45,286 nt of DNA, taken from the NCBI GenBank assembly GCA_902776945.1, contig CACYSH010000079.1, forward strand, positions 1 to 45,286, given 5' to 3'. This document shows, in pieces, positions 1 to 45,286 of the stretch (position 1 is the stretch's first letter; every line of letters starts with the position of its first letter). The notes under the pieces were generated by a model, which was given only the letters and a program-made list of their open reading frames with translations, was not told where the DNA came from and searched no databases. This stretch comes from an uncultured Ruminococcus sp. GTDB lineage: Bacteria; Bacillota; Clostridia; Oscillospirales; Ruminococcaceae. The translations under genes were made by a program, and so were the position numbers.

Positions 1-91
1 TGAGAATGTCCTTTATTTCCTTCCAGATAATTCTGGTCATTTCGTCGCCGTCCATTTCAACGAGCGGCGTTTTCATCTGAATTTTTGCCAT
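1..91 (-). CDS. icd: NADP-dependent isocitrate dehydrogenase, N-terminal fragment
   Basis: Only the first 30 codons lie in the window; the gene runs off the left edge. The peptide starts [20 protein letters not shown] and continues [10 protein letters not shown], which is the characteristic start of the monofunctional NADP isocitrate dehydrogenase family shared with eukaryotic enzymes. The enzyme converts isocitrate to 2-oxoglutarate in the cytoplasm. The ATG at 91-89 is preceded by a strong AAGGAGGA ribosome binding site at about 101-109. It is the last visible gene of a leftward run that begins with aconitase at 3355, so the two enzymes would give the citrate-to-2-oxoglutarate branch that supplies glutamate. 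The intervening small membrane-protein genes are unusual for this pairing. Identification is from the N-terminus only, but that stretch is highly conserved. Confidence 0.9.
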
Positions 92-94
92 TTG

Positions 95-508
95 TCAAAT
101 ATCCTCCTTGCGGATAAGTAATTGATTTTTCAATAGCCGATTGTAAATTTCCATAAATGCAGTAAATACGCATATTTTACAATAAAAGTCCGTGTTTAAC
201 AATCGCCTGTGATTTTTCAAAAGAATGAACAATGCCACGAGAATAACGGTAGTTATCGTAGTCTTATATATTTTGAAGTCGAGGTTTGCCGCACGGTCTT
301 CACCGAGATTTCTGACCATGAGCCGGTATATCTGCTTTCCGATTATTACACCGCCTATAACGGAGATGAGCAGCAGTATTTCTTCAACATTCTCGCCGAA
401 TAAGTTATGTACAGTATCGAACGATAATTTGTACACAAGATATACCGTCATTCCGAAAAAGGCAATCGCGGCACCGATACCGCTTCAGGGTCTGTATTTG
501 CGTCCCAT
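95..508 (-). pseudogene. Small membrane protein gene with an in-frame TGA at codon 8
   Basis: An ATG at 508-506 follows an AGAGGAAAT ribosome binding site and reads MGRKYRP, then a TGA at 487-485, then in the same frame SGIGAAIAFFGMTVYLVYK and onward to 95. Without the TGA the product would be 137 residues with three or four hydrophobic segments. The neighbouring gene at 1040-1384 begins MGGGRGYRPGGGIDF and has a matching later motif (KPVYKLLANTIGE against KQIYRLMVRNLGE here), so the two are paralogues and the TGA sits where the paralogue has glycine; GGA to TGA is one base change. An internal ATG at 451 opens a 118-residue frame but has no good ribosome binding site. It could be a real nonsense mutation, a sequencing error, or a shortened working gene. 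Function unknown. Confidence 0.6.
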
Positions 509-548
509 TTGAATATTTCCTCTTTTGCCGAACTGACCGGACTGCGTT

Positions 549-1001
549 TTACAATGTAAAGAGCGAATAAACCGCCACGATGACCGCCACGATGACAGCA
601 GGCAGACTTCTTTTGAATGTCGCTTTGCCCGAAAGTCCGTCGTGAACGTGAAATTGCAGCACAAGTCCGGCGATGAACCCGATAAGTCCCGCAATTATTA
701 CAGGTGTTTTGCTTTGGGTCAGCAGCCATGTTATAACTGCGAACAGGTCAAGAAAACTTGTCTCCCTGCGGCGGTAACGTGAAAAAGGATCACGCGCCTC
801 CTGAAGCTCTGTAAACGTATCGGATCTGTCGAAAAAGCTCTCGCGGTTTTTGGGTCTGCGTCTGAAATCCTCGACGGTCTCGGTAAGACCGTTCCGTTCG
901 GCAGCGTCCTGACGGCAGCGCTCCTCATATTGCCTTTCCCTGTCGGTTTTAGGCGCAGAGTCCGTTCCGAACATCTCGTCATAATCCACATTATTATTCA
1001 T
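549..1001 (-). CDS. Hypothetical two-helix membrane protein
   Basis: This 150-residue protein has a charged, cytoplasm-like N-terminal half (about residues 1-75, rich in Arg, Glu and Asp) and two hydrophobic segments at the C-terminus (about residues 100-116 and 131-147). The ATG at 1001 is preceded by CAGGAG eight bases upstream. I do not recognise the family. It lies between the two paralogous membrane-protein genes in the aconitase-to-isocitrate dehydrogenase run, with gaps of about 40 bp on both sides, so co-transcription with them is likely. The arrangement suggests a small membrane assembly produced with the citrate branch, but nothing in the sequence shows what it does. Confidence 0.7.
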   Translation of the reverse strand: MNNNVDYDEMFGTDSAPKTDRERQYEERCRQDAAERNGLTETVEDFRRRPKNRESFFDRSDTFTELQEARDPFSRYRRRETSFLDLFAVITWLLTQSKTPVIIAGLIGFIAGLVLQFHVHDGLSGKATFKRSLPAVIVAVIVAVYSLFTL

Positions 1002-1039
1002 TGGTTATTCTCCTGTTTTTGTTCTTGTATATATTTTTG

Positions 1040-1384
1040 TCAGAACATATATGTTGTTGTGAACGGATTACCCTTCCGGACGGCTGCGAAAAACAGTACG
1101 AACATTACAACGGCAGAAATTATCCATATTATAAAGTCGGCTGTTTTTGCTGTCTTTTCTCCGATTGTATTCGCAAGCAATTTGTAAACCGGTTTGGAAA
1201 TGAACTTTGTTATCACGAATGAAACGATCATGACCGGTACCCATGCCGCGAACATTCCCGCAGGCGGGTCGGCGAGCGCATACAGCTTTTGCGGTATCCC
1301 CGACAGGAAGTACAAAACAACTGTTATCAGGAACATAGTAAAGTCTATCCCGCCTCCGGGACGATAACCTCTTCCACCACCCAT
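1040..1384 (-). CDS. Hypothetical small membrane protein, paralogue of the gene at 95-508
   Basis: About 114 residues, starting MGGGRGYRPGGGIDF, with hydrophobic segments near residues 16-30, 48-65 and 88-108. The motif KPVYKLLANTIGE in the loop before the last helix matches KQIYRLMVRNLGE in the product of 95-508, which supports a tandem duplication. I chose the ATG at 1384 rather than the one three codons upstream at 1393 because the shared start (Met, glycines, then RP) begins there and the GAAAG that may serve as ribosome binding site is too close to 1393. The gene begins only 24 bp after the aconitase stop codon, so it is almost certainly read from the aconitase promoter. Family not recognised; function unknown. 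Confidence 0.7.
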   Translation of the reverse strand: MGGGRGYRPGGGIDFTMFLITVVLYFLSGIPQKLYALADPPAGMFAAWVPVMIVSFVITKFISKPVYKLLANTIGEKTAKTADFIIWIISAVVMFVLFFAAVRKGNPFTTTYMF

Positions 1385-1408
1385 AAGGATCATACTTTCA
1401 CGAATTAA

Positions 1409-3355
1409 TTACTTGTTTTCAAGCTGAACTCTCGTGTAGTCAAGCAGACCGCCCGCAAGGATAATGTCCTTGGTACGTCCGGTAAGCTCGCAGAGAACGG
1501 GGATATTCTCGCCCGTGGTCTTGTTGACTAAGGTAAGCTCGGTCTTGTCGGCTTCAACAGCGGCTTTAACGCCTTCAAGCGCTATCTCGTCGCCCTGCGA
1601 GATCTTGTCGTAATCCGCTTCATTGGCAAAGGTAAGCGGCAGGATACCCGCGTTGATAAGGTTAGCTCTGTGTATACGCGCAAAGCTCTTTACAAGCACC
1701 GCCTTAACGCCGAGATACAGCGGAGCCAGCGCCGCGTGTTCGCGGGAGCTGCCCTGACCGTAGTTCACGCCGCCCACGATTATCGACTTGCCGAGATTCT
1801 TCGCTCTGCGGGGGAAGTCCTCGTCACAGACGGTGAAGCAGTGCTGTGAGATCTTCGGTATGTTCGAACGCAGCGGGAGAATTTTAGCGCCCGCGGGCAT
1901 GATGTGGTCGGTGGTGATGTTGTCGCCGACTTTGAGCGATACGGAACATTCGATGCTCTCGTCAAGCGGCGAAGTCTCGGGGAAGGGCTTGATGTTGGGA
2001 CCGCGCAGGACTTCCACGCTGTCCATTTCTTCCTCGCTTGCGGGAGGAACTACCATGTTGTCGTTGATAACGAACTGCTCGGGCAGCTTGAACTCGGGCA
2101 TTTCGCCTAAATACTCACGCGGGTCGGTAAGGTAGCCGGTGAGTGCCGAAACGGCTGCCATTTCGGGCGAAACGAGGTAGATCTGACCGTCCTTTGTTCC
2201 CGAACGTCCTTCGAAATTGCGGTTGAAGGTACGGAGCGAAACGCCGCCGCTGTTGGGCGACTGACCCATACCGATACACGGGCCGCAGGCGGATTCAAGT
2301 ATTCTTGCGCCCGCGTCGATCATGTCGGAGAGTGCGCCGTTCTTAGCTATCATGTTGAGCACCTGCTTCGAGCCGGGAGCGATTGCCAGCGAAACGGACG
2401 GGTCAACGGTCTTGCCCTTCAATATGTAAGCGACCTTCATCATATCGACAAACGAGCTGTTTGTGCAGGAGCCGATACATACCTGGTCAACCTTGAGCTT
2501 GCCGATCTCCGCAACGGTCTTAACGTTGTCGGGGGAGTGCGGGCAGGCTGCCTGCGGTACCAGCTCTGAAAGGTCGATGTTGATCTCCTCGTCGTAAACA
2601 GCGTCGGGGTCTGCCGCGAGGGGCTGCCAAACGTCGGCTCTGTCCTGCGCTTTGAGAAATTCAAGCGTTATCTCGTCGGAGGGGAAAATAGAGGTAGTAG
2701 CGCCAAGCTCCGCGCCCATGTTTGTTATGGTTGCTCTTTCGGGAACGGAAAGGGTCTTTACGCCCTCGCCGACGTACTCGATGACCTTGCCTACGCCGCC
2801 CTTAACGCTCATAATGCGCAGCACCTGGAGGATAACGTCCTTCGCGGACACCCACGCTTTGAGCTTTCCGGTGAGATTGACCTTAACGACCTTCGGGCAG
2901 GTGATGTAGTAAGCGCCGCCGCCCATAGCCACAGCAACGTCCTGACCGCCCGCGCCTATCGCTATCATACCGATGCCGCCGCCCGTCGGGGTGTGCGAGT
3001 CGGAGCCGATAAGCGTTTTGCCGGGTATACCGAATCTTTCGAGGTGTACCTGGTGGCAGATACCGTTGCCGGGGCGAGAGAACCATATACCGTGCTTTTT
3101 CGCCACCGAACCGATAAAGCGGTGGTCGTCGGCGTTTTCGAAGCCGGACTGGAGCGTGTTGTGGTCGATGTAAGCCACCGAGCGTTCGGTTTTTACGCGG
3201 GGTATGCCTATCGCCTCAAATTCGAGGTAAGCCATTGTACCCGTAGCGTCCTGAGTGAGCGTCTGGTCGATCTTAATGCCTATCTCATTGCCCTTGACAT
3301 ATTCGCCGTCAACAAGATGCGCCCTCAGTATTTTTTCCGTAAGAGTCATTCCCAT
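1409..3355 (-). CDS. acnA: Aconitate hydratase
   Basis: A 648-residue aconitase that interconverts citrate and isocitrate in the cytoplasm. The three cysteines expected to hold the [4Fe-4S] cluster are visible: C297 in IGSCTNSS, and C357 and C360 in ACGPCIGM. The swivel-domain signature GQGSSREHAA lies near residues 534-542. The length and layout fit the short bacterial aconitases that resemble the mitochondrial enzyme rather than the 890-residue AcnA type. The start at 3355 (MGMTLTEKIL) follows AAGGAAGG six bases upstream; an open frame extends 52 codons further but has no better start and overlaps the promoter. The gene leads a leftward run that ends with isocitrate dehydrogenase. A homoaconitase or isopropylmalate isomerase role is less likely given this partner. 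Confidence 0.93.
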   Translation of the reverse strand: MGMTLTEKILRAHLVDGEYVKGNEIGIKIDQTLTQDATGTMAYLEFEAIGIPRVKTERSVAYIDHNTLQSGFENADDHRFIGSVAKKHGIWFSRPGNGICHQVHLERFGIPGKTLIGSDSHTPTGGGIGMIAIGAGGQDVAVAMGGGAYYITCPKVVKVNLTGKLKAWVSAKDVILQVLRIMSVKGGVGKVIEYVGEGVKTLSVPERATITNMGAELGATTSIFPSDEITLEFLKAQDRADVWQPLAADPDAVYDEEINIDLSELVPQAACPHSPDNVKTVAEIGKLKVDQVCIGSCTNSSFVDMMKVAYILKGKTVDPSVSLAIAPGSKQVLNMIAKNGALSDMIDAGARILESACGPCIGMGQSPNSGGVSLRTFNRNFEGRSGTKDGQIYLVSPEMAAVSALTGYLTDPREYLGEMPEFKLPEQFVINDNMVVPPASEEEMDSVEVLRGPNIKPFPETSPLDESIECSVSLKVGDNITTDHIMPAGAKILPLRSNIPKISQHCFTVCDEDFPRRAKNLGKSIIVGGVNYGQGSSREHAALAPLYLGVKAVLVKSFARIHRANLINAGILPLTFANEADYDKISQGDEIALEGVKAAVEADKTELTLVNKTTGENIPVLCELTGRTKDIILAGGLLDYTRVQLENK

Positions 3356-3403
3356 AGAAAACCTTCCTTTCATTTTTAAAAGCCTGAAAGAGCTTGTACC
3401 TTT

Positions 3404-3432
3404 ATTATACAATATAAAACAGTCTTTGTCAA
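3404..3432 (-). promoter_or_regulatory. Sigma-A promoter of the aconitase operon
   Basis: On the minus strand TTGACA (3432-3427) and TATAAT (3409-3404) are separated by exactly 17 bp. The predicted start of transcription is about 45 bp upstream of the aconitase ATG. Both hexamers match the consensus fully, so the promoter is probably strong unless repressed. No clear operator was seen. Confidence 0.85.
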
Positions 3433-3508
3433 TAAGTAAATAACATACATATATAAACGTAATAATAACATCATCAAAAACGCAAAGTGAGGGCTTTTGC
3501 TTTTTACA

Positions 3509-3540
3509 CAAAAAAGCGCTCCCGTTTTGCGGGAACGCCC
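3509..3540 (-). terminator. Intrinsic terminator after the 3547-3984 gene
   Basis: Minus-strand hairpin with arms GCGTTCCCG and CGGGAGCGC (nine pairs, one G-U), loop CAAAA, followed by a run of six T. It lies immediately after the stop codon of the gene at 3547-3984 and insulates it from the aconitase promoter. Confidence 0.88.
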
Positions 3541-3546
3541 TTTCAC

Positions 3547-3984
3547 TTACAGATACCCCTTCACGCTGTCAATAAGCTGCTGCTCCGAACTGATAACACG
3601 CTTCGTCAGCGCCCTTACATTACTATCCGCATTTTTGTACACATTGAGATAATGCGTCAGGCTCCTGATGCCCATAGAACAGCCGTCCGTGATAAGCTCG
3701 GCGGCGGTACGGTCGCTGCGGTCTACGGTCATTTTCACGGCGGTCTTTGCGGTACTCATCGCCTTTGCGACCGGGTGCGGCTCCTTCGTGTCGCTGCCAT
3801 AAAGGTGCAGCAGCTTATGCGCCTCGCCGCCCAGCCGGTCGTGAACGAGTTTCGAATCGTGCAGCGCCTGCCTGAGATCGGCGCTCTCCACGTCGTCGAT
3901 TATATCCGAGATCGACGAAACGCCCATTTGTATACCCGCGTTTGTCTCGCGCAGCAGCGCCGTTGAGGCTTCCTTTTCGCTCAT
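3547..3984 (-). CDS. Hypothetical helical protein, possibly ferritin-like
   Basis: A 145-residue soluble protein predicted to be almost all helix, starting MSEKEASTALLRETN. The start at 3984 is preceded by AAGGAG nine bases upstream; an in-frame ATG 15 codons earlier lacks one. The spacing of Glu, Asp and His residues (for example GGEAHKLLHLYG and TAAELITDG) recalls four-helix ferritin-like proteins such as DUF2383, but this is a weak resemblance and metal binding is not shown. It follows the 68-residue gene at 4044-4250 by about 60 bp, shares its promoter, and ends in a strong terminator, so the pair forms a two-gene unit. A structural comparison would be needed to place it. Confidence 0.65.
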   Translation of the reverse strand: MSEKEASTALLRETNAGIQMGVSSISDIIDDVESADLRQALHDSKLVHDRLGGEAHKLLHLYGSDTKEPHPVAKAMSTAKTAVKMTVDRSDRTAAELITDGCSMGIRSLTHYLNVYKNADSNVRALTKRVISSEQQLIDSVKGYL

Positions 3985-4043
3985 AAAAAACAACTCCTTT
4001 CCGCACTTATTATGCACGGAAAGGAGCATGATTATTACAATAA

Positions 4044-4250
4044 TTACTGAGCCGGATTCTGCGAGCCTTTCAGCACCGGCAGAGAGGACTTTCCTCTTCT
4101 GATAAGCAGCTGCTGCGCGATGATCTTGTTTACCACCTCGTCATAGCGGTCGGCAAGTTCCTCCGGAGAAAGCGACTTTGTATCGTCCTGCTTTTCAAGA
4201 TAAAGCATAGCAAGAGCCTCTGCTGAGTTTTCGGGAAAGAATGTAGCCAT
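4044..4250 (-). CDS. Hypothetical 68-aa protein
   Basis: A small soluble protein, MATFFPENSAEALAMLYLEK at its start, with an acidic centre (SPEELADRYDEVVNKI) and a basic C-terminal segment (LLIRRGKSS). Two amphipathic helices are likely. The ATG at 4250 is preceded by AAAGGGG and, about 47 bp further upstream, by a near-consensus promoter. I do not recognise a family. It is first in a two-gene unit with the helical protein at 3547-3984. Confidence 0.65.
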   Translation of the reverse strand: MATFFPENSAEALAMLYLEKQDDTKSLSPEELADRYDEVVNKIIAQQLLIRRGKSSLPVLKGSQNPAQ

Positions 4251-4296
4251 AATGAATTGCCCCTTTCTGAAAATTGACTTTTTACTGTCATTTCAT

Positions 4297-4325
4297 ATTA
4301 TATCACAGGAATAAACATAAGTCAA
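4297..4325 (-). promoter_or_regulatory. Sigma-A promoter of the 4250-3547 gene pair
   Basis: Minus strand TTGACT (4325-4320), 17-bp spacer, TATAAT (4302-4297), with a TGTGA extension just upstream of the -10 element. It sits between the VanW gene and the 68-residue gene and points towards the latter. Confidence 0.85.
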
Positions 4326-4392
4326 GGGATTTTTGTATATTTTAATCAGTTTTTTTCAAGCAGGCAAAAATTAACTGTAATTTATTATGCTG

Positions 4393-5226
4393 TCAGACAA
4401 CATTCGTTACTTCGGTTATTTCCAGCTTTGACGTATCGTAGCACACGCGGGCGTGATTGTGGCGGATAAGCTCGCGGCTGACGTGTTCGCCCGTGCGGCG
4501 GTCGATCTTTTCGCGGAAAACGTCGCCGTTGCGGTAGACGGTATCGCCCTCACGCGAGAAAAACACGTTTTCGGATTCGATGTGGAACTTGTACGCCTGC
4601 CGCCGATCGGCTCTCAGCTCGCCGCAGAGGTATTCGTCGGTCGTATAAATAATCAGCTGATATGTAATATCGGTATCGTTGCGGAAACGATAGTCCAGAT
4701 AATTGTACATTATAGAGGTTCCCGTGCCGAACGGAATAGTGCGGTTGAAGTCGGGAAAAAGGTCGATCTGATCGTGGTGGTGATGCTCGGTGATCGTCAT
4801 TTCCGAATGGAGTATCATCCAGTGGATAAGGTTCGTCATCTGACACATACCGCCGCCCAGCCCCGACGACGGGTGATCGGAGAATATCGTCAGCCCCTCG
4901 CGGTAGCCTTTTTTCTCGGTAAGGCTGCCGACAAGGTTCCAGAACGAGAATGTCTCGCCGGGACGTATCAGCACGCCGTTTATCTTGGGAGCCGCCAGCG
5001 AGAGATTCACCGCCTTGTTCTCCTGCAAGTGCATATCCACGTTCCCGAGACGGCGGCGTATCAGCGAATTGTGCTTATAGATAACATATTGCAGCTTTTC
5101 GTCCGAATGGGTGCGGGCAAAGCTGCGTCTGTCGGCGATGTTGTGCAGAAAACGCATAGTCTCGCACTTTTTTACCGATATGGCGTATGTAACGGGTGAG
5201 ATTTCACAAAATAACTTTCTTTTCAT
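4393..5226 (-). CDS. VanW family protein
   Basis: A 277-residue protein with the VanW signature: LIRPGETFSFWNLVG at about residues 86-100, then a glycine-rich segment SSGLGGGMCQMTNLIHW at about 120-136. VanW was named from vancomycin-resistance clusters, but the family is widespread in Firmicutes and its biochemical role is not settled; a cell-wall or surface role is usually suggested. No van resistance genes are nearby, so this should not be read as a resistance determinant. A weak signal-like N-terminus is present but no clear cleavage site. The ATG at 5226 follows AAAGGAAA. A -10 element (TATAAT, 5271-5266) lies upstream with only a poor -35. The gene stands alone. Confidence 0.85.
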   Translation of the reverse strand: MKRKLFCEISPVTYAISVKKCETMRFLHNIADRRSFARTHSDEKLQYVIYKHNSLIRRRLGNVDMHLQENKAVNLSLAAPKINGVLIRPGETFSFWNLVGSLTEKKGYREGLTIFSDHPSSGLGGGMCQMTNLIHWMILHSEMTITEHHHHDQIDLFPDFNRTIPFGTGTSIMYNYLDYRFRNDTDITYQLIIYTTDEYLCGELRADRRQAYKFHIESENVFFSREGDTVYRNGDVFREKIDRRTGEHVSRELIRHNHARVCYDTSKLEITEVTNVV

Positions 5227-5567
5227 TTTATTCCATTTCCTTTCTGCGTAAAGAACCGTGTTTCTATTATATTAGACATCAAAACATCGAAAAATGTTCG
5301 CATTGCTTTGTAAACTTATGATTAAATTTATGTTAATTTGCGTTCCGGTATGATATTATATAAATGACATTTGTTTTTAGAATTTTATTGTAGGGCGGGG
5401 GCTTTGCGTGGTCGCATACCCTATTGTAGGGGCGCGTATTGCGCGTCCGTGAATTTGCGTATTTGTACAAATTAACGTATATTGTATGGCAGGGATTTGC
5501 TTCCGCTCGTCTTGCCCGCAAATCCTGCCTTATTGGTAATAATGTGCCTGCCCCGCGTTTTCGTTTG

Positions 5568-5690
5568 CGAAAATCGCTTCGCTCTTTCACAAATTAAAAT
5601 CGGCAATTTGCTTGTTTCCGTCACGTTTTGCTGATTTATCAGATTGCGCGTTTTTGGCAGAATTTCTCTGGATCGCCGATTTTAATTTTG
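5568..5690. repeat. Dispersed element with inverted arms, copy 1
   Basis: The arms AAATTAAAATCGGCAAT (5591-5607) and ATCGCCGATTTTAATTT (5672-5688) face each other. The whole stretch, plus about 25 bp to its left, aligns with 32816-32938 in the same orientation. The arms of the two copies differ in sequence but remain complementary within each copy, which suggests selection for pairing. No coding potential. Confidence 0.8.
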
Positions 5691-5720
5691 TATGGATTGG
5701 ATTCTTGCTTATCTTATGAT

Positions 5721-5770
5721 ACTTGAACCGCTCAGACCCTGGGGGAAACCCTTCTGAAGAAGGGTTATCC
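5721..5770. repeat. CCGCTCAG repeat with long hairpin, copy 1
   Basis: TTGAACCGCTCAG followed by GGGGGAAACCCTTCT, a GA loop, and AGAAGGGTT plus ATCCCC. The hairpin arms pair over nine bases at 5747-5755 and 5758-5766. A close copy is at 19611-19661, where it leads into a GCACGAAC hairpin. It may act as a structured transcript end, but there is no T-run. Confidence 0.7.
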
Positions 5771-5847
5771 CCTTGACCCCTTTTCCGCTTCGCGGGTTTT
5801 TACTTCATGCTTTATTCTTCGCGCTTTTTTCTTCGGTTTTACTTTAT

Positions 5848-5889
5848 ATGCGGTCTGTCAAGCATTTTCGACGGCAGACCGCATTTTTT
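5848..5889 (+). terminator. Orphan intrinsic terminator
   Basis: Arms ATGCGGTCTG (5848-5857) and CAGACCGCAT (5875-5884) form a perfect ten-base stem followed by TTTTTT on the plus strand. No plus-strand gene precedes it. It may end an unannotated small RNA, or block plus-strand read-through into the MoxR promoter at 5930. Confidence 0.75.
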
Positions 5890-5929
5890 GTTGAATTTGC
5901 GTATTTTGGTGAAAGCTGTGAAAAAGCTA

Positions 5930-5958
5930 TTGAAAAGTAAATCGGGTTGTGATATAAT
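5930..5958 (+). promoter_or_regulatory. Sigma-A promoter of the MoxR operon
   Basis: TTGAAA (5930-5935), 17-bp spacer, TATAAT (5953-5958), with a TG two bases before the -10 region. It lies about 80 bp upstream of the MoxR start codon, with the terminator-like hairpin at 5848-5889 just before it. Confidence 0.85.
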
Positions 5959-6040
5959 ACTAATGTATGTTTTTCAATGGATGATCGTTTAAGGAAAAGC
6001 AGGATAATCGTAAAACAACAGAAAAAGGAGTAATGAAACA

Positions 6041-7009
6041 ATGTCAAAGGAACTCACAGCAGAACAGAAACAAGTACTCGATATGTGCCACAGGGTGATC
6101 CGCGAGATCAAAAAAGTGATCATCGGTAAGGACGATATTATCATAAAGGTGCTGCTTTCGGTGCTTGCGGGCGGTCATGTGCTTATCGAGGATATTCCCG
6201 GCGTGGGAAAAACTACCCTCGCGCTGGCGCTCTCGAAGGCGCTTTCGCTCGATTACAAAAGAGTACAGTTCACGCCCGACGTTCTGCCGACAGATATAAC
6301 AGGTTTTATGGTTCTTAACCGCAACACCGGAAAATTTGAATACAAAAAAGGCGCTGCCATGACAAACCTTTTCCTCGCCGACGAGATCAACCGTACCTCG
6401 TCTAAAACGCAGTCGGCGCTGCTGGAGGTAATGGAAGAGGGCAGAGTTACCGTTGACGGCGAGACCCACCACGTTCCCGACCCTTATGTTGTTATCGCCA
6501 CGCAGAACCCTATCGGCTCGATAGGAACGCAGATGCTTCCCGAATCGCAGATGGACAGATTTATCGTAAGGCTCACTATGGGCTATCCCTCTTTCCAGAA
6601 TGAGGTAGAAATGCTGCGCTCCAAGCAGTCTCACGTTTCGATTGATGAGGTTGAACCCGTCGCGACGGCGGCGGAGGTCTCAAACGCCGTAAGGGTCACA
6701 GAGGAGATCTTCGTTTCCGACCCGATCTTTGAATACATCGCGGCGCTTGCGGCAGAGACCCGCCACCACGATCTTATCAAACTGGGACTTTCTCCCCGCG
6801 GTACGATAGCGCTTTTGAAGATCACAAAGGCGACCGCGCTTTTAAACGGCAGAAGCTACGTTCTCCCCGATGACACACTTTACGCCTTCAAGGACGTTTG
6901 CGGACACCGACTGCTGCTCAGTCCGAAGGCGAAAATGAACGGTGCCGACATAAACTCGGTCATTGCGGAGGTCACAAAGAATGTTCCCGTTCCCCGCGTA
7001 AGGGCATGA
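6041..7009 (+). CDS. MoxR family AAA+ ATPase
   Basis: A 322-residue cytoplasmic AAA+ ATPase. The Walker A motif IPGVGKTT is at about residues 52-59 and Walker B LFLADEIN at 110-117; the C-terminal helical lid follows. MoxR proteins are thought to act as chaperone-like ATPases that help mature or activate partner proteins, often ones with von Willebrand A or DUF58 domains. The start follows AAAGGAG; an ATG eight bases earlier is out of frame. The gene is followed after 13 bp by a DUF58 gene and then a membrane transglutaminase, the standard three-gene arrangement for this family. The role is inferred from family and neighbours; the actual client is unknown. Confidence 0.93.
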   Translation: MSKELTAEQKQVLDMCHRVIREIKKVIIGKDDIIIKVLLSVLAGGHVLIEDIPGVGKTTLALALSKALSLDYKRVQFTPDVLPTDITGFMVLNRNTGKFEYKKGAAMTNLFLADEINRTSSKTQSALLEVMEEGRVTVDGETHHVPDPYVVIATQNPIGSIGTQMLPESQMDRFIVRLTMGYPSFQNEVEMLRSKQSHVSIDEVEPVATAAEVSNAVRVTEEIFVSDPIFEYIAALAAETRHHDLIKLGLSPRGTIALLKITKATALLNGRSYVLPDDTLYAFKDVCGHRLLLSPKAKMNGADINSVIAEVTKNVPVPRVRA

Positions 7010-7022
7010 AAAGGAGCGCCGC

Positions 7023-8216
7023 ATGATATTTCTGTATCTTGTGATCGCCGCCATATCGGCAATATTCTATGTTCAGTATAACGAGGTCATTTCACTTTTG
7101 CTGCTGATATTCGTTATGCTTTTCCCGCTTATCTCCACAGTTGTAAATTTCATACTTTCGAGAGGTATAACCGCCGAGCTGAAGATCGGCACAAAAAACA
7201 GCAGCGCAGGTCAGAATATACCGCTGACGCTCACCATAAAAAACAAATCAAAGCTCCCCGTTTCCTGCGCGGAGGTCGTGCTGAAAATCAAAGTCACCTC
7301 CGCAAAAAAGCCCGAAACGATAAGGATAAACACGCCGATATTCCCCGACAACAGACAGACCCTTACCACATCTTTTTCATCGGAGCATTTCGGTATCGTA
7401 AGCATAGCGCTCGACAAGATAGTGCTTTATGATTTTCTCAGATTATCGCGTTTCCGCGTAAGCAAGAGCAGCATAGTCTACGATAAGGAGCCTGTCGTTG
7501 TTCTGCCCGACCCGGTCGAGCTTTCCACAACTCTCACGGACTACTCCGATTCGGGGCTTGACAGCGATATTTATTCCGACTCCAAAGCGGGCGATGACCC
7601 TTCGGAAATATTTGCCATAAGAGACTACGCCGACGGCGACCGCATGAGCCGCATTCACTGGAAGCTGACGGCAAAGCAGGACAAGCTCATGGTAAAGGAT
7701 TACTCGCTGCCGCTCTGCGACGGGTGCCTTCTTCTGACCGACACCTACACCGACCGCTCGAACAGCAAGGGTGCGAGCCTTTACGATACGGTTATTGAAA
7801 CGGCTGTCTCGCTTTCCACGCTCATGCTTAATGAAAATATGCGGCACAGGATAGCGTTCTTCAACGACTCCGCCGACGAGCTTTGCGAAATGCCCGTTTA
7901 CAGCGACGAGGATTTCTTCGCTTCCGCGTCAGCGCTGCTCGATTCGGGAGTATGTTCAAGGAGCGGTTCTGCCGCGCAGGTCTACGCGCTGCGCGACGAG
8001 ATCGGTATGCGCTTCGGTCATGTGGTGTTTATCTGCACTGCGATCAGCGAGGGTACGCTTTCGGCGCTTACCGCGAGCGGACTGGCGAACAGATATACCG
8101 TGCTGCTCTGCGTTGACCCCGATTCGCCGCCGCCCGCCATTCCCGAGACCGAGACGGATATTCTTTTCGTGCCAACAGGCGGAATATGCCCCGCGCTTGC
8201 CGAACTTGTTATATGA
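7023..8216 (+). CDS. DUF58 domain membrane protein
   Basis: A 397-residue protein with two hydrophobic segments at the N-terminus (about residues 2-17 and 22-45) followed by a beta-rich domain and the DUF58 region. The DUF58 hallmark is seen as AIRDYADGDRMSRIHWKLTA near residues 200-220. DUF58 proteins are related to von Willebrand A folds and are usual partners of MoxR ATPases. The start at 7023 is preceded by AAAAGGAGCG. It sits 13 bp after the MoxR gene and 19 bp before the transglutaminase gene, so the three form one transcript. Function in this organism is not known. Confidence 0.92.
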   Translation: MIFLYLVIAAISAIFYVQYNEVISLLLLIFVMLFPLISTVVNFILSRGITAELKIGTKNSSAGQNIPLTLTIKNKSKLPVSCAEVVLKIKVTSAKKPETIRINTPIFPDNRQTLTTSFSSEHFGIVSIALDKIVLYDFLRLSRFRVSKSSIVYDKEPVVVLPDPVELSTTLTDYSDSGLDSDIYSDSKAGDDPSEIFAIRDYADGDRMSRIHWKLTAKQDKLMVKDYSLPLCDGCLLLTDTYTDRSNSKGASLYDTVIETAVSLSTLMLNENMRHRIAFFNDSADELCEMPVYSDEDFFASASALLDSGVCSRSGSAAQVYALRDEIGMRFGHVVFICTAISEGTLSALTASGLANRYTVLLCVDPDSPPPAIPETETDILFVPTGGICPALAELVI

Positions 8217-8235
8217 TTACGGAGAAAGATAAAAA

Positions 8236-10839
8236 ATGATAAAAAGAAAGAGACCCGAAAAGCACGGGAAACATACAGAAAAAGGCAAAAAATCCAAAAT
8301 AGAGGGGAAACTGCGCTGCAAAAGCGGAATATCCATTCGCTCGGATATAGGCTTTTCGCTCGAAAAGGAATCGGCTTCGTACTTTCCCGTTTTGCAGATG
8401 ATCATTACTGTAGCAGCGGCGCTTTCAAGTATATATATGCTGCAAAGCTATTTCCTTGACAGGGAGTGCGTTTACCCCATATCAAGACCCGACACCCTGT
8501 TCCTTTCGATAGTGATGACCGCGCTTTCGGCGCTTATGATAAGCCGCGGAAAGCCGTTTTTCAAGATTGCGGGCTTTGCCTTTATCGTGATGAATGTTAT
8601 ATACATAGTATCGCATTCAAACGAGGTCGCAATGGGCTTCATGTACACCGTCAATTTCCCGATACTGTTCCTTGTTACGTTCTTCATGTTCGAGATAGGC
8701 GCGTTCAAGGGCTGGAAGCCCGCGATCTGGACGGTCGTTGTAATGATAATCTGCTGGGTGACTATCCTTTCGATAAGCCTTATAAACCACACGACGAAAC
8801 GCACGAGCAAAAGCAACTTTGCGGTATCGCTGAAAAAGAAGTCGTTCTATCTCACCTCGAACGACATCAAGCTGAAATTTTTCAGCACCCACACGCTTGC
8901 GGTCATTGTTGCGGCTACCTTCGCGTTTGTCTGCGCGGCGATCGGTTCAAAAGACAATTACCGCCCCGATAACCTGAGAGCTATAAGACGCGCAAACACT
9001 CAGAAGTTTGAGGAGTTTGTCATAAAGGCACAGAAGGGACGGCTGAAATCTGCGGCTATCCCCGGGCGCTCGATGATGATCGGCGGAACAAACGGCGGAC
9101 AGATGCTCGGCTCCTCTCCAAAGATACAGCTTAACGACAATATCCAGCTCAAAGTCTCCTGCGACCCGTTCACAAGAACCATATACCTTCGCGGATATGC
9201 CGCCGAAATATACGAGCCTGACCGCTCCAATTCGGATTATTACAGCTGGAACCCGCTGGAGCTTGAAAAAAATCTGATAGACCAGTTCACGGAGGACGGT
9301 GCCAGATCCCTTGACTACAATTATTTTGAAAACCTGATAAACGCGCAGGTTTTAGGCTCCGCGCCTTCGAAAATGCGCATTTACTCGGTAAACGCCGCCC
9401 CCGATGTGCTTTACGCGCCTACCTGCGCTTATTACTCGGGCTGCGAGCTTGTTCAGGACGAAACGCAGGACTTCGACGGAATGATAACCCCGAACAAGGT
9501 ACATGAGACCTACACGCTCGAAACCTTCGCGCCGTATTCCGATTTTTCGTGGGACGAGATACTCGGATACGCCGACGGTTTCGCAAAAATGGACGGCTTT
9601 GAGGACAGATACAGCTATTACACCGATTATATTTACTCAAAAAGAACTTATACCGAGATTCCAGAAGAGCTTGAACCGGTTATAACCGACCTGATAAAAG
9701 CGGCAAAAGTGGACACCTCCACCGATTCGGTAACGATAATCAAGACCAAGATAAAAAGGTATCTCGCGGAACAGGGCTTTACTTACAGCACCGAGCCGGG
9801 CGTTACCTTCGACGGCGGCGACTTCATAAAGCAGTTCCTTGAAGGGAAAAGCGGCGGAAAGGGCTTCTGTCAGCACTATGCCTCGACAGGCGTTATGGTA
9901 ATGCGCAGGCTCGGCTATCCCGCAAGATACGCCGAAGGCTACATCATCGAGCCTAAACAGCAGCAGGAGGATCAGTCGTGGATAACGGTTACGACCCGCT
10001 GCGCTCATGCCTGGTGCGAAATATATATCAAGGGCTACGGCTGGTATCCGATAGAATTTACTCCCGGATATACCAGCACCGATAACCCCAATCTTACCGA
10101 AAACGACCTGAAAGAACTGATGTCCGACAGTTCGTCCGATGAAGAGCCGGAGGAAAGCAGCGAGCCTGAACAGAAAAAGGAAGACAGTTCCTCAAAGAAG
10201 AAGAAAAAGGATAAGGACAGCTCCGAGGAGGTCTCCTCGTCGGAAGCGGATACACCCATTGACAGCAGCACGGCTCCGATACTTGCAGTCGGTGCCGCAG
10301 ACGACGACAGCGGCGACGGCAGCGAGGTCGTAGTCGTCGAAGACGGAAACAACGGCGGCGGTGGCGTCGGCGGAGACGGCGGCGGAATAACCATGACGCG
10401 CGGGCAGATAACCTATATGCTGATGATGATCCTCTTTATCGTGGGATTCGCGGCGGCGGTCGTCGTCAGAAGGCGGCATATCCTGAACGAGCTTGAACAG
10501 AGCATCAACAGCAGATCCGGCTCGAAATCGGTAATTTCCTGCTATACGGCGCTGCTCAGATATATTTCGCTGCTCGGGATAAAGAACGATACCTCGCTTA
10601 CCGATGTGCAGCTTTCTTCAAGGATAACGACCGAGCTTGGCGTGATGTCGCCCGAGCTTAACAGTATATTTATGGAAATTTCAGAGCCTGCGATAACCTG
10701 CTATATGAGCGGTATCGAGTCGGACAGCGAAACAGCGGAGCGTTCGCGTAAGCTGCTCAGAGCCGCACAGAAGAATATTTTTGGCAGACTGAATTTCCTT
10801 GGAAGATTCTCCGCGAGGTGGATCTCGGGGCTTTACTAA
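8236..10839 (+). CDS. Membrane-anchored transglutaminase-like protein
   Basis: An 867-residue protein with several N-terminal membrane helices (about residues 55-235), an extracytoplasmic region holding a transglutaminase-like core, an acidic and lysine-rich linker (about 635-680), a glycine-rich stretch, one more membrane helix (about 722-745) and a cytoplasmic tail. The catalytic Cys545 lies in GGKGFCQHYAST and His591 in RCAHAWCEIY; the third position is in WYPIEFTPG, where Glu stands in place of the usual Asp. Such proteins follow MoxR and DUF58 genes in many bacteria and may act as thiol proteases or crosslinkers at the cell surface. The start follows GGAGAAAG. A strong terminator closes the operon just after the gene. 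Substrate unknown. Confidence 0.9.
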   Translation: MIKRKRPEKHGKHTEKGKKSKIEGKLRCKSGISIRSDIGFSLEKESASYFPVLQMIITVAAALSSIYMLQSYFLDRECVYPISRPDTLFLSIVMTALSALMISRGKPFFKIAGFAFIVMNVIYIVSHSNEVAMGFMYTVNFPILFLVTFFMFEIGAFKGWKPAIWTVVVMIICWVTILSISLINHTTKRTSKSNFAVSLKKKSFYLTSNDIKLKFFSTHTLAVIVAATFAFVCAAIGSKDNYRPDNLRAIRRANTQKFEEFVIKAQKGRLKSAAIPGRSMMIGGTNGGQMLGSSPKIQLNDNIQLKVSCDPFTRTIYLRGYAAEIYEPDRSNSDYYSWNPLELEKNLIDQFTEDGARSLDYNYFENLINAQVLGSAPSKMRIYSVNAAPDVLYAPTCAYYSGCELVQDETQDFDGMITPNKVHETYTLETFAPYSDFSWDEILGYADGFAKMDGFEDRYSYYTDYIYSKRTYTEIPEELEPVITDLIKAAKVDTSTDSVTIIKTKIKRYLAEQGFTYSTEPGVTFDGGDFIKQFLEGKSGGKGFCQHYASTGVMVMRRLGYPARYAEGYIIEPKQQQEDQSWITVTTRCAHAWCEIYIKGYGWYPIEFTPGYTSTDNPNLTENDLKELMSDSSSDEEPEESSEPEQKKEDSSSKKKKKDKDSSEEVSSSEADTPIDSSTAPILAVGAADDDSGDGSEVVVVEDGNNGGGGVGGDGGGITMTRGQITYMLMMILFIVGFAAAVVVRRRHILNELEQSINSRSGSKSVISCYTALLRYISLLGIKNDTSLTDVQLSSRITTELGVMSPELNSIFMEISEPAITCYMSGIESDSETAERSRKLLRAAQKNIFGRLNFLGRFSARWISGLY

Positions 10840-10861
10840 ACCGAATAATTATCAAAAACAG

Positions 10862-10893
10862 GCAGATACTTCAAAAGAGGTATCTGCTTTTTT
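10862..10893 (+). terminator. Intrinsic terminator of the MoxR operon
   Basis: Arms GCAGATAC (10862-10869) and GTATCTGC (10880-10887) pair perfectly and are followed by six T. It lies about 20 bp after the transglutaminase stop codon. Confidence 0.92.
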
Positions 10894-10937
10894 GCGGTTT
10901 CTGAATGAAAAACGTTCGGACTAATTCCACAAAACAA

Positions 10938-11081
10938 GTTAGATAAAGCTAATCTGTTTGGGCAGGTATACAAAACATAAGCAGACGACCATTTTTTGCT
11001 TGACAAGCACCGAAAAAAGTGATAATATAAAAGTTAGATAAAGCTAACATTTTTCACGAGCAGTGGTTAGTTATATCTAAT
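10938..11081 (+). promoter_or_regulatory. Three spaced-palindrome operators upstream of feoAB
   Basis: Three copies of an inverted pentamer separated by six bases: GTTAGATAAAGCTAAT (10938-10953), GTTAGATAAAGCTAAC (11033-11048) and GTTAGTTATATCTAAT (11066-11081). The second starts five bases after the -10 element at 11023-11028 and so covers the likely transcription start, where a repressor would act. The half-site TTAG/CTAA resembles operators of DtxR/IdeR/MntR metal regulators. Given the ferrous iron transporter downstream, an iron-sensing DtxR-type repressor is the best guess; the identity of the regulator is inference. Confidence 0.65.
11000..11028 (+). promoter_or_regulatory. Upstream promoter of the feo operon
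   Basis: TTGACA (11000-11005), 17-bp spacer, TAATAT (11023-11028). It lies between operator copies one and two, with copy two over the predicted start site. Confidence 0.7.
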
Positions 11082-11151
11082 TTACAGAATCATTTGGTTA
11101 TATTTACTGTACAAATTCAATCCAATATAACAAATTGATAAATTTATATAG

Positions 11152-11180
11152 TTGAATAGTTAGGATAAAAATGATATAAT
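11152..11180 (+). promoter_or_regulatory. Second, proximal promoter of the feo operon
   Basis: TTGAAT (11152-11157), 17-bp spacer, TATAAT (11175-11180), with TG just before the -10. It is 38 bp upstream of the feoB start. A partial half-site GTTAGG overlaps the spacer at about 11158-11163. Two promoters may give both repressible and basal expression. Confidence 0.7.
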
Positions 11181-11218
11181 CAAAATGGTACGAATGAAAA
11201 ACGGGGGAAGATTTACTT

Positions 11219-13567
11219 ATGACACTTAACGAGCTTGAAGTTGGCGGCAGCGGTAAGATCACGGAGGTCGGCGGCGAGGGCGCTCTGCGGCAGCATTTTC
11301 TTGATATGGGCGTGATACCCGGCGCAAAGGTCACGGTGCTGCAATACGCGCCGCTCGGCGACCCGATAGAACTGCTGATACACGGCTACACGCTCACGCT
11401 CCGCGTTGCCGACGCGGCACAGATAGGCATTGTCCGCAGCGAAAAAAGCGCGGCAGAGCAGAAAAAGTCTCACCGTCAGAAGACCGAACACCCGGGTCTC
11501 GGCGAGAGCGGACTGCGTTTCCACCCGAAGGGCAGCGGCACTCCCCTCCCCGACAGCGAAACGCTCACCTTCGCGCTCGTCGGCAATCAGAACTGCGGCA
11601 AGACCACGCTTTTCAACAGGCTTACCGGCTCGAACCAGCACGTCGGCAACTTTCCGGGCGTGACCGTTGACCGCAAGGACGGTCCTATCAAGGGGCGCGA
11701 GGAAAAGACCCTCGTTACCGACCTGCCCGGCATTTACTCGATGTCGCCGTACAGCAGCGAGGAGATCGTTTCGCGAAATTTCGTGCTTGAACAAAAGCCC
11801 AAGGCGATAATCAACATCGTTGACGCTACCAACATCGAGCGCAATCTGTACCTCACCATGCAGCTTATCGAGATGAATTTCCCGATGGTCGTGGCGCTCA
11901 ACATGATGGACGAGCTTACCGCCAACGGCGGCAGCATCGACATTAACCAAATGGAGGAAATGCTGGGCGTGCCTGTCGTGCCGATCTCCGCCGCGAAAAA
12001 TTCGGGCGTTGACGAGCTTATCGACCACGCCGTGCATATCGCCAAATATCGCGAAAAGCCCGTCAGACACGATTTCTGCGACGAGAACGAGGCGGGCGGC
12101 GCGGTTCACCGCTGCCTGCACGGGATCGCTCACCTCATCGAAGACCACGCAAAAGCAGAAGGGATACCCGTGCGGTTCGCCGCAAGCAAGGTCATCGAGG
12201 GCGACGAGATCGTGCTGAAAGCGCTGAAGCTCGACAAAAACGAGCTGGAAACTATCGAGCATATCGTGTTGCAAATGGAGAACGAACGCGGGCTTGACCG
12301 CAGCGCCGCTATCGCCGATATGCGGTTTTCGTTCATCAAAAAGGTCGCGAAAAACACCGTCCACAAGCCGACCGAGAGCCGCGAGCATATCCGCAGCCGT
12401 AGGATCGACCGCGTACTTATCGGCAAATATACGGCTATTCCGTCGTTTATCGCAATAATGGGGCTGGTTTTCTTCCTGACGTTCAACGTCATTGGTGCGT
12501 TTTTCCAAAATCTGCTTGAAATCGGTATTGAAAAGCTGACGGCGGTAGTAGATAGCAGTCTTACGAACGCGAACGTAAACAGCACGATACACAGCCTTAT
12601 CACCGAAGGCATTTTCACGGGCGTTGGCAGCGTTCTGAGCTTCCTGCCCGTGATCGTCACGCTGTTTTTCTTCCTCTCGCTGCTCGAAGACAGCGGCTAC
12701 ATAGCGCGTGTGGCGTTTTTTATGGACAAGCTGCTGCGAAAGATCGGTCTTTCGGGGCGGAGCATCGTCCCCATGCTGATAGGCTTCGGCTGCTCGGTTC
12801 CCGCCGTGATGTCAACGAGAACGCTCCCCAGCGAGCGCGACAGAAAAATGACCATACTGCTCACGCCGTTCATGAGCTGCTCGGCAAAAGTGCCTATCTA
12901 CGCATTCTTCGTAAGCACGTTTTTCCCGGGCAAGGGCGCTTTCATCATGACCGCGCTCTACGTTATCGGCATACTGACCGCAATATTCGTCGCCTGCGTG
13001 TTCAAAAGCACGCTGTTCAGGGGCGAAGCGGTGCCGTTCGTCATGGAGCTGCCTAATTACCGTCTGCCGGGCGCTAAAAACGTCGCGCTGCTGCTCTGGG
13101 AAAAGGCGAAGGACTTCCTGCAAAAGGCGTTCACGGTGATACTTGTTGCGACTGTCATAATATGGTTCTTGCAGCGCTTTGACCCGCGGCTCAACATGGT
13201 CGAAGATCAGAAGGACAGCATTCTTGCGCTTATCGCGGGACTGATAGCGCCTGTTATGCAGCCGCTCGGGCTGGGCGACTGGCGGATATGCACATCGCTT
13301 ATCACAGGCGTTATGGCGAAGGAGAGTGTCGTTTCCACGCTGGGAATCCTTTTCAGCGGAGATGTTGCGGGGGCTATGAGCAAGCTGTCGGCGGCGGCGC
13401 TTTTGGTGTTCACGCTGCTGTATACGCCCTGCGTGGCGGCTATCGCGGCGATAAAGCGCGAGCTTGGCAGAAAATGGGCTGTCACCGTAGTAGTATGGCA
13501 ATGTGCGGTAGCGTGGGTCATGGCGCTGCTCGTGCGCGGTATCGGACTGTTAATGGGGGTCGGATAA
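11219..13567 (+). CDS. feoB: FeoA-FeoB fusion, ferrous iron transporter
   Basis: A 782-residue inner-membrane Fe(II) transporter. Residues 1-75 are a FeoA-type SH3-like domain (MTLNELEVGGSGKITEVGGE onward), joined by a linker to a G-protein domain: G1 GNQNCGKT at 122-129, G3 DLPG, G4 NMMD. A helical region and the Gate-containing membrane domain follow (for example SGRSIVPMLIGFGCSVPAVM and FMSCSAKVPIYAFF). FeoA is usually a separate small protein; fusion to FeoB is known in some lineages. The start at 11219 follows GGGGGAAG. It leads an operon with the cysteine-rich FeoB-associated peptide one base downstream, then the GNAT-Nudix regulator-like gene and nadE. Metal-responsive operators lie upstream. 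Confidence 0.95.
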   Translation: MTLNELEVGGSGKITEVGGEGALRQHFLDMGVIPGAKVTVLQYAPLGDPIELLIHGYTLTLRVADAAQIGIVRSEKSAAEQKKSHRQKTEHPGLGESGLRFHPKGSGTPLPDSETLTFALVGNQNCGKTTLFNRLTGSNQHVGNFPGVTVDRKDGPIKGREEKTLVTDLPGIYSMSPYSSEEIVSRNFVLEQKPKAIINIVDATNIERNLYLTMQLIEMNFPMVVALNMMDELTANGGSIDINQMEEMLGVPVVPISAAKNSGVDELIDHAVHIAKYREKPVRHDFCDENEAGGAVHRCLHGIAHLIEDHAKAEGIPVRFAASKVIEGDEIVLKALKLDKNELETIEHIVLQMENERGLDRSAAIADMRFSFIKKVAKNTVHKPTESREHIRSRRIDRVLIGKYTAIPSFIAIMGLVFFLTFNVIGAFFQNLLEIGIEKLTAVVDSSLTNANVNSTIHSLITEGIFTGVGSVLSFLPVIVTLFFFLSLLEDSGYIARVAFFMDKLLRKIGLSGRSIVPMLIGFGCSVPAVMSTRTLPSERDRKMTILLTPFMSCSAKVPIYAFFVSTFFPGKGAFIMTALYVIGILTAIFVACVFKSTLFRGEAVPFVMELPNYRLPGAKNVALLLWEKAKDFLQKAFTVILVATVIIWFLQRFDPRLNMVEDQKDSILALIAGLIAPVMQPLGLGDWRICTSLITGVMAKESVVSTLGILFSGDVAGAMSKLSAAALLVFTLLYTPCVAAIAAIKRELGRKWAVTVVVWQCAVAWVMALLVRGIGLLMGVG

Positions 13568-13568
13568 T

Positions 13569-13736
13569 ATGAATTTTGCGGATATAATTCTCGTGATAAT
13601 AATAGCCGCCGCAGTAATTTTCGCTGTAAAGGGTACTGTCCGCCGCAGGAAAAATGGCTGCTGCTGCGGCTGTTCGGGCTGCCAGATGAGCGAATGCGGC
13701 TGTCGGCTGCAAAGTGCAGCAAAGGAGACAAAATGA
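13569..13736 (+). CDS. FeoB-associated cysteine-rich membrane peptide
   Basis: A 55-residue protein too short for many gene callers. It begins MNFADIILVIIIAAAVIFAV, one membrane helix, then a basic stop-transfer segment and a cysteine-rich tail with seven Cys: CCCGCSGC, then SECGC. This layout matches the FeoB-associated Cys-rich membrane protein family found after feoB in Firmicutes. Its role is unproven; binding or passing ferrous iron at the cytoplasmic face is plausible. The start is one base after the feoB stop and its stop overlaps the next start by four bases (ATGA), so it is translationally coupled on both sides. Confidence 0.9.
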   Translation: MNFADIILVIIIAAAVIFAVKGTVRRRKNGCCCGCSGCQMSECGCRLQSAAKETK

Positions 13737-15037
13737 TCTATTATAATGATGATAACATAACGATACGCGACCTTGCCGAAACGGACGCGCAGTACTTCGC
13801 GGACGAGGAAATGAAACAGGGCTGGAACTCCACACCCGAAAAGCTGTTAATGCAGCTCAAAGACGCTGCCGACGGCAAATGCACAGCTCTCGCCGCCGAC
13901 TACATGGGCGAACCTGCGGGCTACATTCATCTCTATTTCGAACCGGAGGGCGCTTTCGCGGGGACGGGCTTTCCCGAGATAGTCGATTTCAATGTATTAC
14001 AGAAATTTCAAAAGCGCGGTATCGGCTCTAAGCTAATGGACATTGCCGAAAAGCTCGCGGCGGAGCGCTCCGATACGGTGTGTCTCGGCGTGGGACTTCA
14101 TAACGGCTACGGCAGCGCACAGCGAATGTACGTCAAGCGCGGGTATATCCCCGACGGCACGGGCGTTTGGTACAATGGCAAGCCCTGCACGCCCTATGAC
14201 ACGATCTACACCAACAACGACGACCTTGTGCTTTATATGTCCAAAAAGCTGGACTATTCTTATGAAAAATTCCCCCGCCCGTCGGTCGCGGTGGATTGTG
14301 CGCTTTTCGGGTTGGAATCGGTGCCGCCCGAGAAACGATCGCAGCTTGACACCAAAAAGCTGAAAATCCTGCTGGTAAAAAGAGGTTCCGCCCCTCACGA
14401 GGGAATGTTCGCCCTGCCGGGAGGTTTCCTGCGCGAAAACGAGACCGTCGAACACGCATTGCTCCGCGAAATGGACGAGGAGACCGGCATCAAAGACGAG
14501 CTTAAAACCATAAATCTCGGCATTTACAGCAAGGTCGGGCGCGACGAACGCGGCTGGATAATCTCCTGCGCGTTCCTTGCGCTGACCAACAAGGTCGAGC
14601 TGTGTTCAAGCGCCCAGTCCGACGCGGCAGAAGCGCGGTGGTTCGATTTTGATTTCGCAGAGAACAAAGACGGCGCTGTGATATTGCTCAGGGACGGCGC
14701 GGACAGCATCAGGCTCGATTACAAAAACGGCGAAAGCTGCGGCGAACAGGCGCTCGCCTTCGACCACGCGCAGATAATCTACGACGCATTCCTAAAACTG
14801 CGCGAGGAGGTCGTTATCCACGACCTGATCTTCCCACTGCTGCCGCCGCTCTTCACGATAGCCGATTTGCAGCAGCCCTACGAGCTTATAACAGGTATAC
14901 AGACATCTCCCGCGAATTTCCGGCGGAAGATGATGAACAAAATAACCGAAACAAACGAAACGGCGGCGGCGATCTCGCACCGCCCCGCCAAACTGTACCG
15001 CGTCCGCACGGACGACGAAAATATCAGGGAGGAATGA
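13733..15037 (+). CDS. GNAT acetyltransferase-Nudix-winged helix fusion, NrtR-like
   Basis: A 434-residue three-domain protein. Residues 1 to about 165 are a GNAT acetyltransferase with the acetyl-CoA loop region QKFQKRGIGSKLM. Residues about 180-335 are a Nudix domain with a complete Nudix box starting at G231 (G, five residues, E, seven residues, REMDEETGI). The C-terminal part (about 345-430) has the winged-helix pattern of NrtR regulators: FTIADLQQPYELITG, then NFRRKMM and HRPAKLYRV. NrtR proteins sense ADP-ribose or related NAD derivatives and repress NAD genes; nadE follows after three bases, which fits. What is odd is the added acetyltransferase and an intact catalytic Nudix box. The start at 13733 overlaps the preceding stop; an upstream in-frame ATG at 13694 lies inside that gene. 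Confidence 0.85.
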   Translation: MIYYNDDNITIRDLAETDAQYFADEEMKQGWNSTPEKLLMQLKDAADGKCTALAADYMGEPAGYIHLYFEPEGAFAGTGFPEIVDFNVLQKFQKRGIGSKLMDIAEKLAAERSDTVCLGVGLHNGYGSAQRMYVKRGYIPDGTGVWYNGKPCTPYDTIYTNNDDLVLYMSKKLDYSYEKFPRPSVAVDCALFGLESVPPEKRSQLDTKKLKILLVKRGSAPHEGMFALPGGFLRENETVEHALLREMDEETGIKDELKTINLGIYSKVGRDERGWIISCAFLALTNKVELCSSAQSDAAEARWFDFDFAENKDGAVILLRDGADSIRLDYKNGESCGEQALAFDHAQIIYDAFLKLREEVVIHDLIFPLLPPLFTIADLQQPYELITGIQTSPANFRRKMMNKITETNETAAAISHRPAKLYRVRTDDENIREE

Positions 15038-15040
15038 CAC

Positions 15041-15808
15041 ATGGACAAATTCGCATACGGTTTTGACGCAGAAAAGGTCTGCGCTGCGGCGGTGGACTGG
15101 ATAAGGGACTATTTCAAAAACAACGCGACCGAAAGCACAAAGGCGGTCATCGGCATTTCGGGCGGCAAGGACAGCTCGGTTGCGGCGGCGCTCTGCGCAA
15201 AGGCGCTCGGCACAGACAGGGTGATAGGCGTGCTGATGCCGCAGGGCGAGCAGGCTGACATTGATTGCAGCCGACTGCTTGTAAATCATCTCGGGATAAA
15301 GCATTTCGAGATAAACATAGGTTCGGCGGCGGCGGCGCTTCTTGAAAACGTCGGTAAGAGCATCGAGCTTACCGCACAGGCGAGGATAAATACTCCGCCG
15401 CGAATCAGAATGGCGACGCTCTATGCGGTTGCGGCGTGCGTGGAGGGCGGCGGAAGGGTCGTCAACACCTGCAATCTCTCGGAGGACTGGGTGGGATATT
15501 CTACCAAGTTCGGCGACAGCGCGGGAGATTTCAGCCCTATGGCGTACCTCACGGTGACGGAGATCCTTGCTATCGGCGAATATCTCGGTTTGCCGAACGA
15601 GCTTGTGCATAAAACGCCTATTGACGGACTTTGCGGCAAGACCGACGAGGAGAATTTAGGGTTCACTTATGCCGAGCTTGACACATATATCCGCGGTCTG
15701 ACCGACCTTTCCGATAAGCCCGAGCTTAAAGCGCGTATCGACCGCATGAATCGTCTGAATAAGCATAAGCTGGAAGAAATGCCGAAGTTTAAGTATTATA
15801 GCGAATAA
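15041..15808 (+). CDS. nadE: NH3-dependent NAD synthetase
   Basis: A 255-residue ATP-pyrophosphatase family enzyme that amidates nicotinic acid adenine dinucleotide to NAD, the final step of NAD synthesis, in the cytoplasm. The PP-loop SGGKDSS is at about residues 39-45, with NLSEDWVGYSTKFGDSAGD further on. There is no glutaminase domain, so free ammonia is the likely nitrogen source. The start follows GGGAGG at a good distance and the gene is three bases after the NrtR-like fusion. Placement with an NAD-type regulator and iron uptake genes suggests joint control; de novo NAD synthesis depends on the iron-sulfur enzyme NadA, which offers one reason, but that link is inference. Confidence 0.93.
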   Translation: MDKFAYGFDAEKVCAAAVDWIRDYFKNNATESTKAVIGISGGKDSSVAAALCAKALGTDRVIGVLMPQGEQADIDCSRLLVNHLGIKHFEINIGSAAAALLENVGKSIELTAQARINTPPRIRMATLYAVAACVEGGGRVVNTCNLSEDWVGYSTKFGDSAGDFSPMAYLTVTEILAIGEYLGLPNELVHKTPIDGLCGKTDEENLGFTYAELDTYIRGLTDLSDKPELKARIDRMNRLNKHKLEEMPKFKYYSE

Positions 15809-15827
15809 ATAGCACAGCCGGAGAAAG

Positions 15828-15851
15828 GACACGGGCGCTGGATCCCGTGTC
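15828..15851 (+). terminator. Hairpin after nadE
   Basis: Arms GACACGGG (15828-15835) and CCCGTGTC (15844-15851). The next bases are TGTCCCGTGCTTTGCG and then TTTTT, so the T-run is delayed. It may act with the second hairpin at 15918-15947. Confidence 0.5.
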
Positions 15852-15917
15852 TGTCCCGTGCTTTGCGCTTTTTATGTACTTTTTGATTTTTACTAAAACC
15901 TCTTTATCTTTAAATAA

Positions 15918-15947
15918 AAATGGCTGTGTCCGAAAACACAGCCATTT
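15918..15947 (-). terminator. Terminator between nadE and the transaldolase gene
   Basis: Perfect 12-base stem AAATGGCTGTGT / ACACAGCCATTT. The minus-strand side ends in a T-rich tail (TTTTTATTT), matching the end of the transaldolase gene; it probably also stops read-through from nadE. Confidence 0.85.
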
Positions 15948-15975
15948 CTATATTGAGGGGGGGATATTATCTAAA

Positions 15976-16620
15976 TTAGTGCTTGGCGTTCTCCCAGTCT
16001 TTCAGGAAACGCTCGATACCAATATCCGTAAGCGGGTGCTTTATCATCTGCTTGATAACACTCATCGGAATGGTCGCAATATCACAGCCGGCTCTCGCCG
16101 CTTCGGTAACATGGATAGGATTTCTTATGGAAGCCGCGATGATCTCGGTCTTGATACCCTGAATCTGGAAAATATCAGCGATCTCCTCGATAAGATCCAT
16201 ACCTCTCGAACCTACATCGTCAACTCTGCCAAGGAACGGCGAAACATAGGTAGCGCCCGCATTTGCAGCAAGCAGAGCCTGAGCCGCCGAGAAAATCAGC
16301 GTAACATTGGTCTTGATGCCCATTTCGGTCAGCTTTTTGCAAGCCTTCAGACCCTCGGCGCACATCGGCAACTTGATAACGATGTTCTTGTGTATCTTCG
16401 AAAGCGGGATAGCTTCCTCAACCATTTTGTCGGCTTCAAGAGAAATAACTTCTGCGGAGATAGGACCGTCAACGATCTCGGTGATCTCCTTTACAACTTC
16501 TTCAAAAACTCTGCCTTCCTTTGCAATAAGCGAGGGGTTGGTGGTAACGCCGCAGATAACGCCAAGATCGTTGGCTTCTCTTATGTCGGCGGTGTTCGCG
16601 GTATCAATAAAGAATTTCAT
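15976..16620 (-). CDS. tal: Transaldolase, short TalC/MipB type
   Basis: A 214-residue class I aldolase of the pentose phosphate pathway, in the cytoplasm. The Schiff-base lysine is K83 in NIVIKLP, and [13 protein letters not shown] near residues 24-36 is typical. F129 in SPFLGR fits transaldolase rather than fructose-6-phosphate aldolase, which has Tyr at that place; this is a family rule, not proof. The ATG at 16620 follows AAAGGAAG; a TTG seven codons upstream lies inside the ribosome binding site region and is not used here. A TATAAT (16664-16659) lies 39 bp upstream of the start, but the -35 is poor. Its position downstream of arabinose- and xylose-releasing enzymes fits a pentose-processing role. 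Confidence 0.9.
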
Positions 16621-16769
16621 GGGCTTTGAACTTCCTTTCAAAAAATTAGTATGTATATATTATACCGCGCCAAGCTCGATTTTGCTCCACAATTATTGCG
16701 GACATTTCAATAATAATTGCTCATTTGTCATATCATCTTTCTTTAAGCCGACCGTACAAATCATTTTCG

Positions 16770-16793
16770 GGCGGCGAATCATGCCGCGCCGCC
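16770..16793 (-). terminator. Possible hairpin at the end of the GH51 gene
   Basis: GGCGGCG (16770-16776) and CGCCGCC (16787-16793) pair over seven bases directly after the arabinofuranosidase stop codon. There is no clear T-run, so termination may be partial and the transaldolase gene may be co-transcribed. Confidence 0.35.
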
Positions 16794-16795
16794 TG

Positions 16796-18280
16796 TCATT
16801 TAAGCGTAACGGTAACAACCGAGCAGGCGGGCAGCTTCACGGTCAGTCTGCCGTCCTTGAGTTCTGCGGAATAGGGCTTTACGGCAAGTTTTTCAGGCTC
16901 GTCAAAGCTGTTAAATTCGTGAACCTCGCCCGTGAGTATTACCGCTTCGACAGACTTCGCCTCAAATCCGCATACGTCGCAGCACACCTCCGCGTCTTCC
17001 GTTATCGAGCAGTTGGCAAGCGTAACGGTCATTACGCCGTCCTTGACAGAAGCCGAGCTTGACAGCATGGGTACGTTCTTTTTAAGGTTTTCGGCAATGT
17101 TTTCGTTCTCCGACCAGCAATAAACGCAGTCGCCCTCCTGATGTTCCTTGTACATATCGAAAACGTGGAAAGTAGGCGTTTTCACGAGCTTTTCGCCTTC
17201 GGTAAGAATGACCGCCTGCAAGACGTTCACCACCTGCGCGATATTCGCCATGATTACGCGGCGGCTGTGGCGGTTGAAGATATTGAGCATAAGCGCCGCA
17301 ACAACCGCGTCGCGCATGGTGTTCTGCTGATAGAGGAAGCCGGGATTCGTGCCGGGTTCGACCTCGAACCAGTTGCCCCATTCGTCAACGATAAGTCCTA
17401 TCTTGTTCTGCGGGTCGTAGCGGTTCATGACCTCCGTGTGGTGGGTGATGCGGTCGTCCATGTAGTTCGCAAGGTGCAGCACGGTGAGATATTCCTCTTC
17501 GGTGAAGTCGGTCGCCGAGCCTTTATGCTCCCAGTTCGGCACGTTGTAGGCGTGGAGCGAGATAGCATTGCACTGGTTTGTGTCGAGGTTCTTCATCAGC
17601 TCCTCAGTCCACTTGAACCAGTCCTCGCCGTCGCCGCCGGGACCGCAGGCTACCTTAAACAGCTTATTTCCCGAATAATTCTTGCAGAAGCTCTGATAGC
17701 GGCGGTATTCGTCGAGGTAGTAGCCGCGCCGCATATTGCCGCCGCAGCCCCAGTTTTCGTTGCCGATACCCAAATATTTGAGCTTCCAGGGCTTTTCCCT
17801 GCCGTTTTTGCGCCTGAGTTCCGCCATCGGGGAAATGCCGTCGAAGGTCATGTATTCTATCCATTCGGCAAGCTCCTGAACGGTGCCGCTGCCAAGATTT
17901 CCCGAAATGTACGGTTCACAGCCGACAAGTTCGCACAACTCCATAAATTCGTGAGTGCCGAAGCTGTTGTCCTCTACCACGCCGCCCCAGTTTGTATTTA
18001 CCATTCTCTTGCGGGTGGACTTTTCGCCTATGCCGTCCTTCCAGTGGTATTCGTCGGCGAAACAACCGCCGGGCCAGCGCAGAACGGGCATTTTTATCTG
18101 TTTGAAAGCCTCGATAACGTCCTTGCGGAGACCGTGGATATTGGGGATAGGCGAATCCTCGCCGACGTAGATGCCCTGATAGATACATCTGCCAAGATGT
18201 TCGGAGAAATGTCCGTATATCTCGCGGTTGATGTGACCGAGTTTGTCACCTGCGTTGATGAGCATTTTAAAGTTCTTCAT
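16796..18280 (-). CDS. abfA: GH51 alpha-L-arabinofuranosidase
   Basis: A 494-residue glycoside hydrolase family 51 enzyme that removes arabinose from arabinoxylan and arabinan oligosaccharides. The acid/base Glu175 lies in GIGNENWG and the nucleophile Glu300 in LIVDEWGNW, with [14 protein letters not shown] near residues 67-80 as a further signature; the C-terminal part is a beta domain. There is no signal peptide, so the enzyme acts on imported oligosaccharides in the cytoplasm. The ATG at 18280 follows AAAGGAG. It begins about 90 bp after the GH8 gene, so the two are probably one transcript. No transporter for the oligosaccharides is in the window. Confidence 0.95.
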
Positions 18281-18327
18281 GTTAAAACTCCTTTCGGGAA
18301 AATAATAAAAATAAAAGTACCGTCGAT

Positions 18328-18362
18328 AAGACTTTTGGTATGCCTATATTTTGCTGCTTTTG
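18328..18362. repeat. AAGACTTTTGG core repeat near the end of the GH8 gene
   Basis: A diverged copy (AAGACTTTTGGTATGCC) of the core found at 19849, 22740, 27750, 33067 and 40001. Like three of the others it lies just beyond a stop codon, here that of the GH8 gene at 18372. Confidence 0.55.
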
Positions 18363-18371
18363 TTCACCTTT

Positions 18372-19547
18372 TCACCAAATCTTGTATTTACCTGACAGCG
18401 CCAAAAAAGCAAATATGTACAGACAATTATCATAATACCGTCTGTCGCCCTTGCGCAGCGGCTCATTCCAAAAACGCCCGACCCACTCGGCGGCAAGCCT
18501 TTTCGTCGGGTCGTCCGAATCTAAAGAGATCCGTCCTTCCACCGCAAGCGCCCCCTGCGCCGTTGTCGCAAGCATTCCCACCGGGTGAAGCGCGGGTTGT
18601 TCAATGCGCGTGCCGTCAACCTCGTAAATAACGAACGGGTCGTCCTTATTCGCCACGCCCAGCGTATATTGCAGCCGCTCCGCCGCCGCCCGCTGTCCAA
18701 CATCAATGCCGTCCCATTCGTAAGCAAGCCCGATATTAGCGGCGGTACGGTAAGCGTCGCTGTAAAACCAGTCATGCCTGTCCGCAGACCACTCCGCGAT
18801 CTTTGAATAGGGATATGACGAGCCGTCAAATTCAGCGTATTCGGAGTTCATTCCGCTGACGGGGTGACACGCCTTCGCAAGATATTCATAGCTTGCCCGC
18901 GCCGCCTGCGCAAAGAACTCCCTGTCCTCCTCGTAAGCCCATTCCGCGAAAAGGCGGTAAAAATGCGGCAGATGATACGAAGGGTCGGTGAAATCCGAAC
19001 CGGGAATAAACAGTATCTGCTTGTTTTCGCGGTTCCACATCGGAGCGCCCTCGCCGTTCTCGCCGTTGTGGATACAGGCGCGGAGAATCTCTTTCGCCTC
19101 GCGGGAATAGTTGAATATCCCCTCGCCGTCGCCCCAGCGGTGCGAAGCGAAAAAGAGCGCCATAGCGAAATATTCCTCACCGTCGGGCGCGGGCCCGTAG
19201 GCGTTTTTGCTGCCGTCCAGCCCGCACGACCAGGCAAAATAACCCTTGTGAATGCCGCTGTCCATGTACATATAGGTCTTAGCCCATTTCCATATTCTGT
19301 CGAATTGTTCCTTCATATCGAGTTGTACGCACATCATCATGCCGTAGCTCATGCCTTCCGTGCGAGCGTCGTGGTTGCCTGTGTCTTCAAGATAGCCCAT
19401 ATCGTCGCCGAAATCGTGGTACACTCTGTCCTCAGAGAAGAAAAATTCCTCGATTATCTCGCCGAGCCTTGCGTTTATCTCGTCATCTGTCTTGCCGATC
19501 TCCGCGAAAGCATTGCGGTATTCCTTTTTGATATTTGATTTGTCCAT
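18372..19547 (-). CDS. GH8 reducing-end xylose-releasing exo-oligoxylanase
   Basis: A 391-residue glycoside hydrolase family 8 enzyme. Glu64 in DARTEGMSYGMMM is the expected proton donor and Asp264 in FYSDAYRTAA the expected base; positions and length fit the Rex enzymes, which remove single xylose units from the reducing end of xylo-oligosaccharides, better than the secreted GH8 cellulases. There is no signal peptide, so it works in the cytoplasm with the GH51 enzyme encoded downstream. The ATG at 19547 follows AGGAG. A promoter was not clear; the upstream region to 19680 is repeat DNA. Confidence 0.92.
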   Translation of the reverse strand: MDKSNIKKEYRNAFAEIGKTDDEINARLGEIIEEFFFSEDRVYHDFGDDMGYLEDTGNHDARTEGMSYGMMMCVQLDMKEQFDRIWKWAKTYMYMDSGIHKGYFAWSCGLDGSKNAYGPAPDGEEYFAMALFFASHRWGDGEGIFNYSREAKEILRACIHNGENGEGAPMWNRENKQILFIPGSDFTDPSYHLPHFYRLFAEWAYEEDREFFAQAARASYEYLAKACHPVSGMNSEYAEFDGSSYPYSKIAEWSADRHDWFYSDAYRTAANIGLAYEWDGIDVGQRAAAERLQYTLGVANKDDPFVIYEVDGTRIEQPALHPVGMLATTAQGALAVEGRISLDSDDPTKRLAAEWVGRFWNEPLRKGDRRYYDNCLYIFAFLALSGKYKIW

Positions 19548-19610
19548 ACATTTCTCCTGTTATTGCTTTTTATGTGCGGTTATTTGCCCGACTTGTTTTT
19601 TGTCATAATG

Positions 19611-19692
19611 CTTTAACCGCTCAGTCTCTGGGGGAAACTCTTCTGAAAAAGGGTTATCCCCTGCACGAACTTGTTCGTGCCACCCTTCCTAA
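19611..19692 (+). repeat. CCGCTCAG repeat with GCACGAAC hairpin, copy 2
   Basis: Starts CTTTAACCGCTCAG, continues into the GGGGGAAAC...GGGTTATCCCC hairpin seen at 5741-5770, then the 18-base palindrome GCACGAACTTGTTCGTGC (19663-19680) and CCCTTCCTAA. The repeat is cut by the miniature element at 19693-19847 and resumes at 19848. Confidence 0.7.
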
Positions 19693-19847
19693 TACTATTC
19701 CTCGACCAAATTCGCAACAATCTTCGCCACCCTGAACACGATTGCCGTCGTCTTCCTCCTCGACTAACGCCAGTTAGCCTTCGTCGTCATGACAGCACTC
19801 GTGTTCATGGCGGCGAATCTTGTCACGAATTTGGTCGAGGAATAGTA
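19693..19847. mobile_element. MITE-like palindromic element, full copy 1
   Basis: A 155-bp imperfect palindrome. Both ends read TACTATTCCTCGACC inward, continuing for over 20 bases. TAA flanks it on both sides (19690-19692 and 19848-19850). The uninterrupted target CCTTCCTAAGACTTTTGG is present at 33067-33084 and reversed at 22757-22774, so the element inserted into an existing repeat and duplicated TAA. The centre carries a small hairpin CTAACGCCAGTTAG. No protein is encoded; mobilisation would need a transposase from elsewhere. Confidence 0.85.
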
Positions 19848-19876
19848 TAAGACTTTTGGTTTGCCCTCATTTTGCG
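19848..19876 (+). repeat. AAGACTTTTGG core repeat, continued after the MITE
   Basis: TAAGACTTTTGGTTTGCCC followed by TCATTTTGCG, ending ten bases from the stop codon of the dockerin protein gene at 19886. It is the right half of the repeat interrupted at 19692. Confidence 0.75.
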
Positions 19877-19885
19877 TTTTTTTGC

Positions 19886-22603
19886 TTATTTAAACTCAAC
19901 CTTCCACCCGCTGAGATATTTCTGCATCAGCGTAAGGTCGCCAAGCTCGAATTTTCCATTGCCGTCAGTATCCGCCGTTTCCGGATATACCGCCGCAGCC
20001 TTCCACCCCGCCGCAAGCCGCTGCATTATCACAAGGTCGTCAACATCAATCTTCCCGCTGCCGTCAAGATCGCCCCTCGCACAAAGCAGCATATCGCCCA
20101 GATTTGAAACGCCGTCTTTTATTTCAAAATAACATCTTCTCTTAGCACAGCCCGGCAAAATAAGGTCGGTCATATAACTGCCGTCCGCAGGCTTTTCGGT
20201 GTAATACACAACTCCGTTGCCGTCCGCCTTAGCTTCAAACAGCTTAGTACCCTTCGCGGAATACACCACCGCTTTAAAAGCCGTATAATCTTTCGCGGGC
20301 AAAGCCGCTCTTACAGTCCCCAGCTTAAAGCCGCCCAGCGGCGCGTCATAGCTGTCCGTGACCTTTTTTCCGCATATTACGCAGGTATGCTCCGTGTACC
20401 CGCCCGCGGTCGCCGTAGACGCAGACATTTTATTAACAAAGCTGTGACCGTTTGCGGGAATCTCGCGGTCGGTATATTTCTTGCCGCAGACCTCGCAGAT
20501 ATGCTCGGTATAGCCCGCGTTCTCGCAGTCGGGAGCGTGTACAACATCGCGGAAACGGTGTCCTGCGGCGGGAATTTTTACGGTGTAGGAATCGCCCGTT
20601 TCCTCGCAGGTATATACTTCCTCGCCTTCGGTCTCGCACGAAGCCGCCTTAGTGGAGGTCAGCTCGTAATCGCCGGGCGCGGGAATAAATGCGTCGCGGC
20701 AGCTTTCGCCGCAGACCGTGCAGGTATGTTCGGTATAGCCCGGCTTGCCGTTCTTCGGCGCGACGGTCACGGAATTGAAGCTATGCCCCGCCGCCTTTAT
20801 TGTCCGCTGCGAACTTATCCCGCAGACCGTGCAGATAAAATGTTCCACGCCGTCTTCGGTGCAGGTCGCGGCTTTTGCCGATTTTCTTTTGAGCTTATGC
20901 CCTTCTGGAGCTTTCACCTGTTCGAAATAAACATCTCCGCACGAAAGGCAGACATGAAGCGTATAACCCGCCTGCGTACAGGTCGGCTTGACGGTCATTG
21001 ACGAATAATTGTGACCCGTTGCCTTTTCGGTACTCAGTTTTACCGCAGCACCGCAGACAGTACACCTTTTCTGCGTACAGCCTTCGGCGGTGCAGGTTGC
21101 GGGTATCGTTTCCGTGACAAAGCTGTGTCCCGCCGCCTTGACAATATCAGTCTTTTTGCTCTCTCCGCAGACCTTGCAGACAGAGAGCGTATAGCCGTCC
21201 TCCGTGCAGGTGGCATCCACCGTTTTTGTGACTGCAAACTGATGTCCTTTAGCCGTCGAAAGCAGCTCGGTATATTTGAAGCCGCAGACAGAACAAACGT
21301 GCGCCACCGCGTCGGGAGTGTTGCAGTTCGGGGTCGATTTTTTGTTCGTGAACGTATGACCTTTCGCGCATACAGTCCTTGTCTGTGTGTAATTGCAGAC
21401 GGAACACATTCTTTGTTCGCTGCCGTCTTCGGTGCAGGTAGGCTTTTTCATCAGCGTCCAGTTTTTGAATGAATGGGTATGGTTACGCGCAAGCTGTTTT
21501 GAAACATCGTAACTGTAACACGCAATATTGTAAGGCAGACCGTAGAAAAACTGCTTTTCGCTGTTCCAGCCCGAGCTTTGCGCTGCATGGGAAGAATCAA
21601 AGGTATCAGTTCCCTTTGCAAAAAATCTCCTTTTATCCTGTTCATCGTCCCATGTGGAGTCAAAGCAGTAATAATAGCCGTCATCGAGCTTTACAAGGTT
21701 CCAGACATGGTTCCCCGACTTGCCCGAGCTGTCCGTTCCCTTTCCGATAACATACACGCAGTCAAGCCCGCAGTAGCTGCTTATAAGGTGGAACAATTTG
21801 GCATAGCTTTCGCACACGCCCTTTCCGTATTTTACGCCGCCCATGATATTATGTGCCGAATAGTAATAATCCGTATAAAGAGCGGTACCCGAAACGCTGT
21901 TGTAAGTAAGCGTGTCAAGTATCTTGTCGTGCAGCCTGAGAACATTATTGTATGCGGAATCATTAGTCTTGTAAACGGAGGCTGCCTGCTTGACGTATCT
22001 TTCTATCGCCGACTGACAATCGGCGCGGGCAGAAGCGCTGAGATATTCCTTGCAGGTATACAGCATAACGCCGTAATCCACGGTGCCGTCCTGATGATCG
22101 ACGCGGGTTGTACCGTATTTTTTGGCAAGAAAATAAAACACGGGGTTATCGTAAAGAAAAGAATTATAGGTCTCCCTTGCTTCATCGCGGGTAAGTCCGA
22201 GATCGGAGTAAGGAACGTACAGCATTTCGTAATTATACTTATCCTCTGCTTTTCCCGTGGGCAGATCGGTCTTGCGGTTCCATATAATTATCATCTTGTC
22301 AAGCAGACGGTCGTAAAACTGCTGACGGCGTTTGCCGTTGCTCCGCTGCGCCGCCTCATTATAGCCCCAGCGGCTGCCCGCGCATTTAATAAAAAAGTCC
22401 TTAGAGGTCGTCTGAGCGGCTGCATTAAAGGACTGAGCAGAGATGACGGCGGCAAGCTCGTTCTCGTCGATGTGTTCCTCACCGGCGTAGACCACAGGTT
22501 CAGCGCCGCCGCTGACCTCTTCCGCCGCCGCTGTCAGGCAGAATGTACAGCCCACCAATAAAGCGGCAAGGAAACCTCCGACCTTTTTTAACGCTTTTAT
22601 CAT
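19886..22603 (-). CDS. Secreted transglutaminase-like protein with Cys/His repeats and dockerin
   Basis: A 905-residue precursor. Residues 1-27 are a signal peptide (MIKALKKVGGFLAALLVGCT, then FCLTAAA). Next comes a transglutaminase-like domain with GVCESYAKLF (Cys), NHVWNLVKL (His) and CFDSTWDDE (Asp). About ten tandem repeats of 36-40 residues follow, most with a GH-[ST]-F start, one Cys, then CxxCG; two repeats lack part of the set. A beta-type domain and a C-terminal type I dockerin with two calcium-loop motifs (DLDGSGKIDVDD and DTDGNGKFELGD) finish the protein. The dockerin implies attachment to a cohesin scaffold outside the cell. The start at 22603 follows AAAGGTG at a long spacing and fits the signal peptide; the frame extends further upstream without support. 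Confidence 0.88.
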   Translation of the reverse strand: MIKALKKVGGFLAALLVGCTFCLTAAAEEVSGGAEPVVYAGEEHIDENELAAVISAQSFNAAAQTTSKDFFIKCAGSRWGYNEAAQRSNGKRRQQFYDRLLDKMIIIWNRKTDLPTGKAEDKYNYEMLYVPYSDLGLTRDEARETYNSFLYDNPVFYFLAKKYGTTRVDHQDGTVDYGVMLYTCKEYLSASARADCQSAIERYVKQAASVYKTNDSAYNNVLRLHDKILDTLTYNSVSGTALYTDYYYSAHNIMGGVKYGKGVCESYAKLFHLISSYCGLDCVYVIGKGTDSSGKSGNHVWNLVKLDDGYYYCFDSTWDDEQDKRRFFAKGTDTFDSSHAAQSSGWNSEKQFFYGLPYNIACYSYDVSKQLARNHTHSFKNWTLMKKPTCTEDGSEQRMCSVCNYTQTRTVCAKGHTFTNKKSTPNCNTPDAVAHVCSVCGFKYTELLSTAKGHQFAVTKTVDATCTEDGYTLSVCKVCGESKKTDIVKAAGHSFVTETIPATCTAEGCTQKRCTVCGAAVKLSTEKATGHNYSSMTVKPTCTQAGYTLHVCLSCGDVYFEQVKAPEGHKLKRKSAKAATCTEDGVEHFICTVCGISSQRTIKAAGHSFNSVTVAPKNGKPGYTEHTCTVCGESCRDAFIPAPGDYELTSTKAASCETEGEEVYTCEETGDSYTVKIPAAGHRFRDVVHAPDCENAGYTEHICEVCGKKYTDREIPANGHSFVNKMSASTATAGGYTEHTCVICGKKVTDSYDAPLGGFKLGTVRAALPAKDYTAFKAVVYSAKGTKLFEAKADGNGVVYYTEKPADGSYMTDLILPGCAKRRCYFEIKDGVSNLGDMLLCARGDLDGSGKIDVDDLVIMQRLAAGWKAAAVYPETADTDGNGKFELGDLTLMQKYLSGWKVEFK

Positions 22604-22643
22604 CAAGCAAAAACACCTTTCATAAATAAATATACTCAATATT

Positions 22644-22672
22644 ATTATAACCGTATTGCGGGAAAATGTCAA
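22644..22672 (-). promoter_or_regulatory. Sigma-A promoter of the dockerin protein gene
   Basis: Minus strand TTGACA (22672-22667), 17-bp spacer, TATAAT (22649-22644). It is about 40 bp upstream of the chosen start at 22603, which also argues against the longer open frame that would begin upstream of this promoter. Confidence 0.87.
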
Positions 22673-22739
22673 TAGTATTTTCAGCGGCGAATTAAATATA
22701 TACTGCCCTCTATTCCAAATGAGCAAAGCCCGCGAAAAA

Positions 22740-22819
22740 CACAAAACGAGGGCAAACCAAAAGTCTTAGGAAGGATTCCCCCCCACAAAAGCCGACCGCA
22801 TTCACAAACTAACGGTAAA
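22740..22819 (-). repeat. Composite intergenic repeat, reversed short copy
   Basis: Read on the minus strand it runs TTTACCGTTAGTTTG, then GGCTTTTGTGGGGGG, CCTTCCTAAGACTTTTGG and TTTGCCCTCGTTTTGTG. The copy at 32956-33101 has the same blocks in order plus an extra 60-70 bp with two GCACGA hairpins, so the hairpin part behaves as a separate module. Confidence 0.75.
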
Positions 22820-22853
22820 AATAAAATTGTCAAGTCCATCTGATAAAAATAAT

Positions 22854-22894
22854 AATCCCGAAGCTGACTTTTGTGGTTCGCTTCGGGATTTTTT
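22854..22894 (-). terminator. Terminator of the thi operon
   Basis: AATCCCGAAGC (22854-22864) pairs with GCTTCGGGATT (22880-22890). T-rich tails occur on both strands; the minus-strand side (TTATTATTTTT) fits the end of the tenI gene at 22987. Confidence 0.75.
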
Positions 22895-22986
22895 CTCGTC
22901 TAATTATATTTCATCTTCAAGGCTTATTATCTTCCTGCTCTGTTTGGTATAGAATATTGGCTATCGTTCCGCTCTCTCAAACACTC

Positions 22987-23550
22987 TCACAGTTTCATAG
23001 CCGCAGACATTAAGCACGCTCCCGCGGCACCCGCACGTTTCAGTTCGGGAAACTTGTCAGCCGTAATGCCGCCTATCGCATATATCGGCACCGATGAGTT
23101 TGCGCACATATCGGCAAGAAATCCCAACCCCCGCGGCGGCAGACCCTTCTTGCAGTCGGTGGCAAAGATATGCCCCGCTGTCACATAATCAACGCCGAGA
23201 TTTTCGGCTTGGCGCAGTTGTTCAAGGCTGTGTACGGAAGTGCCGACTGTCTCAAATTCGCGGCACAGCTCACTCGTCAGCAATGAAAGCGGCATATGAA
23301 GCATTTTCACGCCGAGCTTTCGGGCGGTTTCGTGGAAACTATGTATCGTGAGCCGAACGCCGCAGTCCTCACACGCCCGAAGGACACGTTCCGCAAGCGC
23401 GGTGTACTCGTCGGGAATCAAGTCCTTTTCCCGCAGTATGACCCGCGTGATGCCCGCCCCGCGTATGCGGGGTATCTGCTCCCAGAGCGGGCGGGGGCAA
23501 AGCCGACGCGCCGTTACAGCTACGATGTCAAGTCCGTCAAACGTAAACAT
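22987..23550 (-). CDS. tenI: TenI-like thiazole tautomerase (ThiE family)
   Basis: A 187-residue member of the ThiE/TenI barrel family. The motif AGHIFATDCKKGLPPRG matches TenI, whose His catalyses aromatisation of the thiazole product of ThiG, rather than the GPIFPTSTK-type motif of thiamine phosphate synthase. Its short length also fits TenI. It acts in the cytoplasm after ThiG. The start overlaps the thiH end by 14 bp, so translation is coupled. A true ThiE must then be encoded elsewhere, unless this protein does both jobs; the sequence alone favours TenI. Confidence 0.82.
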   Translation of the reverse strand: MFTFDGLDIVAVTARRLCPRPLWEQIPRIRGAGITRVILREKDLIPDEYTALAERVLRACEDCGVRLTIHSFHETARKLGVKMLHMPLSLLTSELCREFETVGTSVHSLEQLRQAENLGVDYVTAGHIFATDCKKGLPPRGLGFLADMCANSSVPIYAIGGITADKFPELKRAGAAGACLMSAAMKL

Positions 23551-24691
23551 AATCGTTCAGCACGGGCTGCAAGCCGCGCCCCTTTATCGCTTCGATGACC
23601 TCGGCAAGGGAACGGGTATCGCTTATCTCGAACTGCGAGTCCCCCGCGCTTTCTTCTTCGGTGTGGCTGCCGATACCCGTGCTTACTCCCGCGGAGATCT
23701 TTGTCGCGCACATACCCACCACGTTGTCGCGGAATCCGGCACGTTCACGGGTAGAAATGGTCAGCCCCGCAAAGGGCATGAAAATGCGGTAGGCGCACAT
23801 CACCTGCAAAAGCTGGCGTTCATGCACGTCCTTCGGGTTTATCTTGTCGTTGTTGATTATGGGGCGCAGGCGCGGACAGCTGAAAGATATTTCTGCGTGA
23901 GGATATTTGCGCTGTATCAGATAGGCATGAGTTCCCACGGCAAATGCGTCCTTCCTGAAATCGGAAAGCCCCAGCAGAGCCGCAAACGCCACACCGCGCA
24001 TACCGCCGCGAACCGCCCGCTCCTGCGCGTTCAGCCGATAAGGGAATATTCGCTTGTGTCCCGCAAGATGAAGCTGCTCGTAGCGGTCGCTGTCATATGT
24101 CTCCTGAAAGACTGTGACGTAATCCGCGCCGCATTCGTGGATATATGCGTATTCATCGGTGTTCATCGGGTAGACCTCAACGCCCACGTTCTTGAAATAC
24201 TCGTGCGCAATACTGCACGCCCGCCCGATGTACTCCACATCGCTCATTTTGCGGCTCTCTCCCGTGAGGATAAGCACCTCTTCCATGCCCGTTTTTGCGA
24301 TAGCTTCCATCTCGCGGCGGATACCGTCCTCGTCCAGCTTTGCGCGGCGTATCTTGTTCTGACAGTTGAACCCGCAGTAAATGCAGTGGTTCTCGCAGTA
24401 GTTTGAAATGTACAGCGGCGTGAAAAGCAGCACCGAATTGCCGAAATGCTTGTGCGTTTCGAGCGTTGCTCTCCTTGCCATATCCTCTAAAAACGGCTCT
24501 GCGGCGGGGGAAAGCAGCGCCCCGAAATCGTCGGGCGAAAGGTATTCTGCGGAGAGCGCACGTTTTACATCTGCCGCCGTGTATTTGCTGTAATCATAAT
24601 TCCGCATTGCACGGACAACACGCTCGCCGATGTCGGAATCCTCAAGCACCTCCATGTCGGGGAGGTATTTCATGTGGTCGATCCGTTCCAT
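23537..24691 (-). CDS. thiH: 2-iminoacetate synthase ThiH
   Basis: A 384-residue radical SAM enzyme that splits tyrosine to give dehydroglycine for the thiazole ring. The cluster motif CENHCIYCGF lies at about residues 97-106; the C-terminal region is typical of ThiH. It is oxygen-sensitive, which fits an anaerobe. I chose the ATG at 24691, four codons after a GTG that overlaps the thiG stop, because GAGGTG lies five bases upstream of it. The gene follows thiG directly and overlaps tenI. Together with ThiS and ThiG it makes the thiazole moiety of thiamine. Confidence 0.93.
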   Translation of the reverse strand: MERIDHMKYLPDMEVLEDSDIGERVVRAMRNYDYSKYTAADVKRALSAEYLSPDDFGALLSPAAEPFLEDMARRATLETHKHFGNSVLLFTPLYISNYCENHCIYCGFNCQNKIRRAKLDEDGIRREMEAIAKTGMEEVLILTGESRKMSDVEYIGRACSIAHEYFKNVGVEVYPMNTDEYAYIHECGADYVTVFQETYDSDRYEQLHLAGHKRIFPYRLNAQERAVRGGMRGVAFAALLGLSDFRKDAFAVGTHAYLIQRKYPHAEISFSCPRLRPIINNDKINPKDVHERQLLQVMCAYRIFMPFAGLTISTRERAGFRDNVVGMCATKISAGVSTGIGSHTEEESAGDSQFEISDTRSLAEVIEAIKGRGLQPVLNDYVYV

Positions 24692-24699
24692 GCCGCACC

Positions 24700-25461
24700 T
24701 CACTCCCTAATGAATCCCGTCAGCGGCGAGGACGCAGAAGCCTTGTCAAGCACGCGCCCCGTTCCCGCGAGATAAGCCGTTCTGCCCGCGATTATCGCGT
24801 GTTTGAACGCCTTTGCCATTTCCACGATGTTGCCGGCGGTCGCAATAGCGGTGTTCGCCATGATAGCCGCCGCGCCCATTTCCATAGCTTCGCAAGCCTG
24901 CGAGGGCTTTCCGATACCCGCGTCAACGATTATCGGCAGGTCTATTTCCTCGATGAGAATGCGGATAAACTGCTTTGTCGCAAGTCCCTGATTCGAGCCT
25001 ATCGGTGCGGCAAGGGGCATTATCGCGGCAGCTCCCGCGTTTACCATATCACGAGCCGCATTCAGATCGGGGTACATATACGGCAAGGGGATAAAGCCGT
25101 CCTTCGCGAGCATTTCGCAGGCTTTCGCAGTCTCGTAGTTGTCGGGCAGAAGGTATTTCGAATCGTGAATGACCTCTATCTTGATGAACTCCCCGCAGCC
25201 CGCTTCACGGGCAAGACGGGCGATCTTGTAGGCTTCCTCCGCAGTTCTCGCGCCCGACGTGTTTGGCAAAAGCGTCACGCCCGCGGGTATATGTTCGAGG
25301 ATATTACCGCTGAAGCTGTTGACCCGCCGCAGCGCAAGCGTGACGATCTCCGCGCCCGCGTGTTCTACCGCCGCATTGATAAGGTCGAGGTCGAACTTGC
25401 CCGACCCGAGAATAAAACGTGATGAGAACTCGTGTCCTCCGATGATAAGTTTATCGCTCAT
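24700..25461 (-). CDS. thiG: Thiazole synthase ThiG
   Basis: A 253-residue TIM-barrel enzyme that condenses deoxyxylulose phosphate, dehydroglycine and sulfur from ThiS thiocarboxylate into the thiazole phosphate. The N-terminus ([19 protein letters not shown]), the lysine-containing [16 protein letters not shown], and the phosphate-binding end ([20 protein letters not shown]) are all typical. The ATG at 25461 follows GGAGAG. It lies 39 bp after thiS and just ahead of thiH in one operon. Confidence 0.95.
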
Positions 25462-25500
25462 AAATTTCTCTCCTTTTGATTTAATTTCCGTCAGCGCCGT

Positions 25501-25692
25501 TCAGCCGCCGCCCACGAAGCCTATTATCTCTACTGTCTCTCCGTCCGTAAGCACTTTTCCGTAATCGGGCTTGGACAGAATTTCATCTCCTATCATGACC
25601 GCCGTTCGTTCGGGCTTTAGCTGCATAGATGAAAGCAGTTCAAGCACCGTCATACCCGCGGCTTCTTTCGGCTCTCCGTTGACAATGACCAT
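25501..25692 (-). CDS. thiS: Sulfur carrier protein ThiS
   Basis: A 63-residue ubiquitin-fold protein, starting MVIVNGEPKEAAGMTVLELL and ending VGGG. The terminal Gly-Gly is adenylated and converted to the thiocarboxylate that gives sulfur to ThiG. Of three ATG codons near the start, I chose 25692 because GGGAG lies eight bases upstream; the first ATG is too close to it. The usual activating enzyme ThiF is not in the operon, so a ThiF or MoeB homologue elsewhere is expected. First gene of the operon. Confidence 0.93.
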   Translation of the reverse strand: MVIVNGEPKEAAGMTVLELLSSMQLKPERTAVMIGDEILSKPDYGKVLTDGETVEIIGFVGGG

Positions 25693-25721
25693 TATCATCA
25701 CTCCCTGTATATTTTCTCCGC

Positions 25722-25780
25722 AAAAAAAGACAGCACGCCCGGAGCCTGCACCAATGGTGGTACACCCCGGACGCGCTGTC
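25722..25780 (-). promoter_or_regulatory. Terminator-like hairpin in the thi leader
   Basis: In the roughly 95-nt leader, bases 25780-25765 and 25744-25729 (minus strand GACAGCGCGTCCGGGG and CTCCGGGCGTGCTGTC) form a 16-pair stem with G-U pairs. The loop holds a second small hairpin CACCATTGGTG. Seven T follow at once (25728-25722), 30 bp before thiS. This is an intrinsic terminator in front of the operon, so attenuation is likely. No TPP riboswitch aptamer signature is present. The element could bind a ligand or protein, or it could be a simple damper. Confidence 0.8.
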
Positions 25781-25794
25781 CTGCGTCTGAAAAT

Positions 25795-25823
25795 ATTATA
25801 TCACAGATAATTGGACTTGTCAA
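25795..25823 (-). promoter_or_regulatory. Sigma-A promoter of the thi operon
   Basis: Minus strand TTGACA (25823-25818), 17-bp spacer, TATAAT (25800-25795), with TGTGA before the -10. Transcription should begin near 25788, only a few bases before the leader hairpin. Confidence 0.9.
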
Positions 25824-25874
25824 TAGCAAAACCGAAGTTTAGAAACCAATCGTCCGAACTTTACCGATAAATCA

Positions 25875-25941
25875 TTAAGGATACACCGCACAAAGATTGT
25901 GCGCAAAGCCGTCAGGCGGTCTTTGTGCGGTGTATCCTTAA
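25875..25941. repeat. 67-bp palindrome, left copy flanking the oxidoreductase gene
   Basis: Arms 25875-25896 and 25920-25941 (starting TTAAGGATACACCGCAC) are complementary over 22 bases, with a 23-base loop containing GCCGTCAGGCGG. A second copy in opposite orientation is at 27227-27290, judged by the loop sequence. The two enclose one gene. This copy lies in the 3' region of that gene and has no T-run. Confidence 0.85.
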
Positions 25942-25965
25942 GTTCAGGTCAGCGGGTCTTGTACC

Positions 25966-27198
25966 CTAACGGATTTCGCTTTTCATGTATTCGTCCATTT
26001 TGCAGAATACTTTTTTTGTGAATGCGACAGCTTCAATAACCGTTTTCGGACCGGATACAATGTCTCCGGCGGCAAATACTCCGGGACGTGTCGTTTCCCC
26101 GTATTCATTTACGTCAAGCAGCCCTCTTTGTGTCAGCTTGACTCCTGCGGCTTTCATATCCGCACCGGGTCCCTGACCGATAGCGATTATAACGGAATCA
26201 GCCGGCACATCGAAAACGTCTGAATAATCCTCTTCAAAGCTGAAACTGCCGTCCGCATTCTCGATACGATTTACACGAACGCATCTGACGGAGTCCTCTT
26301 TTATACGAACAGCCTGCGCAAAGTGGATAAAATCCACTCCTTCGAGCTGCGCCATTTCGACCTCTTCATGGTTTGCCGTCATATTTTCTTCACCCATGAA
26401 ATGAAGTATCGTAACGTGAGAATGCGACCGCCTGATCGCAGTTCGCGCCGCATCAATGGCAACATTGCCCGCACCGACGATCGCTACTTTGTTTCCGAGT
26501 TTGAACGCCGACGGCGATTTAAGATAATCTACCGCAAAGTGAACGTGTCCGAGCGTTTCTCCTATAAGTCCCAATTTGTTGGGTCTGCCGGTGCCTGTTG
26601 CAACAAATACCGCTTTATATCCGTCCGGAAAAAGATCTTCTATCATTATGTTAGTGCCTATTCTTGTGTTCGGTCGGAAGTGCAAGCCCATTTTAAGCAT
26701 AATATCCTTATACATATCCAGGATCTCTCTCGGAAGTCTGAACGGAGGGATACCATATTTCAATACGCCTCCGATACTGTCTTCCGCCTCAAAAAGCGTA
26801 ACATCATAACCGCTGCGAAGCAGCAAAAGAGACATCGTTATCCCTGCGGGGCCCGCACCGGCAACGGCGACCTTGATCCCGTTCTTTTTTATTTCCGGAA
26901 TTTCGAGTGTTTCAAGATAAAACCTTGAAACAAATTCTTCGATACGGTAAAACATTACAGGTTCGCCTTTTATTCCGCGCACACAGTGACCCGCGCAGTT
27001 CCTTTCATGCGGGCAGATTATAGAAGTAACGACGGAAAGCGGATTGTTGTAAAAAAGAACTTCACCCGCTTCTTTGATTTTTCCGTCAAGAAATAATTCA
27101 ACTACCCGCGGAATATCCGTTGCAGCAGGACAGTTTGCCGAGCATAAGGGTTTTTTGCATTTCAAACACCTTTCCGCTTCCTGTTTTATCGACGACAT
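25966..27198 (-). CDS. GltD-like NAD(P)-dependent FAD oxidoreductase
   Basis: A 410-residue flavoprotein of the glutamate synthase small subunit family. The N-terminus has cysteine motifs CLKCKKPLCSANCPA and CPHERNCAGHC, typical of the two [4Fe-4S] clusters of GltD-like domains. An FAD-binding motif VAGAGPAGI follows at about residue 113, and a second dinucleotide motif VAIVGAGNVAIDAARTA for NAD(P). It probably passes electrons to a partner oxidoreductase, but no GltB or other large subunit is nearby. The start at 27198 follows GGGAGGA; the longer frame upstream has none. The gene seems less GC-rich than its neighbours by spot count (about 48 against 57 per cent), and it is bracketed by inverted palindromes, hinting at acquisition as a unit. 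Confidence 0.88.
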   Translation of the reverse strand: MSSIKQEAERCLKCKKPLCSANCPAATDIPRVVELFLDGKIKEAGEVLFYNNPLSVVTSIICPHERNCAGHCVRGIKGEPVMFYRIEEFVSRFYLETLEIPEIKKNGIKVAVAGAGPAGITMSLLLLRSGYDVTLFEAEDSIGGVLKYGIPPFRLPREILDMYKDIMLKMGLHFRPNTRIGTNIMIEDLFPDGYKAVFVATGTGRPNKLGLIGETLGHVHFAVDYLKSPSAFKLGNKVAIVGAGNVAIDAARTAIRRSHSHVTILHFMGEENMTANHEEVEMAQLEGVDFIHFAQAVRIKEDSVRCVRVNRIENADGSFSFEEDYSDVFDVPADSVIIAIGQGPGADMKAAGVKLTQRGLLDVNEYGETTRPGVFAAGDIVSGPKTVIEAVAFTKKVFCKMDEYMKSEIR

Positions 27199-27226
27199 AG
27201 ATAATTCCTCCCAAATAAAATAATAA

Positions 27227-27290
27227 GAATACACCTCATAAAGACCACCCGACGGCTTTTGGCACGATCTTTGTGCGGTGCATCTTTAAA
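27227..27290. repeat. Palindrome, right copy flanking the oxidoreductase gene
   Basis: Matches the reverse complement of 25875-25941, with the loop block CCGACGGCTTT and a well-kept right arm (ATCTTTGTGCGGTG). The left arm has about four mismatches. It falls in the 5' untranslated part between the promoter at 27354-27382 and the start codon. Confidence 0.8.
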
Positions 27291-27353
27291 ACAATATAGT
27301 TCCGCCATCGGAACAAGCAGAATGATTCGTTTTACATATTATAACATATGTAT

Positions 27354-27382
27354 ATTATAACAAAATGCGGCTGCGATGTCAA
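27354..27382 (-). promoter_or_regulatory. Sigma-A promoter of the oxidoreductase gene
   Basis: Minus strand TTGACA (27382-27377), 17-bp spacer, TATAAT (27359-27354). A second TATAAT-like sequence lies about 15 bp downstream. The promoter is outside the pair of inverted palindromes that enclose the gene. Confidence 0.85.
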
Positions 27383-27810
27383 GTAAACACAGATATTTTT
27401 AGATGATATTACTAATTCGGTCGCGTACAGTTCAGCCATAAATACAAATCTATAAATGAGCAACGCAGTCAATTTGCACAATTTTGGACTATCACAAGAC
27501 TGACAGGGCGGCTGCACGAACAAGTTCGTACCATTACTCGACCGTGATATTCCTCTCCGTCACGTTTTTTTCAACCGCCCCGCACAATGCTTTGCTCCTG
27601 CCAGCCTGACCGCACAATTCTGCCCCACCGCCGCGATTTTCATAACTTCGCGCTTTTCTTTGCGAAATATCGCCTGTCGGCATGAACTCTGTTCATGCAA
27701 ACTTGTTCAGACCGCCTTGCTGGCATTAACATAGTTAATGCAGCCACCCCCTTCCCAAGACTTCTGGTTTGTCCTCACTTTGCGCTTTTTTTCATTTTAC
27801 AGAAAACGAA
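27383..27810. other. Non-coding interval with short palindromes
   Basis: No credible gene. It contains the GCACGAAC-type palindrome at 27514-27531, GCATGAACTCTGTTCATGC at 27680-27698, GCATTAACATAGTTAATGC at 27723-27741 and the AAGACTTCTGG core repeat at 27750-27785. Confidence 0.7.
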
Positions 27811-27840
27811 ACACCCCCGTGCCGTAACAGCCGGGGGTAT
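27811..27840 (-). terminator. Terminator of the htrA gene
   Basis: ACCCCCG (27813-27819) pairs with CGGGGGT (27832-27838); the minus strand continues GTTTCGTTTTC. It lies about 90 bp beyond the htrA stop codon. Confidence 0.65.
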
Positions 27841-27926
27841 TCCGCGTTTAAGGAAGTTATTTTATGAAAAACGTGTAAGGCTTATGCTATAAATGGTATT
27901 ATCTTCCGGCTGGTTATTACTCTAAA

Positions 27927-29315
27927 TCAATAACCGAACATACCGCCGAATATATCGCCGAAATTGGGATATTCATAACCATACTGCTCGCTCTCTCCGA
28001 AGCCCCTCTGCTGACCCATGCGACCCCGGCTCTGACCCTGCTGCTCCATAGTCTGCTGTTCAGCGGTCTTGGTCTCGGTCTCCTGCTGCTTGACGGCGAC
28101 CTTCACGGTAATTTCAAGCTCCTCGCCCTTGCGGTATACGCTGAGGGTGATCTCGTCGCCCGCCTGGCACTTCTTGACCTTCGCGATAAGCTCGCTCGAA
28201 TCCTTGACAGCTTCGCCGTTTACTGCGGTGATTATATCGCCGACCTTTATTCCGGCTTCCGCTGCGGGAGCGCCTTCGGTAACAGCGCCTATCGCTGCGC
28301 CCTGCGGCAGACCGTAGCTTATATTCTCCTCGCTGAGGTCGGTAAGGCTTACGCCGATGTAGGGCTTGGAAACGTAGCCGTCCTTGATAAGGCTTTCAAC
28401 TATGCTGCGTACATTGTCTATCGGGATAGCAAAACCGATGTTATCAATGCTGGCTTCGTTTGTGCCGCTGCTTGAATACTTGGAGTTTACAATGCCGATG
28501 ACCTCGCCGTACATATTGAACAGCGCTCCGCCCGAGTTGCCCGAATTGATAGCGCAGTCGGTCTGGATAAGCTCCATAGTAGCCGATTCGGTGGTGATAG
28601 TTCTGTCAAGTGCGCTTACTATGCCGCGTGTCAGAGAGAAGGTAAGCTCTCCCAGAGGATTGCCTATCGCTACAACGTCGTCGCCTACCGAAAGAGCCTC
28701 AGAGCTGCCGAGCGCAACAGGGGTAAGTCCGTCCGCGTCTATCTTGATCACCGCTACGTCGTTGCTCTCGTCGCTGCCGATAAGCTCCGCTTCGTAGGTT
28801 TTGCCGTCGTACATTGTAACGGTTATCGAGCTTGCGTCTTCGATAACGTGGTGATTAGTCAGGATATAGCCGTCGGCGCTGATGATAAAGCCCGAGCCGG
28901 AAGCCGCCGCCTGCGTCTGATAGCCCCAGTAATTGGTGCCTGTTATGGAAGTCGTGATGCCGACTGTCGAATTAACGTTATTTGCGTAAAGCTCCGCAGC
29001 GGTAAGGAGAGTGCTTGTGTCTGCGGACTTGGTGTTCAGTACGGATACGCCGCTTGACTTAGCCGTGTTTTCGCTGTGCGAACCGTTTACGAGGGTGACG
29101 GTGCTGCTGTCGGTCGAAACCGCGTTATTGGTAGCGGTTCTCAGTCCGAGAACAGTTCCGCCTACGCCGAGCGCTCCGCCCAGTAACGAGCAGCAGAGAG
29201 CGGTTATCAGGAGCTTTTTGCCTGCGCCGATTTTCTTTCCGGGTTCTACCAAAACCGCGTTAAGTTCCTCGTTGTTCTCCATACCCTGATAATTATATTC
29301 ATCGTACTTTTTCAT
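27927..29315 (-). CDS. htrA: HtrA/DegP-type serine protease with PDZ domain
   Basis: A 462-residue membrane-anchored protease. One membrane helix lies at about residues 34-57, then a Ser/Thr-rich linker, a trypsin-like domain and one PDZ domain (about 300-410). The catalytic triad is visible: His156 in LTNHHVIED, Asp186 in SNDVAVIKID, Ser261 in INSGNSGGALF. It degrades or refolds damaged proteins on the outer face of the membrane. The C-terminal tail after residue 415 is rich in Gln, Gly, Phe and Tyr, which is less usual. The ATG at 29315 follows AAAGGA at a rather long spacing. A promoter with paired heptamers lies upstream, consistent with stress control. Confidence 0.95.
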   Translation of the reverse strand: MKKYDEYNYQGMENNEELNAVLVEPGKKIGAGKKLLITALCCSLLGGALGVGGTVLGLRTATNNAVSTDSSTVTLVNGSHSENTAKSSGVSVLNTKSADTSTLLTAAELYANNVNSTVGITTSITGTNYWGYQTQAAASGSGFIISADGYILTNHHVIEDASSITVTMYDGKTYEAELIGSDESNDVAVIKIDADGLTPVALGSSEALSVGDDVVAIGNPLGELTFSLTRGIVSALDRTITTESATMELIQTDCAINSGNSGGALFNMYGEVIGIVNSKYSSSGTNEASIDNIGFAIPIDNVRSIVESLIKDGYVSKPYIGVSLTDLSEENISYGLPQGAAIGAVTEGAPAAEAGIKVGDIITAVNGEAVKDSSELIAKVKKCQAGDEITLSVYRKGEELEITVKVAVKQQETETKTAEQQTMEQQGQSRGRMGQQRGFGESEQYGYEYPNFGDIFGGMFGY

Positions 29316-29377
29316 AAAGCAGACCGTCCTTTCATTTTCAAGCCTTTGTTTTAGGCTGTGTTTTATTTTGTGATTTT

Positions 29378-29410
29378 ATTATACCGTGCGAACCTTAAAC
29401 GAGCTTAAAC
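29378..29410 (-). promoter_or_regulatory. htrA promoter with direct heptamer repeat
   Basis: TATAAT lies at 29383-29378 on the minus strand. There is no normal -35; instead GTTTAAG is repeated (29410-29404 and 29400-29394) with a three-base gap, a ten-base period, across the -35 position. This is the arrangement used by OmpR-family activators, and envelope-stress regulators of the CssR kind are known to control htrA genes in Bacillus. The regulator here is inferred. Confidence 0.6.
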
Positions 29411-29458
29411 CGAAAATGAAAGATTGAAGGATTAATTTTCACAAAATTATCATAATAT

Positions 29459-29488
29459 GAAAAAAAGCTGTTGCGACAGCAGCTTTTT
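29459..29488 (-). terminator. Terminator downstream of the GGDEF gene
   Basis: AAAAAGCTG and CAGCTTTTT pair around a short loop; the minus strand ends in a long T-run. It is the first terminator met by transcription from the GGDEF gene, about 190 bp past its stop codon, with two repeats in between. Confidence 0.7.
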
Positions 29489-29493
29489 AATAA

Positions 29494-29589
29494 TACTATT
29501 CCTCGACCAAATTCGTGACAAGATTCGCCGCCATGGACACGAGTGCCAAGGATGACGACGAAGGCTAACTGGCGTTAGTCGAGGAGGAA
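29494..29589. mobile_element. MITE-like palindromic element, truncated copy 2
   Basis: Begins TACTATTCCTCGACC after a TAA (29491-29493) and matches the copy at 43177 closely for 96 bp up to GTCGAGGAGGAA. There it stops and an unrelated hairpin repeat begins, so the right end is lost. Relative to copy 1 it is in the opposite orientation. Confidence 0.85.
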
Positions 29590-29606
29590 CGCAAAGCCCA
29601 CAAAAA

Positions 29607-29655
29607 GGGCAAAAATGGGGTATGGGGCAGCGCCCCCTTGAACCCATTTTTGCCC
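29607..29655. repeat. GGGCAAAAATGGG hairpin
   Basis: GGGCAAAAATGGG (29607-29619) pairs perfectly with CCCATTTTTGCCC (29643-29655). The outer sequence (GCAAAGC and GCTTTGC) extends the pairing with some mismatches. It lies just past the stop codon of the GGDEF gene and may contribute to its transcript end. Confidence 0.7.
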
Positions 29656-29680
29656 TTGCTTTGCGGTTTCGGTTGCTTTT

Positions 29681-31078
29681 TTATCGCTTCATGTCCGGGT
29701 GCTTACGGTAAAACTCCGCCTTATCGGCATACATATTTTTGTCAGCCTCTTTCATTGCTTCACCGATCTCCATGATCGTCTTAAAGCTGTAACCGACCGC
29801 AAAACATACCCCGTCCGGGTCGGAGATAGCTTTTCTGAAAGCAATTATCCTCTGTTCAAGACTGCCGCGTTCGGCATTCAGCGCAAGTATCATAAATTCA
29901 TCGCCGCCCGTGCGGTAGACCTCATATTCGGGAAAATGCTTTTGCAAAGTAAGCGCCGCGTCTTTAAGCAGCAGATCGCCCGCGAAATGCCCGCCCGTGT
30001 CGTTTACCTGTTTAAGACCGTTCAAATCGGCAAAGATCACGCACAGCGGGTCGTCGGGTCTGTGCTGCGTGTTGATAAGCGCGTCAACGCGGTCGTTCAT
30101 GGCGTTGCGGTTGAAAACGCCCGTCAGCAGGTCTTTCGAGCTTAAAGCCTCCAGCTTGCTGAAAAGCTGATAGCTCGCTATCTCCGAAGCGAGAAAATAC
30201 GTCGCAAGCTCCAGCATTTCTTTTATTTTAAGCGTCTGACTGACATCAAAATTTATCGCCCAGATGAACCCAAGCGTTTCGTTGCGGTATTTGAGCGGAA
30301 ACAGCACAAGGCTTTTCGCGCCCGCCATTTCCATTGAATCGTACCAGATACGGTTCGTTTCTTTCAGATATTGCCAGTCGTTTTCGTCTTTAAGGATAAC
30401 GCAGGTGTTTCCGCCGATAGAACCGAGCCATGTGTCCACGATAGTAAAAAATTCGTCATTGACGTAAACCTTCATCGAGGAAAGATGCGTATTTTCGCTT
30501 AACGATTCGCAAAGCACCGAGCATTTGCGCTGACTGAAATCGGTGAGAAAAATGCAGGTATGCTCCGAGCCGCACAGCTTGCCGATGTCGCAGATAACGT
30601 CGTTTATCGAGGTCATAAAATCGTTGGAGCTGCGCAGCTTTACGCATATCCTCAGCACATCGGCGGTAATGTCGGGAGCGATGTTCGTCATAAGCGAATA
30701 ATCGGCGGTGTTAAGATTTGTCTGCAAAACAGCACAGTATTTGACGTTTGGCTTATCCGATCTGAGCGGTATCAGCGTAAGATAGGTCCACACAGGGGCA
30801 TTTTCGTACTTGATGTAGGTGCGGAGCGTTTCGCCGTGAACAGCGCTGCGGCAGCAGCAGTCCTCAAAAATCTTGTTTTTCGGGATATATTTTTCGTAGG
30901 GCTGATCGGGAACGAAAGTCTCCCTGATGACCCCGTAATCCTCCGCCATTTTAAGGAAATCGGAATTGACGGCAGCTATCCTTATATTCCCGTAAGTACC
31001 GTCGGGGAATGCTTCTACCGATATTATACTTGATACAGAATTTAAGTATTCGGAGAAATTACAGTAATCAAATTCCAT
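29681..31078 (-). CDS. GGDEF domain protein with N-terminal sensor region
   Basis: A 465-residue probable diguanylate cyclase. Residues 1-140 look like a PAS-type region, about 150-295 like a GAF domain, and the C-terminal 165 residues are a GGDEF domain with the exact motif GGDEF at 391-395. No RxxD inhibitory site is present just before it. There are no membrane helices in the protein as started here, so it senses an intracellular signal. It would make cyclic di-GMP from two GTP. The ATG at 31078 follows AAAGGAG; the longer open frame upstream covers the promoter and part of the neighbouring gene and is not used. No EAL or HD-GYP partner is in the window. Confidence 0.88.
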   Translation of the reverse strand: MEFDYCNFSEYLNSVSSIISVEAFPDGTYGNIRIAAVNSDFLKMAEDYGVIRETFVPDQPYEKYIPKNKIFEDCCCRSAVHGETLRTYIKYENAPVWTYLTLIPLRSDKPNVKYCAVLQTNLNTADYSLMTNIAPDITADVLRICVKLRSSNDFMTSINDVICDIGKLCGSEHTCIFLTDFSQRKCSVLCESLSENTHLSSMKVYVNDEFFTIVDTWLGSIGGNTCVILKDENDWQYLKETNRIWYDSMEMAGAKSLVLFPLKYRNETLGFIWAINFDVSQTLKIKEMLELATYFLASEIASYQLFSKLEALSSKDLLTGVFNRNAMNDRVDALINTQHRPDDPLCVIFADLNGLKQVNDTGGHFAGDLLLKDAALTLQKHFPEYEVYRTGGDEFMILALNAERGSLEQRIIAFRKAISDPDGVCFAVGYSFKTIMEIGEAMKEADKNMYADKAEFYRKHPDMKR

Positions 31079-31139
31079 GTACGGCTCCTTTCGGGCTTGA
31101 CGGTGTGAATGATTTTGACAAAAAAACATAATTGTTAGT

Positions 31140-31168
31140 ATTATACAACAAATTTTTGCAAAAGTCAA
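31140..31168 (-). promoter_or_regulatory. Sigma-A promoter of the GGDEF gene
   Basis: Minus strand TTGACT (31168-31163), 17-bp spacer, TATAAT (31145-31140), about 60 bp upstream of the start codon at 31078. Confidence 0.87.
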
Positions 31169-31274
31169 GTCTGATTTTTTTAAATTATGTGTATCATCGG
31201 AAAACGGAACTGACTTTTTATCATTATAAGCGCTTTGCGCCGGATTTGTGATTGTGCAGCGGTCAGCCCGATCG

Positions 31275-32654
31275 TCAGGGCTTGTCATTGTCCGGCACGG
31301 CGACACCCAATTTTTTCAGATATTCAAGATTTTGCTGTTTTTGGCTTTCTATCTTGGCGATAAATTCGTTAAATTTCCCGGTATCGTTTTTTAATTCGTT
31401 TTTCAATCTCATGAGCTTGTCATAGAAACCGTTACTGCGCTCGATGATTATTTCGGGGGTCAGGTCGCGGTTAAACACCGTTCTTACCTCAAGGTCTTTT
31501 ATCGACCTTTCAATGCGCTTATCAACGTAACCGCGCAGGTCGTCAAGGAAGTAATAAAGCGGCTCTCTGTCAACAGGGCGAATGGTGCTTTCGTCGTAAT
31601 CAATCAGCGACTGATAGCTTGTCATCCCGTTAAAAATCGGCATAACATAGTCCCTGACGACCATAAGCGCCCGGTCAAGCGCCTCGAACATCGTGGTCTC
31701 GTTGTAGTACGCAAGCGTTTTTAAATACGGCTTATCGGGGTCGGTATTATGCTTGTGATATATCGTCCTTGTGTCTTCATAGCAGGAGCAGACTTCCTTT
31801 TTGCTAAGGAGCCAGTCAATGTCCTCGGAAAAAACAGGAAAAGCGGAAATGTACACCTCGAACTGTTCGAGCTTGTCTTTAAAAGGGTCATATTCGGGAA
31901 ATTCGCCCGCCGTAAAACCCGGATATTTTTCCTTTTCAAGGCGTATCACCTGCACCGCCGCCGGCTCGACGATCCGCGCAAAGCCCGGTATGCCCTTTAG
32001 CCTGCTGAACCCCAGCGGTTCGAGGACTTCGCCGAAAACCTTAAAAAAAGCCTCTTTCAGCGTTATCTTTTTCTCTTTGGAGCTATCAGCGAAGTGCATA
32101 ACAAGCGTGTTCTTTTCATTGGTCTCGCTGTTTTCGTTAAGTAGGACAGTTCTTTCGTCCATGCCGATGAGCGGCGCAAACTGTCTCAGCGCGTCCTCCA
32201 CAAAGCCGTAACTGTCGTCTTGTATCTCGCGGACTTTGTCCCACGCTCCCGCGCCGTCACCGCACAAGAAAGGCTCCCACGCGGCAGGTTCTCCCATCGG
32301 CGCGTCCTCGCCGAGATACGAATCTCCCAGCGTGAGTGTATCGGTACGCGCTCCCGCTTTGTCATAAATGACCAGCTCGGCGAAATCGCTGTCAACAAGC
32401 TCTATCTTCACGGCGGGCATTTCAAGCGCCTTTGCAAGCCCCGCGGTCTCGCGTATGGTCTCGTCGGTATCGGCAATGAACGTTATCCATTTGCCGTCGG
32501 GCGCGAACGCGAAAGTGTAGGTCAGCGCGGCGTTATCCTCGTCGGTCTCGGCAAAGCCTTTGGCTTTCATCATGTCGGCGAGAGCCTTTTTGAACTGCGC
32601 TTTTGTCAGATTTTGCGCGTTATAAAAGTGCGCGGTAACGAAAGACATTCCCAT
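31275..32654 (-). CDS. Hypothetical 459-aa cytoplasmic protein
   Basis: A soluble 459-residue protein with no signal peptide or membrane helix. I do not recognise a family. The N-terminal 110 residues (FVTAHFYNAQNLTKAQFKKA onward) look like an alpha/beta domain; the middle is acidic; the C-terminal 120 residues are mainly charged helices and may form a coiled coil (ERSIKDLEVRTVFNRD and later LKNELKNDTGKFNEF). The ATG at 32654 follows AAGGAG. It stands alone between the GGDEF gene and a repeat region, and both have their own regulatory sequence. Good codon structure and a strong ribosome binding site support a real gene. Confidence 0.75.
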   Translation of the reverse strand: MGMSFVTAHFYNAQNLTKAQFKKALADMMKAKGFAETDEDNAALTYTFAFAPDGKWITFIADTDETIRETAGLAKALEMPAVKIELVDSDFAELVIYDKAGARTDTLTLGDSYLGEDAPMGEPAAWEPFLCGDGAGAWDKVREIQDDSYGFVEDALRQFAPLIGMDERTVLLNENSETNEKNTLVMHFADSSKEKKITLKEAFFKVFGEVLEPLGFSRLKGIPGFARIVEPAAVQVIRLEKEKYPGFTAGEFPEYDPFKDKLEQFEVYISAFPVFSEDIDWLLSKKEVCSCYEDTRTIYHKHNTDPDKPYLKTLAYYNETTMFEALDRALMVVRDYVMPIFNGMTSYQSLIDYDESTIRPVDREPLYYFLDDLRGYVDKRIERSIKDLEVRTVFNRDLTPEIIIERSNGFYDKLMRLKNELKNDTGKFNEFIAKIESQKQQNLEYLKKLGVAVPDNDKP

Positions 32655-32815
32655 TTGCGGTTCTCCTTACTATAATATACTATCCACAATTTAAAGGTGA
32701 AGATGTGTAGGGCGGAGGGGCTTGCTCTTGAAAAAGCTAACGGTTTCGCAATGCCTTGTCGCCCGCGACTTGCACTCTCTGCCGTGATTTTTCCCGACCC
32801 AGCGCAGACTTTTTT

Positions 32816-32938
32816 GCAAAAATCGCTCCGCTCTTTTGCAAAATAAAATCGGCAATTTTCTTGTTTTTGTCACGTTTTGCAGATTTTATCAGTTTGCTTG
32901 TTTTTGTGGGCTTTCTCTTAAATTGCCGATTTTATTTT
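32816..32938. repeat. Dispersed element with inverted arms, copy 2
   Basis: Arms AAAATAAAATCGGCAATTT (32840-32858) and AAATTGCCGATTTTATTTT (32920-32938) are perfectly complementary over 19 bases. The stretch aligns along its length with 5568-5690 at roughly 80 per cent by eye. Both hold CGTCACGTTTTGC-like loops. Non-coding. Confidence 0.82.
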
Positions 32939-32955
32939 GGATTTAACGGCTTCTC

Positions 32956-33101
32956 TTTACCGTTAGTTTGCTGATGCCGACAGCTTTTGTGGGGGGAGAC
33001 CCTTTGCACGAACTTGTTCGTGCAAGAAGAAGGGTTGCCCCCCGCACGAGCTTGCTCGTGCCAACCCCTTCCTAAGACTTTTGGTTTTTCCTCACTTTGC
33101 G
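32956..33101 (+). repeat. Composite intergenic repeat with two GCACGA hairpins
   Basis: Blocks in order: TTTACCGTTAGTTTG, GCTTTTGTGGGGGG, palindrome GCACGAACTTGTTCGTGC (33006-33023), palindrome GCACGAGCTTGCTCGTGC (33044-33061), CCTTCCTAAGACTTTTGG and CCTCACTTTGCG. It ends six bases from the stop codon of hflX. The two palindromes differ at matching positions on both arms. Confidence 0.78.
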
Positions 33102-33106
33102 ATATT

Positions 33107-34348
33107 TCACACATTTCTGATCTGTGCGGCTCCTTCAAGCAATCGCAGATATTTTCTGTCAAGAGTAATATCCGCTTCTATACCGCCTTCCGTATGCTTT
33201 ACATCGGCAACTCTGCCAAGCTCGTATATCTGCGAGAGCAGACTTCCCTCCCCGTATGGAAAAAGGTATCTGCCACTTATGGAATTATCGGGCAGCGCTT
33301 CGGCAACGGCTTTAAGCAGCCCGTCAAGCCCCCTGCCGTGTTTAGCCGAGATCATGCACACTCCGGGAAAATCCGTCACGTTGATACGGTCGCATTTGTT
33401 AAATACTGTCACGGTGGGGATCCCCTCGCAGCCAAGCTCGCGGAGCAGCCTTTCGGCGACCTCTGTTTTCTGACGGCATTCGGGGTCGGCAGCGTCGATA
33501 ACGTGCAGGATAACGTCGGCGTTCGCGGCTTCTTCGAGCGTGGATTTGAACGCTTCGACAAGCTCGTGCGGCAGGCGGCTGATAAGCCCGACCGTGTCGG
33601 TCATGAGTATCCGCCGTCCGTCGGGGAGAATCACGCGGCGCGAGGTGATGTCAAGCGTGGCGAACAGCTTGTCCTCCGCCATAACGCCCGCGTCGGTAAG
33701 GGCGTTTAACAGCGTGGATTTTCCCGCGTTGGTGTAGCCCACAATAGCGCAGGTGAGAACGTCGTCCTTTTTGCGGCGGGTGCGGACGCGGCTGCGGCGC
33801 TCGCCTATCGACTTTAGCTCCTCTTCCAGAGCGCGGATACGGCTGCGGATATGGCGCTTGTCGGTTTCGAGCTTTGTTTCGCCGGGACCCCTCGTTCCGA
33901 TGCCGCCGCCAAGCCTTGAAAGCTGAACGCCCATTCCCGCCAGCCGCGGCAGGCGATATTTATACTGCGCCAGCTCGACCTGCAAGCGCCCCTCGCGGGT
34001 GATCGCACGCTGCGCGAAAATATCGAGGATCAGCGTGGTGCGGTCGATCGTGTGGGTGTCGGTCGCCTTCTCTATATTCCTGACCTGCGAAGCGGTAAGC
34101 TCGCAGTCGAAGATCACCATGTCGGCGTTTTCGTTGTTGCAAAGCTCCGCCAGTTCTTCGAGCCTGCCCGAGCCGAGTATGGCGGCGTTATCGACGGCGG
34201 GGCGCTTTTGTATCAGGCGGGCGACTGTTTCTGCGCCCGCTGTGTCGGCAAGCTGTTCAAGCTCGTCCATAGAGACCTCCGCGTCGTATTCGCCCGTATC
34301 GACGGCGGCAAGTATCACACGCGGTTTTCCGGTCTTGTTTTCATACAT
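33107..34348 (-). CDS. hflX: GTPase HflX
   Basis: A 413-residue ribosome-associated GTPase that splits or rescues stalled ribosomes under stress. The N-terminal HflX domain contains QVELAQYKYRLPRLAG and a glycine-rich GGGIGTRGPGETKLE, then a coiled-coil segment and the G domain: G1 GYTNAGKST, G3 DTVG, G4 NKCD. The ATG at 34348 follows GGAGGA; the frame continues upstream over the promoter but without a ribosome binding site. The gene has its own promoter and appears to be a single-gene unit. Confidence 0.93.
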   Translation of the reverse strand: MYENKTGKPRVILAAVDTGEYDAEVSMDELEQLADTAGAETVARLIQKRPAVDNAAILGSGRLEELAELCNNENADMVIFDCELTASQVRNIEKATDTHTIDRTTLILDIFAQRAITREGRLQVELAQYKYRLPRLAGMGVQLSRLGGGIGTRGPGETKLETDKRHIRSRIRALEEELKSIGERRSRVRTRRKKDDVLTCAIVGYTNAGKSTLLNALTDAGVMAEDKLFATLDITSRRVILPDGRRILMTDTVGLISRLPHELVEAFKSTLEEAANADVILHVIDAADPECRQKTEVAERLLRELGCEGIPTVTVFNKCDRINVTDFPGVCMISAKHGRGLDGLLKAVAEALPDNSISGRYLFPYGEGSLLSQIYELGRVADVKHTEGGIEADITLDRKYLRLLEGAAQIRNV

Positions 34349-34382
34349 AAAAGAAAGTCCTCCGAATTTGAAGTATACATTT

Positions 34383-34411
34383 ATTATACACCGAAATATC
34401 CGGCTTGTCAA
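34383..34411 (-). promoter_or_regulatory. Sigma-A promoter of hflX
   Basis: Minus strand TTGACA (34411-34406), 17-bp spacer, TATAAT (34388-34383), about 35 bp upstream of the start codon. Confidence 0.88.
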
Positions 34412-34468
34412 CGTACTGACGATATTTTGCGGCAATGCGGATATTTACAACATTCGCGCAAATCTTGC

Positions 34469-34513
34469 AGGGCGGCTGCACGAACTTGTTCGTACCATTG
34501 CCCCCGCCCTACA
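34469..34513. repeat. GGGCGGCTGCACGAAC repeat
   Basis: AGGGCGGCTGCACGAAC, TTGTTCGTACCATT and CCCCCGCCCT. The GCACGAACTTGTTCGTAC part is at 34478-34495, and the outer AGGGCGG/CCGCCCT can close a larger hairpin. A close relative is at 27505-27535. Confidence 0.65.
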
Positions 34514-34580
34514 CAATCAAATCACAAATCTTAATGACGTTTACTATAAGTTTTGAACATGGCGAAAAGATAAAGAACAA

Positions 34581-34625
34581 CGGCAGTGAACCGGGGCAAA
34601 TTTCCGTCTCGCTGCCGTTTTTTTC
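34581..34625 (-). terminator. Terminator between the CPBP gene and hflX
   Basis: CGGCAG (34581-34586) and CTGCCG (34612-34617) form the base of a hairpin, extended by AA/TT pairs. The plus strand has a run of seven T and the minus strand a T-rich tail, so it may work both ways; on the minus strand it would end the envelope cluster. Confidence 0.65.
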
Positions 34626-34643
34626 GAACAAACTTTATCGGGT

Positions 34644-35513
34644 TCAATTCTCCTGCGGGGTATTCGGAGCTTCGTCCGAAAACGGGCCTTCGTTTATCTC
34701 CATTGCCTTGAAACCCTTTGCCGCCTTAATCGTCGGAGGGAGGCTGATCAGTATCATCAGCCCGCAGCCGATCAGACTTTTTATGAGTGATTTAGTGTCT
34801 GTGCCGACATATTGTGCTTCAACCTTGGTATTATCAAGTATATTACCGACGAATATGAACCAGTCGTACAGAAAATGATATACTGCGGCACCCCATATAT
34901 CATTCAGGTGAAGACAGCAATAACACAGCACAAAGCCGAACATACCGCACTGTACGGTTTTCAGCAGAGCTGTTATCACCGAGATGAGATTTGAAAAATC
35001 TACATCGGTCATAACGTGTACATACCCAAAAACAGCCGCCGCCAATGCTGCGGCGAAGTACATTCCTTTTTTTGTTTTGCCGAACATGAACAGCAGTCCG
35101 CAGAAAACAAGTCCGCGGAAAATGGTCTCCTCGTTTATGCCGACCGTGATGACAAGCGCTATGGAATAGGCTATTTGTTTCGGCGCGTCGGGATAATCGT
35201 TCATGAAGAGCTTCGCTATCGCTACAAGCAGCCCCAATGAGCCTATTATCATCATAGGCCACGCAAATTTCAGGACGTATCCGACATTTTTGATGTCAAA
35301 CCTCATCCATTTCTTTCCGCCGAAAATAATGAACGGTATTATGGCTATAATAATGCGTATGCAGAATACGATAATGGACGAATCAATGTGAAAAGCGTTT
35401 TCGATAGGGTCTACCGCCAGCCTTGCGACAATAATTGCAAGTGCGGCAAAAACAAGTGACAGTATACCTACCACAATCTTGTTTTTCGGGGTTCTGCTTT
35501 CGTTTGTACTCAT
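34644..35513 (-). CDS. CPBP family intramembrane metalloprotease
   Basis: A 289-residue multi-pass membrane protein with about seven hydrophobic segments. The CPBP (Abi, CAAX protease-like) motifs are seen as INEETIFRG (E128, E129, R133), FGYVHVMTD and HFLYDW, which supply the metal-binding Glu and His residues. Bacterial members are linked to prenyl-protein cleavage, bacteriocin immunity or envelope regulation; no substrate is clear here. The start at 35513 follows AAAGGA, which lies inside a longer frame. It is the last gene of a leftward cluster, 59 bp after the lipoprotein gene, with a terminator beyond it. Confidence 0.88.
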   Translation of the reverse strand: MSTNESRTPKNKIVVGILSLVFAALAIIVARLAVDPIENAFHIDSSIIVFCIRIIIAIIPFIIFGGKKWMRFDIKNVGYVLKFAWPMMIIGSLGLLVAIAKLFMNDYPDAPKQIAYSIALVITVGINEETIFRGLVFCGLLFMFGKTKKGMYFAAALAAAVFGYVHVMTDVDFSNLISVITALLKTVQCGMFGFVLCYCCLHLNDIWGAAVYHFLYDWFIFVGNILDNTKVEAQYVGTDTKSLIKSLIGCGLMILISLPPTIKAAKGFKAMEINEGPFSDEAPNTPQEN

Positions 35514-35572
35514 GGTGATATTTCCTTTCATGCGGTTCTGCTTCGGCAGGGATATTCTGACTCTCGGCTATT

Positions 35573-36820
35573 TTACATACCCACCATCAGCGCGTCTAAG
35601 GAAAGACCGTTATACTGCACCGATTTTATCGTCAAATTCTTAAATTCCTCGTCCCATTCAACATCAAAACCGGTTATATCCGGAACAGACGTTACATAGA
35701 ACGAAAACTGATAATCGCCCTTACTCAGCCAATATACCAATTCCTGGGTATCATTCCCGATATATTTATACCCCATGTCATATATCTGCTGACCCGTTTT
35801 CCCGACCAGCTTGTCAAGCTCGCTCTGCGGCGGCTTGTTCACGCTGAGGTCTTCAAGCTGATAGATCACCGCGTCTTTAAGGACAGCCAGAACTCTCTCG
35901 TCATAATCCTCGTCAAACAACGGGTCAAGGGACTCGATCGCTTTTCTCTCCTTGTCGGTGATTTTCGCCCTTGCCCGCACCGAGCCGTCGGCGTTGTCAA
36001 AGCCGCAGACAAAAACGTTTCCCTCGCAGCCTCTTATCTCAAACTCGCTTTCGACGGAAAGAATATCTCCGACCGTTTCCAGCGCCTTGCCTTTATAAAC
36101 ATAACTGCCGTCATATTCGTTAGAACCGCCCGCAGGCTTTTTCTTCTTGGTCGTGGTCACATCAGGCTTTTTGTCGGAAACAGTCGTGGTTTTTTCATCG
36201 GTGGTCTCTTTGTCGTCGGAAGTCTCTTTGCCGTCGGGGGTCTCCTTGCCGTCGGGGGTCTCCTTGCCGTCAGTAGTCTCCTTGTTGTCGGAAGTTTCTT
36301 TACTGTCAGAGGTCTCTTTGCCGTCAGCAGTTTCCTTGCTGTCAGCGGTTCCCTTGTCGGCAGAGGTCTCCTTGTTGTCGGAGGTTCCATTGTCGGCGGA
36401 AGTCTCCTTGCTGACAGAAGTTTCCTTATTGGCAGTAGTCTCCTTGCTGACAGAGGTTTCCTTATTGGCGGAAGTCTCTTTGCTTACAGAGGTTTTCTTT
36501 TCGGTGGTGGTAGTCTTGGCGGCTTTGGTCGTTTTGGTCGTTTTGGCAGAATCGGATTTTTTCTCCGAAACGGTCTCGGCGGCGGCAGTCGTCGTTGTCT
36601 TGGTCGTTGTCTTGGTCGTTGTCTCATCGGAAACAGGCTCGGTCTCGGCGGAGGTCTCGGACGGCTTTTCCTCAGTCGTTGAAACCGTCGTTACAGCCGC
36701 AGACGTTTCCTGCGCGGAGGTCTGCGTTCCGGCAGCGGTACCCCCTTCGGCAGAGCTTCCGCAGCCTGCCGCAAATGTGCAGATAACGGCGCACACAGCT
36801 ATACTTATTATCTTTTTCAT
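35573..36820 (-). CDS. Lipoprotein with KETSxx hexapeptide repeats
   Basis: A 415-residue predicted lipoprotein. The signal peptide ends in the lipobox TFAAGC with Cys20. Residues 21-107 are a Thr/Ser/Ala-rich stretch, residues 108-209 are 17 tandem hexapeptides close to KETSDG, and a folded C-terminal domain occupies about 230-415. The repeats probably form an extended stalk that carries the domain away from the membrane. I do not recognise the C-terminal domain. The ATG at 36820 follows AGGAG. Gaps to the neighbouring genes are short (22 and 59 bp), which places it in the envelope cluster. Confidence 0.85.
   Translation of the reverse strand: MKKIISIAVCAVICTFAAGCGSSAEGGTAAGTQTSAQETSAAVTTVSTTEEKPSETSAETEPVSDETTTKTTTKTTTTAAAETVSEKKSDSAKTTKTTKAAKTTTTEKKTSVSKETSANKETSVSKETTANKETSVSKETSADNGTSDNKETSADKGTADSKETADGKETSDSKETSDNKETTDGKETPDGKETPDGKETSDDKETTDEKTTTVSDKKPDVTTTKKKKPAGGSNEYDGSYVYKGKALETVGDILSVESEFEIRGCEGNVFVCGFDNADGSVRARAKITDKERKAIESLDPLFDEDYDERVLAVLKDAVIYQLEDLSVNKPPQSELDKLVGKTGQQIYDMGYKYIGNDTQELVYWLSKGDYQFSFYVTSVPDITGFDVEWDEEFKNLTIKSVQYNGLSLDALMVGM
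36194..36499 (-). repeat. Tandem 18-bp coding repeats (17 units)
   Basis: Seventeen in-frame 18-bp units encode the hexapeptides of the lipoprotein stalk. Units differ at a few bases, and some pairs are nearly identical (the two encoding KETPDG). Changes in unit number would alter stalk length without a frameshift. Confidence 0.85.
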
Positions 36821-36842
36821 TACAGATCAGCTCCTAAATCCA

Positions 36843-37541
36843 TTATACAAAAAACTTTTTCTGCAAAGACATTCTTAACTTCGGGCTTACCGCGATTATC
36901 AAAAGCAGTATGCCTATCAGCATCGCCGCCGCAAACGGATATATCGACCAGACCAGCTTGTTATGCAGCCCGAAGGTCTGATTCAGCAGCCATTCCACCA
37001 CGAGGATACTTACGCCCGAAAGTATCGTAGCGCCCCCGAAAATGAACAGATACCCGCGCCGCAGATACCTGCACAGCGTTATTACAGCCGTTGTGATAAC
37101 ACACGACATTCCCACCGTCGGCAGGGCGAATTTAAGGAACCAGTTCCCGCCCGCGCAGAGATTCAGATAGAACAGGAACAGCCCGCAGGCGGCAAAGTCT
37201 ATCGGCACGAAAATAACGGGATTCGGCGACCTGAACCAGAACGGCAGCACCGTTATGATATACGCCAGCCCTATCGCCGCCATTACCACGCCCGACCACG
37301 TTACGCTGCCGTTCATGCTCAGGTCGCAGATAAGCGGCATTATCAGCCCCAGCAAAAACAGCGAGGTCAGTATGAAAAGCCCGCCCCACCTCGTCACCGT
37401 GTAATGCGGCTCCGGCGGATTGTCCGGGAACAGCGGCGATGCCTTTGGTTTTTCTATATCAGGGTGGTAAACCGTTGTTCCGCACAGGGGACACCTATCC
37501 TCGCTGTCGGCAAGCTCCACCCCGCATTTGATACAATACAT
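36843..37541 (-). CDS. Zinc-ribbon membrane protein (DUF6320-like)
   Basis: A 232-residue protein starting MYCIKCGVELADSEDRCPLC, a four-cysteine zinc ribbon, followed by six or seven membrane helices. The layout and its position after a condensation-domain-like acyltransferase match what I recall as the DUF6320 family; that name is from memory and not verified. The ribbon would lie in the cytoplasm. The ATG at 37541 follows AAGGAAG. It is in the middle of the envelope cluster. Function unknown. Confidence 0.8.
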   Translation of the reverse strand: MYCIKCGVELADSEDRCPLCGTTVYHPDIEKPKASPLFPDNPPEPHYTVTRWGGLFILTSLFLLGLIMPLICDLSMNGSVTWSGVVMAAIGLAYIITVLPFWFRSPNPVIFVPIDFAACGLFLFYLNLCAGGNWFLKFALPTVGMSCVITTAVITLCRYLRRGYLFIFGGATILSGVSILVVEWLLNQTFGLHNKLVWSIYPFAAAMLIGILLLIIAVSPKLRMSLQKKFFV

Positions 37542-37563
37542 ATTTTCACTTCCTTACGTCGGT

Positions 37564-37995
37564 TCATAGCTTTTTTTCGGTAATTACGGCAGCGGCAATA
37601 TTGAGAACTATCCCCGCCGTCCATATTATTGTAAGCCCGGCGAGCATGGGCGTGCCGAAAACCTCCGCAGGGTCAAAGCCGGAGAAATACCACAGCACAA
37701 GAAGCTCTATGAAGAAAACTCCCGCCGCCGAACAGTCCATGACAAGCTCGTGCTTTTTCCAGCGTACAGGGTCAAGCTGGAGCTGCCACTTACTTTTATT
37801 TGCAAAAATAAACGTTATTATCCCAGCGATCTGCGAGCTTGCCGCGCAGATCAGCGCAACAAGTCCATAAGGTATTATATCATGCTTGAACAGTCCCACA
37901 AGTCCGGCGAACCCTACTATCGCCAGCCAGACAACGCCGGTAACGGCAAGCGCAAACATTGACAGGATATGCACTATCATTATGAATACTTTCAC
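37564..37995 (-). CDS. Four-helix membrane protein, paralogue of 38018-38443
   Basis: A 143-residue protein with four hydrophobic segments. The start is taken as the GTG at 37995, because GGGAGG lies seven bases upstream; the ATG seven codons earlier overlaps this ribosome binding site. The central motif LDPVRWKKHELVMDCSAA matches TDPVRGRKWEMIVSYAAA in the next gene, and the same GTG with the same upstream sequence (AACGCCGTG) is present there, so they arose by tandem duplication. Family and function unknown. Confidence 0.78.
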   Translation of the reverse strand: MKVFIMIVHILSMFALAVTGVVWLAIVGFAGLVGLFKHDIIPYGLVALICAASSQIAGIITFIFANKSKWQLQLDPVRWKKHELVMDCSAAGVFFIELLVLWYFSGFDPAEVFGTPMLAGLTIIWTAGIVLNIAAAVITEKKL

Positions 37996-38017
37996 GGCGT
38001 TTCCTCCCGATTCCATA

Positions 38018-38443
38018 TTATAACAGTTTCTTTGAGAGCCCGGCGGCGATGATATTCATAACAAGCATAGCAAAACTTGTCAGCGCCAGCAGAACGGCTC
38101 CGATATTTTCGGCAAACAGCCCTATACTAAATTCGCAGGCATAGAATATCATAAACATCGAAAAACCGAAAACAGCCGCCGCCGCATACGAAACGATCAT
38201 CTCCCATTTTCTGCCGCGAACAGGGTCGGTCGCTCTCAGGCGCTTATCAAGCAGCACCTTCTCCATTGTAAAAAGCGTTACGACAAGCATCGCAGCTCCG
38301 AGAACGAACAGCAGCGGCAAAAGCATATCCCCCTTTAAAAACGAGATAAAGGCGAATAAACCAAGCACGACCGTAAAAATAAAGCCTGCCGCTATAAATA
38401 TCGCGACTGTAAGTATATGAACAGTCTTATTGTAAAGTCTCAC
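38018..38443 (-). CDS. Four-helix membrane protein, paralogue of 37564-37995
   Basis: A 141-residue protein with four hydrophobic segments and the motif TDPVRGRKWEMIVSY in the middle loop. It starts with GTG at 38443, four bases inside the end of the acyltransferase gene (GTGA overlap), with GGAGG upstream. Tight coupling to the acyltransferase suggests the two proteins work together. Its sister gene follows after about 20 bp. Function unknown. Confidence 0.78.
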   Translation of the reverse strand: MRLYNKTVHILTVAIFIAAGFIFTVVLGLFAFISFLKGDMLLPLLFVLGAAMLVVTLFTMEKVLLDKRLRATDPVRGRKWEMIVSYAAAAVFGFSMFMIFYACEFSIGLFAENIGAVLLALTSFAMLVMNIIAAGLSKKLL

Positions 38444-39750
38444 GGCGTTTTCTCCTCCGCAGCGGTATTGTCGTGGCTGTAATTGGATTCGACCTTGATA
38501 TGCAGCCCCATATCCCTCAGCTTTAGCAGAAACTTTTGTTCGAGAACAGGCTCTTTTATGCTGCGTATCAGCGCGATGTAGAGCTTTCCGCCGTAGGAGA
38601 TCATGGCGCAGTTGTTGGGCGAAGTCCTCTGCACTCCCAAAGTAACGCCGAAACGCCTGATATGCGGTGCCATTTCGTCAGGCACCTTTACCACGCCGAG
38701 ATTAGTCATCGTTATGCAGGATTTCTTTTCGCCCGTAAGATCGTAGACGAGCTTCATAAAGAAATTCTTGATAAAAAGCGGCAGTATGCGCACGAGCTTC
38801 ATCTGCTCCATTTTGACGTTTGAGTAAATGCGCGATGCCATTTTTTTCGCCGAAACCTCAAGCGACATCTGATGATGCGTTTCCTTGATTATCTCTTCAA
38901 GCTCGTACTTGCCGAGCTGCGGGTCAACGCCGGGCGTACAGTAAAGCACGAAATTCCGAAGCGTTACGCTCGGAAACAGCCGCCGCAGATTGACAGGCAC
39001 AAGCACCTTGACAGGGCGGCGGCGGCTTTCGGGTACGCGCTCCTCTTGCAGCTCCAAAAAGGATGAGATCATCACCGCCACCATAAATTCGGTGAGCGTG
39101 GCTCCGTGCGAACGCGACAGCGCCAGCACCTCGCCCGCGTCAAGCTCGGCTATCAGCAGATTGCGGAAGCCGTTTTCCTCGGGCGTACCTTTCAGCTGAA
39201 AAGAGGTCGCTTCGCTGCGGCTTTTCTTGACCTTGCCCGAATACTTCGGGAAATCGTCAGTCATTTCCTCCTCGCGGGGCGGCTCGGTGATGTCGAATAC
39301 CCCCTGCGTGCAGGGTATCTCTATATGGCTGCTCAACCGCAGGTATTCCGCCGCAAGAGTCTTTAGGAAGATTATGCCGCCGTTGCCGTCGGTTATCGCG
39401 TGGAAGAACTCGACGGCTATGCGGTTTTTGTAGTAAAGCACCCTGAACGCGCACTGCAATATATCGTCAAAAGGCATATGGGTGAGCGGGTAGCTGTGGT
39501 CGGGAATGACGACGGGGGCGCGGGGTATCTCTTCAAGATAATACCAGAACGCGGCGCGTCTTATCCTTACCGCTATCGACGGAAAGCGCGGTATCACGCT
39601 GTCGAGGGCGGCTTGAAGCAGCGGCGGGTGTATTTCCTCGTCAAGCGTTACCGAAAGCCGGAAGATATTGCTCCAGTCGCGGCGTTTGGCGGCGGGATAT
39701 ATTTTGGCGGCGTTATCGAGCTTCATCCAGCGAAGCTGTCTTTTTTTCAT
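38440..39750 (-). CDS. Condensation-domain-like acyltransferase
   Basis: A 436-residue protein of the chloramphenicol acetyltransferase-like superfamily, resembling alcohol acetyltransferases and PapA-type or wax-ester-type acyltransferases. The catalytic HxxxDG motif is HAITDG at residues 117-122, and the second half has the usual VNLRRLFP and later TNLGVV segments. There is no signal peptide, and it likely acts at the inner face of the membrane. It would move an acyl group from CoA or a carrier to a hydroxyl or amine; the acceptor is unknown. The ATG at 39750 follows AAAGGAA. It leads the cluster and overlaps the next gene by four bases. Confidence 0.82.
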   Translation of the reverse strand: MKKRQLRWMKLDNAAKIYPAAKRRDWSNIFRLSVTLDEEIHPPLLQAALDSVIPRFPSIAVRIRRAAFWYYLEEIPRAPVVIPDHSYPLTHMPFDDILQCAFRVLYYKNRIAVEFFHAITDGNGGIIFLKTLAAEYLRLSSHIEIPCTQGVFDITEPPREEEMTDDFPKYSGKVKKSRSEATSFQLKGTPEENGFRNLLIAELDAGEVLALSRSHGATLTEFMVAVMISSFLELQEERVPESRRRPVKVLVPVNLRRLFPSVTLRNFVLYCTPGVDPQLGKYELEEIIKETHHQMSLEVSAKKMASRIYSNVKMEQMKLVRILPLFIKNFFMKLVYDLTGEKKSCITMTNLGVVKVPDEMAPHIRRFGVTLGVQRTSPNNCAMISYGGKLYIALIRSIKEPVLEQKFLLKLRDMGLHIKVESNYSHDNTAAEEKTP

Positions 39751-40031
39751 AAGTAATTTCCTTTATACAATATTAAACGTCGAATAAATTGCGCATTGCA
39801 AAACCAACGACCCTCCGCAAAATTGAGCGGGAACAAGCGAATTGCCGATTTTCGCAAACGAATTACGCGACAATCAGCATATTCCTATCGGGCAGAACTG
39901 CCTTTTGTACGATTCGCCGAAAACGCTCATATATAGTAAACGACATTAATCATCTGACATTTTATGTAATTTTGCTGTCGTCGCGGGCTTTTACGGGGGA
40001 GCCTTCTGAATACTTTTGGTTTGCCTTTGCT
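39751..40031. other. Non-coding interval upstream of the envelope cluster
   Basis: About 280 bp. It should hold the promoter for the acyltransferase gene; a possible TTGCAA with 18-bp spacing to TTTAAT lies on the minus strand near 39775-39805 but is poor. The right end carries the core repeat GCCTTCTGAATACTTTTGG at 40001-40019. Confidence 0.5.
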
Positions 40032-40037
40032 TTATGC
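40001..40037 (+). repeat. ACTTTTGG core repeat at the end of pcrA
   Basis: GCCTTCTGAATACTTTTGG then TTTGCCTTTGCTTTATGC, overlapping the pcrA stop codon (40034-40032). Diverged from the copies at 19849 and 33067. Confidence 0.6.
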
Positions 40038-42280
40038 CTTTTTCAGCTTGACCGCGTTCGCCGTTATGCGCTTCGTTCCGCAGCTCTCAAACGCAATTTC
40101 AAGCAGCGTATCATTACCCATCGGCGTTACTTTCAGCACCACCCCGCGCCCCCAGTCGGGCTTCGGATGAATCACCACATCGCCGGGCTTAAAGCTCTCA
40201 TCACTCTCCACACGCGCCATACTCTGCTTACGGCGCTGCAAAAAGTCGCTCGCTTCATGCGTATAATCGGGTCTCTGCGGACGGGTGCGCTTCTGCGTTA
40301 CCGCCGGAGTTTCGTCCATAGCCTCCTCGATGTTCTTGGCGGGCAGTTCCTCCAAAAAGCGCGACGGGTGATTTACGCTCGTGCGCCCGTAAAGCATTCT
40401 CATAGAAGAACGCACCAGCCAGAGCTGTTTTCTTGCACGGGTAATGGCAACGTATGCCAGACGGCGTTCCTCTTCAAGCTCCTCCTGCGTGTCGCTGCTC
40501 CTTGCCGACGGGAAAATATTTTCCTCCATGCCGGGCACGAAAACGCAGTCAAATTCCAGCCCCTTCGCCGAATGGATAGTCATGAGAGAAACACGGTCGG
40601 CTTCGGGGTCGAACTTGTCAATGTCGGTATAGAGCGAAATTTCCTCAAGAAAACCGTCCAAAGTAGGCTCTTCGGCAGTTTCCTCGTAATTCAGCATGGT
40701 GGATTTAAGCTCGGAGATGTTTTCGAGCCTGCCCCTGCCTTCCTCGCCCTGCGTACTTAACATATCGGAATAGCCCGTAATTACGAGCAGTTCGTCAAGC
40801 AGCTGCGAGGGCGGCAGCTTTTCGCTGAGTTCCGCGAGCTTGTCGAATATCTCCGCCACGCCGACAAGCACCTTGCTTTTTTTGGCAAGCGGCGCGTACT
40901 GTTCGCTGCTGCGGAGTACCTGCACGGGCGTTTCGCCGAGATCGGAGGCTATCTGCTCGATAGCGTCAATGGTCGCCGCGCCTATACCGCGCTTAGGCTC
41001 GTTGATTATGCGGCGCAGTCTCAATACGTCGGTGGGGTTGTGTATCACCGAAAGATACGCCAGAACGTCCTTTATCTCCTTGCGGTCGTAGAATTTCAAG
41101 CCGCCGTAAACGGTGTAGGGAATGCCCTCGCGGATAAGGGTCTGCTCGATGATGTTCGACTGGGCGTTCATGCGGTAAAGCACCGCCTGATCGCGGTAGC
41201 TTATGCCTTTTTCCTTGTTCTCCTTGATAGTATTGGCGATGTAGCGAGCCTCTGCGCGTTCGCTGGCGGCGCGGTAGCACATTATTTTAGCGCCCTCGCC
41301 GTGATCTGTCCAGAGGGTCTTGCCCTTTCGCCCGACGTTGTGCGAGATAAGCCCGTTTGCCGCATCAAGGATATTCTGCGTTGAACGGTAGTTCTGTTCA
41401 AGGCGGATAATATCGGTCTCGGGGTCACAGGGGAAAGTCTTTTCGAAGTTTAAGTATCCTGATACTCGTCCACAAGAATATATTTATATAAATTCTGATA
41501 ATGGTCAAGCACGTCGGGGAACTGCTCGAAGAGCTTGACGGTATTGATAAGCAGGTCGTCGAAGTCCATAGCGTTCGCTTCCGCAAGGCGAATATCGTAA
41601 GCCTTGTAAACGCGGGCTATTTCGCGGTCGCGAATCTCGGTCTGACTTTTTTTGTAATATTCGTCGGCGGACATCATCTCATTTTTGCGCGAGGAGATGA
41701 CCGACTGCACCATGCGCGGCGGGAATATCTTTTCGGGGATCTCAAGCTCTTTCATAACAGCCTTTATTATGCGCTGGCAGTCGTCGGTGTCGTAGATCGT
41801 GAACGACGGCTTGTAGCCGAGTCTTTCGCATTCGGAGCGCAGGATCCTTGCGCAGGCGGAGTGGAACGTTGCGGCGCGTACCTGACCGTTTGTCTCGCCG
41901 AGCATGGCGCGGATACGTTCTTTAAGCTCGTTTGCGGCTTTATTCGTGAAGGTTATTGCAAGAATATTCCAGGGATTTATCACGCTGTGAGAAATTATCC
42001 CGGCAAGGCGGGCGTGGTCGTCCGAAGCGCCCTCCGCGTAGCTTTTGAGGAAAGCCAGCTCATCGGGGGAGTGGTCGCGGTCGTCCTCGTATTCGCAGGC
42101 ATCGCCGAAGTAGATCATATTGGCGATGCGGTTGATCAGCACGGTGGTTTTTCCGCTGCCGGCTCCGGCGAGGATAAGCAGATTGCCGTGTACCTTGAAT
42201 ACCGCCTTTCTCTGCATTTCGTTAAGAGAAGAGAAGAAGCGTTCGAGACAGCTTTTTTTGAGCCTTTCAAATTCATTCAT
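40032..42280 (-). pseudogene. pcrA: PcrA/UvrD helicase with an internal deletion and frameshift
   Basis: Two frames make one superfamily 1A helicase. The first (42280-41450) starts MNEFERLKKS, has the Walker A ILAGAGSGKTT and reaches motif II VDEYQDT, where it stops at TAA. In another frame the protein resumes immediately with YLNFEKTFP, then motif IV LEQNYRST, motif V TIHSAKGLEF, motif VI YVAITRARK, and the C-terminal tail with a Tudor-like domain. Compared with typical PcrA, about 39 residues between VDEYQDT and NFEK are missing, including motif III (GDxxQSIY). The loss is not a multiple of three bases. PcrA is normally needed for replication restart and repair, so either another copy exists or the deletion is an assembly error. 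A TATAAT lies at 42335-42330. Confidence 0.85.
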
Positions 42281-42410
42281 AGCTTTAAAATACTCCGTTT
42301 CTGTTATAAAAAATTACAAATATATAAATATTATATCAGAAAATCACCGTTTATTAAACAGGAATTTGTTAATTTTCTGCACATCGGCAACAAGAAGATA
42401 AGCAGAGTTG

Positions 42411-42466
42411 ACAGTGAACAGTGAACAGTGAACAGTGAATAGTGAATAGTGAATAGTGAATAGTTA
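42411..42466 (+). repeat. Tandem heptamer array
   Basis: Eight units: four ACAGTGA, three ATAGTGA and one ATAGTTA, without gaps. Reverse-complement units (AACTATT, CACTGTT, CACTATT) recur at 42804-42838, so the two arrays bracket about 340 bp. Confidence 0.85.
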
Positions 42467-42803
42467 AGGTGCGCCTGCGGCGCGTTATTGCGGACGCAGC
42501 ACGGGCTTTGCCCGTGCCTGCTCCGCTTTTTAACAAATCACATTTGAGCAGCGAATAACAGAGTTGTTCAACAACTGTTACGGCACATAACATATTATAG
42601 GGTCGGGGCTTGCCCTTTGAATATCATATAGCAGATATTTTTGTAAGTGCGCCCCTACAAGGCGTTGCAATCCGGTGTGAATTTGTGTGTCAAGCAGCAG
42701 GAGCAAGCCCCCGCCCTACTATAACATAGTGGTTATTGGACAGGTCTGTTTTAGTGCGGGGCGAAGCCTCCGCATAATATCGTGAGCGAAGCGAACACAT
42801 TAA

Positions 42804-42838
42804 CTATTCACTGTTCACTCTACACTATTAACTATTAT
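42804..42838 (-). repeat. Heptamer array, inverted partner
   Basis: About five units of the reverse complement of the heptamers at 42411-42466. Together they could pair or mark the ends of a repeat unit. Confidence 0.75.
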
Positions 42839-42944
42839 CAAGATAGCGTCGCGGCGTTTTCGCCCTAAAAAAAACACAAAACCCGGAAAATATAGGAAAT
42901 TTGATATATTGTCTGTTTTGAAATAAACATTCTCGCTTTGGGGC

Positions 42945-42973
42945 TTGACTTTTCGCCGAAAATGAGATATAAT
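42945..42973 (+). promoter_or_regulatory. Sigma-A promoter of the RNase J transcript
   Basis: TTGACT (42945-42950), 17-bp spacer, TATAAT (42968-42973). It is about 400 bp upstream of the RNase J start codon, which implies a very long leader. Confidence 0.82.
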
Positions 42974-42997
42974 TAAATAAGATATTTTTGTTCGTCA

Positions 42998-43103
42998 GGG
43001 CTTCAACACAGTAAGCCCAACCGCTCCGCACTTTTCACGCGGACAGCAGCCCGGTCTCGCACCAATTTGTCTTTGTATCTGTCTGCCGGCTGCACATTTT
43101 TTT
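42998..43103 (+). promoter_or_regulatory. Structured leader of RNase J with terminator-like hairpin
   Basis: Three hairpins in a row: GGGCTT/AAGCCC (42998-43003 and 43013-43018), TCCGC/GCGGA (43025-43029 and 43039-43043), and GCAGCCCGG/CCGGCTGC (43046-43054 and 43086-43093) followed by ACATTTTTTT. The last can act as an intrinsic terminator, giving a short RNA of roughly 115-125 nt, or as an attenuator for RNase J. No known RNA family was recognised. Confidence 0.6.
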
Positions 43104-43176
43104 GTTGAAACGGAAAACAATATCAATAAAAATTCATCGGGAAAGGAGTATATCCCGACAGGGACGGCGGCATTAA

Positions 43177-43310
43177 TACTATTCCTCGACCAAATACATG
43201 ACAAGATTCGCCGCCATGGACACGAGTGCCAAGGATGACGACGAAGGCTAACTGGCGTTAGTCGAGGAGGAAGACGACGGCAATCGTGTTCAGGGTGTCG
43301 AGGGATAGTA
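43177..43310. mobile_element. MITE-like palindromic element, full copy 3
   Basis: A 134-bp copy with ends TACTATTCCTCGACC and, reversed, TACTATCCCTCGACA. TAA flanks both sides (43174-43176 and 43311-43313). It is in the same orientation as copy 2 and opposite to copy 1, and some 20 bp shorter than copy 1. It lies in the RNase J leader, between a strong GGAAAGGAG (43141-43148) and the start codon. Confidence 0.85.
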
Positions 43311-43372
43311 TAACAAGGTTAATGTGAACACGTTGGTTTAAGTCTGCCCCTGCGCGGGAAATGAACTGTATA

Positions 43373-45286
43373 ATGAGTATTCAGAATAAACCTACCGGAA
43401 ACGGAAGATTTCGCGGCAGACCGGACGGCAGCCCGGAGCAGAACGTCAGAGGCTCCGAGAAGGCGCGTGAGGCAAGCCGCAGCGGCGCTATTGCTCTTGC
43501 AAGACTTACGGGGCAGGATAAGGGTCTGCGCGGCAAAAAGGAAATGCCGCTTACCGTTATCGGAGCGCCCAATCTCGGCGTAAGAGACAGCGCGCAGAAG
43601 CGCGTGGAGAGCTTCCGCGCTCCCGAAAGGAACCGCCGCAAAACGCCCGTGAGGATCATCCCGCTGGGCGGTCTCAACGAGATCGGCAAGAACTTCACCG
43701 TTATCGAATGCGCGAACGATATGTTCATCATCGACTGCGGACTTGCCTTCCCCGACAGCGAAATGCTGGGCGTTGACATCGTTATCCCCGATTTCACCTA
43801 TATCGAGCAGAACCGCGACAAGCTGCGCGGCGTGGCGATAACCCACGGTCACGAAGACCATATCGGCGCTCTGCCTTATTTCCTCAAAAAATTCAACGTC
43901 CCTGTTTACGGAACGCGGCTGACTCTGGGGCTTATCGAGGGCAAGCTAAAAGAACACGGCATTCTTGCGCAGGCGCGGCTTATCCCCGTCGAGCCGAGAA
44001 AGACCGTTAAATTCGGCTGCATGGCGGTGGAATTTATCCGCGTCAATCATTCGATACCCGATTCGGTCGGCATGGCTATCCACACACCCGCCGGAATACT
44101 GATACACACGGGCGATTTCAAGGTGGACTATACCCCGATAGAGGGGCAGGTAATAGACCTTGCGAGATTCGCGGAGCTTGGCAGCAAGGGCGTTCTGGCG
44201 CTGATGTCGGATTCGACAAACTCCGAGCGCCCCGGCTACACCATGAGCGAGCGCAAGGTCGGCGAGAGCTTCGAACGCCTGTTCCTCAAAGCGGAGGGCA
44301 AGCGCATAATCATAGCGACTTTCGCTTCGAATATCCACCGCATTCAACAGATAGTCAACAACGCCGCGCTGACCGGCAGAAAGGTAGCCGTATCGGGCAG
44401 GAGCATGGTGAACGTCATCGGCAAGGGCATCGAGCTTGGCTACCTTAAAATACCCGACGGCTTGCTTGTTGACATCGACATTGTTTCGCGCTATCCCGCC
44501 GAAAAAATGTGCATTATCACAACGGGCAGTCAGGGCGAGGCAATGAGCGCCCTCACGCGCATGGCGAGGGGCGAGCATAAGAACGTAACCATAAATCCTA
44601 ACGATTTTATCATAATTTCGGCGAACCCCATTCCCGGCAACGAGAAGTTTGTAACGAAAGTTGTAAACGACCTTCTTATGCAGGGGGCTGACGTTGTGTA
44701 CGAATCCATGTACGAGGTACACGTTTCGGGTCATGCCTGTCAGGAGGAGCAGAAGCTCATTCTTTCGCTGACTAAGCCGAAATTCTTCATACCTGTACAC
44801 GGCGAATACAAGCACCTTATCAAGCACAAGGCAACGGCTATCTCGGTGGGCATACCTGAAGAGAACGTCATTGTCACGGGGATAGGCTCGGTGATCGAGA
44901 CCGACGGCGTGGATATGAGGGTCACGGGGAGCGTTCCTGCGGGGAATATCCTTGTTGACGGACTTGGTGTCGGCGATGTCGGGTCTATCGTTCTGCGCGA
45001 CAGAAAGCACCTGGCGGAAGACGGACTTATCATCTGTTTTGCGACGGTTGACAGACGTTCGGGCGAGATACTTGCGGGACCCGACATCGTTTCGAGGGGC
45101 TTTGTGTATGTCCGCGAGAGTGAAGAGCTTATGGAGAACTCGAAGAAGATCATTGCCGATACGCTTCAGAAGTGTCTTGATAATGATATTCGCGAATGGA
45201 ATGCCATTAAGACGCGCATGAAGGACGAATTGAGCGAATATATCTATCAGCAGACGAAGAGAGACCCGATGATACTGCCGATAATG
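43373..45286 (+). CDS. rnj: Ribonuclease J, 3' end missing
   Basis: 638 codons are visible and the frame is still open at the right edge. RNase J is a metallo-beta-lactamase/beta-CASP enzyme with endonuclease and 5' exonuclease activity in RNA decay and maturation. After a basic, Gly/Arg-rich extension of about 95 residues, the core begins RIIPLGGLNEIGKN; the zinc motif HGHEDHIGA, TTGSQGE and HVSGHA follow. The start is uncertain: ATG at 43373 and at 43361 are both in frame, a stop lies at 43325-43327, and neither has a good ribosome binding site. The strong GGAAAGGAG upstream is cut off by the miniature element. Plus-strand gene with a 400-nt leader. Confidence 0.92.
   Translation, partial: MSIQNKPTGNGRFRGRPDGSPEQNVRGSEKAREASRSGAIALARLTGQDKGLRGKKEMPLTVIGAPNLGVRDSAQKRVESFRAPERNRRKTPVRIIPLGGLNEIGKNFTVIECANDMFIIDCGLAFPDSEMLGVDIVIPDFTYIEQNRDKLRGVAITHGHEDHIGALPYFLKKFNVPVYGTRLTLGLIEGKLKEHGILAQARLIPVEPRKTVKFGCMAVEFIRVNHSIPDSVGMAIHTPAGILIHTGDFKVDYTPIEGQVIDLARFAELGSKGVLALMSDSTNSERPGYTMSERKVGESFERLFLKAEGKRIIIATFASNIHRIQQIVNNAALTGRKVAVSGRSMVNVIGKGIELGYLKIPDGLLVDIDIVSRYPAEKMCIITTGSQGEAMSALTRMARGEHKNVTINPNDFIIISANPIPGNEKFVTKVVNDLLMQGADVVYESMYEVHVSGHACQEEQKLILSLTKPKFFIPVHGEYKHLIKHKATAISVGIPEENVIVTGIGSVIETDGVDMRVTGSVPAGNILVDGLGVGDVGSIVLRDRKHLAEDGLIICFATVDRRSGEILAGPDIVSRGFVYVRESEELMENSKKIIADTLQKCLDNDIREWNAIKTRMKDELSEYIYQQTKRDPMILPIM

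Follow-up and report, generated by a model that had tools for sequence, protein, structure and literature searches.

A GNAT-fused NrtR-type protein encoded with nadE in a ferrous iron uptake operon of an uncultured Ruminococcus

In this study, we found a known type of regulator, NrtR, in a new form: it is fused to an N-terminal GNAT acetyltransferase and encoded in a feo operon together with nadE. The window analyzed covers positions 1-45,286 of the forward strand of contig CACYSH010000079.1, from an uncultured Ruminococcus sp. (assembly GCA_902776945.1). On balance, we consider it probable that this protein is a recent GNAT-NrtR fusion that serves as an NAD regulator in an iron-controlled operon. 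This reading builds on the gene order, the domains, a difference from the sister species, purifying selection, the NAD context of relatives and a set of metal boxes.

The feo-nadE operon and its metal boxes

The features of the operon are listed in Table 1. The order and spacing described in the first-pass annotation were confirmed when the ORFs were re-read. A 1-base gap separates feoAB from the Cys-rich peptide gene, which overlaps the fusion gene by four bases (ATGA), and nadE begins after a further 3-base gap. AAAGGAG was found upstream of the fusion start and GGGAGGAA upstream of the nadE start. Pfam matched FeoA (1.8e-18) and FeoB_N (6.1e-67) in feoAB, FeoB_associated (1.3e-9) in the peptide and NAD_synthase (1.7e-48) in nadE. 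Five matches to NAD_synthase in the genome exceeded the Pfam cut-off of 21 bits; the operon nadE scored 164.9 bits, and the other four, which may be related ATP-pyrophosphatases, scored 23.7-25.9 bits over 33-126 of the 242 positions. Rfam at gathering thresholds gave no match across the window, and the plasmid records searched gave a single weak feoB match and nothing else. The four genes would lie on one transcript, and the fusion protein is probably expressed together with the iron uptake genes and nadE.

Table 1. Features of the operon, its upstream region and the fusion protein
Feature	Position	Strand	Basis or remark
Metal (iron) box 1, GTTAGATAAAGCTAAT	10938..10953		TTAG-N6-CTAA palindrome, putative
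Promoter-like P1, TTGACA-17-TAATAT	11000..11028	+	Consensus match only; similar sequence in sister
Metal (iron) box 2, GTTAGATAAAGCTAAC	11033..11048		Putative palindrome; downstream of P1 -10
Metal (iron) box 3, GTTAGTTATATCTAAT	11066..11081		Putative palindrome
Promoter-like P2, TTGAAT-17-TATAAT	11152..11180	+	Consensus match only; same hexamers in G298
feoAB, FeoA-FeoB fusion, 782 aa	11219..13567	+	ORF call, Pfam; 97% identical in G298
FeoB-associated Cys-rich membrane peptide, 55 aa	13569..13736	+	ORF call, Pfam
GNAT-Nudix-NrtR winged helix fusion, 434 aa	13733..15037	+	ORF, Pfam, structure model
GNAT half, residues 1-173	13733..14251	+	PF00583, PaiA-like fold; stand-alone GNAT in relatives
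Junction MSKKL/DYSYEKF	14237..14272	+	Stop, ribosome site and start codon all absent at Nudix start
NUDIX domain, residues 210-309	14360..14659	+	Pfam NUDIX 2.2e-14
Intact Nudix box, residues 231-253	14423..14491	+	Motif scan
NrtR winged-helix domain, residues 367-423	14831..15001	+	Pfam NrtR_WHD 5.4e-16
nadE, NAD synthase, 255 aa	15041..15808	+	ORF, Pfam; TIGR00552 above its cut-off

The palindrome TTAG-N6-CTAA occurs three times in the 45-kb window, where 0.53 would be expected, and all three copies lie at 10939-11080, 139-280 bp upstream of feoAB. Genome-wide, 13 sites were found compared to none for the reversed control. Some of these precede feoB2 and the gene for an Fe_dep_repress (DtxR-type repressor) protein with a ZIP transporter, and five have no evident metal link. 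The genome thus combines, at the level of sequence, a palindrome shared by iron genes with an encoded regulator, as in a DtxR-type iron regulon. Three boxes are present upstream of feoAB in this genome, in its nearest sister G298 (Ruminococcus sp. MAG RUI065) and in G300, a genome in which NrtR was not matched at E<=1e-15; the four other genus members compared have none (3/7). The promoter-like sequences are to be read against the region as a whole, which holds four consensus matches compared to 4.2 in shuffles. These results suggest that metal (iron) control of the operon is likely, and a DtxR-type regulator would be the one acting at the boxes.

The Nudix and winged-helix domains

The Nudix and winged-helix part had been called NrtR-type, and Pfam, structure matches to NrtR and AraR, and genomic context all uphold this call. 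The Nudix domain stands N-terminal to the winged helix, which is the only NrtR_WHD match in the genome. In the structure prediction (model 2, pLDDT 78, with residues 135-137, 139-165 and 175-181 below 50; its alignment, A2, misplaces the first ~35 residues of the viral Nudix rows), the C-terminal part does match the NrtR winged helix. Structures 2fml, BtAraR and SoNrtR were matched over both domains, and PaiA-type GNATs were found lower in the list. The best solved structure by both sequence and fold was 2fml of Enterococcus faecalis (29% identity over both domains), a chain without a GNAT that is listed merely as a MutT/nudix family protein. Bacteroides AraR (PDB 5bs6, NrtR family) has the same two-domain fold; it differs from the fusion in that, according to PMC4666351, its ligand is L-arabinose and its Nudix box is broken. 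The same domain order is found in SoNrtR (PDB 3gz5/3gz6/3gz8) and MsNrtR, and SoNrtR has the RD-x-RGW and FDH motifs in common with the fusion. In contrast to NrtR, the fusion has an additional GNAT, an intact Nudix box and a place in a feo operon. The fusion scored 93.7 bits with the NrtR equivalog model NF050029, whose threshold is 400 bits, and is therefore a family relative rather than that equivalog.

NAD genes were also found around the relatives. Of the 32 stand-alone Nudix-winged helix loci, 21 carry a homologue of pncA, pncB, nadV, a prs-like gene, nadE or nadB, with nadE at 6 of the 21; at L040 and L065 the NAD query was taken from the locus itself. Two of the other 11 loci lie near ADP-ribose genes (NADAR/PARG and PARG/KptA), and at the remaining 9 of the 32 no NAD or ADP-ribose gene was recognized. 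Neither feoB nor a GNAT gene was present at any of the 32.

The fusion has the full signature of an active Nudix hydrolase, G-x5-E-x7-REUxEExGU. The first-pass annotation had noted this box as one that many NrtR regulators have lost; the box is there, but it is the norm among relatives, as 15 of the 16 aligned sequences, the fusion among them, keep the core G-x5-E-x7-RE-x2-EE (strict signature, 10/16). According to PMC4666351, the NrtR regulators that control NAD metabolism have an impaired Nudix box. The Nudix and winged-helix part could instead be mainly an ADP-ribose pyrophosphatase of NAD recycling, with the winged helix a relic or dimerization module and no regulation of transcription. 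We regard this as unlikely, although the catalytic box and the operator search below both favor it. Within the fusion, conservation between this genome and G298 is highest in residues 336-434, which contain the winged helix (90/98 residues conserved, dN/dS 0.103). In addition, the NFRRKM stretch from residue 395 resembles, by eye, that of relatives having operator-like repeats.

Such repeats precede the nrtR genes of closer relatives, and a PWM was built on 11 half-sites of seven of them. Upstream of feoAB the best score was 6.6, a value reached by 56% of shuffles, compared to 12.7-17.8 in the training sites. The best-scoring look-alike half-site, ATAGTTAGGATAA at 11156 within P2, was rejected as chance-level. 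A genome-wide search for direct-repeat operators gave 14 matches against 15 in the control, which is not an enrichment. According to PMC4666351, NrtR sites differ widely between groups, so the operator may have diverged or the target may lie in another part of the genome. For the proposed coupling of iron and NAD, the boxes make metal control of the operon likely; the absence of the relatives' operator-like repeats upstream of the operon counts against the coupling, as does the Glu at the lysine that is acetylated in MsNrtR (see below).

The GNAT half and the origin of the fusion

Acetyltransf_1 (PF00583) matched residues 28-138 of the fusion (7.8e-11). GNAT proteins have an acetyl-CoA loop of the consensus Q/R-x-x-G-x-G/A, and QKRGIG is found at residues 93-98. 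The model also matched GNAT folds, and PaiA-like GNATs (PDB 1tiq, 8osp) correspond to the whole GNAT half, in which the conserved family residues are intact. Stand-alone clostridial relatives share 57-73% identity with this half at 13 loci, and the sister protein shares 88%. The family is widespread, and among the neighborhoods of 9 + 13 GNAT loci a Nudix-winged helix gene lies beside it only in the sister. The GNAT part would most likely work as an enzyme that is tethered to the regulator but acts on a substrate of its own.

The first-pass annotation had suggested acetyl-CoA as a third input. Under such a scheme, the GNAT would acetylate the Nudix and winged-helix part, NadE or some other protein of NAD metabolism, and carbon status would set NAD supply. 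The fusion itself, the overlapping GNAT and Nudix genes of the sister and the intact GNAT residues are in favor of this. So is MsNrtR, which according to PMC6800001 is acetylated at K134 and whose K134 mutants bind DNA less well; this acetylation, however, is non-enzymatic and proceeds via acetyl phosphate. The fusion has Glu359 in place of K134 (alignment by eye), so that acetylation at the equivalent position was rejected, and the GNAT family had no adjoining Nudix-winged helix gene in the examined loci except in the sister. We consider a third input of this kind improbable.

The three-domain ORF was confirmed, but it is a single known case rather than a conserved architecture, and the sister carries separate genes instead. 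In overlapping samples of 297, 13, 394, 391 and 398 genomes, this genome alone gave a match that spans the GNAT and the Nudix-winged helix part; the best few candidates per genome were scored (at most 4 or 5 for each genome of the large samples) at E limits of 1e-20 or 1e-35. Among the matches listed in the literature (titles and abstract starts), neither a GNAT-NrtR fusion nor feo with nadE was reported, and further searches returned nothing on a feo-nadE operon. In G298, feoAB, the peptide gene and the GNAT start lie at one contig end, and GNAT, Nudix and nadE lie on another contig, with about 12 bases of GNAT falling between them; it apparently has the same gene order. Its GNAT and Nudix genes overlap by 8 bases, with a ribosome site, and the two genes that gave rise to the fusion were probably translationally coupled. 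Because the sister has the two as overlapping genes, apparently in the same order, the protein looks like a recent fusion of neighboring genes. Six other genus members have feoAB at 72-77% identity, with no match to GNAT, Nudix or nadE in the stretch examined around it (0.6 kb downstream of feoAB in G302). The known cases of the arrangement are therefore limited to this genome and its sister.

The comparison of these two species shows purifying selection on the GNAT half as well as on the Nudix-winged helix half, with dN/dS of 0.136 for GNAT and 0.155 for Nudix-winged helix, compared to 0.064 for nadE and 0.043 for feoAB. An internal start giving a separate Nudix protein is unlikely, as Met169 is the sole nearby in-frame ATG and has no visible ribosome site. 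The evidence comes from one fused sequence in a draft genome of 280 contigs, and in the sister the genes are separate; that an error of assembly or sequencing hides two genes is nevertheless very improbable, because the junction shows many base differences from that of the sister, has no ribosome site, start or stop and stays in frame, so that a single-base error would not produce it, and its linker YSYEKF resembles the native N-terminus of stand-alone relatives (YSIENF, YSLENY).

Proposed regulation and its meaning

For the NrtR-type fusion that we favor, the Nudix part would most likely bind ADP-ribose or a similar product of NAD breakdown, which it probably still hydrolyzes. Ligand binding would loosen the winged helix from DNA, so that NAD genes would be repressed at low NAD turnover. 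The DtxR-type metalloregulator would shut the operon promoters when iron is plentiful, and NAD synthase and the regulator would therefore be made with the ferrous importer under iron scarcity.

Proteins of the same bacterial family that combine a HemN-like radical SAM domain with Nudix and NrtR_WHD have another N-terminal enzyme, different from that of the fusion, before the same Nudix-winged helix type. Their genes adjoin pncA, plus nadE in L131; a literature search on NrtR with radical SAM and Nudix gave no match. In a broader reading, iron, NAD turnover (ADP-ribose via Nudix) and carbon status (acetyl-CoA via GNAT) would meet in one regulator, NAD synthase would belong to the iron-starvation response, and NrtR in these gut Clostridia would be a module that has repeatedly gained N-terminal enzymes, each serving as a second sensor. 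We hold this to be improbable.

In the sister pair, one species has two overlapping genes and the other a single gene, with the remainder of the operon conserved, and this amounts to a natural experiment in what an NAD regulator gains from the fusion. The arrangement hints that the cell adjusts its NAD supply together with iron. Since the only clear nadE of the genome lies behind metal boxes, a link between iron status and NAD supply is directly testable in gut anaerobes.

Gene order and domains of the operon

An ORF and sequence check of the window confirmed exactly the four ORFs and the spacings that the first-pass annotation had described for the operon. By Pfam, the 782-aa protein carries FeoA and FeoB domains together, the second gene encodes a FeoB-associated Cys-rich peptide, the 434-aa protein (the fusion) combines GNAT, NUDIX and NrtR_WHD domains, and the last gene encodes an NAD_synthase. 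A phmmer search of PDB with the Nudix-winged helix (WHD) half gave 2fml (3e-30), BtAraR and SoNrtR among the top matches. The same three were found with a profile built from 16 relatives, with NadQ lower in the list. For an AlphaFold2 model of the fusion (pLDDT 78), the first 11 structure matches were of the 2fml, AraR and SoNrtR types over the Nudix and winged helix domains, and GNAT acetyltransferases (8osp, PaiA 1tiq) appeared from the 30th of the 50 matches listed. The C-terminal domain matched the NrtR winged helix by Pfam, PDB sequence and model; the first-pass reading, which would have fallen had this match been lacking, therefore survives that check.

Positions of the features discussed
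Feature	Location	Position	Strand
feoAB	window	11219-13567	+
Cys-rich peptide gene	window	13569-13736	+
Fusion gene	window	13733-15037	+
nadE	window	15041-15808	+
Three metal boxes	window	10939-11080	
Promoter-like P1	window	11000-11028	
Promoter-like P2	window	11152-11180	
Two box sites	L143 (G000:C246)	882-932	
Nudix-WHD relative	L127	1426-2911	+
Nudix-WHD relative	L132	8121-9475	+
Radical SAM fusion	L121	1240-3405	-
Radical SAM fusion	L131	5876-8116	-
Radical SAM fusion	L133	2803-5010	+
Double GNAT protein	L042	8025-9086	+

According to a study on MsNrtR (PMC6800001), this regulator is acetylated at K134, K134 mutants show weaker DNA binding, and the acetylation is described as non-enzymatic. 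The MsNrtR peptide LVAKLSYTN was aligned by eye to LREEVVIHD of the fusion, with a SoNrtR alignment as bridge. By this alignment, the fusion therefore has Glu359 where MsNrtR has the acetylated lysine. Alignment of the GNAT part with 13 relatives showed 50 invariant positions, including loop residues G96, I97 and G98. In a separate locus, a 353-aa protein combines a member of the same GNAT family with another GNAT domain that differs from it.

The sister species and the occurrence of the fusion

In the nearest sister, Ruminococcus sp. MAG RUI065 (G298), the GNAT (88% identity to the GNAT half) ends with a stop TAA inside ATGGATAA, which also contains the start of the Nudix gene (Nudix 82-84% identity); AGGAAAGGAG lies shortly upstream of this start, and nadE (95%) lies downstream. 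The sister's feoAB (97%) and peptide are at the end of a different contig, whose last 19 bases are the GNAT start and share ATGA with the peptide stop, just as in the window. The GNAT-Nudix-nadE contig resumes the GNAT gene about 12 bases downstream of that point. Since both contigs end in GNAT and the ATGA overlap is shared, the gene order is very probably common to both species, with the fusion as the sole difference, the two contigs being physically unjoined in the assembly.

At the junction, the window has ...LYMSKKL|DYSYEKFPRPSVA. The usual C-terminus of stand-alone GNATs is ...LYLSKKL(K)*, and MYSIENFERPSVA or ..LYSLENYDRPSVA opens stand-alone Nudix proteins. Judged from these sequences, the fusion is two proteins joined, each essentially whole. 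Nei-Gojobori dN/dS against G298 was 0.136 for GNAT and 0.155 for Nudix-WHD, 0.103 for residues 336-434 including the winged helix, 0.064 for nadE, 0.043 for feoAB and 0.231 for the peptide. By the first two values, selection keeps both halves of the fusion, dN/dS averaging over the fused and the unfused lineage alike.

Overlapping genome samples were searched with the whole 434-aa protein, and every count includes the own genome. Matches were found in 77 of 297 genomes of the family (E<=1e-20), 6 of 13 of the genus (1e-15) and, at 1e-35, 29 of 394 of the order, 14 of 391 of the class and 2 of 398 of the phylum. Among the matches listed, a single match spanning GNAT and Nudix-WHD occurred in the own genome only; each of the others fell on one half, GNAT matches reaching no further than residue 195 and Nudix-WHD matches starting no earlier than residue 168. 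A contig scan gave 14 loci, 13 with the GNAT part alone; the 14th (L100) belongs to MAG Ruminococcus sp. RUI065 and has the same genes as G298. No report of a GNAT-NrtR fusion or a feo-nadE operon was found among the literature matches listed. The components are of known kinds (NrtR regulators, iron-controlled feo operons, stand-alone GNATs); as far as the literature matches listed show, the fusion of GNAT with NrtR and the joining of feo with nadE in one operon make a variant that is new.

Metal boxes and candidate NrtR operators

All three TTAG-N6-CTAA boxes of the window lie upstream of feoAB (expected 0.53; one in 100 shuffles reached three). They are flanked by promoter-like P1 and P2; shuffles yield equally many such sequences. 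With at most one mismatch, GTTAGNTNNANCTAAC gave 13 sites in the own genome, and the reversed pattern gave none. Apart from the three before feoAB, sites were found closely upstream of a second feoB, upstream of a Fe_dep_repress protein with a ZIP transporter next, and upstream of an AraC-type regulator whose next gene encodes an ABC-type protein (the ABC type named by eye). Another two precede a DUF3793 gene and suggest that this uncharacterised family is part of the metal regulon. Five of the 13 had no evident metal link, with ABC ATPase, methyltransferase, PHP-like, aldolase-like and enolase-like genes nearby (names by eye). Three of seven genus members (own, G298 and G300) had three boxes each upstream of feoAB; none were found there in G302, G299, G035 and G213. 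The box is not an NrtR site, because G300 has boxes yet no NrtR match at 1e-15.

In seven closer relatives (L033-L039, 45-54% identity), GTTA elements come right after the -10 of the nrtR promoter. GTTAnnAAC was present in 6/7, with two copies 14 bp apart in 4/7, and L034 has two plain GTTA at that distance. This motif is a candidate operator of that NrtR branch; no other locus among those shown carries it after the nrtR -10. At that place in more distant relatives, another element, resembling TTATTATCA, is visible by eye. A PWM of the relatives' GTTA elements gave nothing above chance upstream of feoAB, and their repeat pattern was not enriched across the own genome (14 matches vs 15 in the control).

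NAD context of the relatives

Of 32 stand-alone Nudix-WHD loci, 21 had within the stretch fetched at least one homologue of pncA, pncB, nadV, a PRPP-synthetase-like gene, nadE or nadB; nadE was present in six (L033, L034, L050, L131, L136 and L137). The queries other than nadE were drawn from L050, L040 and L065, which makes the hits in L040 (pncB) and L065 (nadB) self-matches; L050 counts also via the window's nadE. Pfam confirmed isochorismatase, NAPRTase and NAMPT_N among example neighbours. The L065 protein matches FAD_binding_2, the name nadB being a reading of its sequence, and the prs-like protein, with no Pfam match, was named by eye. In two more of the 32 loci, beyond those 21, the Nudix-WHD relative lies near NADAR and PARG_cat_microb (L127) or near PARG_cat_microb and KptA (L132), neighbours in keeping with ADP-ribose sensing. 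No NAD or ADP-ribose gene was recognised in 9/32 loci, some fetched stretches being short, and neither feoB nor GNAT was found in any of the 32 at E<=1e-8. Within the genus, sister aside, six other nadE loci and six other feoAB loci were without the remaining operon genes in the surroundings fetched, except that some feoAB loci have feoAB's own peptide.

In three genomes, a radical SAM (HemN-like) domain is fused to Nudix and the NrtR winged helix (721-746 aa, same family as the window's), with pncA adjoining and, in L131, nadE too. These proteins place a second sort of N-terminal enzyme on the same regulator type as the GNAT fusion. For the fusion itself, the likeliest state is co-expression, with its functions tethered.
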